From the NCBI GenBank assembly GCA_964023275.1, contig OZ029915.1:32175526-32239525 (forward strand): a DNA stretch of 64,000 nucleotides. The letters run 5' to 3'. This document shows positions 1-64,000 of the stretch, piece after piece. A model generated the notes under the pieces. The model had not been told where the DNA came from and searched no databases. It saw only the letters and a list, made by a program, of their open reading frames with translations. The position numbers were made by a program, and so were the translations under genes. Origin of the DNA: Norana najaformis (taxonomy: Eukaryota > Annelida > Clitellata > Crassiclitellata > Hormogastridae). Every line of letters starts with the position of its first letter. Position 1 is the stretch's first letter.

Positions 1-114
1 TATTCAATAGATCTGCTGCTGACTCCATATGTTCTGGATGAAACTGTCATTGTCCAAACTGCAACAACACATTTGGTAACAATAAGCAGAAATATTTCAA
101 GATCTTGTTTGTAA
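1..114 (+). CDS. 3' end of an unrecognised reading frame, cut by the window edge
   Basis: The frame is open from base 1 to a TAA at 112-114 and encodes 37 residues ending ISRNISRSCL. The same sequence lies on the minus strand at 53106-53219, where the frame extends further upstream. No family is recognised. If it is a real terminal exon, its gene comes from the left and would converge tail-to-tail with IQCB1. It could equally be a chance open frame or a transposon remnant. Confidence 0.25.
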   Translation, partial: YSIDLLLTPYVLDETVIVQTATTHLVTISRNISRSCL

Positions 115-327
115 AGTGAAAACTTGCCAATCCTAAACATTAATAACAACAAAAGTGAAGACAGTGTTTAGTTCTAGTGTAATTAACTTCTTTTACATGT
201 ACCTGGGTAAGACAAATTTTTGCATTCCATTATAATTGTTTGGTGTACAGTGCAACTAGTTGCCAATTTCCCTTTCATGCCATTCATTTATTCAGTGTAA
301 TTCGATTTATAACATGTCGATCAAATA

Positions 328-1127
328 CAGTGCAAATCTTTAACATGATATGCAGGGGACTAGTGTGAATTTGTGTTAAGAATTTGTGTTAACCAAATTT
401 CATGTTAAACATTGTTTTTAAAGAGACTGACATCTGATCAACTAAGCCGAGGAAAACCTACTAGGAGTTGCACATGCTGTACCAGATTTTATGAGGCACT
501 CACTCTTGTATTATGATGTGCATAATTATTTCAAACAGTTTGGCGATATGATCTCTGTCTAATACGTGTCACAGAGATGAAAGCCAAGATGTTAACAGCT
601 TGGAAATATTTCACCTATCTGATGAAATCTTAAGCCTTTATAACTAATACATGTCATTGCTGCTACATTAGTCCAGATTCTGTTGACATCAAACTCGGTA
701 TATTTTTTCTACATTAAAGTATTTTCCCATGAAAGCAAAGGTCATCATTGATATTGAGAGCTGGTGAGGTTATAAGCAATGTACAAATAAGCCAAAAATG
801 ACACAGCATTTTAAGCAAAGAATGTCTCGACCACCTAGGTCTGAAAGTGAAACAAACTATGACCTGTTTACTTTGGATGTCTATTAGGATGAGTGCAGCC
901 AGATGTTGAAAATAAATCAACATTTCACAACATCCAAGATTTTGTTTTGCACTTTCTTGTGTGGGACCGACAAATCTGTTCATGTTAAGGATATTTTTGT
1001 GTTATCAGTTTCGTGATAACAGAACTAATTTACAGTCAAAACCATTAATGCTGGAAAGGACTAAGCATCCTTTTCTTGTTAACCAATACTTTGTGTTAAA
1101 CGTTTTCATGTTAACTGTTTTCCACTG
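328..1127 (+). mobile_element. Non-autonomous pogo/Tigger-like DNA transposon, copy A
   Basis: The ends are terminal inverted repeats. The left end reads CAGTGCAAATCTTTAACATG and the reverse complement of the right end reads CAGTGGAAAACAGTTAACAT. Both ends are flanked by TA (326-327 and 1128-1129), as expected for a TA-targeting Tc1/mariner-type element. The body of 800 bp has no transposase frame. The GTTAAC motif recurs several times near each end. A second copy lies at 4754-5517 and a damaged one at 11593-12290. Placement in the pogo/Tigger group is inferred from the TIR style and the TA target. Confidence 0.7.
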
Positions 1128-2114
1128 TACAAAGAATTTGAAGGAAAGAGAAATAAAGGGAGACCATGACTGAATACTGGGTAGACAATATAAACTTGAA
1201 CTAAACACGATAAAAGCTCATTGGGTACCAGGAAGTTGTGATTTTATGCCATCCCTTTGTGTTGTTGCAGTTACTGTAGTAGGACAATCTGAGACACATT
1301 TAGCTAACTTTGGGCGCTGTTAAAATCTCGAGTTTACAATTACTATTGTAAACAAATATGTTTCAGGCTGCTTGTGTGAAGCTACTACCAGGATATGAAG
1401 TCAGCTCAGCAGAAAATGTGTAATTGTTAGTTGGTCATATAAACAATGAGACAGTCACAAGATAAAGATGACCTATTTGTCCCCAACACTATGTTGATGG
1501 CTTTTTAAAGTGTTGATTGGGCTTTGAACCGTTGACAAGCTCTATTCATAGTATAGCATAAACTCAAAAGAAGACACACATTCTTGGGTTTTTGTAATAG
1601 ATTAAATAAATGAAAAGTTCAATCACAATCATACTTAAATATTTCATCACAGTTTCCAAATGCATGAATCTATCTATGACATTTTTGCAACTCAAATTAC
1701 CAATGAAGAACACCACAGATTTCTTCTACCAAATCTTTGAGCTCTACCTACATACAGATTTGCTCACAAACACCCACCAGTCAACAGCATATATTTAAAA
1801 TGTGTGAACACCAGCAAATCACAAACAAATCGACAACCAGATAACATCCATGCACAACAAAAGAAATTTTGCACCTACAGCACAAGAAACTCGCCAGCTA
1901 AGTAGCTGAGACCAGTAGCTGAGGGTAGTTAAGAGTAGCTAAGACAGAATACTAGCTACTAAAGGTAGCTAAGACGGGTCACAGAGTACACCAGTAGCTA
2001 AGGTGTGAAGAGTGATTTTGTCACAAACAGAAGGAAAGATCATGGGTCATGAAGAGAGCTAACAACATCACAAACAGAATGATGTAAGTCACTACTATAT
2101 TATGCTCGCACTGT

Positions 2115-2270
2115 GCTATATGTAACCGACCTGCCTGCCTGACTGTTGGATCTTGATCTGGAACTGCACCCTTGTCTATTGATTTCGTTTTGAATGAATG
2201 CCTTGAATGAGCTGGTTCCTGTGACTTAGTTTTTGTTGGGTGCTGTAGAAATCTTGAGCTTTTGGTTACG
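2115..2270 (+). mobile_element. 3' end of a CR1/L2-like LINE (tail family T1)
   Basis: This stretch shares its order of motifs with 17560-17895 and, inverted, with 18382-18700: CTGCCTGCCTGACTG, then a GGTTCCTGTGACTTAG block, then GGGTGCTGTAGAAATCTTGAG near the end. The longer copies encode the C-terminal tail typical of CR1/L2 reverse transcriptases, so this is read as a 5'-truncated insertion. It is also present, inverted, at about 50950-51105 as part of the large duplication. A weaker copy of the last 35 bp may lie at 1310-1345. Confidence 0.5.
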
Positions 2271-2906
2271 ACAGCATACTCACATTGCAGCTATTATTAG
2301 CAACCGACTAAGTGATCTGGAACCAGATGTAAGCAAAGATAAGTCTGTATTTGTTCTCAGTAAAAAGGGTCAGACAGTACTGTAATAGGTCTGGCCTTGT
2401 TACAATTTATGGCCTAGACTTAGTTTCTATTTGTGAAATGTGTTACGCACCACTCCTTTTTGACTCTGGCATTTTGTTTTATGGTGGACTAGAACAATCA
2501 GCATTTCTAGCATAGAGTATTACGCTGTGTCCTAGATTTAAAAGCCTGAACTTTGTTTAGCGTGTTCTGGTTTGTCTTACACACATATTTGTCCTCCAGT
2601 GCAAAACCAGTTAAAACATTTCCAAATTTATTTTTGGTTTCACATTAGTACAGATAAATGTTAACTGGAGCAATTTTGTACAAAAAAGAGTGCCTTTTCT
2701 CCATGTTTTCTGTTAAAAGACTTTTGTCTTGCTATTTGGTTATGCCTCAGTGACATTTCACCTAAGACTTTCTAGCTGGATTTACTACAGCATTTCTAAC
2801 AATGATGGCTGCACTAACGAAAAGGTGCACCTGACAAGACCATTGACTTGAAATCTCAAGAGCAACTGTTAGCATTTAAATAATTTCCTGGGTATCTTTA
2901 AAGAAA

Positions 2907-2912
2907 TTTATT
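2907..2912 (-). terminator. IQCB1: Candidate poly(A) signal of IQCB1
   Basis: TTTATT on the plus strand reads AATAAA on the coding strand, 35 bp after the IQCB1 stop codon. A canonical hexamer at a plausible distance supports it, but AT-rich sequence makes chance hexamers common. Confidence 0.45.
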
Positions 2913-2946
2913 TTCAAATTTTTACCTTTCCTCACTGAGAAAAAGT

Positions 2947-5900
2947 CTAAAAGAGTTTCCAGTCATCAGATTCTTCAAAATATTCACTGTCCTGGTATTC
3001 ATTGCCCAGTTTGCGCCACCATGGCTGCTGCAGCAGTAACATCTCTTCTAAGTGGTTCTGACGAGCTTTGGTTGCTATGGGAACAGAGTGACATCTGAAT
3101 GTTGCCAAGTCTGTTTCAGTGATGTTGCTAAGCGTTGGAGCATCTATGGAAAACAAAACAGGTGCAGTTAAATCAGTAAAATTTAACGGAAAAATGTAGA
3201 CTAATGGGTCTTTACAATTTCATCTGTTTTGAGACGTGGTCTCAAATAAAATCATGCTGATAGTAAATGTTAACATAGCTTACTGAGTAGGAGATTGGCA
3301 TCCATGTCAATGGTTCCTAGCAGTGCCTCTCTGTGTTGTTGTTTCCTCCTGGTGACCTTAGATAAGATGACATTGCACTTGATCATGTCTTGGACCTTAC
3401 TGTGTAGGATCTCCTGCTCCTCACGACTTCGCTCTGTGACCTGAAACAATAGCTTGCCCAGTGTCTCACACAGTCTGGAACTGCTTAACCTCTTCATAGT
3501 ATACAGCTTTTGTTACTCAAGTAACAATACAGTGCACCTCCTTCCAACGCTACCTTTGGCAGCCATATCACAGACCGCATTAAAATAAAATTGCACCATA
3601 ATGGAGTATTTCTAAAGAATAACATTTTGGATCCATGTCAATGACCATATTATTTCAGAATCTGCTTTGAAATGAGGCATGTTATAAGTAAGTTGAGAGT
3701 AGTGAACACTAACATTTGTGCTAACCTTAAATGAAATAAATCAGTTCAGTTATTCACATCTTTAGCTGTTAAGAAATTCAGTTGCATTATTATTGTGACA
3801 TAAATTCAACTTATTTGAACAGCCTCACTTATTGTCACAATTTGTAGCTTTCTCAATGAATTAACTGCAGACAGCCTTTGCTTTTAGTGTCGTGTGTTTG
3901 GCCTCTACTTGGGTTATTGATGTTATTCTCATTCTGACTCAAACTAGGCTATCACTGTTTTCTGCCTCTTTCTTACTTATTTAGACTGCTTAGAATAGTT
4001 TAAATGAACCAACTTCAACTGACATCTGTTTTCATTTATTTCACTAGGTTTCCTTGCACTGCATCCATCCAATGATTCTGAATAGTTGTGTGGAATGCAC
4101 TGAATGCGGTTTATTGATTTTTATTATTATTTCTGCATTTATTAAGTGCCACTGTCGAGCAACACAGCATCAGTCGATGGCACTGAGCAACTGTGAATGA
4201 GGGACTTGCTGAAGGTCTCTACACAGCAGCCATCTCAGGGAAGGCTCGAACCCATGCTCGCCACGTTAGAAGCCAAGCGTTCTATCCAATCGGCTACTGT
4301 GCCACAATTTATAATAACAACGGTACTGTAGTATTTCTATATTATTTCAGAGCCCTCTTACCTGGTGAGTTTCACGCCATTCCATGATCTTTTCCTGAAG
4401 TTCTACTCTTCTCTCATCTGTCAATCCTGGTGGTCGCTGCCAACTTGCCGCCTCCTGTTTTCTGGCGTGGATTCTCTCCAGCCATTTTCTCACCTGCATC
4501 AGCATGTGGAAAAACTGCATAATCAGCTGTAAATGATATTTGTATTAAAGTACAATATTGTCTGCTAAGTGTCCTCTTCAGAAAAAATAAAATCCCTCAA
4601 GGAGTTTTGTGACCAGATCCATTCTTATATCCCATCGACTTTGACTTCCTGTTATGATGTATGACAACAAAGGTCAAGGGGATAATGTGACCATATTCTA
4701 ACACTCAGGTCATAGAGGAATCTAAAATTCTATGGTTAACAGTATTGTAAATACAGTGCAAATCATGAACAATTTATGTTAACCGAATTTCGTCTCAACC
4801 GTGTATTAATATGAGCAGGCACTGTGGTGTATGCACAATAATTGCTGGGTATAGCAATTGCAATCCAGTACACACATTCAAACAAACTACACAAATTCCT
4901 TTGGTTCTTCCCCAAGCAGTAATTAATTCAAAAAGATAATAAAAGATAAAATGGCAAAAATTTAAAGATACTACTTTAAAAATCAAAGTTAATAAAACTG
5001 CAAATCCCACTCTGAAACATTTATTCTTCAAAAGATGAGTTGTAATCGTAATAAAGCATGAGATTATCTTGGAACCCAGATATGGTTGACATCAGCCACA
5101 ACAGATGGAATATCATTACTACAGTCTGTGCAGTACATGTACATATAAATCACAAATGCTACATATTACATTCTGTTCTATTTTCCCACAATGCTCTGAG
5201 CTGGTGAGGTTATAAATGGTATGTGCCAAAATGTCACAGCACTTAGTGAATATCTCAACTGCCACAAGGCTTAAAAGTGGAACTTGAAACAATGAGCAGA
5301 ACCAGATGCTGAAAATAAATCAACATTTGTGTTATCCGAGGTTTTGTGCTATCTTTGAGACCAAATATTTTCACAGACATATTTTTGCGTTAAGCGATAT
5401 TTTTGTGATAACAGCTTTGTGATAAAGGAACTAATTTACATCAAAACCATTGATGCTGGAACAGTCTAAGCATCCCTTTCATGTTAACCAATAGTTCATG
5501 TTAAGTGTTTTCCACTGTGTTATCGTTGCAACACATCAGATATTAAAGCCTAGCTATGTCCATTATTTGTTGCTAAAGCTAGACCATACCATCATTTATA
5601 TGATCAACATTGCCACAGTGTGCTATAATTGTAATCATATCTACCAGGTAGATATGATTGCACAGCCTACAGCATGTCAAGTTTTAGTAGGTTTTCTAAA
5701 TCAAACAATGCATAAAGTAGACAACGCCAAAAGTAAGCCTGCAAACTATAAAAACTTCCTATTGAATGCTTGCTTCTGTGACTAGAGGACTCTTGGCTTT
5801 GCTAGAACTAACTACGTAAATGCATGATTGCATGACAACATTAAATAGGCAGTATAATGAATGCAAGAAAAGAGAAACTAACCGCTCTTTGTATTCTAAT

Positions 5901-8900
5901 GGCTGCTCTCGTTCTCCTCACATGAAATTTCTTTGTTTCAAGTCCTTGCCTGATGCGATATCCCTTCCAGATTGCTTGAATTTTGAGTGCTGCTTTTGTC
6001 TGCTCATTGGCTAAGTGCTTGGTTATTTCAGCTGTTGTATGAAAACAAACATCAATGACTGCAGAGATTATCTGTAGTAAGTATGAATATGCATAACCCT
6101 GATGAAATGATTGCTGCTTAATAATATATGAACAACTTCACTTCTCAAGCCCATGCACAGAAGCAACAACACAAGCCCCAAAATCATCTTTATCACCGTT
6201 GTATGTTCACCATTGCCATCGTCAACATAATCATACTTGCACACTCTTCCTTATATATTCATCTTCATTGGTATAATAATCATTTACATCCTACAATCAG
6301 TGCTGTCAAATTTGTCCTACTCACAGGCAGGAACAATTTCAAGAGCACAGAGCTGTCTCTTGTGCAGCTGCCGCATCGTGTATTTCCTCTGCATCAGCAA
6401 CATGTGTTGCAGTTCCGATTCCATCTTTGCATCCTCTCGTCTCCTCTTCTCCTCTTCCTTCCTCAACCTGTTAAGCATAAAAATAGAGTTCATTTATGGG
6501 TAGTTGCAGACAAATCCCACTGTCTTAATGTTTACATTGTGCTTTTTTTGCCAAGATACTGTGCTGCCAGTGCCTCTGAGAAGTTTCTCCCCATGAAGTA
6601 CACCACATAAATTTAGATTACAATACATTACAAGCTTTACACCAATTACTTTAATCACCTAAACATCAGGGACAGTAACATTACACACTGAGTTTAAGGC
6701 CTTAATGCACAATTTTCTTGCAAACTGTGTTCCATCTTATCTTAGGGAGCTCCCTTCAAAGTAACCTACAGTAGTTTCCCACTGGCCTGACCTCCACAGT
6801 CCAGCATAGAAGCTTAAAGTGAATGGTCCATTTATCTTGAATAGGTTGTCTAGTGATTACAGTTGTATAGGCAGTGCTTCTGAGAAGTTTCTCCCCTAAA
6901 ATGCATAGCAGTGTTTAAAAAGTACCATGCTTACAGTCATGTAATTATATAGAAGTACATTATTAGGGTATGGACAGTTTAGAATCAGGGATCTGATGTT
7001 AGCATATACGGTCAGCAACAGTGACAGAAGACACAAAAACATTACACTGCCAGAGCCGAGTACATGAAGTTTCCAAAAACGCAAACTTTGCCCCAAATGT
7101 TCGGATTGTAACAGCACAGGGCTTGTGTAACTCCAAACAAAGCAAGAACAGGCAAAGATGGCCGATATTTTACCACTGTTCTTGACTTTTAACCCATCAC
7201 CCAAAGCTGGAGATGTTGCAATCTGATGGAAAAAGTGGTCTGTTCAGAAACCTGCACATTGCGATCAATGTCAAAGATGATGTGAGAAGAAAAGCACTGC
7301 TATTCCACTATCAACAAGTATCCATTGTTGAACAAGTGACATTTTTTTACATGCTTATGATTCCTAACCCTGATGAAAACAAATTGACAACAGATGTAAC
7401 CATAAACGTGCTGATGTCCTACTTCGCACCGAAAGAAAGTCTTAATTTGCAGTTTTTAAATTTTGCCAGGCTAAGCAGGGCAAGGGGAGAACATTGCATC
7501 ACACCTAACCTGCCTACTCCAGCAATCTGCAACCTGTGAGTACGGTGATGTTAATAGAGAGCTTAAACGCCAACTGATCTAGGGTTGTCAGTCAAATCAT
7601 TTACTGAGCGATGGACAAGCTATGTGAAATGGCTTGAGCAGCTCAACTCACTGAAGCTAAGTCTCGGAGGGGACAAGCGAGAAAATTGCCAATAAGTCAG
7701 TAAACTGGCTTCAGGCAAAGAACCCAAAAGACTAATCCAAGTCAGCCCTGCATTTCCTGGATCCCAAGCTCTGGAAGACCCAAGATTACATGAACCGACA
7801 ACATCAAGTCATGGAATGAATTATCGTTCGACCAGTTACTACAAGAGATGAGGGACAGAAGCAAATAGTACGAAATTGTCCGTGTGCTGCCAATCCTCAG
7901 CTCGAGGACAGTTCAAGACAAGACAGGACAAAGTTATACTATATATAAAGCTATACTTGTGACCATTCTTGTTTGAGCTATACTTAGGTTTGACCTTTGC
8001 ACCTACCTGAAAGACCTCTGGAGTTGGGCAAAGGCTGAATCTGCCTTCTTGAGCTGTTTTCTTGTACTGTAACTTCTCCAACATGCTTGTATAAGTTTTG
8101 CTGCAACCACGAATTTCTAAGAACACAAAACTATGCAGGATAAAGTCATAGATTATGGCACATTTCTCGTGCACATTTGTCCAAAACTGGCATTAAACAT
8201 TAAGTAATTCTGCTTCAAAGCCCAATCTTATCTTCATCCCAAAAGTAGTAATAAAAAGTGAATGGCTTCCAGACAAAATGTATGAAGTTCTGAAGGTGAT
8301 ACACGGTAGAGATGGAAACTGAATTGAACTTTTCAAACTTGGACCCTTTGTTGTCTTAATGATATGAACTTGAGATTTATTGTTAACAACCTAAACTGAT
8401 GCAAAGAACAACTTAAAGCTGAATGAATCACAATTTTTTACAGTTCTACTGAAGATGAGAAGACTGAACTGCACCCAAAGTGAGTTCTCTTAAAAACCCA
8501 AAATACCACAAACAAAACTCTCAACACATGGTTCTTCCCATTTCTAACATACGGTGCCAAAGTCTGCTGAAGTGGACGAATCTGCAGTGTCCAGTTTAAT
8601 CTAGATCCGCAACTAGCACTTTTAACTTGCAGTAAACATAATCCATCAGGACTTAAAAATTCTCAGGTGAACAAAAAAGTTCTGGAATGGCTGAACTATG
8701 CTGTAATGTTGTTCCTCGATGTAATTCATTGGACACTGAGCAAGGATCGCTTCAAAGCAAAGTTGCAAAATCAGAGGAAGTCCAGACAACCAATCTGCTA
8801 GTCAGGTCTATAAATGGCTTATGGGAAAGGTGAAAGTGGAGGAAGCACAGAGCAGTAGAGAAAATTGAACACTGCAGGAATAATGTAAGAATCACAGTTT

Positions 8901-11900
8901 ACATGCAATCTTAGCGTTTCCTCACCTGCATAGCTGCCTGCTGCATGTTACCAGTCTCAAGAAGTCGTTCAAGGTCCTTAACAAAAGGTTTTCCTAACCA
9001 CTGGGTCAGCAACAGCTTCAGACCTCTGTTCCATTTGAAAACAAACAGCACATCAGCAACAACCTAATTTATCCACGACCATCCGAACTGGTACTTCGCC
9101 AAAGGGCGTCCTGCTTACTGCTGGTGCAGTCTGCTCAGAAGAAATACAGTTTGAAAGTACTGACACTTAATCTTCTCTGTTTTACATTTGTTATTTGTAC
9201 TGTATTGCTCTTAACGTTCATTTTAAAACTGTGTGGTTGTTTATATTAATAAGAATAACTAATAACTCCTGTGGTGTCGATTTCTAATGCATAAGGCATC
9301 AATGGTGCAGCAAAATCAAATCAAAAGTCAAGTCGATTTCTCAAAGACCAGTTCTCTGAGACAGTTCATGGTGACTGTGTATGATAACACATAGGGTAGT
9401 TTGCAGCAAGACAGTAGAACTAATGGGACAGAAGATGAAATGGGGACAGAAGAAGAAGTGGGGACATAAGATTGGTTTGCAAAGGATAAGATTAGGTAAC
9501 AAAATTTTGGCTTCTGTAAGTGTTCTGCAAAATGTTTCACATGAAATGCAGGGAAACAGCATGAACAACTCATGTTAACTGAATTTCATGTTAAACATCC
9601 AATAAACTAAGCAAAAACCTACTAGGAGTTGTGTACGCTATACTGGATTTAACAATACACGTATACAATTACCTGAATCTACTCAAAATTAGCTGAATCA
9701 CTGGAGGATGAGACTCACAGATAATCAACAGCGAATGAGCAGAGCAGCTAAAACAGAATCACAAAACTGTGGATAGTACAGCACACATAAAATTACTTGA
9801 TCAATCAAAACCATATGTTTAATCTTAATCAACATATCTACAATGGATAATTAATTTTGCAGCTTTTCATCAACTTTATTCATATTTAAAGCTATAATGG
9901 TAATGTTGTTGTAAAACTTGCATAAAACAGCCAACATGTTCTATTGTAATCTTACTGATTTCAAGTTCATTGGTTCTTTAAGCAACTTATGGTCAGTTTT
10001 AATAAGTTAAGAGATGTTTAGCAATAAAGTGAACTAACCTGGCAACTTCAGCACTGGTAGTTGCAGAAAGCTTGTAGATCAGTTCATCTAATATCTGGTG
10101 GCTGATTTTAACATCAATCTGTCCAAATAAACCTCTACGAAAAGACACAAAAAAAAACCACATATGTAAACAGGATTTTATGCTGTTGCACATTAGATAT
10201 TACAGTCAACAAGTAAAAACCAAAGAAATTGTTAGAAGTCTAGAACTCTAATTCATTATCACTATTATCAGTACTGTTAACATAATGGTATTATCGGTTA
10301 CTATTAATAAAAATGTTATACATTATTATTTGTTACAGCATATTTATTTTATTTTATTTTACTCTTGCAATACTAGTTACAATATTTAAGCGTCTATGCA
10401 TTGCCAGTTTACCTGTGATTTGCATAATGCAGAGGCATCTTGTCCCTAAAGCTGTTAAGATGCTGTTTTAACGCACTGTACAAAGAACTACAGTGTAGCT
10501 CTAAATATATAGACAGAGGAAGTAGGTTTAATTAAATCACATTAACATGCTGTGCAAGGTTTATTTCCTTTTCATCGCTGTTTTGGTAAGGCGATATGCC
10601 TGTAGTCATGATGTACATGTTTAGATATTTTTAGTATGCCTTTCTTCACAATGCCAGCAAAACAAAATTTTGTTACTTACTAGAAGACCATTCTGATGTA
10701 TGAATGTATCTAGACAATTAAGTTTAACTGTTAGCACATTTTAAGGACCTCAAGAAAACTCTCTGTGACAGTGGAGCATGATGTTTCACAGATCTGGCTG
10801 AAAGTGCCTTTATAACCGCCTCTTCAAAGTTTTATCAATGTTTAGTATTAAATGAGATAGCCTACTGGTTTGCACGGTTGAGACTTTGTAGAAGATTCAT
10901 AACCCGAAGTCCAGTAGTAGAGTCATCAGTAAGAAGCATTTGCAGAAACCAAGCAGACTGCAGAACTGGTAATAAAATACAAAATTGCTCAATCACTAAT
11001 TTAAATACAGACTTGTTTCAAATGTATAAACTCTCTAGTAGTACATATTTACATGTACATGTATTTCTTATATTTATATAGCACCAAAGTCTATTAATGA
11101 CTGTTATTAATGCCTGTATATTAATTACAAAGCATCAATTAGTTAAGGAATTGCTCAAGACCTCTACATAGTCACCACCTCAGAGAACGTTTCAAACCCA
11201 TGCACTCCATGTTATAAGATGTGCCTCAAAAAACCTTGGCAATGGCAAGGAAAGGTGACACCAGCGTCTGCACTAAGGTTTATTTATGAGACAATAAATG
11301 TGCTGCCACAGCAGATATAAACTGTACCATAAACCCAATTTCTATTTTGTCAACACTGATTGTCGGCTGTTAGTAGAGGTGTATTCCTATAAGAATTATA
11401 GCAGCTTGGATTCTCTGCCAACAACATAAACCCATATATGTCTGTTACATGTATTCGCAAAGCCTTGCTTTAAGAGTGTATTAATTTTTGTGATGCAGTT
11501 GGTGACCAATTGTAAATGAGAAATTCAAGGGTTCACTTTGTTTGAAGGGAGAATGTGTTAAAATCTGAGAACAAAATTTTGGCTTTTGTAAGTGTTCTGC
11601 AAAATGTTTCACATGAAATGCAGGGAAACAGCATGAACAACTCATGTTAACTGAATTTCATGTTAAACATCCAATAAACTAAGCAAAAACCTACTAGGAG
11701 TTGTGTACGCTATACTGGATTTAACAATACACGTATACATGCTTGAACACACAGTTTGGCTATATGATCTATCTAACTCAGGCCGCAGAAGTGAAACGCC
11801 AAGACGACCATATTTCATCTATCTGATGACATATTTAAGTCATTATTACTAATATGTGTCACCATAATTTAATCTAACCTAAAGACTTCTATAGTGCCGT

Positions 11901-14900
11901 TATCATAATGCCCAAGGCATCAGTCAGTGGTCGCTTCAAGTCAAAAGCACAATCCAATATCATAATCCATTGGAGAAGCCAGGTCGAATTCCGACAGGTG
12001 AGATGTATTGATGATAGCCACAGTTATTTCCCAGTTTGGCTTTGTATCTACCACCCTGCAACTACATTAGTCCAGATTCCTTTGACAACTGTCATAACAG
12101 GTTGCAAATATCTATTGCATTTTATGTAGGTTAGCACATATACTGCTATGTATTAAGTTCTGTGCTACATTAAAAGTATTTTCCCAGGAATGCAAAGGTC
12201 AGCACTGATGTTGAGAGCTGGCAAGGTTACAAACCATGTAGGCCAAAAATATCACAGCATATCAAGCACTAAATGTCTCAACCACCATACGAAAAAATGC
12301 CACCACCAGCGCACACGCCTTCACCAGCGCACATGTCACCACCAGCACACACGTTTTCTTACTGACAATTTCCATAATATGTCATGGTAAGCAGTATGAG
12401 GGCAGTCAAAACTGTCTAAAAGTGGTAAAAGTCAATTGAAACATAGACATGTAAAGAAATTGTGTTAAAAACAGAGGATCAGTCAAAATAAACAGTTTTA
12501 CAAATAATAAAGACAGACTTTCACTTTACAAGTAAATTTTATTAAATTGCCACTCACTTAATGAGGCTAGATCTCTGTAGTCAGCTAAGAGAAAACTAAC
12601 TGATTCAAAGACACCACGAAAGCTAGCCAACAGCTGATTACGTGTATCTTCTAAGATCTATAACACAAATTAAACAGTGCACAACAGTACATATTATGGG
12701 TAAAGCTGGTAGCTGAATGAAAAACTGATTAACTTGTATCAAGAAAGCGAAATTATAAAGTTGACTAACTGAATGAAACACTGACTACCACATTTTCTGG
12801 ACTATATGTCCTGCCTATTGATTTCAATTTGCATGAACTTCTAGGGGTGCATTTTATTAAAAGAAGTGACTTGTGTATGAATTTTTTTAAACAATTTTGA
12901 GCTCTGCGACGATGGCGTTGTGACATGACACTTGTGTATGAATTTTTTTAAACAACTTTGAGCTCCTGTTTACGATTACGATGGATATAACTCTTAGTCT
13001 GGCTAGAAAACTGAGACATTCTGTTCAGGTACTATAACAGGTTACATTACAATGTAGCTAAGGGTCAAAATGATTGTGATTTAAAACCAGACAATTTGTT
13101 TCTGACTACAATAATATCACCTTTTTCCAGACATTGCTATTACGCATGACCAGCCTCTATCATCCTGCTTTGGGACTAATTTATCTCATGGCTACTAGGA
13201 AAGCTGTGGTCCCAATTAGCAACAGCCCTGCCTGGTTGCAGTCTGAGGTCACTACTGCGTGAGTTTATAATCTATCACTTCAGCAGCAGGTCCACAAGTC
13301 ATCTGTGTACAATTTGCATGGATTTATATTACTTAGCATCATCCAAAGGAATGGCATTAATGAATATTATCAAACTATTGCTATGAAATGCTCTATTTCA
13401 ATCAAAATAACCCATATAAACTAAACTTTCTGGACTGATTTACTTGTCTTAAATGTGGTGCTGTATGGGTCATCTTTCTATATTTAGTATCTTTGGCTCC
13501 ACTGGGTTGGATTAATAATGCTATAATAGCGCCGTGCAATTTATAAAAAACAAGTTATTAAGACAATTTATTAAAAACAAGTTTTTAAAACAAATTATTA
13601 AAAAAACAAGCAGTTCCTTGAAGGGGCCCAGCAGTCGTCCACCAGTCTTGTTTTCATTAAAACAGGTTGATGCAGTCCAGGTTATGTATAATTGTATATG
13701 GAAATGTCTGTCATCCATTACCTCTGTAGTAGTGCTCAAAAATATCTAGCAAGATTAGGTTAGCATCAGTTTGTAGAAAACTCGGGTACTAGCTGGCAGC
13801 CTTGGTCACAAGGACATTATAGCCAACAGGTGGAGCATCTCAACATCTTACCAGTCAATGACTCCCTTGGTAGATGGCAGGACATACTGCTGAGCAAAGT
13901 GATTAATGATGAAGCTGTTTTGGCCACAGCCAATGTACTGAGGGAAGAATTATATGGAAGTCAAAGTTATCACTTTACAGGTCTATTCTTTGTTCTCAAA
14001 CCACTGCAACTGACAGAGGCCATGCTCTCCGGCCCTCTGAATCTCCCCATGTTGCAAATCTTTAATTTAGAAAGTGCAAGAAATTTTATTGCAACAGAAA
14101 TTTTCCATTTAACAGTGCACCTAAAAATTATTTAGGTAATTTAACCAAATACAGTTAGTGTTCCAATCCACCTTCTGCATATTGGAGATCAACTTGGAAT
14201 ACTTATGCAACTAATGTATTGATTTTACAAAAGATTTGCCATATTTGCGTCACTATGTCCTAAATAGTGCAACTTGCAGTCCAGCAAATATGGCAAAACA
14301 TAAAAAATCCCAGGAAAAATTCACTAGTAATGCTGATAGTAACAGTCACAATCATTATATAAATGAGCAGGGTCAAGGCCATATGGTCACTACGGAAAAA
14401 CATGTACTTGTACATTTACATTTCTTCTCTTCTTCAGAGTTCTGCCCTTAGACAGGTCCAAGAATCCAACAACATTTATTTAAATAAAGCTGACTGATGG
14501 ACAGATGAATTACTGATTACAGTTAGACTAACATACTAAGAGCAACTTTTTGAATTAATGGACTGATTCAGTGTTGCTGACTGATTTTCTAAGCAAGAGA
14601 TTTTTTTGCTATTGGCCAAAGAGAGACTGAAAATGCACTAATTGAATGTTTGACTGATTAACCTGATTTATCTACCAACTGACCAAATGACTGACTGAAT
14701 GACTCACTAGAGATGTTTTTGTGAAGCGTTTCTGTAGTTTGCAGCTGATCATCAGTAATGTTTCAAGCACATCTGGAAGGATAACTGTTTGAAAAGATTC
14801 AGCATCTGAAGGGTTAAATCCAACACAGCAACTCCTATATACCGAACCAAGCAACAACTTCCATAAGTTTTTCAACCTTTACAATTTCCCAATTTATTTC

Positions 14901-16128
14901 AAATAAAAACTTCCGTGAAAAATTATTTTAATGTAAAGCTCATTTGTTACAATCATAGACTTTTCCAAAATTCCTGAATCTAAAATGAACAGAGGTGTAA
15001 ACTCCAATTTTAACTTACACAAGAATGTTTGACAGACGAGAGGCGACATTCCACCCATCGATTACTCTGCTCAGATCTTGCTTAAGTGCGGCCACTAACA
15101 CCACTGGCAGTTCATATTCCCAGATGAAACCTTTCAGAGCTTTCAGTTCTCCAACTCGGCCTTTATAAGAATCTAAGATTTCTACAAAAACAAGAGGGTA
15201 GGCAGCTTGATTACATCCAAAATCAAATTCCTAACATAAGTCTCTAAAAGGACAATCAATACCACTTTAATATAGAATTTATTTATCACATGACCATCTT
15301 CCATAATGGAAAACGTGGGCACCTTGTCTGTTAGAAGAGATAATTATAAGAGAACTGGGAGAACAATCAGACAAGATTTTAAAGTTTATCAATCATTTCA
15401 CTCATGCAGTTGGCTTGCTTGAGAAAAGTAACCAACTGCACTGCATTCAGAACTAGCATAATAGTTAAGGAAGTTTAACTGGTGAAGCCCAGATGCACTG
15501 ACACAATAAATAGGGCCTGCTTTTAAAGCCTGAGTCAATTTTTGTCTTCATTGTAAGTGCATATTATAAGAATTAAGAGACACTCGTCTCTTAACTTTTA
15601 GGCAGCAGGAAGACTTTTAAAGCTGCATGGCTCAAACAATTTATCAATCAGAAGGTTGGTTTTTAAATCCCTGCCACAGCAAAACATGTTTTGAAATTTC
15701 GACTCTACCAGCGCCCCTTAGCCAACTGAGCCACAGAATGGATACACTGACTGTACACTGTCAATGGGCAGATCAGATGGCAAGAAAGAAGACTGGCCAC
15801 CTGCCTTCGTACGCCGTGGCAATGGAAAACAAAGTTGCTAACACTTCAAACCCTTCATAGCTTGCCTTTCTGGCTAGCTGAACTCTTTCAGACCAGAATT
15901 AATATTCTACAATGAAACATTTTTCCTCTGGTTTTGGCATTGAATACACACTGTAAAATAAGTTGAAAAAGAAAAAAAAACAGTTAACGGACTGCTCTTC
16001 CTTCTTCCAATCTTACCTTGAAGTTGAACTAGCAGGCGAGGCACCAGCGTCGGTACAGCTTTGGAAACTTCAGCCGCCAAGGCCAAAACCCTTTCGTCCT
16101 TAAAAGATTCTTCACCACTATTTGCCAT
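2947..16128 (-). CDS. IQCB1: IQCB1 / nephrocystin-5 (NPHP5), 14 coding exons
   Basis: Exons in transcript order: 16017-16128, 15019-15181, 14708-14834, 12558-12657, 10866-10965, 10039-10134, 9673-9747, 8926-9025, 8007-8116, 6325-6467, 5883-6031, 4362-4493, 3284-3440, 2947-3143. All introns are GT-AG, all phases agree, and the product is 586 residues (human about 598). It matches human IQCB1 end to end: N-terminal LALAAEVSK; CCVGFNPSDAE; helical repeats; ILDELIYKL; an IQ motif near residues 296-320 (LIQACWRSYSTRKQ); a charged coiled coil at about 328-370; IQ motifs near 389-425 (IQAIWKGYRIRQ, AAIRIQRA); then LTDERRVEL, QQHREAL and C-terminal PWWRKLG. The family binds calmodulin and CEP290 at centrosomes and the ciliary transition zone; human defects cause Senior-Loken syndrome. 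The introns carry transposon fragments, including an antisense gag fossil. The start is the ATG opening MANSGEESFKDERV, which aligns with the human N terminus. Confidence 0.93.
4118..4305 (-). mobile_element. tRNA-derived SINE (family B), copy 1
   Basis: Read on the minus strand, the head holds an A-box-like TAGCCGATTGGATAG and a B-box-like GGTTCGAGCC about 35 bp apart, the internal RNA polymerase III promoter layout of a tRNA. The 3' end reads GGCACTTAATAAATGCAG followed by a TAA-rich run, which resembles a LINE tail. It sits in the IQCB1 intron between exons 11 and 12, about 55 bp upstream (in plus coordinates) of exon 12. A degraded relative lies at 11075-11240. Confidence 0.7.
4754..5517 (+). 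mobile_element. Non-autonomous pogo/Tigger-like DNA transposon, copy B
   Basis: The left end CAGTGCAAATCATGAAC and the reverse complement of the right end, CAGTGGAAAACACTTAACAT, match the termini of the element at 328-1127. The left flank is TA; the right flank reads TG, a likely mutated TA. The internal match is clearest around 5200-5510 (AGCTGGTGAGGTTATAA, GATGCTGAAAATAAATCAAC). The copy is inserted in the IQCB1 intron between exons 11 and 12. Confidence 0.65.
7190..7640 (+). mobile_element. Fossil gag fragment of a Ty3/gypsy-like LTR retroelement
   Basis: The conceptual product contains DDVRRKALLFHY, then PNPDENKLTTDV, then SYFAPKESLNLQFLNFARL. This order is typical of the gag protein of invertebrate Ty3/gypsy elements. 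The piece is broken and partial; no protease, reverse transcriptase, integrase or LTR was seen beside it, so it looks old. It lies antisense in the IQCB1 intron between exons 9 and 10 and is followed by a LINE 3' end. Confidence 0.6.
7755..7935 (+). mobile_element. 3' end of a non-LTR retrotransposon (endonuclease-RT type)
   Basis: The sequence encodes SGRPKIT followed by TDNIKSWNELSFD, with one in-frame stop where Trp would be expected. This is the C-terminal GRPK-W-DNI signature of the endonuclease/reverse-transcriptase proteins often labelled craniofacial development protein 2-like. It aligns with the end of the LINE at 54515-55890. It ends in a short AAGACAGGAC-rich tail. It is a 5'-truncated copy inside an IQCB1 intron. 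Confidence 0.6.
9497..9665 (+). repeat. 169-bp near-identical direct repeat, copy 1
   Basis: The block beginning aacaaaattttggcttctg recurs at 11572-11740 with only one substitution noticed. It includes a piece of the TIR-element family (CATGTTAACTGAATTTCATG) plus sequence to its left. It ends about 7 bp from the splice donor of IQCB1 exon 7, so the duplicated block supplies most of the start of that intron. Confidence 0.85.
11075..11240 (-). mobile_element. tRNA-derived SINE (family B), degraded copy 2
   Basis: Blocks such as AGCATCA, GACCTCTACATAG, ACCTCAGAGAACG and CAAACCCATGCACTCCATGTTA align in order with the SINE at 4118-4305. The tRNA-like head is poorly kept at the 11240 side. It lies in the IQCB1 intron between exons 4 and 5. 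Confidence 0.5.
11572..11740 (+). repeat. 169-bp near-identical direct repeat, copy 2
   Basis: This matches 9497-9665 almost exactly. Here the match runs on into a longer relative of the TIR element (11593-12290), so this copy looks like the source and 9497-9665 like a partial duplicate. The two copies lie in different introns of IQCB1. Confidence 0.85.
11593..12290 (+). mobile_element. Damaged copy C of the pogo/Tigger-like element, with a nested insertion
   Basis: The order of blocks matches 328-1127: ATGCAGGGAAACAGC, TTTCATGTTAAACAT, AAACCTACTAGGAGTTG, ACATTAGTCCAGATTC, AAAGTATTTTCCCA, then a GAGAGCTGG block. Between about 11877 and 12060 another repeat interrupts it (AAGACTTCTATAGTGCCG..., also seen near 34115). 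The right terminus is not recognisable, and a CACCACCAGCGCACA-type short tandem repeat follows at 12295-12360. Confidence 0.55.
12868..12965 (+). repeat. Two-copy tandem duplication inside a LINE tail relic
   Basis: The segment ACTTGTGTATGAATTTTTTT followed by AAACAA(T/C)TTTGAGCTC occurs twice, about 55 bp apart. The sequence just upstream (CTGCCTATTGATTTCAATTT) resembles tail family T1, so this is probably a mutated LINE 3' end that later duplicated. Confidence 0.6.
14363..14424 (+). repeat. Dispersed repeat R, short copy
   Basis: AATGAGCAGGGTCAAGGCCA, then TATGGTCACTACGGAAAAAC, then a TGTACATTTACATTT end. The same block order occurs at 33041-33146, 47774-47900 and, inverted, at 49962-50090. 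It lies about 280 bp from IQCB1 exon 3. Confidence 0.6.
15620..15905 (+). mobile_element. tRNA-like SINE (family A), copy 1
   Basis: It aligns with 56794-57100 over a B-box-like GGTTGGTTTTTAAATCC, then ATTTCGACTCTACC, ACTGGCCACCTGCCTTCGT and AACACTTCAAACCC. A TTAACGGACTGCTCTTC block at 15983-16000, matching the family's 3' end, may belong to the same insertion. If so, it ends within about 15 bp of the splice donor of IQCB1 exon 1. Confidence 0.55.
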
Positions 16129-16416
16129 GGTAAATAGATTTAAATATATATTTATGATTTTTGGGAACAATAAATGAAATGAAATGAAATAAAGTTGAAA
16201 ACGTATAAATGTTTGCTGTGTGTTATATGTGTACGAATACACGTTAAGTAAAGCACATTTAATTGTTATTTTTTAATGCTGAAAAACGCGTATGTTTTGT
16301 TTCCAAAACATCGACGTCGTTTAGGACGCCATTACCCTAGATGACAAATTGTGTAGAAAGTCGACACTGACTACAATGTAGAAAAGTGATATTTAGCGCC
16401 ATCTAACCGTTAGCTT

Positions 16417-17431
16417 CACAGCTTGTCCAACTGCTACGGAGCCTCTACAAACAACAACGCGCAGCCGTCAAAACTGATAACATCTCCTCTGAATGGTTCC
16501 GCTTTAAGAAAGGCGTTCGACAAGGTTGTAACATCTCTCCTTGCCTATTTAACATCCTCGCGGAACAAGTGATGCGTAAAGCGCTTGACAGATTCACTGG
16601 TGGCTTTAGAATCGGCGGTAAAGTCATCAGTAATCTCAGATATGCCGATGACATCCTCTTGGTCGCTACTTCACCGGAGGAACTCCAGGAACTCGTCCGA
16701 AGAGTCGAAACCGCTGCTGAGGAGTACAGTTAAAAGATAAATACTTCGAAAACGAAAGTTATGACCAACATCGACGAGGTCCTCGAGGTTTTAGTTGCAG
16801 GCGATAAACTCAAGCAGGTTGATAACTTTACATACCTGGGCAGCAAAATTTCAAGCGACGCAAAGTGCTCAGGCGATGTTAAGTCCAGATTGGCCATGGG
16901 TATGGAAGTCATGGTGAAACTCACGAAGGTCTGGAAAAACAAATCCATCAGCACTCAAAGCAAACTTCGTTTGATGAAATCCCTGGTGTGGTCAGTTGCA
17001 ACCTATGGGTGCGAATCATGGACGCTCAAAAAAGCTGAAGAGAAGCAAATCCAGATTTTTGAGAACAAATGCATTCGAAAGCTTCTGCGCATCCCCTGGA
17101 CGCTCAAGCTTACCACGGGGCAAGTTTATCACCTTGCTAGAACTTACCCCGAGCTCTTGAGTTCCACTAAAGCTCGCAAACTCCGCTATTTTGGTCACAT
17201 CATTAGACTTCCTCAAGATTCCATAGAAAATTCCATCATTCTGGGTCACGTTGAAGGCTATCGACACCGTGGCAGACCCCAAATTAACTGGATCGACAAT
17301 ATTCTTTCCTGAACTAACCTTTCTGGTTCTTATCTTCTCGCCGCTGCACGCAATAGGCGTCAATGGAGAGCTCTAGTCCATTCATGTAGCCAACCGTCGC
17401 GCAGCGACGTTGGTGCATGACATGACATGAC
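16417..17431 (+). mobile_element. 5'-truncated LINE with a 12-bp target-site duplication
   Basis: The element encodes the back half of a reverse transcriptase: GVRQGCNISPCLFNI, then RYADDILLV (the catalytic YADD), FTYLGSKI, YGCESWTL, and the C-terminal HRGRPQINWIDNI. One in-frame TAA at 16731-16733 interrupts an otherwise open frame. It ends in CATGACATGACATGACA. The direct repeat AACCGTTAGCTT flanks it at 16405-16416 and 17432-17443, which fixes both boundaries. This is the endonuclease-RT family often named craniofacial development protein 2-like; its clade (RTE or I-like) is not settled here. It landed 288 bp upstream of the IQCB1 start codon, in the opposite orientation to that gene. Confidence 0.9.
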
Positions 17432-17559
17432 AACCGTTAGCTTAAGTAAGTAAATTACGAGATTGCTACATTGCTGTATAGCGCTGTCTCATTCTGCGAT
17501 GCTTAATCATGACTTTAGGATTGGTCCTTTACTATAAAAATAAAACCTGCATCCAAACT

Positions 17560-17895
17560 CCCGCCAGAATTACGACAATTATCTGACCCACCCTACAAAC
17601 TCACCAGTACTTCTCCCCTTGCAATTTCTGCGCAGGTCTTTTACTCAAAACCGAAAACATTCCTCTTCAACAAATCCTATTCTGATTCTCCTCCTCCCCT
17701 TATCTATCTTCCCGCTCCAATTTTATGCACCATCCACCGTAACCGTCTGACTGTCTGCCTACTCTTGGAATTTGACCTGGAACCAAACCCTTTCTGCCTA
17801 TCGATTTTGTTTTGACTGAGAGCCAGTGAATAAGCTGGTTCCCGTGACTTAACTTTCGTTAGCGCTGTAGAAATCCTGAGCCCATTAATACGATT
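17560..17895 (+). mobile_element. CR1/L2-like LINE 3' end (tail family T1), forward copy
   Basis: The start reads AACTCCCGCCAGAATTACG, and the coding remnant resembles the short F-K-LKT-LF tail of CR1/L2 proteins. It continues through CGTCTGACTGTCTGCC, GGTTCCCGTGACTTAAC and GCGCTGTAGAAATCCTGAGC. An inverted copy begins about 490 bp downstream at 18382. Confidence 0.6.
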
Positions 17896-18170
17896 AAATG
17901 AATGTCCTCTCTGTCGCTGCATGAATTGTAGGATACTGATTTGGACGCTTAATTTAATTTAATATAGCGCCAGTAATAAGAAGATCTTTCGTATGTGTGT
18001 GACCATTACAGAATTTAGAGATTTGCGTTTAATTTAAATTATATTTACTGGCTTGTTGCAGGAATCTGGGTCCTTTGATCGTCCTCGTGTCCACAGTCAA
18101 CGCTACAGACTCTAGAGTGAATAATTTTTGGCCAATAAGTTGATAAGTAGCAAGCAGCTGATGATCGAGC

Positions 18171-18349
18171 TTACGCCAACAGTAACGTCATATGTTATAT
18201 GTTAAAGATATGGTGAGAATATTACAATATGGACTCCATATATCATACATATAGGCTGAAATGTAGGATATATGGAACCCAAATGAGGATATTGTCATAT
18301 TCTCACTATATTTCCAACATAGGTCCCTACTAAGTTGCTGTTGGGGTAA
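18171..18349 (+). mobile_element. Palindromic MITE of about 180 bp
   Basis: The left end TTACGCCAACAGTAAC matches the reverse complement of the right end, TTACCCCAACAGCAAC. The inverted similarity continues inward through GATATGGTGAGAATATTACA against AATATAGTGAGAATATGACA and on to CTCCATATATC against TTCCATATATC. Almost the whole element could fold into one long hairpin. There is no coding capacity. The superfamily is not assigned; a TTA-like target is possible. Confidence 0.7.
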
Positions 18350-18381
18350 TTTTCAGTTGTTTCGTAATCGTATTTGTTATA

Positions 18382-18700
18382 TAGCTCGAGATTTCTACAG
18401 CGCACAACGAAAGCTAAGTCGCGGGAACCAGCTTATTCACAGGCGCTCCGTCAAAACGGGCAGGAAGAGTTCGGTTCCAGGTCACGATTCAAGGATCAGG
18501 TAGGCAGTCAGTCAGACGGCTACGGCGGATGATGTTTGGAATCGAACCAGAAAGTGAGATACGGGGAAGAGGAAGAATCAGGATAGGATTTGTGGAAGAG
18601 GAGTGTTTTCAATTTTGAGTGAAAGACCTGCATAGAAATTGGAATAGGTGAAGTGTTGGTGAGTTCGTTTGATGGATCAGGTTGTCTGGTTGAGTTCAGA
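18382..18700 (-). mobile_element. CR1/L2-like LINE 3' end (tail family T1), reverse copy
   Basis: On the minus strand the coding remnant contains VFHSKLKTLLFHKSYPDSSS, the usual end of CR1/L2 reverse transcriptases. The non-coding tail ends with GCGCTGTAGAAATCTCGAGC. The copy faces the one at 17560-17895 across the palindromic MITE. Confidence 0.65.
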
Positions 18701-20128
18701 TTAATTGACGCCTTCTTCGTAAACTTCACGATCTGCCCGTGCAGTCTCAGGTTATTGAAAATTTCAATTATTTGGTCGCGAGAATTCATTAACTTCGAAA
18801 CAGCTTTAAAACAATTCGTTTGTGTAAGTGACCTAGTTTATAATTTCCAAAATCTTGGGGCGTTCAACCATTCCTGTAGACCCCTTTTGCTAGATCTTTG
18901 GGGTGGATGAGACACCATGACACCCTGATATGGCCAACTGTGAATCAATGAATAATCAAAGAGCCAGCCGAACTGTTTTTAACGGAAGACCGGGTGGACT
19001 GACTCTGATCCCTTGGCACATGAGCCGCGGTCTCATCTGGTATGTCATAGTAACTGACACTGCGGCTCTTAATTGCAAGCAACTGCTCTCTTGGCCGGGG
19101 CAGCCGCAGAACTGGCGGTATCTGGGAAAAACCAAGTAGTATGCATACTATTATCAACTCTTCTCAAAGCTCCACTTTAAACCGCGCTGGCATTCGAGAG
19201 CCCCATTAATAGCGCTGGGCTCGATTTCATTACTTACTTGGGGCGCTGTCTAATTGGCCTACATAATGATAACCCTGTCACTATGCCTATCCATGGTCAA
19301 CAAACCCCTTCCGCCATCGCAACCATCATTTATGAGGAGGTTATAAATAGAGTCAGACAAATTACGTTTAAATTCTACCTTCTTTAGAATGGACAAAGGG
19401 AACCATGTAAACGAATGAACAGTTATTGTTGTCTTAAAATGATTTGGTCAGCCGAACACATCTGAGACAGATAAAAATTAGAATGTGGTTACATTTAATG
19501 ACAGCTGCTTTGTTGTAAAAACACGTACCCGTTCCCTAGGATCAAGACTGTAGATTTTTCACACGAAACCCTATTTTGAATACTGCATACAGTCTCACGT
19601 TGACACGTTACACGTATATAGTCAGAACAATTTCACATAAACTACATCAGCTTTAAACTAACATCTACATACTAGGCCTATATAGGCCTAACTGGGGTGT
19701 GCAAAGTCACGGCTTTAAACGAGCTTGTGATAACAGGCCTACACGTATTAGCGTCAACAAAGCGGACGATTCATCAATTGCAGAACTTGGATTTATACGA
19801 AGGTTAAGGATTCGTTTTCAGTATTAGAAGAAACACATCTTTTTACTTCATTTCGCTCGAGTGCTTGGCAGGTTGACCGGTGTCACATAGTCAGCTAAAA
19901 GACTCAGATTTGGACTTGATTGTGACTTCTCTGCGAGATCGTCCGAGTCGCCTGACATGCCTCTTTACATAGGTCCATGTATCGCATTAGGCCCCTATGT
20001 ATATTTACAGTAGGCCTACATGTCGTATCAATTTCACTTATATTTAAGCCAATGTATTTGATGTTGTTATATAATTATATTGTATATGAAGTAGATAGAC
20101 AACAACAGTGTGTTGGTTTTGGATCTCT

Positions 20129-20135
20129 GTGTGTG

Positions 20136-20167
<32 letters not shown>

Positions 20168-20168
20168 C
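20129..20168 (+). repeat. (GT)n microsatellite
   Basis: About 20 GT units, with one GC interruption near the middle. Confidence 0.9.
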
Positions 20169-20289
20169 AAGATCCTGCCACTGGAGACTTCCTGTTAATC
20201 GAATATAATGTTATTCGCCCTCCACTTGTTCTTAGTGAACTGCAACTTTATTCAGTCTAACGAGGATCGAGTCCATTGATAGGTTCTTA

Positions 20290-20410
20290 GAAGGCGCTAA
20301 ACAAATGTCCAGATACATATATAATTAAATACATACATACAGTACATACATATACATACATACATGCATGCATACATACATACATACATATATATACATA
20401 CATACATATG
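20290..20410 (+). repeat. LINE/SINE-type tail running into a (CATA)n microsatellite
   Basis: AAGGCGCTAAACAAATGTCC followed by AGATACATA is the kind of 3' end seen again at 42166-42205. The CATA/TACA array starts directly after it and continues to about 20410. Confidence 0.6.
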
Positions 20411-20817
20411 GAATGCAAGGTAACTGCTATTGTTAGGATTTAATATTAACAGATTTATAATAAGAACTGTTACTAATGAGATCTGATCTTTGTAATTTAT
20501 TTATTATCTGCTGGTGAAAACCCTGAAAAAGAAGGCCTGCTGTTTGTGACCCACGGAGACACCCACAAGGCCAAAATTTTATAGACTCGGCAACCGCTTT
20601 TGTAGCCCAACGATCTGAATTCGCATCTACTCCCTGATGGTACCTAGTGCCTTCTCTGCTCATCCTCTCACTACGGAACTGAAGAACTACAATGGGGACT
20701 TAGCATTTGTTAGCATAATTAGGCCTACATCGCATAAGAGACGCCAGCCTAATGTAATGTAATGAAGCAACTTATATAGCGCAGACCTTTACATTTCACG
20801 TATATAAGCTAGTGCTT

Positions 20818-23800
20818 CTATCCTATGGTGGAGATGCTGAAACTGTTCTGGTAATGATTAGCCATAGTTGTTGTAGTCGTTGCAGCACTTGGCGTCGTCG
20901 TCATCATCAGCGTCGACAGCTTCGCAATTTGTGGAGGTGGGGGTGGTGGTGGTGGTGGAGGAGGTGGTGGTGGTGGAAGCGGCGGCGGAGGGGGTGTTAC
21001 GGATGGGATTGCGGCACTGGGCAAAAGCCCTTGGTTGCGAGTAGCGCAGATATCCAGAAGTGACGTTTTTCCGATGACGTATGAGTAAGTCTTGAGTTCC
21101 TTGAACAGGCTGGCAAAGAAGTCCGGATCGCGATTGATCCGCAACATCCGGTTGCTCATTTCGGCCACGATCCTCACGCACTTGTGCCAGAACCTCTTCC
21201 GGTCATCGTCGGCGGCGACGAACGGCCTCACGGGATAGCTGATCTCGTTTCCCATGTACGCATAGGACAGGTAGAGACAGGTGAGCACGGTCGATTGGAG
21301 TTCCTGGACCGTGACAATGTTCGTGTCGACCATATCGCGTACCATCATGTAGAAGAAGATGATGTTCGTCGGATTGAGGAACGGTATCTCCTGCCACCCG
21401 TTCGCCATGAGGGCACGGTCAACGGACCGTATCCAGCTGACGGCCTCGTGACCCCGGAAGTGACGCAGACGGAGGCAGCGGCTCTCCAGGAATTCGCCGA
21501 CACAGGCCAGCAGCTCTGTCGAAGACGCCTGCAGCTGCACGGTCCGCCTGTTCGGGATGACGATGTTGCAGTTAACCGACGGTGGCACCCTCTCGGCGGT
21601 GACTCTATTGCTTGCATACTCTCCATTTGGCTGAAGCGGCAAGTGATTCGCCTGACAGCGGAGGCTGACCACAGACTGAAAACAGTAGATTTATATAGCA
21701 CTGTTACAAGGAAATTACTTTCACCTATACAGGCTCTTTTCTGAGCATAATTTCCTTTCAGAAGTGGCAGCACGTTATTGGTCTTTCATTGCTTCGTTGG
21801 GTCTGACATTGCGGGCTGAACACGAACAAAAAGATGTCAATTTCCTAACTTAGGCCTACTTTCCACCCTAATAGGCTTCGTCATGAGATTACCTGTTTTT
21901 GCTTGTCGAGGTATTCGTTGTTTATTGAGTCATCCCTCCCACCTTCCACCTTTTTCTCTTTCCTCCTCAGCAGACTTCCCAGGCTGTTAAACCATCTGGC
22001 AAAGTTATACACTAGAAACGTTTACCTTTAGGATCAAAAGCGGAGAGCAAAATTACTTATGGCTCAACATTTTGCCCCCTCCCTTGCCGACGCCCTTGCA
22101 AATAGAAAAAGGATGTTATAGTGCCTGATATAATGTAAGCGAAAATATGCTTAAGGTATATCGACTGAGGGAAACGCATAAAATGGACTGAATTGGTTTG
22201 AACGTGGCCATCCAGGAAATATTCCTAATGGCCTAGAAATCACTGCTGAGCCAATGATGCGTAACGCATTTCGTCTGTTGGATAAATCGAGCAAACAAGC
22301 AGATTGGCCTAGCAGAAAAACACGTCTTTCGGGTAATTTCTGATCGTCGTATTTATATTTAGGAAATGACTGCCATCTAGCGGGAGACGCCTGTCTCGCC
22401 ATCGATCTTCTCTAAAGCAATCGGAATAGAAATGGAACGGTTCTGATTGAAACCAAAGCAATTTCCTACCATCCAAAAAGATGATATACGTGTGAACGAA
22501 TGAAACAGATGCGCCCAAGAACAGAAGCCTTTAGCGGAAGCCAATGATCGTTTTCCAGAGCACTAGGCCTATATCCAATCAGGTTAGGCCGTAACACCCT
22601 CCCATATGCATGCACCCTAAAAGCGAGGACTTATATGTGATCGGTCACGGATAGGGACACAGAAAAGACCGGACTTCCGGCTTTATATGTGTATGAAATT
22701 ATGTTTACGCTTTACGCGATATTAATGATACATGTAATATTTATGAGATTGATTAAGTTCCGGGAAACTAATGACATTTACATGCGGCGCAATAATAATA
22801 TTGCTGAACACGGCTGGACAAACGACGTGCTTGTTTCAATTCGTAGAGCACTCTGTTGGTTGTTTTCTTGGCTTTAAGAACAAAATAAATGATTTATCGG
22901 AACCAAAGGCTAGCAGGCGTATTCATGTGTATAGGTAAGTAGGTATGTAGGTAGGAGGTAGATAGGCAGGTAGATAGGTATGTGTGGCGTTCTCGGTCGG
23001 GCTAACTGTTCATGGGGTGGGGGTAACTCTAGCCCAGTTCTACGCTCAGAGCCACCCGCCTCACTGCCCCTTGCACTCTCACTGTACAATGGTCTTCCCG
23101 TATCATCTCTTCCAGTAGTGTCGGTTCTCTCCAAGGAAGGCCTAGGATGGGTCTCTTCCTTAAGGGAATCAACACTGTAACTCTCGGTCTCGGAATCCGA
23201 CTTTGCCTCTTCCGCGGTCGCCGGATGGGCAACGTCCTGAGGATGGCCTTTACTCAGAACAGGGTTCGTTCCTTTACTGGCAATAGTCATTCCTTTTCTG
23301 CGTGAGGACTTTCTCATAACCACCATTCTACATCTTGTAACTCTCCCGATACCGCCAATATTTTCAGACACCAGTCGTTTTCTCGGTTCCGGGAACAGGG
23401 AAGGCTTACGACGAGCCTCTGCGTCTTTCCGCCCTAGGCACATGGATATCGGGCGAGACATCTTCCAGTTATCACTATCTGTCTCTCGCTCCATCTCCGG
23501 GTACTTCCGAGGACTTCCGGAGCAAATTTCCATGTCAAGTCTCTGTATTGGCAATTATCGGCCAACACTGCTTCAGGGTATGGGATACCCCTATGGTACA
23601 ATCAAGAGAAGGTCCCCTCTCTAACCTTCTGTAAAACACAAGGACCTTCGTACCGACCTACGCACGAGTGGGCCCTTCCCCGCACTTCAGTCAGTCCTCT
23701 GATCAGTGTGTGGCGACAAGCATATAGAGGAGTCGGTATCTTCCCGTGTGGACTCCAGTGTTATCGGGGAACCGACCCGGACTATTTTGTATCGGGTATT

Positions 23801-26800
23801 TTCTTGGTCTGCGTTAGTTTCCAGTCTCTTACGTACCGGGACTTTACTTGGTCTGCGTTATGATCCGCGGGTCTTCCCGTATCTCCGCTGTCTGAATTTC
23901 GACCGGGAGAACAGCGGCCGCGACTTTACCCGAGTTTCGCACAACCTGTTATCTTCCAACTCTCGTGACTTACTCGACCGTCTTGCGACGTTCCAACAAG
24001 ATGGGCCCGAGCCCTGCTGGACCAACGGAGCCAGTCAGAAATCAGACAGATGGTGTGTTGTTGGCATCTTCAAAGTCAATATTCTATGCTTATGGATGAA
24101 GCAGGTGGAATCCCTTGTAATTGTAATTGTAATCTGGCATTTATAAAGCGCCACTTCAAGAATAGACTCATCAGAGGCGCTCCCGACCCAAACCAGTGAG
24201 ACCACTGCCAAATAATACAGACTTCAGGTGCTTGCGAAACTGCGAAAGAGACAAACTGAGGAATACAAACCGGAGCTCTCGGGAAAGGTGATTCCAGCTA
24301 TTAGGTCCAACATAGGCAAAGCTTCTAGACTGCGCTGTAGCAGTGCGCATACGAGGGACAGTCAGGAGTCCAAGGGAGCCGACCGGAGAGTGCTACGGCC
24401 TGGAATCAAGGAGACCGAAATGCAGAAGTCCCTAAGATATGATGGAGCAGAGCCAACGAGACAATTACGCATAAGCGTTAGGATCTTGAACTGGATACGC
24501 TGCTGAATCGGAAGCCAGTGGAGAGTGTCCCGCATAAATGAAGTTGTATGGCCGTACCTGGGGACGCCTCCAATAAGACGGGCAGCAGCATTGAGAACAG
24601 ACTGAAGCTTGGAAATATTGGCAAGTGAGAGTCCAGCAAAGATAGCGTTACCAAAGTCCACCCCGGTGCAGATAAGGGCATGAATTAGAGTAGTAACGGC
24701 ATGAGAGGAGAGGAAGCGGCAGATGGTACGAAGCTGACGAAGGTGGTAAAAGCATGAGTGGGAGACACTGTTAACATGATCGATCAAGGAGAGTTCCCGG
24801 TCCAGAACAACCCCAAGATCACGGTCTTTGGAACAGAATAGAATGTCGGGAAACCTCTGGCGTAAGGATGATGAATCAATCTTTGCAAGCTGAGCACGAC
24901 CACGAAGCCAGATGAACTGTGTCTTAGCAGAGTTCAGTTGGAGGCGATTAGAGGACATCCAGAGACCAAGGGCAGATGTTGCGTTAAGAATACTCTCAAC
25001 CAGAGAGGAAGCCGCTTCCGCTGGGCCAAGAGCGAAGGCCTGAGTGTCGTCTGCATACTGATGGACAGCAACACCCATGGGAAGGAGAACCCGTGCCAGG
25101 TCGGCAGTGTACAGAATGTAAAGGAGAGGGGCCAGAACAGAACCCTGAGGAAGGCCAAAAGGTATAAGGGACCAGGTGGAACGTGTAGGCCCAAAGATAA
25201 CAGAATGAGAGCGGTCTGAGAGGAATGACTGAAACCAAAGAAGGGCAGTATCAGTAATGCCAAAAGATTTTTCTAGACGCTCCAAATGTATAGAGTGATC
25301 CACAGTGTCAAAAGCTGCACTAGCATCATAAAGGGCAAGAAGAGTAACCTGTCCACTGTCAAAAGCTCCAAAGACGTCGGCCAGGAGACGTGAAATAAAT
25401 GATTCAGTAGAGTGGAACTTCCTAAATCCGGATTGAAGAGGAGGCATGAGGGAGCTAGAGTCAAGGTAGTCAACCAGTTGAACGGACACACATCTTTCAA
25501 GAAGCTTAGAGAGGAAGGAAAGGTTAGAAAGCTTAGAAAGGTTAGGTCGGTAGTTTGTTGTTAGTGCATCCTTGTCGCTTGTTGTTAGTGCATCCTTGTC
25601 GCTTGTTGTTAGTGCATCCTTGTCGCTTGTTGTTAGTGCATCCTTGTCGCTTGTTGTTAGTGCATCCTTATCGCTTGTTGTTAGTGCATCCTTATCGCTT
25701 GTTGTTAGTGCATCCTTGTCGCTTGTTGTTAGTGCATCCTTGTCGCTTGTTGTTAGTGCATCCTTGTCGCTTGTTGTTAGTGCATCCTTGTCGCTTGTTG
25801 TTAGTGCATCCTTGTCGCTTGTTGTTAGTGCATCCTTGTCGCTTGTTGTCAGTGCATCCTTGTCGCTTGTTGTTAGTGCATCCTTGTCGCTTGTTGTTAG
25901 TGCATCCTTGTCGCTTGTTGTTAGTGCATCCTTGTCGCTTGTTGTTAGTGCATCCTTGTCGCTTGTTGTTAGTGCATCCAAAACATGGCGGCGGCCATGT
26001 GGTGACGATCGTTGGTTGATTAAACCAGGATTTGAACATCAGACCACATTATTATGAGTGTAAACATTACCAGAAGGTAATGTAAAGGATAACGGTTATC
26101 TGAAATATCTATTGGTCTAATGTAAATTAAAAATTCAAAGCGATTATTCAACAGTCATGGTCGACGTCAAAGACTCTGGCAGCCACAAGATGCCATCAAG
26201 CACCCGATACTTCAACTACACTAGCCTTTAGCAGTCGATTACATGGGCCTAGAGACACGGGTGGCATAAAGCCAATGGACCTGCCTTCGGGCAGAAAACT
26301 CATCATCAGAGACACGGTATGCATTTGTGTACATGCTCAGTTATGAGTAAGATCGTGGAATGCCAGGGCATAAGAGCAACTATAGTTTCTCTGTCGCGCT
26401 TGGTTTATGTCAGAGGATTTAGAGACAGATCCGATTTGGGATTTCCTTGACATTTATTTTCTGTTACAGTTGGCGCTTTCGATGGCTTTTAGGCTGCGGT
26501 CCTCATCGAGGAATCAACTGCATGTCCTGCGATCTTCCACGAGGTTCGGCGAATGTTCCTTCTCTGTCGCCGAACCCACGGCGTGGAAGTCTTCCTGACC
26601 ATGTGACGAATGCCCCATCCATGGACACATTCAAGTCACGACTCAAGACACATCTTTTAAAGATATCTTATGACTTGTCGATTTTTGAACTCATGTACAG
26701 CGCCATTTTCTTCTGCCTCGGCTATTCTACGGCGCTATATAAATTGTCCTATTAATATTATTATTATTCGCAAATGTTAAGCTCGTTGTTATTGTGCGCC

Positions 26801-28131
26801 TGCTGTTTCCATCAACTTTGCTGTGGTCAGATATTCTGTGTAGGCCTATTGCAACGACTGCAATCATGATGGATGACGATACACGCCTGTGGTATAGGCC
26901 CACTTTAGTAGTCTTCAATCGCAATAGCTGTTTCGTGTTAGAGCCACTATTTCAAGCCTAATCAGTAGGATCTTTAGCGGCTACAGCCCCACATTCCAAA
27001 GCCTCTTTTTAAATGGACCACTGAGCATCAACCTGTTCTGGTGACTTTTCAGATGTCACGTCCGTTCCGGCGCCTCGAGTGCATGTACGTCTTCTAAATG
27101 CCAGACTGTGTAGTCTAATTGGTGACAACAACGGCAGACGACGGCTCGTGTTCGGCTCAGTCCAGGAAAATCGATGGGACAGCAGGAAACGAGGCCTGGT
27201 GACGACAAGCTTAACCTGTGCCAAGAGTCATCGACGTCGACGTCAGTTGTAACAGAAAACAAAGACCAGCAACTGATGGCTTCTGCTGCTGCTGCAGCTG
27301 CTGCTCCCGTCGCTTATGCAAGCAGTCGAGATGTTGTTGTTGCTGGCATTGCCTTGCTTTGACTGCGGTTGATGCTACTTCTGCACTTGATGTTGTTGAT
27401 GTTGTTTCTGCAGTGGCTGTTGCCTCTGCAGTTGTTGTTGCTTTTGCAGTTGTTTTCTTTTGCAGTTTGCTGTTGCTTCCATAGTTGCTCTTGAAATCAG
27501 CTGAACTGTTGTTGCGACTAGAATTGTTTTAATGTGTTGAAGTTACTGTAATTGTTGCTGATACCGGTAGTGCACTGATGTTATACGGGTTGTTTCTGCT
27601 GCTTTTGTTCCTACCATTGATGACTTTTTGATGTTATTATTGCTATTGTTGTTGCTGGCGGTTTCTTGTATGCTCTCGTAAGCATAAACCGTCTGCCGGG
27701 GGAAGAAAGCAAGAAGTCTGAACGAAAGAAGATTTCATCAGTGGAACAGAGAAAAAAGAAAGACTGAGAAAAGAAAAACAAACAAAGGATAACGAAGAAT
27801 TAAGTGGATCAGAGCGAAGAAGTGTGGAGTAGGCGATGGAGGGTGTAAGGATGAGCGCGCACTGTATCTGAGGATGATAAAAAGAGGGAAAGGAAGACAA
27901 TGGTACGGAGGAAGAGAGAAGGAAGGAAGTAAACAACTGGTAGTATGAAGGCATAAGGACAGAGGAAGACAGAAGGACGGAGGGAAACAGATGTAAAGAG
28001 GAAGATAGAAGGAGGGAGGAAGCGATAGAGATAGCTAGTTAGCTAGATAGATAGATAGATGGATAGATAGATAGATAGACAGAGAGAGATGGAAAGAGAG
28101 AGAGAGACTGAGAGAGAGACTGAGAGAGACT

Positions 28132-28190
<59 letters not shown>

Positions 28191-29317
28191 CCAAAAGAAA
28201 GACGGAAGACAGAAGGAAGAAAGAAGAAAGGCTAAGACTGCGCATGGCTTTAGACCGTCAAACTGACAATAAAATTCATTTATTCTGCAAATCAATGACT
28301 AAGCTGCGATGGTGCCAACGGTGTTAGGCAGTCGGTCGGTCGGTGCGCATACCCGCCGCCGTCGACACTCGATCGATACCCGGCCAGACGTATAATGCTC
28401 GCAGAAGCATTATGCTAATTTCAAATTTCTGTAGCGCCTGATGTTCTAGGCAGTATGTTTGAATCCATCAACGGCTTAGCGATAGGAAGCATGCAAAGGC
28501 AGCGAAGAATTCAGTTTGTGTAGAACACAAAGGCGTTTGTGCGAGAATGCATCGTTATCAGCTCAAGAAAAGGCGCTACTTAAATGCCGTAATGCCCTAG
28601 AGAAATTAAGAAGCAGATGGTGCGACACGAAGTATGGGGAGTCTTGGGAATTAAGATAAAGTGAAAGAATAAAGTCCTGAAGGTGCTACATAAATAACAG
28701 GAACACTGGGAAGACAATGTGAAGCAGCTTCGAAAACGAATTGATAAAAGAGCTCAAACAATATCAATCAGAGTAACACTCATTCAGCCGTTCAGATGAT
28801 GATGGATTGATTTCGTGCGTTTTGTATCTATTTGGTCTGTGTGTGTGTGCTGTTTCGTTTGGTTCATTCTGCTTATTTGCCTGCTCATTTCCTTTCATTT
28901 ATTTATTTCCTATAGATTACTGTGTTGATACGTGTATCTTTGCAAACGAAGATCAATCGATGGTACTCCGAAATTCGTGTCAACTGGAATTCTCTGCGAG
29001 TTAACGTGACGCCTATGGACAGGAGTAACACGGGAGGCTGCTGCTCAGTGCTGCAGACGGAATCGATGCAAAGCAAGCGCGTTCTATGCAGTGCAGTCAT
29101 CAAGTAGGGCTATCTAAGTGGAAACGGCAAGCAGTGTGGGAGGGATAATCGCCATTCACTCCATCCGGGGACCGGGTTAAAGAAGAGATCGCTAAACTTC
29201 TCTCTTTCGGGCCTTCCTGGCCCATGATGTGGTTGGCTCTATGGTAGCTGATATCTCTGCGATATGGTATACTGCGATATGCTATCTTTCTGATATCTCT
29301 ACCACGGACTCAGGTTC

Positions 29318-29384
<67 letters not shown>

Positions 29385-31151
29385 CATACATTCTACTATT
29401 AACTGGATCCTATAATCCAATCAAATCAAATTTATTTCAGTCCACCGCACTTCACTTCAACCTAATCTAAGTTAATTAAATCAAATCTAGTCTAGTCTAA
29501 TCGAATCTAGTCTAGTCTAATCGAATCTAGTCTAGTCTAGTCGCCTCTACTCAAATCATCTAATCTGATCAGATTCAATTTTCCAGCTATTTCAACTTTC
29601 ACATGGCTTAGGGTGGCAAGGAGTGCCTTCAAGAGGTTAGAGCACCATAAAACTGTTTGCATATATACAGTACACACGGACACGGAGAGAAATGCCGGGG
29701 GGAATGTCCGGGAGTAAATGTGCGGATACCGGCTGCGCTGAGATTAGGCCTATTTAAATTTCACTAGACTAGGCCTACATGCAGTTTTTTTCTCCTTGGT
29801 GCCGCGACAGGCCTATGACTCTTCAGATATTCAGATAATTGACACATTTTGTTTGAAGGGACCGTGTTTTAAGACAAAGTTTAAAAATAGAATAATGTAC
29901 TTTATAATAAGTTCAATATCATGTGGAATTTCGTTGATGTAATGTTAATCTGAGCAGTTGCCCGGGAAGGGTTTAAAAGTTGTGTGGGCTAACCTCAGCC
30001 AAGTACAGACCTAAGTGTGGATAAAATTATACATTATATCTGATATAATCTATAAGAATAGGTATATATCTCCATTGCCCATAAAAGTTGTGTGAGCATA
30101 CTCTACCTCGGCGTCACAGAGCCTAAACTTGTGAGCATCGGCGCCTTTGGCGCCATGGCTCCCGGGCCCTTGGATCTGAGCGTCACAGAAGTGTGACAAT
30201 TTTTCTTCCCCTTTGTCATTATAAGCAGTCAATGACGACAACACTTGTGCGTCAAAATATTGCAGTCATTGAGTTATTTCATTGCTATATAAAGGACAAG
30301 AAGACGATGAAACTGAATCTGATTTAAATTAGATTCTATGAATACGAATTTTAAAGTGGCATATAGACTAGAACAGAACATAATAGAATAGAATAGAATA
30401 GAATGAAATAGAAAATGGTTTAAAGGGAATACGACAGCATGAAATAGAATGGATTGGGACTCAATAAAATTCGTTTATTTTGTTTAGCAAAACAGAATGG
30501 AATGAAGTAGAATATTCATTTAAACTGAACGAATAGAACTGAATAGGAGAGAATACAATACAAGACAACAGGTAGGCCTACCTTAGTAATTGGATAATCT
30601 GCACCGGCGGCGTTGTTGTTGCTGTTTGTGGTTTTCGTAATCTCTTTGAGGATTCTGTCCGTGTAGGCAATAGTAGAGACCGGGGTTCGATTCCCTGGAC
30701 AAACTCCAGACGACAGGTGCTTCATTTGGTAGCTCGGCACCAGGTAAGCTGAATACCTGTTTTCGTTATTGTTTTCCAAGTCCTCGTCCCTAACTATCAG
30801 CCGGCCCTGCTGCTGCTGGTGGTGGTGGTGGGGATGGTGGAGCTGGTGTTGACTCTGATGCTGGAAGTGATTGTCGAGCTTTCCAGACAGTCGACTGGCC
30901 AGTCTCAACCACAGGTTCTTCTCCTTCTTCTTCGACGTCGAGCTCAGCTTCCTCCAGTTCAAGGACCCGATGAAGGACGACCGACAATTGGCGCTGCTTC
31001 CCGTCTTTGCATAGCTCGCGTTACAGTAGTCGAGGTTCGATGAGCCGTGGTCGATGTGATTTTGTTTCATGTCGAAATCACCAATGGTGCTGACCCTCTC
31101 ACTGGCCGCAGTTCCCCTCGGCTTAGGAGAACTGGACATCGACGCCCCCAT
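20818..31151 (-). CDS. CDK5R1: CDK5 activator, p35/p39 family (CDK5R1/2-like), two exons
   Basis: Exon 1 is 30582-31151 and exon 2 is 20818-21675, joined in phase 0 across a GT-AG intron of 8,906 bp; the product is 475 residues. The N terminus MGASMSSSP fits the N-myristoylation signal of p35 (Gly2), and SLNWRKLSSTSKKKEK (63-78) matches its basic membrane-binding patch. A His/Gln tract follows at about 96-115. Residues 235-405 are the CDK5-binding cyclin-like fold: TELLACVGEFL, WIRSVDRAL, LTCLYLSYAYMGNEISYP, FWHKCV, LRINRDPDFF. The family activates CDK5 in neurons without being a cyclin by sequence. The C terminus is unusual: a proline run at about 418-438 and a Thr/Ala tail. Vertebrate CDK5R1 has a single coding exon and about 307 residues, so the intron and the added tails are notable. 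The symbol marks the family; p35 versus p39 cannot be separated. Confidence 0.92.
22910..23554 (-). CDS. Unrecognised 214-codon open frame inside the CDK5-activator intron
   Basis: A single ATG-initiated frame rich in Arg, Ser, Glu and Pro, without any motif recognised. Residues about 110-150 are acidic and Ser-rich (AEEAKSDSETESYSVDSLKE); the last 25 residues are low-complexity (IYLPIYLLPTYLL) because they translate a TAGG-type tandem repeat at 22930-22980. It lies in a locally GC-rich block. It may be part of an unknown transposon or a chance frame; no splice or homology evidence supports a host gene. Confidence 0.2.
   Translation of the reverse strand: MPIQRLDMEICSGSPRKYPEMERETDSDNWKMSRPISMCLGRKDAEARRKPSLFPEPRKRLVSENIGGIGRVTRCRMVVMRKSSRRKGMTIASKGTNPVLSKGHPQDVAHPATAEEAKSDSETESYSVDSLKEETHPRPSLERTDTTGRDDTGRPLYSESARGSEAGGSERRTGLELPPPHEQLARPRTPHIPIYLPIYLLPTYLLTYTHEYAC
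23000..24060. other. GC-rich, CpG-rich block of unknown origin in the intron
   Basis: Base composition differs clearly from both flanks. A short internal near-repeat occurs at about 23795-23870: ATTTTCTTGGTCTGCGTTA and ACTTTACTTGGTCTGCGTTA. It abuts the 3' end of the LINE at 24115. It could be a separate mobile element, a retroelement untranslated region or a regulatory CpG island. Confidence 0.35.
24115..25557 (-). mobile_element. CR1/L2-like LINE, 5'-truncated reverse transcriptase and tail
   Basis: The minus-strand frame starts at the conserved NYRP-NLSFLSKLLE motif and continues through LQSGFRKFHSTESF, ASAAFDTVDHS, GLPQGSVLAPLLYILYTADL, the catalytic HQYADDTQ, and the C-terminal NAAARLIGGV and LHWLPIQQRIQFKIL. 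The main frame stops at 24362; a shift near there leads into a frame carrying FAYVGPNSWNHLSREL and FRKHLKSVLFG, ending with TGA at 24171. The element closes with GGCGCTTTATAAATGCCAG and three TTACAA units, the 3' tail type of this group. Only the front of the protein (endonuclease and first RT motifs) is missing. It lies in the same orientation as the host gene. Confidence 0.88.
25555..25980 (-). repeat. 24-bp minisatellite, 18 copies, in frame with the LINE reverse transcriptase
   Basis: The unit reads DALTTSDK on the minus strand and is repeated with almost no variation (two units share one base change, another has a different one). Because 24 is a multiple of three and the unit has no stop in several frames, long open frames appear on both strands. 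The last unit runs directly into NYRP of the reverse transcriptase. The other side is ordinary intron DNA (ATGGCGGCGGCCATG), so the repeat occupies the 5' truncation point of the LINE. Confidence 0.95.
26480..26770 (+). mobile_element. LINE 3' end (tail family T2) with an ATT tail
   Basis: The remnant reads GLPDHVTNAPSMDTFKSRLKTHLLKISYDL in close variant form, the C terminus of CR1/L2-like proteins, followed by GGCGCTATATAAATTGTCC and a TATTATTATT run. The block CGGTCCTCATCGAGGAATCA recurs at 61975-62000. It is a short 5'-truncated copy. Confidence 0.7.
28022..28190 (+). repeat. GATA and GA simple-sequence tract
   Basis: GATAGATA-type units pass into a long, nearly pure GAGA run with a few GACT interruptions. 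The strand is almost wholly purine from 28022 to 28240. Confidence 0.9.
29320..29384 (+). repeat. (TC)n microsatellite
   Basis: About 32 TC units with one TTTC interruption. It follows a GGTTCAATTC box of a possible degenerate tRNA-like SINE (about 29220-29315). Confidence 0.9.
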
Positions 31152-33040
31152 CTCTGACCCTCTTCACTTCTAGGCCAAAACAACACAGATCCACCCAGTT
31201 ACTTCCAGCTGCGGCCAGATTTCTCTGCCTGACAATCCTGGCGTTTCACTGTCTTGTCACCCCAGATTCTCACGGCTTTGTCACACCGGATGCAGTCATT
31301 TCTACTCACTTAAGTCCTCCGCCGTCACCTTTCACCGTCCCTAGTTCCCTCGGCTTCGAACCTCGCATTAACCGTTTGTGCTGGCGATTAATGGCACTAA
31401 TATCTCGGCTCTTGTCCTGTGAGGACTGTCGGGTCGTTACTGCGTCTCCTTGGCTACGCGACCACTCATCGTCTGTCTGCCTCTGCTTGCCTATTCTCCT
31501 TCTTCTCCTCCTTCCTCCGTTCAGTCAGCCTCCTTGTTCAGCTTTCCTAGCAACCATCGTTACTAATGAACTGTAATAAGACGATGGCAACGGGCTGCTG
31601 CTGCTGCTGCGAGGCTGCTCGGCCATGGCGCATCGCCTCTGCTTTTCTTCCTGGTTTATCATAAATCGATGCGTACTCCATGCACTGCCCGCCCCAAGGT
31701 CCACGCCCCGCCTCTTCTATGGCCAGCCGTTCGTCCATTAATCGCACCAGTACAGACTAGTTATACATTGACCTGATTTCAATTAATCATGTTTTCCTAA
31801 CAAAACATGTAATTTCATATTCTCAGTATCATTGTGAACTTGGCTAATAGTACTAGAATTGTAATTATACTTTAAATGCAAGGTAGAAATTATGTCTAGT
31901 ATTGGTTTCCTTAAAATTGGAGCTACTCAAACCCAGGCCCTATCTCGATCGGACTAGCATTCCTTCAAAACATTTGAATATGCAAATATACCGACCCGCA
32001 TTGAAAACGTAGCCTGCGATTTGTGCTCTAGTTATTCAAAACATGACGTGTACGTAGAAGTTCATGCTCTGGTTTTTATCTACAGAACTACATTCTAGCG
32101 TTCTCTGGGTTTATGCTATAAGCTGAGGCCTTCATCAGATCTCTATCAAGATCCAGCGAGAATTAAAGCGATTGGGAAGGCCTCTTGTGTGGGCTCTAAA
32201 GGCATGCCAACTGGCCAGACATGCTTTCTTTTGCTAAATCCAAACGTTCATGCACAGATAATTATTGCGGTGAATATAGGTACGTTTACCCCACGTGTTC
32301 CCTCAATCCGCTTCCAATTCGAATGGCGTTCTCTGTGGGATTATACTGAAATTAACAGCATTTGAACATTTAACTGAAATTAACAGCATTTGACTTAGCT
32401 GTTCAACACTGTTTATTAATATCACACTTTGGTCTATTTTCCTTCGAACTACGTTTCGAACCAGCTCAGGCCTAAATCCGCCAATATGCGTTCAAACAGT
32501 TGCAGAAGATTACACAGTATCAAGCGACCAGAGGTTAGGCGTCAGGTTCTTTCTACACTCACTGCTTCTCTTTCTTGCTGTCTGTCGTCTGCTCTAGATT
32601 ATGATTAGGGGCCTATATTTTGAACGGGATTAGGATTAGGATTATCAAATTGATTTTAATCGGGCTACATGCAGTTGCTCTGTTTTCCCTCCTACTGTTC
32701 AAGGACCGATTCTGAGGATCGCCACTCATTCAATTACTAATTAACCAGGCTCAGCATTGCTTACCTTCAATGCGCCTGCCAGCGTTGTACCAACAGCACG
32801 AATGTTCGTCGAGGTCGTGATGATGATGACGACAACAACCACGACAATGATGATGATAAAGATGATGACGACGACGAAACAAGTGGTATGAAAAGTTAAA
32901 GGATACCTCGTTTACATGATTATTGGTGAATGACTCTCTACCAAATTGATATCATCTTTAGCTGTATCATCTTTGATATCATCTTTGATATCGTCTTTAG
33001 CTTTAGCTGCACGGTTCGACCTAAAATAGAGAGGCATCCA

Positions 33041-33146
33041 TTCAAATGGGCAGCCATGGTAAACAATCTCATCCGACTAATTCATAAAAAATGAGCAAGG
33101 TCGAGGCCATACTGTCGCTACTGAAAAACGTGTACATGCACATGTG
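33041..33146 (+). repeat. Dispersed repeat R, copy
   Basis: CAAATGGGCAGCCATGGTAA, AATTCATAAAAAATGAGCAA, GGTCGAGGCCATACTGTCGC and AAAAACGTGTACATGCACAT follow the same order as 47774-47900. Confidence 0.7.
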
Positions 33147-33396
33147 CTATATATTTTTTAACAGCGGATTCCAACCTTTGGTGGTAGACATGGCGCTGAA
33201 TTGTATGCAAACGGTTTACCATAGGAGCGTAGATCGAATGTGTGATTGAGGGAAGGCGGATGTTGCTGGGCAGCGCATAATATGTCTCTATAAAACTATC
33301 ATTCTCCGTTACACTCAGAAAGGATGATGGCAGCTGTTTCTCTGCAGCCAATCACGTAGGCTACTCGAGGATATCACCTTCCTTGTACTTCTGCCT

Positions 33397-33533
33397 CTGT
33401 CTGTCTGTCTGTTTGTCTGTCTGTTTGTTTGTCTGTCTGTCTGTCTGTCTGTCTATCTGTCAGCCTGTCTGTCTGTTTGTCTGTCTGTCTGTCTATCTGT
33501 CAGCTTGTCTGCTTGTCTGTCTGACTGTACGTC
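33397..33533 (+). repeat. (CTGT)n microsatellite
   Basis: A 137-bp run of CTGT with TTTG and CTAT variants, and a local duplication of a CTATCTGTCAGC block. Confidence 0.9.
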
Positions 33534-33994
33534 TGTGTAGTGTCAGTCAGGCGTCTGAGTGTATTGTTCAATTAAGCTTCAGCGCTATTTAAATTTGCCT
33601 TGAGTCTGAATGACGAGACGTCCACTGACATCACTCATCCATTACTTCATGCTCGTTTGGATCGGAAACTGTCCTTCTTTCTTGTTCATCATCATCATCA
33701 TAATCATCATCATCGTAGTCGTCGTCGTCGTCGCCGTTGTCATCGTCGTCGTCTTCATAGTCTTCATCAGTACTAATAACGTCATCTTGTCCTTTTTATT
33801 CTTCCTGTTCTTCTTCACGTTTTGTTCTTGTTTTTGCTCTTCTTGCTGTGTTTGTTGTTCTTGTTCTCCTTATTCTTCTCTGTCTTGTTCTTGTTCTTGC
33901 TTTTGTGTTCTTGATCTTTTTCTTTTACTTGTATTACGCTTACTATCTTCTGTCGTCATTATCATCGTTGTCATCTTCGTCATCGTCGTCTTTA

Positions 33995-34048
33995 CCAGGG
34001 TGGGGGTCATGCGGTCGCTATATAAAACCGTGTACATCTACATTTAGT
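33995..34048 (+). repeat. Dispersed repeat R, partial copy
   Basis: GGGGGTCATGCGGTCGCTAT then AAAACCGTGTACATCTACAT match the last 55 bp of repeat R. It directly follows a CAT/CGT/TCTT simple-sequence region (33688-33990). Confidence 0.5.
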
Positions 34049-34646
34049 AACAACAACAGCGTCATGTTGTCCTTGCTTTCTTTCCTCTTAAGCTGTAAAC
34101 CAATCTAATGCAACCTGAAGACTTGTATGGAGCCATTATAAAACTGCATAAAGCATCAGTTGATGGTTTCTTCTTTATATACAAAATTGACGCATGTGCC
34201 AATATTCGAGTTGATCGATGTCTCAAAAGACCCTCGTCGAAATGACAGGCCATTGTCGAGAATTCGTGCCTTTTTCTTCATGCAGCAGAAGCACAGGATT
34301 GAGCCGTCGACAACTGCTGATACGCAGCTATCGACCAAGGAAGAGTTTGTCCATCTGGGAGTGTCTGAACGTAGGCCTATGTATCTGTGTATGTCTGTCT
34401 CGGTTGATTGTCACATTCGTGGAGCTCATCAGTGGCTCTTGTTGACTTCCGCGATAATTACAAGGTGGGGGTTCGTTTCCACAAGCACCCTCCATATGGT
34501 GTTGTGACAGCCATGTTGTCTCTTCCGTCTGTTGCATGCCACCCGTCGGCAGATATCACGTGACACTTTTGCAAATCACACTCGACGTACATTTCCAGGA
34601 AAGTGGACACGAAAATGAGAACCTAAGGCAAATTCCGCTTCTTGCT

Positions 34647-34722
34647 TCATCATCATCATCATCATCATCTTCTTCTTCTTCATCATCATCTTCTTCTTCT
34701 TCTTCTTCTTCTTCTTCTTCTT
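34647..34722 (+). repeat. TCA/TTC trinucleotide tract
   Basis: Alternating CATCATCAT and CTTCTTCTT runs of about 76 bp. Confidence 0.85.
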
Positions 34723-35074
34723 CGTCTTCTCAGCCAACCACTGCTATGACAATCATCACTTCATCAGTCGTCTTGTGTTTACAATACAATGAAAATCATG
34801 TTTAAGACGAACTGAGATCAAATGGAGTCAACTCTGTCCATCCGTGTAGATGAGAAATCGGTTAATAACTTCGTTTACTCGTTCTCGGCATATGCAGTGA
34901 TCGTTACCAGGCAAGTTAAAAACAAGAAACTGATAAAAGACAAATAGAGTGAGAGAGAAAGACATGGTAGCCTAGATTGTATTCACTTATATGTAGCGAA
35001 CTGACGACTGACGAGTGTAAGAGCTCAAGAACCGACATTTTTATTAATTTGATTTTTAAATGCGTTTCTACCTG

Positions 35075-35365
35075 GTGTGCATGATAGTCTAGTATCTATA
35101 GTTAGCTGGACTGTCATCTCAGCGTCGGTCTGAGGTTCTAATTCCTGTCAGAACAGAAAGATATTTGAAGATTTCTCTTCCACTAGCGTCTTCTAGGGAA
35201 CTCTGTAATAAAATGAGTCCAGTAACCTTACGCTGTCGATGGGAAGATCAGAAAGCGTGTGGGAGGACTTGTTGTGACCTTTATATGCTGAAGCTAAGAA
35301 AATGACGTCTCTAGCACTTTATGGCTGTTCAGGGTGTTTGCTTAAAGGGACTGTTCTTCTTTTTC
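35075..35365 (+). mobile_element. tRNA-like SINE (family A), copy 2
   Basis: Head TAGTCTAGTATCTATAGTTA, then GCTGGACTGTCATCTCAG, a B-box-like GAGGTTCTAATTCC, and the family's 3' block TTAAAGGGACTGTTCTTC. The order matches 56794-57100. Confidence 0.6.
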
Positions 35366-36335
35366 TGTCTGACCGAATGAATTTTGTCGCCTGTGAACTG
35401 TTTTAGACTGTAGGTCTCTGAAATTGACCGTCAAGCACGCTAACCACCGGACACTTTGACGGTAGTCATTGACACTGATAGAAAAAAGTATTAGGCTTAA
35501 ATAATATTTCACTGTCCTTCAGCACGTTAACGCCGCATTCCATCGAGCTCTAGTGACGACGTTGCGAGAGGCGCATCATGAAGTCGTTTATAAACAACGT
35601 TGTGTGTTCTATAGTGTGTTAAATTCTTGTTGCATGTAGCACTACAATGTACTGCAATAACTGCATGTCTGAAATAGCAACTGTTTCATAACAGCAAAGC
35701 TAGCAACATCAACTTGTGGTTCAACAGATGAATTGCGTGCTAGGAGACTTATTAGATTTAAGGATGCACTTCTATCGAAGATGATAGCCTTTGATGTTAC
35801 GCACAGTTCGACAATGCGATCTATGTTGATTTCATATGAAGGATCTGGGTTTCAAACCCAATTCGCAGAGGTGAAAAGTCCAATGCGACGAGTTGTAAAT
35901 TCATTCTCTGAATGTGCGTGGGTCTACAGACTGTGTATATAGCATGCGTATACAGACTCCATCGTTCTATGGTAAGAAAACAGGTTTATTTACTGCCACC
36001 TGGCGAAACGAAGAATAGCGATGAACTTTGGATTAGTACAGTATGATCTGATCCCTCGGATACGAATCGATCTTGTTCAGAATACGTGTTATGTTGGATC
36101 TTAAGCCTAGGAAAAATTTTAAGCAACTAAAGTGTAAAAGTGAAAAGTGTAAGAGAGTGTAACGTCGCAGGTAATAACAGTGTCACAGGATTGTGATGCT
36201 TGATCCTTGTTACCTTTCATAGCTTGAGATTCGTGCAAATTCCATGTAAAATTATACGAGATCCACCTAAGTTTAATAGGCATGTATTCTCTATATATTG
36301 GGCACACGAACACCATTCACCATTACAGTGACTTT

Positions 36336-36337
36336 AC

Positions 36338-36381
<44 letters not shown>

Positions 36382-36393
36382 TTATTATTATTA
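36336..36393 (+). repeat. (ATT)n microsatellite
   Basis: About 19 TAT/ATT units with one T insertion. Confidence 0.9.
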
Positions 36394-37358
36394 CGTGCCC
36401 AAATCGGCAAATCATTATAGTGACTCTCATAACTCTTTTTCCGTAGTCTTATACTCAAATAGGTTTTATCCAAATGCTAAAAACCTCTGCAGTCATTTCA
36501 GCTGGTTCGCATCTTCATGAATTCCGTATGTTAACTAGCGCAGAACTGGTTAAATAATTCCTCATTTTCGCCATGTCTAGCTGTAGTTCTCAATCAGATG
36601 TTTAGAACAATGCAGCTCCAAAATGAACGACACCCAGTCAAAATCTATTTTTTTAGAAACCTCCATTTAACAGTGACTTTACATTTCAAGACCGTGAAAA
36701 CGAGTTTCAGTAAGACCCACAAATCAACAGAACGAACATGAATATGAACGCATTCACGCAAACGGATTCAAGGCAATACGAACAATGAAACAAAATATAA
36801 ATTTCTACTGCATCGTGCTTAGACGAAAGTTGGTCGTTAAAATGATGGCGAGATATCTTCACAGTTATATATATAATTGTGCAAACAGCTTATATATGCA
36901 TGGCAATCAGATCGGTGGGAAATTGCTCATAATGAACTTAAAACCCCAACTAATCCTGGCTGTGCCTGACCTGCATATTAACTCAGTCATTATAAATGTG
37001 ATTCATATTTGGTTCTGCTCCAAGAAAATTTGGCAGCACTCAGCCCGGAAATGTAGGAAGCCCTCCTCCATAAAAGGGGAAATTGATACATTGAAGAAAT
37101 CTTCACACCCGGCGGTGCAATCGACTTTGTCCCAACATTTCAACATTCCAATCCATTTAAACTCCTCTCTGCAAATGGAAACTACACGAACCCCATTCTA
37201 CCTGGAACTTTTTCCGTAATGGACGCTGTATGCAAACCCAATATAGCCAAATATCAAACTCAGATAACCAAGCGACAAATATTCCATGTTCATGCGACTA
37301 TTTAGCACACAAGTATTATTAATCGGAAATGATCCTATAGTGAGAAAGGTGGACGGTG

Positions 37359-40300
37359 TCAGTTATTGGAGCCCAGTTGTTCAACCAAATGTTCTTTACC
37401 CGCTTCTCGAAGAGCCGCCTTCAGGGCTTCTAGGGTTGCCTCGCTGTCAATGCTCGAAGGTTGAGCTTGGCGCCATGCCCAGAGCATCTTGAACGCCCCT
37501 TGGTACGTGCTGCCCTCGTCCTCCCGTATCTCAGCCAGCTCCTCGTCGGGCACGGCCAGGGCTTTCCCGATGCCCTCCCAGTCGCCGCCGATCTTCTTGG
37601 CCAGCAGAAGCATCTGACGGTTATCGAAAACGGCTGCAACCAGAACGGAGCAATAGTTTCCAACAGTGTCCATCCTATCTCAGTAATATAAATGTAGAGT
37701 AGACGATCGTCTGTTCTGATGGCATGACAAACGTTGTTATCGACGTTCGCTAAGGCAAAGCGTTAGCTTCAAATCGTCATAACAATAATACGACGATTTA
37801 TAGAGCGCCAAAGTTCGGCTGAGGTCGAAAAAGGGCACTGCACATGTATAGTTCTTCGCTGACTGCAGCCACATGTTAAGTATATCATCTGCATTGCACA
37901 GGCTTTAAGTGTAATTGTATTTCGATGGGCATCTCTATATATAACTTGATGTCATGACTATTCTTTAATTATCATCGCTGAAAATGTAAGTGATGCACTT
38001 CATAAATGCATGTAAAACAGGTCACTATCACTAACCCAAGCGTCAGCGTAATCAGCACCATCATCGACATCACCATAATCATCATCATCATCATCATCTT
38101 CTTCTTCTTCATCATTCCGCCTTAGATGTAGAGACGCCATCTATCGATGCCCATGTAGCTGATAATTTTGGCGCTGTGGAAGTCCTTGGATTAAAATCAC
38201 GGACGAGTTGTCCCTACCGGATTTACTTTTGGCTGATATGTCGGATTTTCGTCGCTGCACTGGCTTCCCGGGAGTTTTGGCTTTCTTCTCTCCATTTCGG
38301 TCTCGATCTGAAGCCAAACAAGCAGAAAATTGTCACTGGATGATTGCATTCAAATACTGTACAAAGCGTTTGATTTATTCGTGATTGAATTCTGTCGCCT
38401 CTGGCCATACACTGAATATATGCTATATCAGTCGTTTGATTGATTCGTGATTGAATTCTGTCGCTTGGGAGACATCTTACATCGAAGAGAAACAATCTTG
38501 GCATTCTAAACATGAACGGTCTATGCTTCAACTTCTGTCTCTTCCTCTATTTTCTCATCCCTCCTTAATTTCCATCCTCCCCTCCTCCCTTTTACTTTTG
38601 CCTTCTCTTCATCTCTCTCGTCTCCCTGTCTTTCGTCGCTCTCCTCTCTCCTTTATTCTTCTCTTCGACTTCGACATTTTCTTCGACTCTCCTCCTCTCT
38701 AACCCTCTTCCTCTCTAACCCTACTCTCTCCCTTTTCTCCTTCTCTCTATCTCCGTTTCCTTCATTTTGTCGTCCCTCCCTCCCTTACTCCCTCCCTCCC
38801 TCTCTCTCTCTCTCTCACACTCTCTTTCTCACTCTCCATCTCACCTTTCTTGATTACAACTCAACAACGCATTTTCCCATACTGTACGCTTTCTCAACTC
38901 TTTATCTACAGTATGAATACCGACATACGCTTACATTCAGCTGTCCTCCCCCGCTTGTGATAATCTGTCTGTTATAGGATACAGGGTCTCTGTGTTTCCC
39001 ACAACTCGCTTTTAGACTTTGCCCAAGAGTGCAAGCATGGTCAAAATAGCATTAAGACGACGAAACGCCTGGCTATAGACACGCCTACAGAGGCATTATA
39101 GCTGCCGAAGAACCAATTCATCCGTTTGTTAATATATTACCAAATTAAGATATAGGGCCCCTGTATATACACTATTAATGCTGGCAATAATCGCTTGTTG
39201 ATAGCACTAATTATCTGTAATTAATTTGCAATTTAATTTAAATCTAAACCATAACTTCGTAGATTAGCCTATATTGCGATGACTGTGTAGCCCCTGCAAC
39301 CCGTGCGATAATAATAAATTTTAGGTGCGCAGTAAAAGCCAAAAACCGATCTCAAGCAATTCAGGTGAGTCATTTGTACCCAATGCCTTTCATTGTCTGA
39401 GGTCAAGTATTGAATCAGGATGACTGCAGTGAAGATGAAGATCGATGATGATTTTGAAATGGAAAAAAACGAGATTTGCAACAGGTGCAGGCGAAGTAAC
39501 TTGCTGCTGGTGATCGATAAATTACAGTTTCGTACACAGGACTTTAGAAGAAGAGGAAAAGTTCAGTCTCTTAAGCTAGCCCTAGGAAGTGTTAGCGACT
39601 TACTTTCTTAACCTCGGCATATGAGGACTAAAGGCCAGTCCTCTCCCTCATCATCTGATCTTCTTATCAGCAGTGTACCGTCAGTGTACTAATTTTATAG
39701 CTGAGTTCGCTAGGGGACGCAATGGAGCAGAAATCTTGAAACTTCATTCTACCCTGGCAGAGATTTTACCCCCCCCCCCAGACTTCTTGGTTGACAGTTC
39801 ATAACTCTAACGAGTAGACTATCGCGCATCATACATGCCTTTTAACCTGTACAATTTTTTTTAAAATATATTATGATGTTTAGGCCTTACCGATGGTGGT
39901 TAAAGACTGAAATACAGGTACAGTCGCATCATATCCTAAATTGGATATAACTATAACATAGAATGGAATGTATATAGTTGAAAGCAATGCCTGTTGACTG
40001 CAGATACTTGTGTGGCACGAGTGTTCACGCACATAAACTGTCTGGTGTCAATGCAAATTTAGTGCTGCTATACTGCCAGACAGTTGTTTCAACTAGTATA
40101 AAGGGCTACATAAATGTCTGCCTATGGACCCCAGTAAACGTTTTTTCACATATTGTAATGTGTGTATTATGTCTGAAAGACTGCATGTGTTCGAATAAAT
40201 ATGTTCTAATAATATAAATTTGATGTAATTGATGGCGCAATATAAGCATACATGCATACGATTCTTCTCTTGCAGTTGTTTCTGCAAGAATGTATATGTA

Positions 40301-41808
40301 TACCTGCAGTATATATATATATTCTGGCGTTATGTAGCATCGATGCATGTGTATGTATATATGTATTGTGAGGAACATGATGAATATTGGAGGAGCTGCA
40401 TAGGCTGCAGTGATGCACACTCACATCAAATAACACAAGCAGAAGAAGGCTGTCGATCTGCGCAGTATTGTTTACCACAGTCCCTTGTTGTTTATGTTTT
40501 AAGATGCCCTGAGGCACCAATCCGTGTGTAGGACCTATAGTTCTGCATGGTCTGCATAATTAGCAAATACTTTCCCTACTGCAAGATTTGTTAGTGGTTG
40601 CAGAACATGTGAAAATATATTTGTAGGCAAGATATCCATTATAATTACATCACATGATCGGGATTTTCACATATTGTAATGTGTGTATTATGTCTGCAAG
40701 ACTGCACGTATATCTATGCAGTTTGTTTTAATGTAGGCTTACATTTAAGGTCACTTGCTTATACAGTAAGTATATTTTGATGGCACAAGTATAACCTTCC
40801 TGCAAAACTTAATTTCATCCAATTAGAAAGTCTTAATTATCTCAAACTAACATACATCGGAAAGTAGCTTCATATCTAGCAAGAAAGTCAGAAGGCCTGT
40901 ATAGTTCTCAGTCCTCCCTTAAGAGTCCCATATTGCCTCTTGGTGATGGTCTCAACAGTCAACTGTGCTAATCAATCGGTTTCAGCCCAAACAGAGGCAA
41001 CATTGTAACAGAAATAGACAGCTTTCTACGGGATCATATTGCAGTACGATCTCCACAGCTCGAGTAAGTACTAAGCTCACTTTATCAAACGCCCTCGAGA
41101 GCCTCATTCACACCCTCTTGGAGTCAAGCAATACACTGTCAGAAACGAATCCAATATACTTAGGTCTGCATCGTGGTGTGGTTAATCCATCTTTCCATCT
41201 TCTACCTACGATCCAGTTCACACAGTCGAGCTTAACTCGTGGTCTTTTCTTTTTCGACCCAGTGCTTGCTTTACCTGTGCAAATAGACTGCACGCTGTGG
41301 AAATTAAATTGCTGTCCCGTTTTAACTGCATAGGGCCGAATCCCTGCAGTATTACGTTTTTATGCAGTTTTTCATGCATCATTTCATTTGTATTGCATGG
41401 TCCAGCGCTTATTTTAAAACAGTAATTGCTTTACGTCTATACCGTGGCCTACGATTCCTCGCTCAGCCGATGGACACATGGCGTGTTAACCGATGTCTTG
41501 CTTATTTACTTTTTACGTAATTAGAAAAACTATGCTTATTAGGCCCTAATTGATATTCTAGATATTGCTCCTTACTTATTAATTTTCTTTTCTCGTGAAT
41601 CATTTATATGATATACTGTACTGTTACTGTACTGCTACTGCTGCTGTTACTACTATTACTTCTAGTACTACTACTGTACTACTACTACTGCTACTGCTAC
41701 TACCATTACTACCACTACCACTACTACCACTACCACTACTACTACTACCAATAATAATAATAGTTGTTGTTGTTGTTGCTGCTGCTGCTGCTGCTGATGA
41801 TGATGATG

Positions 41809-41874
<66 letters not shown>

Positions 41875-42984
41875 GGACTCAGAGGATGAGCTGAAAAAAT
41901 ACGCTTGAGAGACTTGTTACATCTGAGATGGCTAATCTTCGCTTATGCCTGGCTCAATGAAAGAGCCATGCAAAGTAATTGCTTTAAAGCACTGGACAGC
42001 AAAAGAAAGGCATTGAAACAGGAATGAAGTCTCCCTTTTGTCTCCCAACACTTATAATATTAGTAATGGTAGTAGTAGTAGTAGTGGTAGTAGTAGTAGT
42101 AGTAGTATTAGTAGTAGTAATAATAATAATAATAATAATTTGAAAGCCCTTTGTGAGATCCTTGAAGGGCGCTACATAAATAGCCAGATACATGCATACA
42201 TACGATAGGTTTGATTATACAAAAAAGGTGCACTTGACTTGCCATCCAGAATGCTAATAGTGGCGTCGGCGATATCATCCATGTCTTTTTTCCGCAGGGA
42301 ATCGACGAGTTTCATGATTGTGAAGTTTGGTCCAGCGATCTCCTTCCAGGCCATGAGGGCCCTGTATCCCTGGATGATTGGCGGCTGTTGCTCGAGCCGG
42401 GCCAGTTCTTCTTCTAGGATTTCCGGTGGAAAGGGAGCCATGAGGTCGGAGAAGACTGGTCTCCATTCGTCGCCCATGCCGCGCGACACCTCGCGGAAAA
42501 TCTTATTAGTGAGCAGGATGTCCGTCTGGTCTTCCCAGATCTGTGGCCTGACCTTCGGCGCGTTGGAGCTGAACCTCTCATCGAAGGACTCGCGGAACTG
42601 TTCCTCGATCACGGCGAGGTTCCGGTCGAGCTGAGGGGCGTTGGACTGTTCCAGCTCTGCCGCCAGAGCTTCCTGTTGGGCCTCCATTTCCTGCAGCTGT
42701 TGCTGGAGCTCTTCGAGGCTCTGTTCTGCCCCAGTCGATGGAAGAGAACTGTTGCTCTCTCCGACTGCCGGCTCCTCCGCCCTTGGCACTGTCTTCTCGG
42801 CCGTTCCATTTGGGGCTGGGGCCTCGGCGGAAGCTGGGGCTTCGGCGGAAGCCGGGGCTTCGGCGGAAGCCGGGGCTTCGGCGGAAGCCGGGGCTTCGGC
42901 GGAAGCCGGAGCTTCGGCGGAAGCCGGAGCTTCGGCGGAAGCCGGGGCTTCAGATGCTGGTACAGGTTCTGGAGCATCCGACAT
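37359..42984 (-). CDS. Protein with two Death domains, a coiled coil and a hexapeptide-repeat N terminus
   Basis: Model: exon 1 42234-42984, exon 2 38218-38307, exon 3 37359-37633; phases agree and give 371 residues. Residues 11-56 are seven near-perfect APASAE units; 86-114 form a coiled coil (LEELQQQLQEMEAQQEALAAELEQ). Death domain 1 spans about 155-243 (REVSRGMGDEWRPVFSDL, YRALMAWKEIAG). A basic linker (GEKKAKTPGKPVQRRKS) comes from exon 2. Death domain 2 spans about 284-368 (LLAKKIGGDWEGIGKAL, MLWAWRQAQ, LKAALREAGKEHLVEQL). Death domains pair to build signalling platforms in apoptosis and innate immunity; no catalytic domain accompanies them. The exon 1 donor (GTGCAC) is not strong, so exons 1 and 3 could be separate one-domain genes: exon 3 alone has an upstream ATG at 37673 giving 104 residues. 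No named family is recognised. Confidence 0.7.
38524..38850 (+). repeat. 327-bp polypyrimidine tract
   Basis: Almost uninterrupted C/T on the plus strand (purine-rich on the coding strand of the host gene), ending in CTCCCTCCCTCTCTCTCTCT. It lies in intron 1 of the Death-domain gene, about 215 bp upstream of exon 2 on the coding strand. Confidence 0.85.
40143..40708 (+). repeat. Pair of 45-bp direct repeats
   Basis: TTTTCACATATTGTAATGTG then TGTATTATGTCTG(A/C)AAGACTGCA occurs at 40143-40187 and at 40664-40708. The 476 bp between them contain no gene seen. Confidence 0.8.
41613..41873 (+). repeat. Patchwork trinucleotide tract
   Basis: The unit changes along the tract in order: ACT/CTG mixes, CTACTACC, AATAAT, GTTGTT, GCTGCT, GATGAT, then about 19 ATT units. 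One base of the triplet changes at each step. Confidence 0.9.
42058..42205 (+). repeat. GTA/ATA trinucleotide tract next to a LINE/SINE tail
   Basis: GTAGTAGTAG passes to AATAATAATAAT by 42140. It is followed by GATCCTTGAAGGGCGCTACA and TAAATAGCCAGATACATG, the tail type seen at 20290. The tract lies just after the exon 1 donor of the Death-domain gene on the coding strand. Confidence 0.75.
42821..42956 (-). repeat. 18-bp coding minisatellite in exon 1 of the Death-domain gene
   Basis: Seven units of GCTTCGGCGGAAGCCGGG on the plus strand, encoding APASAE on the minus strand, with only one or two base differences between units. Confidence 0.95.
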
Positions 42985-43604
42985 TGTGAACTGATTGATT
43001 TATCTATCTATCTGTCTATCTGTTTAGTTGCTGGGCGAATCCTCTGCAACACAGGAAAGAATAGATGTTATGTTGTAAAACTTAATGGATCAATTACAAT
43101 TCATACGACCGACCTACCTCTGAAGCTGAGAAGTTTGGCTCAGAACTGTTCGACCAGTCGAAATATAAAATCATGGCTATGTCCGCGCCAACATATCGAG
43201 TAGGTGTAGCCAGAGGCTACAGCTATTTTACAAACAGGCTAAGGAGAGGTGCAACGAAACCATGGGCTTGCTTGATAGCCATAGCACTGCGCATATATGT
43301 CTGAATCGTTCGTTGAGCACATGTACAGCATATTTACCATTTGGTAGACGGCCAGTGAACGATGTTTGAAATAACAGGAGGAGGTAGCAATGCCCGCAGC
43401 AATCTCTGCTGCTTTCCTGTCTACATGATGCACACTGTCATCGTCTAGGACAGTGGTGTCATATAGGCCTATGCATCAACACCCACCCACCCACCCACTC
43501 ATCCATCCATCAATCCTCTCACGCACCAACACACCAATACAAAAACTGTAATAATTTACGTTATACATAATCACATAAGCTACATAAGCTATATGTAGAT
43601 AGGT

Positions 43605-43725
43605 AAGCATGTATGTATGTATGTATGTATGTATATATGTATGTATGTATGTGAGCAAGTATGTATATATGTTTGTACATGTGTATGTATTTATGTATGT
43701 ACATATGTTATGTACATACATGCAT
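43605..43725 (+). repeat. (ATGT)n microsatellite, imperfect
   Basis: GTATGTATGTATGTAT units with ATAT and GTAC interruptions; weaker ATGT repetition extends to about 43840. Confidence 0.85.
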
Positions 43726-46700
43726 ATGCATGTATTTATGCTTCTATGTATGTAAGTATGCATCCATGTATGTATACATGTAAATAGTGGGTAGTTAGGT
43801 ATGCAGGTATTTAAGTATGTATGTATGCACGTACCTAAGCTATGTGCGCAGTTTTGATAGAAGTAACATAAATGGATCACTTGGGTGGTCCGTGCAAATA
43901 AGGTAAAACATAAAGTTTCAGTTTTTGAATACTGGAAGGTGCCAAATAAGTCCAATATATAAAATAATAAATCAAGTGCAATTTTATGTAAATTAGAGAA
44001 TATTTAGAGTCTGCACAGGCCCTTGTAAGTTTCACCCAGTATGTAGCTTTGCCTTCCCTCGGTCATCTACTCGGTAAATGGAAAGTCTAGTTAGGCATGG
44101 CTTCCTTGCTAATTAATGAATTTCTGTTGACTTAAATATGCTAGATTAAGTTTTTAATCATTTAAACACGGAAAATGGAACTCCAAACTAGTCAGACAGA
44201 GTATGAGGAGCACACCATGAAAGATCAACAAAGAGTTGGAAGGAAGTTCTATCCATCACTGTGGAATTGGAGTCAAGAAGTAACAATTAGGGCACAGCCG
44301 TTAACCCTGAGTATGATGTCGTATCAAAAGGAATGAGAAAGCAGCATTGATCCAGCAGAACCTCAGTAAGAATCCCTATGCTACTAATGCAAGTTGACTT
44401 ACTATTTTATTACAGTAATCTAATTGACAGCTTCAGATAGACAGTGAAGCACCGATTATGGTGGCTGCTACTGCTCAAGCTCTAACAGTCTAAAGTCATG
44501 AAATTCAGGACTTGTCATTGACTCAGTGTCATTCGCCAAGCAAGGACATTATATTGGGAAGATTTAGCCAGTACCTTGAAACTCCAATTTCGCCAGATTC
44601 TCCATTGGTTGTTCATTGGGGTGGTAAACTGCTGCCTCACATTACTGGCTGAGAGAAGATGGAAAAACTGTCTGTTATTGTGTCCGGTATTACAGCAGAG
44701 TAACTACTTGGTGTCTCAAAATTGACTTCAGCACTGGAGAAGTTCAGGCCGAATGCCGTGATCCGATGCATTGAGGATGGAGTCTGCAAAAGAAGGTCAA
44801 GAGCATGGCCTTGGGCATAGCTGTCAGTAGTACCAGTTAGCATGCTGGTCCACGTGCTTTGGAAGAAAGGTAATTCGATTAGCATGTCGTCACCAGGTGA
44901 TGAAAATTATAGCTGAGGAACGAGGACAGTGTTGCTTCACTGCAAATCGTGATGGCACTTAAGGAATCTCAATGACATGGCCAAGGCAGGTGTTAAGCTG
45001 ATCTAGGATTACAGCTCAGTCTCAACAAAAGATGAACAGAAAAAACAATGTTCTGATTTACTGCTTTTTACTACTGATTTACGACTGATTTACTACAAGT
45101 TGATTTACTACTTTACTGCAATAATCTAATTGACATTTTCAGTCAGACTAAAATACATACTTTTTATATTTGTGTATCGATTCTTGTTTGTTTATTGCAA
45201 GGCAGTATTTATATATCCAATACCCAGAAATCTTGGGCAATCTTTAAACATAGTTCAATGGTGGACTCTAATGGCAGGAACTTTAAAAAGTTTTTGACCA
45301 CCCTAATAGATCATACACGCATGCAGGAACGCCAGACGCATAGATAGACAGATAGATAGAGAGGCGGGCAGACGAACGGACGAACTTCATAACTTACATA
45401 CTTCAGACTTAAGTGCATATATAGATAGTATAGATATATCCAACATTAGACAGACATGAACACGTCATAAGCGTGGAGTTTGCCAACCGTATTACTGCAT
45501 CATATGCCTCTGATGTGTCAGATGTTCGCAGAGTATTTATGTATTTGTATTGGTATGCATGCCCGTATGTCGGGCACATACTATGTGTATATCTAGAGGG
45601 ATCAGCTTACTTGTTATCAGCTTGTTCACGGTGGAGAGAGAGAGAGTGAGTAAGAGAAAGATTGAGTGAGAGAAAGAATTCCTCAAAATGGTTCAATATC
45701 TACGAATATAAATACACGTACACTTCATATGTATTTGTGTGACTGTGTAATGTCTATCTGCTATAATGCATACATAGGTCGTTGATCAATAGGTGTTACC
45801 AGAGATATAGATGATGGACAGGAGAATATTGGTGGATTTGGTGTTATATGGACTGCCAGCAAATTCATTTCATGACTTGGAGAATCCGGGCTGATGGCTA
45901 CCAATAATGCTAATCCTCATCACAGCGGCGTTTGGAGAGGACACAAGTGGGATAGCAACAAGAAATATTGTTACCTTTCTGCCTCAGCAAAAACCACAGA
46001 AATTAATGCAGGCCTACGCAGCAGGCCAGCTAAAAATAACCACTACGATACAGAGGTCTAGAGTACAGAGCATAAGAGCAGAATTCCTTTCAATCCAATT
46101 CAAATTACACAACTGCCTAACTCAAATGATAACGTCACCGACGTATTAGTAATAGAGGAATCTTACATTGAGCTATATTCGTATATAGTGATGTTGTACT
46201 GTTATCCACGATGAAAACCTACTTATAAGAATCTTATCAGGTGAAAAAGGTCGATAGCACGCATGCCGACACACACATGTCCGCAGCCTGCTTATGTATA
46301 TTATGTATATGTGTGTATATGCATGTGTATTAATATGTATATGCTTATAGGCCTATACGCATAGGTTTCTGTGTGTGTACGTATCAAGACACCTAAATGC
46401 TTGCATAGGCCTATCTATTCAGCTCTTGACGGCCACCTGTGTATGTCACAATGACTCACATGTGTTTGAAATTCAATTGCAATTCGATTTTCCGCCTCAT
46501 TTCTCATTATGCACAGCTAACAGATTCATTCAACCGTAAAATGAAATATCTCAAAGTAAAACAGAGCCACGTATGGCACAGCGTTTTGCCTTCGTTCTGG
46601 AAAGGATTGCTTCGAAGCCTTCGTCACGAGTTTTTGGTCTTTCTTTGCACATGTATTCCGTCAGCGCTTTAAAATTCTCTTCTTATTCTCTTCAGTCGTT

Positions 46701-47773
46701 GTTTGTTTTGTCAACGCTTCTGAAGAGCTTCTCTTGAAGAAGTGGCATATAAACTGGGCAGTTACGTTCACAAATACAGCACGATCAGCTACTCGAGCGC
46801 CATCCATTGTGTCCTTACCCTTTGATGCAACCTTTGTCGTTTAACCGTCAAAGTAACCTAACAATGAGCCCTTAATTTATCGGAATGTCAAGCACAAATG
46901 ACTACAAAGTTTCGAATGTACAGTGCTAATAGTGAAAAATCTTTTCATGAACAGATAATTTAAGGCCGAGAGACTAAATGGATGTTCTGATGCATCACAT
47001 GCTGACCTGTATAGATTAACTGCAACCGAGAAATTTTCGGCAGCCATACTCTTCAAAATGGCATCACTCGTGATGACTGTGTACTACACAGGTCATGCCT
47101 GAATAACTTGCTAAAAGTGACGCAAAATTATGAGGTTACATTTATTTTTACATAAATTTACATGATAATCAATTTCGCAAGCATTTTTAAAGGGAATATC
47201 ACAAGTAAAATCAATAGTTAACGTGTCCTTATATATAATAAATATTTTAGTATCCAGATTAACAAGCTAATGCGCTGTCGGTTGCTAGAGGGAGCTATAG
47301 GTTAATTGGTGCACGAGAACTTTACATGCGATTAGAATGTTCTGGCGTTTTATAAGATATAGGAAAAGACAAAATTAATTCATTATTTCATTAATTCAGT
47401 ACACCTGCTGAAAAAAGCCAGCTGAAATTCAAGCACAACAACAGCAATCCAATAACCGGACGACCGAAACTGCATTTGGGCATAATGCCTATGCTTGATG
47501 CTTGTTGCAGCACATAAAGACAATCCAGACAACATGCTTCCTACGTAAGCAGTAAAGTTAGGTGCCAAATATTGGCCTACAAATGAGCGATTTAACAAGC
47601 GATCCGACATTGCCAATACGGACAATAACGTCTCAGCATATTGAAAACTATCAAGGCAACCTGTTCGAAAAATCGAATTGAGCACGTGTCCGCGACAAAC
47701 ACAGTTCATAAAACCGACCTCTAGGATAATAGATGAAAGCAGTCATGCATGAAACGCAGCAATGGCTATACGC

Positions 47774-47900
47774 ATTCAAACGGGCAACGGTGGTGAAGGA
47801 TCTCACCCGATAAGTTCATTGAAAAATGAGCAGGGTCGAGGCCATACGGTCTCAAACGGTCGCAGTAGAGAAACGTGTACATTTGCATTTACATTTATAC
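47774..47900 (+). repeat. Dispersed repeat R, fullest forward copy
   Basis: TTCAAACGGGCAACGGTGGT, GAAGGATCTCACCCGATAAG, TTGAAAAATGAGCAGGGTCG, AGGCCATACGGT, GAGAAACGTGTACATTTGCA, then TTTACATTTA. The end in ACATTT units resembles a LINE or SINE 3' tail. Confidence 0.75.
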
Positions 47901-48254
47901 ATACCTGAAGTCGAACTTGCCAACGATAAATCGGAAAAATACCGGAGCAAACTGCATAGGAGCCTAACAGCCGATCATCAGCAGCAGCAGAAGCAGCAAG
48001 GGAGAAAAGGAGCAGCAGGAAGGCTTAGGCCACCTGATCACGGCCAGCAATGCAGATGAGTGTGTTTGGGTGTAGGTAGGCTGCGCGTGAGACCGACGCC
48101 GAGCGCACGCACGCGCATACACATCTACGAATCAGACAATCGATTTGATGACACAGACTACTGTGTGTTCATTACCAATGACTGGATTTTAATTCTCATG
48201 TTTAAGCGCAGTTAGACGCTAACTCACGTAATCAGTGCATTCAGCACAAGCTGT

Positions 48255-48340
48255 ATGTATGTACGTATGTATGTACGTATGTATGTATATATATATGTTA
48301 TGTACATTATATATATATATATATGTGTGTGTGTTCACAC
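48255..48340 (+). repeat. GTAT/TA/TG simple-sequence tract
   Basis: GTATGTACGTATGTACGTAT, then TATATATA and TGTGTGTG runs. Confidence 0.85.
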
Positions 48341-48770
48341 ATACATAACCTGTAGGTATTTTGATCTATGTACGAAATTCGACATCTGAACATGTACAGC
48401 AAAGGCTGTATACTGTGGAGAATAGCAAACAAAATATTCGCAATAGACCCAGGCTGGCATGGCTGATGAGTTGGCCTATATAACAGGCCGCCGCTGCCGC
48501 CGATGTATATGCCTAGGCCTGTACGTGTGTGCTGGGATTAGCGGCTGGCAGCGGTCGGTTGAGTGTTGGTTTGGCTCGCACCCTAAAACGAAGGGAAGGA
48601 GTCAGCGGGAAAGAAAGCCTAAGCTATGATCGGTGGATGCCTAGAGCACTGGGAGGACTTCGGCTGAGGCTCCCTGCGTTCATGGCTGGTAGACGAGTGC
48701 CGGTGTGTTTGCTGGGTACAGGCCGATTAGTATACAGGAGAGGCACAGTTGAGTCTTCCGTTGCCCGATT

Positions 48771-48804
48771 TGGTCGGTCGGTCGGTCGGTCGGTCGGTCG
48801 GTCA
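48771..48804 (+). repeat. (GGTC)n microsatellite
   Basis: Eight GGTC units; this strand becomes CTGACTGA-type repeats 60 bp further on. Confidence 0.9.
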
Positions 48805-48860
48805 GTCTGTCTATCTGCACGCTGACTAGCTAGCTACTCGATAACTGATTGGTTGCCTGT

Positions 48861-48946
48861 TTGACTGACTGACTGACTGACTGACTGACTGACTGACTGA
48901 CTGACTGACTGACTGACTGACTGACTGACTGACTGACTGACTGACT
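48861..48946 (+). repeat. (TGAC)n microsatellite
   Basis: An essentially perfect run of about 21 TGAC units. Confidence 0.95.
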
Positions 48947-49527
48947 CTTGGTCTGTCTGTCTTATCTGTACGTAAAGATGTGTGTCTGACAGGCTGTCTG
49001 TTTCTCTAAATGTATGTCTGTCGGTCTGTCTCATTCTTTATCAGTCTATCAAAGGTTACGTAGGCTGATCAGTAGATCACAATTAGCATATTGACAGGTA
49101 AAGATGACACTTGACCTGGGCTTGGTCGCCGGTCTGCACATGACCTCTTTCAACGTGATTGTTTAGAGCCCAAGACCACTTCAGCCTCTTTAACGAGTCC
49201 TCCAATTCGCATCTTTTGGTGTTTACCGTCTAGACAGTTTCTAAATGACTCATCAGTGATGCCCTGCGGAGGACAGGCCTGATTCTCCAGATGCCCATGA
49301 ACGGCCCTTAACGTGTCTTTTATTTCTGAGAGATTGCACTTACTTGCTGAGGTAATAATAAAAATAATAATAATAGCAACAACAACAACCGATTAGTCAA
49401 CAGTCAGTGCACTGATTTGTGATAATTATATATATATCATCAACGTTTCTGCACTTGGATGACTCCTACGTATTATATACAGAGGGAATCTGGCTGTACT
49501 GCATAATTGGCCTAAAGCATAATATGC

Positions 49528-49726
<199 letters not shown>

Positions 49727-49961
49727 CGGTTGAGTGTAACAGCTATCTAAGTCTTGGCTGATGAAGGTCAGCAGACTCTGACCTGACCTGACCTGTTTGC
49801 TTGACCTCAGGCAGCAGTGCTCAGCTGCTTTGCAACGCCCACCCTTTAGCACCAGTTTAGTTCACTGGCTCAAATCACAGAGAACCATAGACAGATAATC
49901 AGCTCTAGATGGCCAATAAGTGCCGTTCATCAGCGATCGAACTAAAATATAAATGTAAAAT

Positions 49962-50090
49962 GCACAAGTTTTCTCCATAAATGCAACTTTACATGTTTTT
50001 CTATAGCGACCGTATGGTCTCGACTCTGTTCATTTTTCATTGAATTGATCGGGTGAGATCCTTCACCACCGCTGCCCATTTGTATGGGTG
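49962..50090 (-). repeat. Dispersed repeat R, reverse copy
   Basis: On the minus strand it reads CAAATGGGCAGCGGTGGTGA, AGGATCTCACCCGATCAATT, GAACAGAGTCGAGACCATAC, GGTCGCTATAGAAAAACATG and a final TAAAGTTGCA/ACATTTA region. It is inverted relative to the copy at 47774-47900. Confidence 0.75.
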
Positions 50091-50453
50091 CCACGTCAAT
50101 TAAGATCCCTCTGTACGGACCAACTACGCCATGGAGTGACCGTCCATGGATACGATAGGGTGCTCTGAGCTAGGGCGAACTGAGACCGAACAATATGAGG
50201 CGTTGTAGCGCTGCACAGAGAAACTGAGGTACAGACTCATCATCAGCAGCATGATCACGGCTGCTGATGCAGACATTGTCGAGAATAAGTGCACACAGAC
50301 AAACGCAGACACATACACACAGACACGCCTACAGGAATACAAAAACTTACACCCGCATACATGTGCACATAATCACATACCATTAAATTTTACGTCCCTA
50401 TGTGAGCGTGTATACATAAATGCCCATAGGCCCCATACATATAAACGTGTCTA

Positions 50454-50463
50454 NNNNNNNNNN
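50454..50463. other. Assembly gap (10 N)
   Basis: Ten N bases join two contigs. The sequence on the right begins exactly at the boundary of the inverted duplication, so the order and orientation of the right-hand contig are doubtful. Confidence 0.99.
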
Positions 50464-53219
50464 ATGTCACTGAGGCATAACCAAATAGCAAGACAAAAGT
50501 CTTTTAACAGAAAACATGGAGAAAAGGCACTCTTTTTTGTACAAAATTGCTCCAGTTAACATTTATCTGTACTAATGTGAAACCAAAAATAAATTTGGAA
50601 ATGTTTTAACTGGTTTTGCACTGGAGGACAAATATGTGTGTAAGACAAACCAGAACACGCTAAACAAAGTTCAGGCTTTTAAATCTAGGACACAGCGTAA
50701 TACTCTATGCTAGAAATGCTGATTGTTCTAGTCCACCATAAAACAAAATGCCAGAGTCAAAAAGGAGTGGTGCGTAACACATTTCACAAATAGAAACTAA
50801 GTCTAGGCCATAAATTGTAACAAGGCCAGACCTATTACAGTACTGTCTGACCCTTTTTACTGAGAACAAATACAGACTTATCTTTGCTTACATCTGGTTC
50901 CAGATCACTTAGTCGGTTGCTAATAATAGCTGCAATGTGAGTATGCTGTCGTAACCAAAAGCTCAAGATTTCTACAGCACCCAACAAAAACTAAGTCACA
51001 GGAACCAGCTCATTCAAGGCATTCATTCAAAACGAAATCAATAGACAAGGGTGCAGTTCCAGATCAAGATCCAACAGTCAGGCAGGCAGGTCGGTTACAT
51101 ATAGCACAGTGCGAGCATAATATAGTAGTGACTTACATCATTCTGTTTGTGATGTTGTTAGCTCTCTTCATGACCCATGATCTTTCCTTCTGTTTGTGAC
51201 AAAATCACTCTTCACACCTTAGCTACTGGTGTACTCTGTGACCCGTCTTAGCTACCTTTAGTAGCTAGTATTCTGTCTTAGCTACTCTTAACTACCCTCA
51301 GCTACTGGTCTCAGCTACTTAGCTGGCGAGTTTCTTGTGCTGTAGGTGCAAAATTTCTTTTGTTGTGCATGGATGTTATCTGGTTGTCGATTTGTTTGTG
51401 ATTTGCTGGTGTTCACACATTTTAAATATATGCTGTTGACTGGTGGGTGTTTGTGAGCAAATCTGTATGTAGGTAGAGCTCAAAGATTTGGTAGAAGAAA
51501 TCTGTGGTGTTCTTCATTGGTAATTTGAGTTGCAAAAATGTCATAGATAGATTCATGCATTTGGAAACTGTGATGAAATATTTAAGTATGATTGTGATTG
51601 AACTTTTCATTTATTTAATCTATTACAAAAACCCAAGAATGTGTGTCTTCTTTTGAGTTTATGCTATACTATGAATAGAGCTTGTCAACGGTTCAAAGCC
51701 CAATCAACACTTTAAAAAGCCATCAACATAGTGTTGGGGACAAATAGGTCATCTTTATCTTGTGACTGTCTCATTGTTTATATGACCAACTAACAATTAC
51801 ACATTTTCTGCTGAGCTGACTTCATATCCTGGTAGTAGCTTCACACAAGCAGCCTGAAACATATTTGTTTACAATAGTAATTGTAAACTCGAGATTTTAA
51901 CAGCGCCCAAAGTTAGCTAAATGTGTCTCAGATTGTCCTACTACAGTAACTGCAACAACACAAAGGGATGGCATAAAATCACAACTTCCTGGTACCCAAT
52001 GAGCTTTTATCGTGTTTAGTTCAAGTTTATATTGTCTACCCAGTATTCAGTCATGGTCTCCCTTTATTTCTCTTTCCTTCAAATTCTTTGTACAGTGGAA
52101 AACAGTTAACATGAAAACGTTTAACACAAAGTATTGGTTAACAAGAAAAGGATGCTTAGTCCTTTCCAGCATTAATGGTTTTGACTGTAAATTAGTTCTG
52201 TTATCACGAAACTGATAACACAAAAATATCCTTAACATGAACAGATTTGTCGGTCCCACACAAGAAAGTGCAAAACAAAATCTTGGATGTTGTGAAATGT
52301 TGATTTATTTTCAACATCTGGCTGCACTCATCCTAATAGACATCCAAAGTAAACAGGTCATAGTTTGTTTCACTTTCAGACCTAGGTGGTCGAGACATTC
52401 TTTGCTTAAAATGCTGTGTCATTTTTGGCTTATTTGTACATTGCTTATAACCTCACCAGCTCTCAATATCAATGATGACCTTTGCTTTCATGGGAAAATA
52501 CTTTAATGTAGAAAAAATATACCGAGTTTGATGTCAACAGAATCTGGACTAATGTAGCAGCAATGACATGTATTAGTTATAAAGGCTTAAGATTTCATCA
52601 GATAGGTGAAATATTTCCAAGCTGTTAACATCTTGGCTTTCATCTCTGTGACACGTATTAGACAGAGATCATATCGCCAAACTGTTTGAAATAATTATGC
52701 ACATCATAATACAAGAGTGAGTGCCTCATAAAATCTGGTACAGCATGTGCAACTCCTAGTAGGTTTTCCTCGGCTTAGTTGATCAGATGTCAGTCTCTTT
52801 AAAAACAATGTTTAACATGAAATTTGGTTAACACAAATTCTTAACACAAATTCACACTAGTCCCCTGCATATCATGTTAAAGATTTGCACTGTATTTGAT
52901 CGACATGTTATAAATCGAATTACACTGAATAAATGAATGGCATGAAAGGGAAATTGGCAACTAGTTGCACTGTACACCAAACAATTATAATGGAATGCAA
53001 AAATTTGTCTTACCCAGGTACATGTAAAAGAAGTTAATTACACTAGAACTAAACACTGTCTTCACTTTTGTTGTTATTAATGTTTAGGATTGGCAAGTTT
53101 TCACTTTACAAACAAGATCTTGAAATATTTCTGCTTATTGTTACCAAATGTGTTGTTGCAGTTTGGACAATGACAGTTTCATCCAGAACATATGGAGTCA
53201 GCAGCAGATCTATTGAATA
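50464..53219 (-). repeat. Right arm of the 2.76 kb inverted duplication
   Basis: This is the reverse complement of 1-2756, including the TIR element (now 52093-52892), its TA flanks and the LINE tail (about 50950-51105). It begins at the first base after the gap. The match probably goes on past 53219 into sequence left of the window. Confidence 0.95.
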
Positions 53220-53336
53220 TGTTTGACAATGCATACCAAAACATTCAAACAAATCTGACTTGGCATCTTGCACATCCTTAGTGACTCGTTTGGCTAATAA
53301 CATGGATTTTTGTGGCAACCAAAAAATTCCATCCAA
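53106..53336 (-). CDS. Unrecognised open frame, longer copy of the one at 1-114
   Basis: 76 codons from an ATG (MDGIFWLPQKSML) to the same stop as at 112-114. Open sequence in the same frame extends upstream for about 35 further codons with no clear splice acceptor. Composition looks like ordinary protein (LAKRVTKDVQDAKSDLFECF) but no family is recognised. It could be the last exon of a host gene lying to the right here, or a decayed transposase. Confidence 0.3.
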   Translation of the reverse strand: MDGIFWLPQKSMLLAKRVTKDVQDAKSDLFECFGMHCQTYSIDLLLTPYVLDETVIVQTATTHLVTISRNISRSCL

Positions 53337-54514
53337 GTCACCATCACAAGTCGGGTTGCTATTTGTAGATGTGAAAAAACTCGGTCTGTGTTTGGTTTCA
53401 ACTGTCCTGAAGAAGCACTCGTTTCAACTGGGTAACTGGATCAACAGATGGCAAAATATACATATTAATTTCAGTGTAATACGTATGAAGGCAGTATAAC
53501 TTCAGATGCAGCATCAGATGCTGCTTGTAGTCAACAAGTACAAGGCACAGAGTCTGCTGCATAAGAGAGGCTGCAGTGATGAGGAAGAATGCAGTATACA
53601 TTCTGATTTAATAAAGGACATGACTGCCAACCAAATTCCATTTCCTGAAACATTTTCAAACAATATTCACAGTTGAATAACTCCATCATGTGGGCCATTC
53701 AACCCCAGCTTGGGGAACCTATCTTTTTCTTTTCATGCATTGCAGAAGGCAAATAGAGCCCAAAATTACACAGCCAAAAGTTATTTTTTTCTCTGTCTGT
53801 GTGTCTATCTGTGTCTGTCAGTCTGTTTCTCTCTCTTGGCAGCATTAAAACTTTGTTAAATGATAACAGACAATGCTGCTTCAATGTCAGCAGTGTCACT
53901 GTTACACAGAACCTCCAACAACATGGTTAAAACAGTAGTCCAAGACAATAAATGAAATTGCATGGATTGACACAACGCAACATTTATTCTAACTGATTTT
54001 GCATTATATATATGTCAGAAGCAGATCATCTAAAGCCAAATACTCTCTCATTTTCTGGCTACCTGTTTCATAGGGTTGGTACAAATGTTCACTTCAAACT
54101 GTACATAAAAGATTTATGAAGCTATCACACACAAGAAAACTGCTCATACTAAAGTATTCTTAAACAATTTTAGTGCAACTAATTAATGTTTCCCAGGATG
54201 TGGAAACACAAAAACTATTCCAAGTTATATGATTACATCTTACCCGATCAATGACAATCTAAATTTCGTCACTGCATTACAGTGGGTCTTAAAACATCAA
54301 ATAGTGCTTACTACACTTACTACAAAAACTTTAAGCAAGTTTCCATGTCACAGAACAGCAAAACTAGTTAAATGTAATTTGTAAACTGAAAAAATCTGAT
54401 TTGTGATCAACATAGTCTGCATTTGCACCAAAATAATAATAACTCAACGAAGATTTTAAGGTTTCTGGCATACAAAAGGCATCACAAGTTATTATTTTTG
54501 CTTCAAAAATTCTC

Positions 54515-55890
54515 TAGTTCATGTGCTATTCGAGTGATAATTCAATCCACAACTTGATGTTGTCGATCCATGACATCTTAGGTCTTCCTTTGGACCGGGA
54601 TCCAGGATTTGTGCCTTGGATGATCTCTTTCCCTATGCTGTTGCCATTCTTTCGTAACACAAGTCTAAAGTATGAAAGCTTCCTCTGCTTGATTAATCCG
54701 AGTAGACTCCTCTACTCCTGCATTCTCTAGAACCCGCTCATTGGTTTTCTTGGCAGTCTTGGTACTCTTAAGAGTCTGCTGCAGAAACTCCATTTCAAAT
54801 GTGTTGATTCTTGCCTCTTCATCTTTCCTTATGGTCCAGCTCTCACAGCCATACTGTGCCACTGGTCTTACAAGAGCTTTCGTAAGTTCTGTTTTAGTTG
54901 CAAGCAATATGCCACGACTTTTCCGTACATTCTTTAAAGCTGTCCCAACTCCTTGTTCCTTTGCCAGTCTTAACTGAATCTCCTTTGCTTCATTCGGAGT
55001 CTTCGGTTAAAAGTGAGCCAAGATATGGAAATGTGTCAACCTTGCCAGTTGATTACCTTGCACAGTGATATTGCAGGTTGTACCATTTGTTACCATAATC
55101 TTGATTTTGTCCACACTGATCAACAGGCCTTGTTTGCTGTTGGCCCTGTCAAGGTGATCCACTATCTCTTGTAGTTCTGTATTCGAGCATCCCAACAGAA
55201 CAATGCCATCAGCATATTGCAGATTTGTAATTCTGTAATTTGTAAATTTTCCCTCCTGTTTGAATTCCACCATTATAATCATCCAGTGCCTTCCTTGCGA
55301 CCATCTGTGCCAGGATGTTGAATAAGTATGGTGATATCACACATCCCATCTAACCCCTTTCCTGACACGGAACCCTTGTTGTAGAACACTGGCTGTTCTC
55401 ACCTTAGCTTGCTGTTTTCAGTAGAGTCCAGGAAGCAGGTTGATGATATGAATGGAGTAACCCATGTCTATCATGGCCTGCCAAAGCACCTAATGTGAAA
55501 CACAATCAAATGCTTTCTTAAAATCAACAAAGCACAAATAGAGCGGCTGTTGATGATCTGTAATTTTCTGCATGATGATTCGAAGATTTGTGACTTGGTC
55601 TCGTGTTCCCCTTCCTTTACAAAATCCAGCTTGTTCATTCGCCACTTCAAATTCCGTCTTAATCCTAATTCTTTCCAGGAAGACCTTTAGGGTAATTTTA
55701 CTGGCATTCAAGACCAAGGCTATGGTCTGGTAGTTTGTGCATTGTCTCATGTCACCTTTCTTTGAAAGAGGGATGAAGACAGAGCTTGTCCAATCCTCTG
55801 GTCATTCTCTAGTCTGCCATAATGCCTCGCATATTCGGTGCATCCTTTCTGTTGTTTCTCCACCATTTGACAGGAACCTCATCTGAGTAG
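54515..55890 (-). mobile_element. Decayed LINE reverse transcriptase (endonuclease-RT type)
   Basis: Pieces in order on the minus strand: MRFLSNGGETTERMHRIC, then NYQTIALVLNASKI, then EQAGFCKGRGTRDQVTNLR, YLCFVDFKKAFDCVSH, NLQYADGIVLL (catalytic YADG in place of YADD), QYGCESWTI, and GRPKMSWIDNIKLW near 54560. At least three frame changes separate them. It is the same broad family as 16417-17431 but more decayed. No 3' tail or target duplication was found. Confidence 0.85.
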
Positions 55891-56793
55891 TACTAGAAAA
55901 AAATAAATAAAGCAGCACAGGTCTAGATAATTTGCACTGCATCAGAAATAGTTGGGCAGTCACCCATAAAGGGAGAATGGATGTGGAAAATTTATGGGAC
56001 TCCAAACTACACATGATAAAGCCATCTGCTCTGTCTCACTTTCTGCCTTCTAATTAAGATTTCTGGTGGATCATTGTTTCTTTGTTGTGTTCCAGAAATA
56101 ATAACATGTTTACCTAACACATCAGATGTTTACCTAACAACCTTGCATGCACTTCATAGAAGAAAGACGGGCAGAAACATAGGGAACAGCAGGCACATCT
56201 AAACCATCAGTTTGTATACCATTAAGAATCATCTATCAGACTGTTTATAATATAAGCCTACATCTTAAAAATAAACATTAATTATGGGACATACATTGTT
56301 TTCTGTCTAGTTCCTTCTTATGTGTTGGTATGAGGAATAAAGAAGCAGTTTGAAGGTGATGAAGGGAGAATGAATACCCTCTACCACTGGCTTCTGTTCT
56401 TTCAACAGGCCTTTTGTTCTCCAACATTTGACTGTCTGTATATGTTGGCTTGTCCACCTGTCTGATGTGTTTGTGACTTTGCAGTGATGAAACAAAAGAG
56501 GAATTATGCTGTGAAAAAGGTTTGTTTACATGTCTCTAGAAACTATGCAGAAGCATAGTTCTGATGTCAAAGGATCATTCAGCTGCTGTGCAAACATAAC
56601 CACAGGAATCAAACAACACGACACTTTTTAACCACCCAACTTGTGTTGGTACTATTATTGGCGATTTTAAGGTACTGTGAAACAGAAATTCTGCAGAAAC
56701 CAAAAATAACTCCTTCAAAGATCAACAGTATCTTACTGGTCCTGGTAATCAGATTAAGAACATGCTCATTTAGCAGAAGTTCAGGTCAGAAAT
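55891..56793. other. AT-rich sequence without recognised features
   Basis: No protein family, tRNA-like box or clear repeat was seen on either strand. Confidence 0.4.
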
Positions 56794-57100
56794 GGGGTGC
56801 GCAACAGTCTAGTGGTTAGTATGCTGGACTATCAGTCGAGAGGTCGGGTTTTCAAATCAAAGGGTGGAAATTTGTTTCGAGATTTCGACTCCACTGCACC
56901 TCCAATCCAACTCAGCTATAATGAGTACACTGAAAAACACAGTAGATGGAAAAATGAGGAGGCAAGGGAGAGTACTGGCCACCTGCCCTCGTGTGCCAAG
57001 GCTACGAAAATTGAAGTCATGAACACTTCATACCCATGGCTGCCTCAGGGCTAGTAGCTTAAGGGACTGCTCTTCATCTTCAAGTAAAGAAACTAAGATT
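56794..57100 (+). mobile_element. tRNA-like SINE (family A), best copy
   Basis: The head GGGGTGCGCAACAGTCTAGT, then GGTTAGTATGCTGGACTATC, carries the A box of a tRNA gene; GAGGTCGGGTTTTCAAATC carries the B box. Downstream blocks are ATTTCGACTCCACTG, ACTGGCCACCTGCCCTCGTG, GAACACTTCATACCC and TTAAGGGACTGCTCTTC. Relatives lie at 15620-15905 and 35075-35365. Confidence 0.75.
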
Positions 57101-57606
57101 AAACTAAGGGTCAGGGCAAGGTTGATAGAAAAGACCAATAGACTAAAGGCAGTCATTGCTAGGTAGTATTTAGAACTGCATTAGCAATAGGGATAAAGAT
57201 GAAGTAGATTTCATTTATTATTATTATTATTATTACTAATATTATTATTATTTACATCTTGCCAATTTTAATCAACTGTAAATACATAAAAGTTACTGAT
57301 ATAAATTTTGTTCATATTTTTTTGGTCTAATCTCATCTTCGAACTTTCAAAGCATCAGTCACATTACACATGATATCAACTGGTGGGCATTTACCAGGTA
57401 TAAACAAAATTAAACTGTATATCGAAATCTGCCCAGGATCAACAAGGTTAAAAGCCAAAGGGCAATCAATATCCAGACACCTGTATATAGTATTTGCAGG
57501 AGAAATGCTTTCTGGGTGAAAGCAGTTTTCAGTTAATTTCAAGGCCAACACAAACCAAAAAAATCTTACATATGGTTATCCCAGGTTTGAAGCAATTTCC
57601 AGCTCT

Positions 57607-57692
57607 ATCCCAGCCAGCACAAACACACATTGGGATGGTGTTGTACAGTGCTAGTCCAACACTATGCCAATGTGTGTGCTGGTTGGGATGGG
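57607..57692. repeat. Imperfect palindrome of about 86 bp
   Basis: The left arm ATCCCAGCCAGCACAAACAC, then ACATTGGGATGGTGTTG, pairs with the right arm, whose reverse complement reads ATCCCAACCAGCACACACAT, then TGGCATAGTGTTGG. The centre is near ACAGTGCTAGT. It has the form of a very small MITE or a hairpin-forming element. Confidence 0.75.
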
Positions 57693-57824
57693 AAGCCAAT
57701 GTCAAGTTTTAAGGAAGGACAATTTTTGTTTTGTACTTCAAGTTTTTGTGATAACTCTGGACAGTTTCATCATTAACTTTCAAGATGCCTGTAAGAATAG
57801 TTGCATTACTTAAGGTGGATGGAG

Positions 57825-57955
57825 ACAAGGCATCACTGGTTGAGTGTTGACTTGAAGATTGCAGGTTCAAGCCTCTCTCAGAGATGATTGATTTGATGTG
57901 CAGAGACCTTGAACAAGTCCTTAGCACACAACTGCTTAGTGCAATCTAGGGATCC
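57825..57955 (+). mobile_element. Possible tRNA-like SINE head
   Basis: An A-box-like CTGGTTGAGTGTTGAC and a B-box-like GCAGGTTCAAGCC are about 30 bp apart. The rest does not align clearly with family A or B. Confidence 0.35.
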
Positions 57956-60900
57956 TTTCTCAAAAATTCCACTACACAAATATTTTAGATTAATAAAAGA
58001 AATAAATGTAGTAGATGGCATATCTGTAAATTAAGTATAATTATACTTATATTCACTGAAACATATGCCAACTTAGATGAAAATGCCACCCAAACTGCAA
58101 ACTGAGCAGCCATATTACTTGAAAAATGTCCAAATGTACCAAATTTAGCCTGTTAAATTTATTCTGTTGCTGTGGTATTCCAAGGAAGAGAAACTCAGAC
58201 ATGTCCCAAGATTGTGAACAGCAGAGATAAAGGTAAAAACCTGCAATACTGTCTACACTGCAGCTTGTGTTGCTGTTTCTAGAACAGTGTTTGTGCGGAA
58301 TTCACCGCAAATCTTAGCAGGATCTTAGACATACACAAAGGTATAGTAGAATCCTTGGTTGGGCATAAGGAAACAAACATCTTCAGTTAAATTTAGTAAA
58401 TTTTACACTTTACCATTTGGGTAAAATGTGGCATTAGGCAGTGAAAAGTTTACATTCACATTTCCAATCTGTTCTTGATTAGTGCACATCAGTCTAGTAA
58501 ATAAGAATTCAGTTTTCATAATATCATCTTTTGTAATTGCAGCCCAAGTTTCCAAATTTCAGCTAACCAGTAACTGATTGTCTGGCTGAGAAAAGTGGAA
58601 CCTCTACTCGACTAAAGTTTTCAAAGTCTTTCTAATTTAATGTCATTCTGTGTATTTTTACCTCATGCTCTGAATTACTTGTAACTGTATACTGGTGAAT
58701 CATCCTGCTGCAGCAGCTGGTGCACAGTCATGCCCAAGGAAAGCTAGAATGTTGTACAGTTCTCCGAATATTGATGTAACTCTTCAACAGTACAACGTTC
58801 TACCTCAACTGGTAGCATGGAAAATTCTACCCTGACTGGTATGGCTACCACAGGAGTTACCAGTTATACAGTACCTATCAGTAAGTCATATAGTGAAGTA
58901 ATCCAGTTTTTCATAATATGTTCAAATATTGCACTTCTAGAATTGGGAAAAACTGCATCTCTTAAATTTATTTCAAGTAAGAGCTTGCATTTGAAAAGTT
59001 TGTCTCTGTTATTACCAATCAGGAAGCCTAACATGGCAGTATATAAACTATAAACAGAAGTCTGAAAATAAAGCAACCTGCAACACTTATGAACAAACAA
59101 GAAGCTGAATGCACACTTTTACAGGACTAACTTAGCTTAAATTTATATTATAATTTTCCAAATAAAATCTGAATTCCTACTATACACAAACTTAGTGGAT
59201 TTATTTATCACCATTAAAGCTATTATACATATCACATGGCCATGTTTTTTGCCGCTTGTCATTTCATTTTAAATTTTGTCTTATTTAAGCAAAATTTGGT
59301 CAATAATTCTTTCATGTTCAGACTGCTGTTGTGACCAACTAGGCATTCAGATGTTATTTACATGATGAGTTCACAATGGATTTTCAGCTTTCAGATGGTT
59401 TTTCTGTTTGTGATCGACGCCCTTTCTCACTGGAACAGAGCATTATGTACTGAAGGGATGACAGGTTCCAGAGATGGCAACTGACGCCTAATGTTCTGGA
59501 ATTGTTTCAACTGCCTAGCAGAAAGGGGTTCTACCATCAATCAAATAACTGTCCATCACAGATCGACCTGGTCGCTCGATTATGCCTGGACACCGCATCT
59601 TCTACCACCTATGAGGGTCAGCAATGGACGATGGTGCTCTTACGTACTGTAGATGCTATCACCCTTTGTCGTTCTACAACTTTGATGCTACTTGGTTATG
59701 AAAACATTGTTATCTGTCAACTCTGGATGGAAACCTGTAGGTTGGGTTCAGCATACGAGTGCAAGTCTGCTATTTTGTGATATTTCTAATTATCCGAACA
59801 CTTCTTGCTTAATGATAGCATTTTTGTTCTTAATGAAACTTAACACCATTTAGGCTGGTACAGGTAGCGCCCTTGTGATGCATATGATGCCTTAAAAGAT
59901 GCATATCATGTTTTATTATACATACATACATAGAGGCACGATTAAATAAGGTAGCACAAGCCTGGTTAGTACTTGGATGGGTGATGATCAATGGAATCCT
60001 AGGCATCTAAGTGTCAGCTCAGCTCTCCATCCTCTCAGCATCGATAAATGAGTACCACTGCAATTTCATACGTTAGAATAACTGTCCTGCTTGTAGGATT
60101 GCTGCTGTCATGTATGTATGTGCCGCAGTCAAAGGTCCTTCAACCTACAAGTCATGCGCCTGTGGAGTTTCTATACTGCCATGTAAACAAAAGTATTACC
60201 TTTAGCTTTATGTGTAAAAAATTAAAGAATCTTTCTTAGCAACAGGCATGAGCAACCTAAAATGCAACAGTTTTTGTCAACATCCGCTGACGCCAAGTAA
60301 AAACTCGGGCAGAGAAACAACTCCCAGTTTCCATACAATGCATGATGCCTCCTTGTTGTGATGGCTGCATTTCTTGCACTATTTGCTTTTTAAAACATTG
60401 CAAAATGTCGATACTCTGGTAAAACAGACCCATCACAACCGACTTGTGATTTCAAAAACCAGCACAAGTTCGGTTGTACGGGTTCATTCGGCCAGGTTTT
60501 AAATTCCAACAGTCCTGTACAACCACGACCACTGAATCCTCTTCCAGAGCTTTCCCAGACACCCTCAGCAAAAGCCAAAGCCCTGCCTGCAGACCTGACA
60601 AATTTACAGTACAGTATTTACAATACAGTATATGATAGACGGCTGGTTACACATTATGGAAACGGCAGAAGCACACGACAGATGATGAAGATATTATATT
60701 TCATGTCTTCAGGCAGCACAGTTTCAGTAAAATCTCTCATGAAATGCTCAAACCCTGAATATTATTCAGTGGAGAAAGACCAAAAATTTACAGGCAGTTC
60801 AAAACTCTCAGAATATGTGGCTTACAAGATCATTTAGTTGTCTGAAACAATTAACCTGCATAACAGCCATCTTTTGCTTTCACCTGCATCAAAAAAGCCA

Positions 60901-61928
60901 CACTCTCCTCTCAAATCAACCACAGCTGAACACTTTTTTGTTGATAATTAGCAGCATGTTACCAGCCCATTTGGAAGAGTTCATTTAACATCCAATAGGC
61001 CAGGTTGATTTTGCACCACAAAGTAACATACATCACATTATGACTCCCACTGTGGAAAATACAACAGGACTAACCTTCTGCTGTTGGTCAACGCATCAGA
61101 ATGCAAGTAGTGCAAACACATCACCAGACTCCTGAAGCTGCTCAGAAAAACAAGCTTTCATCTTAAAGTACCTGGAAACAAAAACGAATACTCAGAGTAG
61201 GTTCATCACCATTATTTTTGTATTATCATCATTACTGAGATGATCAACATGCTTCCTGTACACAACATCACACACACACAAGCCTAACAACATATGTTTA
61301 TAAACAGAACTATTTATGCAGAGTGCTTTAATAATTATTAAACTGATAATTCTCATTGGTGGTGCCCTCTGTCACTTAGGGTTGTCAGCACACTTTATGG
61401 CAATGTGCCCTTCCTGGCACCAACCTTGTTCAGCCAACTGTTCTTACATGCATTTGAAAATTATCAATTTACAGGTAAACCATTAGTTAAGAGCTCAACC
61501 ACATCTAACAGGCAGCAACTTCTGAACTAATTAATAGGGGTAGCTACTTGGCGGTATAGTTCCCAAACGACCTTTACCTGTTGCCTCCAAAGTTCAGATC
61601 TCAACAGTGTACTGCCAAGCCATGCAACTTTAAAGCAGATAAAGCGTATGAACTGGAATCCATTTCATAATTCAGATCTGGCCAGTTATCATCTGTCTTG
61701 AATTATCAGGACACAGTCAGATCCGTGGCATCTGTACCAGAAAGTAGCTGCACTGATTTAAATATATTTAAAGACACAAGAAATATGTGCATAAGGCACT
61801 CGTTTAAACAAAAGTTGCTAAGTAGTTTATTATTATACTAGCGTTTTATAATTCTGTAAAGGTGATAGATTAAACCAATTCCACTAAGCAAATAACGGTG
61901 CTTTCACCATCAGGTATACAAGAGAAAA
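57956..61928. other. AT-rich sequence; no supportable gene
   Basis: Short open frames on both strands were inspected. The most protein-like is minus 60390-60578 (GRGFSGRGCTGLLEF, preceded by a CTGCAG-type acceptor), but no family or partner exon was identified. Confidence 0.4.
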
Positions 61929-62260
61929 ATGCTACCTAGTTCATCCTTAGGAAGCATGGGTTACACAGATGTTGGCTGCAGTCCTCATCGAGGAATCAAC
62001 TGCATGTGCTGCAATCTTCGAGGTTTGGTGGAAAGGATCTTCTCTGTCACTGGACATACTGCATGCAAGTGTCTTCCTGACCATGTGAAGGATGCACCAT
62101 ATCTGGACACATTCAAGTCATGGCTTAAGACCTATCTTTATAAAAAAAATATCATATGACTGTTTTTAATTTTGAACTCACATAAGGCACCATTTTCCAG
62201 CCTCTGCCGTGCTACAGTGCTATATAAATCGTTTTATTATTATTATTATTAGTAGTAGTA
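61929..62260 (+). mobile_element. LINE 3' end (tail family T2) with an ATT/AGT tail
   Basis: The coding remnant reads GCSPHRGINCMCCNLRG, then CLPDHVKDAPYLDTFKSWLK, followed by TGCTATATAAATCGTTTTAT and TTATTATTATT. It is the same family as 26480-26770. A GTAGTAGTA tract continues to about 62300. Confidence 0.7.
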
Positions 62261-62300
62261 GTAGAGTAGTAGCAGTAGAGGTAGTACTAACAGTAGTAGT

Positions 62301-64000
62301 AGTATACTTGGCAATTTTAAGTCTATTAAGCTTTGGCGAAAAAATTCCCAACTTACAGATTGAACCAGTAAAGAGTTTTGGCTTGAAGATGCATAATAAA
62401 CATGCAAGAACCTTATTTGGTTACTTTCACTTTTTCCCACCTCCACTGAATTAATTAATTAATTTATTTATTTATTTAAAGAACTTGTAATGCACGCAAT
62501 GTCAGTACACCTGAATCTGAGGCAAGGATGCATGTTCACTGAGGCCAAGATGGAAACATGCAAAAGCCAGGGTGAAGAGGCCAAATTGTGTCAGCAGTAA
62601 GCAAAACGTACCCCAAGTGTCCCCAGCCTCAAATCAGCCCAACAAGCACAAATGACAAATTAAATCTGCCTGCCATTTAACAGTATAACAATAAAAACAA
62701 ATACTAACAATGATATGTAAGTAGAAAAAAATGGACTGATAAAACAAGTTTCTCAGAAAAATGTTCAATAAATAAGTTACGAAAATATTCCTATTATTTC
62801 ATTCTTTTTTCAACCACTAAGCTAAGCTCCGAAACTGCTTAGTATGTAGTAAAATGGAATTATTGCACATCCGGTAACAGTCACCATGATGGTATGGGAG
62901 GAATAATTGTTACACACCCAAAAGGAAAACGTTTGCAAAACTGCACTAAAGTTTTACAGCCAAACAACCTTTTTGCCCACAATTTCCGCTCATTACACAA
63001 ATATACATGTAGAGGTGACAGCAACCCTATCCTATTTACAATACATGTTCTAAACTGATTACCAGAAAATTAATTGCCGACAGAATATTTAGCGTCAGGT
63101 CAAGTAGTTCGACGTCAAAGGTCAACATAAACATTAAAATTTTTTATTAAATTATTAATCCCTAATAAAATCGTAACGAAATGGTCATACCTTCGGGTAC
63201 GAAACTGCATATAACAGGCGTAAACTTCATAAATTACGCAGAAACAGGATGGACCATGTAAATAATCCCAGTCGTTGAACCATTTCGAGTATTTCTCAGT
63301 GCCAAACAAATGGAAATCGTATTAATATGAGAACAAACCTAACTGTCCTCATAGATGGTCATATAGTAAAGTAAAGTAGGAGCTATTGTTGCTAGATCCG
63401 TCCCTCCCTCGGCAGTAGGCAGTGACTCAGACTAGCGTCTAGACTGGGAGGTCGTAAGTCCTATGCAACTCCAGACAAAGAGAGCAAAAACAACAGCAGC
63501 TGATTGGCCAGCCAGCGAGGGCATCAAACACAGACATACAGACAGACAGACAACATCACAGACAAGCAGACTAACCCCCTAATAGCTGAAAGACCTGAAC
63601 ACACTGACAGAGACACTTAAACAGAGTGAATTTGTATGTGTGCATGCAAGCGAAAAGTCATATTCAGATTTTAAAACATCAATTTAAAAATTATATAAAG
63701 ATATAAAAGTGTAGAAGATAAATAATAAGTCATGTATAAAAATGTCTTAGCAATATTCAAAACAGTCAGTGTTCATACGATAATTCTTGTATTTGTCATG
63801 TTTTCTGCCTTTGGCTCTCTGCCCTTCACTGAAACTTAGCATAAAAAATTTCTCAAGTGACGTTACCAGTACCCCTTCATCTACCCCACCCCACTCCTCA
63901 TCTAACGTAGTAATGGGGTGGCCTGAGTTCAATGGGCTGAATGTATTCATAGCAGAGTTGTTGAAGTTGTCTAACTGGTTCAGCAGATACAACTAATAGC
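62301..64000. other. Sequence without recognised gene
   Basis: Contains a short AATTAATTAATTTATTTATT run near 62450 and an ACAGACAGACAG run near 63537. No exon or known repeat family was supported on either strand. Confidence 0.4.

Follow-up and report, generated by a model that had tools for sequence, protein, structure and literature searches.

An annelid gene family predicted to encode small proteins with two Death domains

The window analyzed here, a 64,000-nucleotide stretch of the Norana najaformis genome, carries on its minus strand what its sequence identifies as one real gene of three exons, and gene content marks it as an animal gene. The predicted protein contains two Death domains, the first (DD1) encoded by exon 1 and the second (DD2) by exon 3, and by sequence comparison the gene belongs to a conserved family with at least three members in the same genome. 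Based on sequence, homology and fold prediction, the protein is best read as a bivalent Death-domain adaptor (a probability of roughly 0.55), one that probably connects further signalling proteins of cell death or immunity.

The strongest argument comes from the relatives of the gene. The rest of the genome (608 Mb, 17 contigs searched) contains two good relatives of exon 1 (47% and 39% identity) and two of exon 3 (61% and 52% identity); the weaker exon 1 matches fall mostly on its repeat tract. Among the best candidates in the genome that were scored, counting DD1-like places at E < 1e-20 and DD2-like places at E < 1e-15, there are two of each kind besides the window, and they are paired on a contig other than that of the window, at C6:1.22 Mb and C6:22.85 Mb. 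Within each pair (C6:1221583/C6:1223558 and C6:22846872/C6:22849855) the two places lie on the same strand with DD1 before DD2, about 1.5 and 2.6 kb apart, respectively. Gene models spanning both domains yield paralogue B (L025, 302 aa) and paralogue C (L026, 262 aa), which match exon 3 at 51/88 and 41/84 residues, respectively. The DD1 part ends with Ile-Leu-Asp codons plus one base in all three copies and the phase of entry into DD2 is the same, so that the phase-1 junctions of the window gene and its paralogues lie at homologous codons. Paralogue C has an additional phase 0 intron within DD1 and its model skips the linker exon; two acceptors of this model are weak (-1.3 for the second half of DD1 and -3.6 for DD2), which counts against its exact junctions.

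The common exon plan bears directly on the structure of the window gene, all of whose coding exons are open. Coding exon 1 (42243..42984, minus strand like every feature of the gene) encodes an N-terminal region followed by DD1. The probable 5' untranslated part of this exon (42985..43043) is preceded by a strong 3' splice site, TGTGTTGCAG|AGG at 43043, which ranks in the top 0.6% among the 4,216 AG sites on the strand, and an in-frame stop lies before the ATG at 42984; in paralogue C, TAATAACAG|C stands immediately upstream of its own ATG. Exon 2 (38218..38307), a basic linker of 90 nt with phase 1 on both sides, is placed by its splice scores (donor in the top 0.9%, acceptor in the top 1.6%) and by comparison with paralogue B. 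Exon 3 (37359..37633) includes the stop codon and encodes DD2; its acceptor is in the top 1.7%, and a Pfam Death match covers it (see below). The exons assigned in the original prediction were essentially right, except that the end of exon 1 is moved from 42234 to 42243, which leaves the phase unchanged and gives a protein of 368 aa.

The new end of exon 1 rests on homology. Both paralogues splice one base past the Ile-Leu-Asp codons, with GACA|GTAAGC and GACA|GTAAGT, and exon 1 of the window gene should therefore end at 42243, where the same codon is followed by the GC (42241..42242) of a putative GC-AG intron donor, GATG|GCAAGT. Over the remaining positions, only 15 of the 2,951 GC sites, this donor among them, score at least as well. 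Introns of the GC-AG class form a known functional minority, and one of this kind would explain why the tail of exon 1 offers no good GT donor. The GT site at 42234 does not stand out as a donor (top 25% among 3,739 GT sites on the strand); both it and an in-phase alternative, 42204|GTATGT, are weak and were replaced by the homologous GC donor. At the corrected junction a single Asp takes the place of Gly-Lys-Ser-Asn.

The basic linker exon with clean phases, also part of the original prediction, stands up well. The intron contains 5 candidate exons of 30-300 nt that are open in the required phase and score above 0 at both splice sites, and exon 2 ranks best among them; at a summed splice score of >=8, it is the 1 candidate on the whole minus strand, and there are 3 on the plus strand. 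The linker peptide aligns to that of paralogue B with a score of 57, reached by 0/1,000 shuffles. A search of paralogue C did not find the linker exon, the best match there being equalled by 952/1,000 shuffles. The linker contains the basic, kinase-site-like motif KPVQRRKSD (38240..38266), aligned with KPLQRKKSD of paralogue B, and the pattern shared by the two copies, KP-x-QR-[RK]-KSD, may be a basophilic kinase site or a nuclear signal.

Structure prediction was run on DD1 (residues 150-247; 42244..42537) and DD2 (residues 279-368; 37362..37631) as separate domains. Both are predicted, with good confidence, to form six-helix Death folds, and both fit solved Death domains above CARD or DED structures. 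Their closest solved folds are Death domains such as those of FADD, ankyrin and THOC1; in the structural comparison, that of FADD heads the list for each of the two, level with other Death domains. The proposal of two Death domains thus holds for both, and a fold outside the Death class was looked for and not found. In Pfam, DD2 passes the curated cut-off of the Death family (PF00531) with 37.7 bits against 22.6 (E 2.3e-9), and DD1, taken as exon 1 alone, falls below it with 19.5 bits (E 0.0011). Searched as joined proteins at E <= 0.1, all three paralogous proteins contain two Death stretches each and no DED, CARD, ZU5, NB-ARC, kinase or TIR match, in agreement with the earlier statement that no enzyme or receptor domain is present. 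The only non-Death family above its Pfam cut-off in the three proteins is itself Death-like: bDLD3 (Bacterial Death-like domain 3) scores 29.2 bits against a cut-off of 27.1 (E 9.5e-7) on the joined protein of paralogue C, where it covers the stretch that also matches Death.

The two domains differ in their nearest relatives. When single sequences were searched against the PDB, the THOC1 Death domain was the best match for both, with E values of 0.0023 for DD2 and 0.059 for DD1. With three-row profiles, DD2 is closest to the PIDD-CC chain 9tuf (3.8e-7) and to 2of5_H (5e-6), which we take to be a PIDD chain, followed by THOC1 (6.9e-5), ankyrin-3 (1.4e-4) and CRADD (0.0051). The DD1 profile matches THOC1 best (0.0026); a designed helical protein comes second, and TRADD and FADD rank lower. 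Comparison of the DD1 and DD2 profiles with each other (E 0.00019, probability only 48%) does not point to a recent duplication within the gene.

The history of the pair was traced in a tree with 31/36 of the genome's Death matches; the three DD2 exons of the family were entered through their gene models, and two matches that hold stops were left out. The DD1s form one clade and the DD2s another, and both branch as ((window,B),C), with support of 100/99 and 97/97, in a tree whose deep branches are weak and which includes seven long rows. The matching branching order argues that the DD1-DD2 pair predates the split into three copies, and thus that the pair has been kept for a reason. Over both domains and the three pairs of genes, synonymous differences amount to 0.69-0.86 (sites near saturation) and non-synonymous differences to 0.23-0.36, a pattern of conserved amino acids. 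Non-synonymous differences are 0.41-0.47 in the N terminus and, between the window gene and paralogue B, 0.34 in the linker against 0.23-0.24 in the domains, and so both regions evolve faster than the Death domains.

These data also speak to two simpler accounts of the locus. Exons 1 and 3 might be two separate genes with one Death domain each, exon 3 then starting at the in-frame ATG at 37673. This would accommodate the lack of a strong conventional GT donor where exon 1 ends and the position of the ATG, 13 codons ahead of the exon 3 acceptor; in paralogue B, too, an ATG in frame lies a short way upstream of the acceptor. However, the GC donor accounts for the missing GT, the residues between ATG and acceptor are unlike in the window gene and paralogue B, and a stop just ahead of the acceptor in paralogue C means that no such start exists there. 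The order of the exon pair is kept in both paralogues, the junctions are in phase 1 at homologous codons and the tree order is the same for both domains. Separate genes are thus very improbable, and the retention of the exon pair in both paralogues was taken as grounds to reject them. Even less credible is a decaying copy or pseudogene, which the non-canonical GC donor and an expanded repeat that the paralogues lack might suggest: GC-AG introns are a working class, the three coding exons are open, the folds of both domains are predicted with good confidence, and synonymous differences far exceed non-synonymous ones.

Ahead of DD1, the window protein carries an APASAE tract encoded by an 18-bp tandem repeat (42818..42951; 7.4 copies, 96% match) and a predicted coiled coil (residues 86-113; 42646..42729). 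The repeat is not found in either paralogue; a crude heptad scan detects the coil in the window copy and paralogue C, and not in paralogue B. Paralogues B and C have 76 and 78 residues, respectively, ahead of DD1. The N-terminal region is acidic and variable between copies. The original prediction gave the repeat-coded tract and the coil too much weight, since they are not constant across the family: the repeat occurs in the window copy only, and the coil in two of the three copies. On these sequence comparisons, neither is suited to serve as a defining feature of the protein.

Comparison with known Death-domain proteins reveals both similarities and clear differences in layout. FADD, like the window protein, is small and adaptor-like, but a DED precedes its Death domain; no DED is found in 3/3 proteins of the family (Pfam, E <= 0.1), and DD1 of the window protein itself fits Death domains best. 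The N-terminal CARD of CRADD/RAIDD is likewise absent in 3/3 proteins at the same threshold, and DD1 fits Death domains above the CARDs listed. By its profile, DD2 lies closest to PIDD chains and also matches CRADD, which points to the PIDDosome proteins PIDD1 and CRADD/RAIDD, but PIDD carries LRR and ZU5 parts and CRADD a CARD, and the window family has no LRR, ZU5 or CARD by Pfam. In PIDD1, UNC5 and ankyrin a ZU5 lies ahead of the Death domain; none of the genome's 20 ZU5 matches falls within 10 kb of any of the family's three loci. Since these loci lack DED, CARD, ZU5 and NB-ARC parts as well as a nearby ZU5, the window gene is, as judged from sequence, not a piece broken off a gene for PIDD, UNC5 or ankyrin. 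THOC1 (p84), a large mRNA-export subunit, has one C-terminal Death domain, whereas the small window protein has two.

The earlier view that the layout matches no known adaptor thus stands with regard to the DED of FADD, the CARD of CRADD and the ZU5 of PIDD, but two Death domains in one protein are already in print. The DD2 protein of the sponge Geodia cydonium has two Death domains, a likeness of layout only; in the passages that treat it, this protein is called pro-apoptotic and similar in sequence to FADDs and Fas ligand (PMC9798719, PMC5793068). Some Apaf-1/CED-4 homologues are likewise described as having two neighbouring Death domains (double repeats; PMC2246300), but these are NB-ARC proteins, and the window family has no NB-ARC by Pfam. 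The Death-domain passages of an amphioxus study (PMC2575513) mention no two-Death-domain adaptor. No account of this double-Death-domain family was met in the literature within reach; the family is nameless, and most subscription work lies beyond that reach. The present analysis adds at least three related genes that share a common exon plan, a linker conserved in two of the three, and a corrected gene model.

The genome holds 36 Death-domain matches at E <= 0.001, and in 10/36 cases a ZU5 match precedes the Death match on the same strand by no more than 10 kb (counted by eye from two tables). At seven of these ten ZU5-Death loci the Death domains fall in one clade (100/98), an expanded ZU5-Death family. 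A separate cluster at C2:46992667-47074160 (L037, L038, L041, L043) contains four related Death-domain exons in about 82 kb, two of them nearly identical in translation, a recent tandem expansion. The Death stretches at C1:2231558, C1:2361418 and C1:5505028 (L051, L050, L052), two identical and one near-identical, lie 130 kb and about 3.1 Mb apart and are either recent duplicates or an assembly duplication. The window also contains a CDK5 activator (p35/CDK5R1-like) gene at 20821-21690 on the minus strand (Pfam CDK5_activator, E 7.4e-69). The stretch at 30519-31163 on the same strand, where Pfam finds no match, resembles its N terminus and perhaps belongs to it. Remains of reverse transcriptase retroelements lie at 24365-26038 (-), in an open frame that starts with a long DALTTSDK repeat, and at 16407-16730 (+) (RVT_1, E 3.1e-22 and 1.9e-15, respectively). 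Some other animals are known to have enlarged sets of Death domains: the counts of Death-domain matches reported are 139 in amphioxus and 87 in sea urchin, against 31 in human (PMC2246300, Table 1).

If the protein is a bivalent adaptor, its two Death domains would each enter helical assemblies formed by the Death domains of different partners. DD2, closest in sequence to the PIDD Death domain, would attach to a sensor of the PIDD, CRADD or ankyrin kind, and DD1, which is distinct and diverged, would bring in or nucleate another Death-domain protein. In some copies the N-terminal region would provide oligomerization or spacing, and the linker motif, where present, would be a control point acting through phosphorylation or localization. 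Self-assembly and a role in cell death or immunity, both part of the original prediction, may apply.

Two other functions are the chief competitors of this reading. A protein made of Death domains alone could act as a brake, capping or soaking up Death-domain assemblies; Pfam finds no effector domain in the three copies, and the many Death matches, including those with a ZU5 upstream, would offer plentiful targets. No specific observation speaks against this, yet FADD and CRADD activate although they lack enzymes, and two conserved domains of different kinds would fit bridging better than capping; a brake seems unlikely. A structural or nuclear role outside death and immunity, with the Death domains as plain protein-binding modules as in THOC1 and ankyrins, is likewise doubtful: it draws on THOC1 as the best single-sequence match of both domains and the best match of the DD1 profile, and on a basic linker that could be a nuclear signal, but the three-row profile puts DD2 nearer PIDD than THOC1 and there is no further Pfam domain ahead of DD1.

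An extension of the bivalent adaptor reading, decidedly speculative, is that the family forms double Death-domain bridges, in which a PIDD-like domain and a domain of the family's own kind tie the expanded ZU5-Death sensors to other Death-domain proteins, a relay with neither CARD nor DED in the adaptor and with the phospho-site-like linker as a switch. Familiar Death-domain adaptors pair a Death domain with a different module (DED, CARD or TIR). A conserved family with two Death domains and no further recognised module would show that two Death-domain assemblies can be tied together through one small adaptor, and it would offer the sponge DD2 protein a counterpart for comparison.
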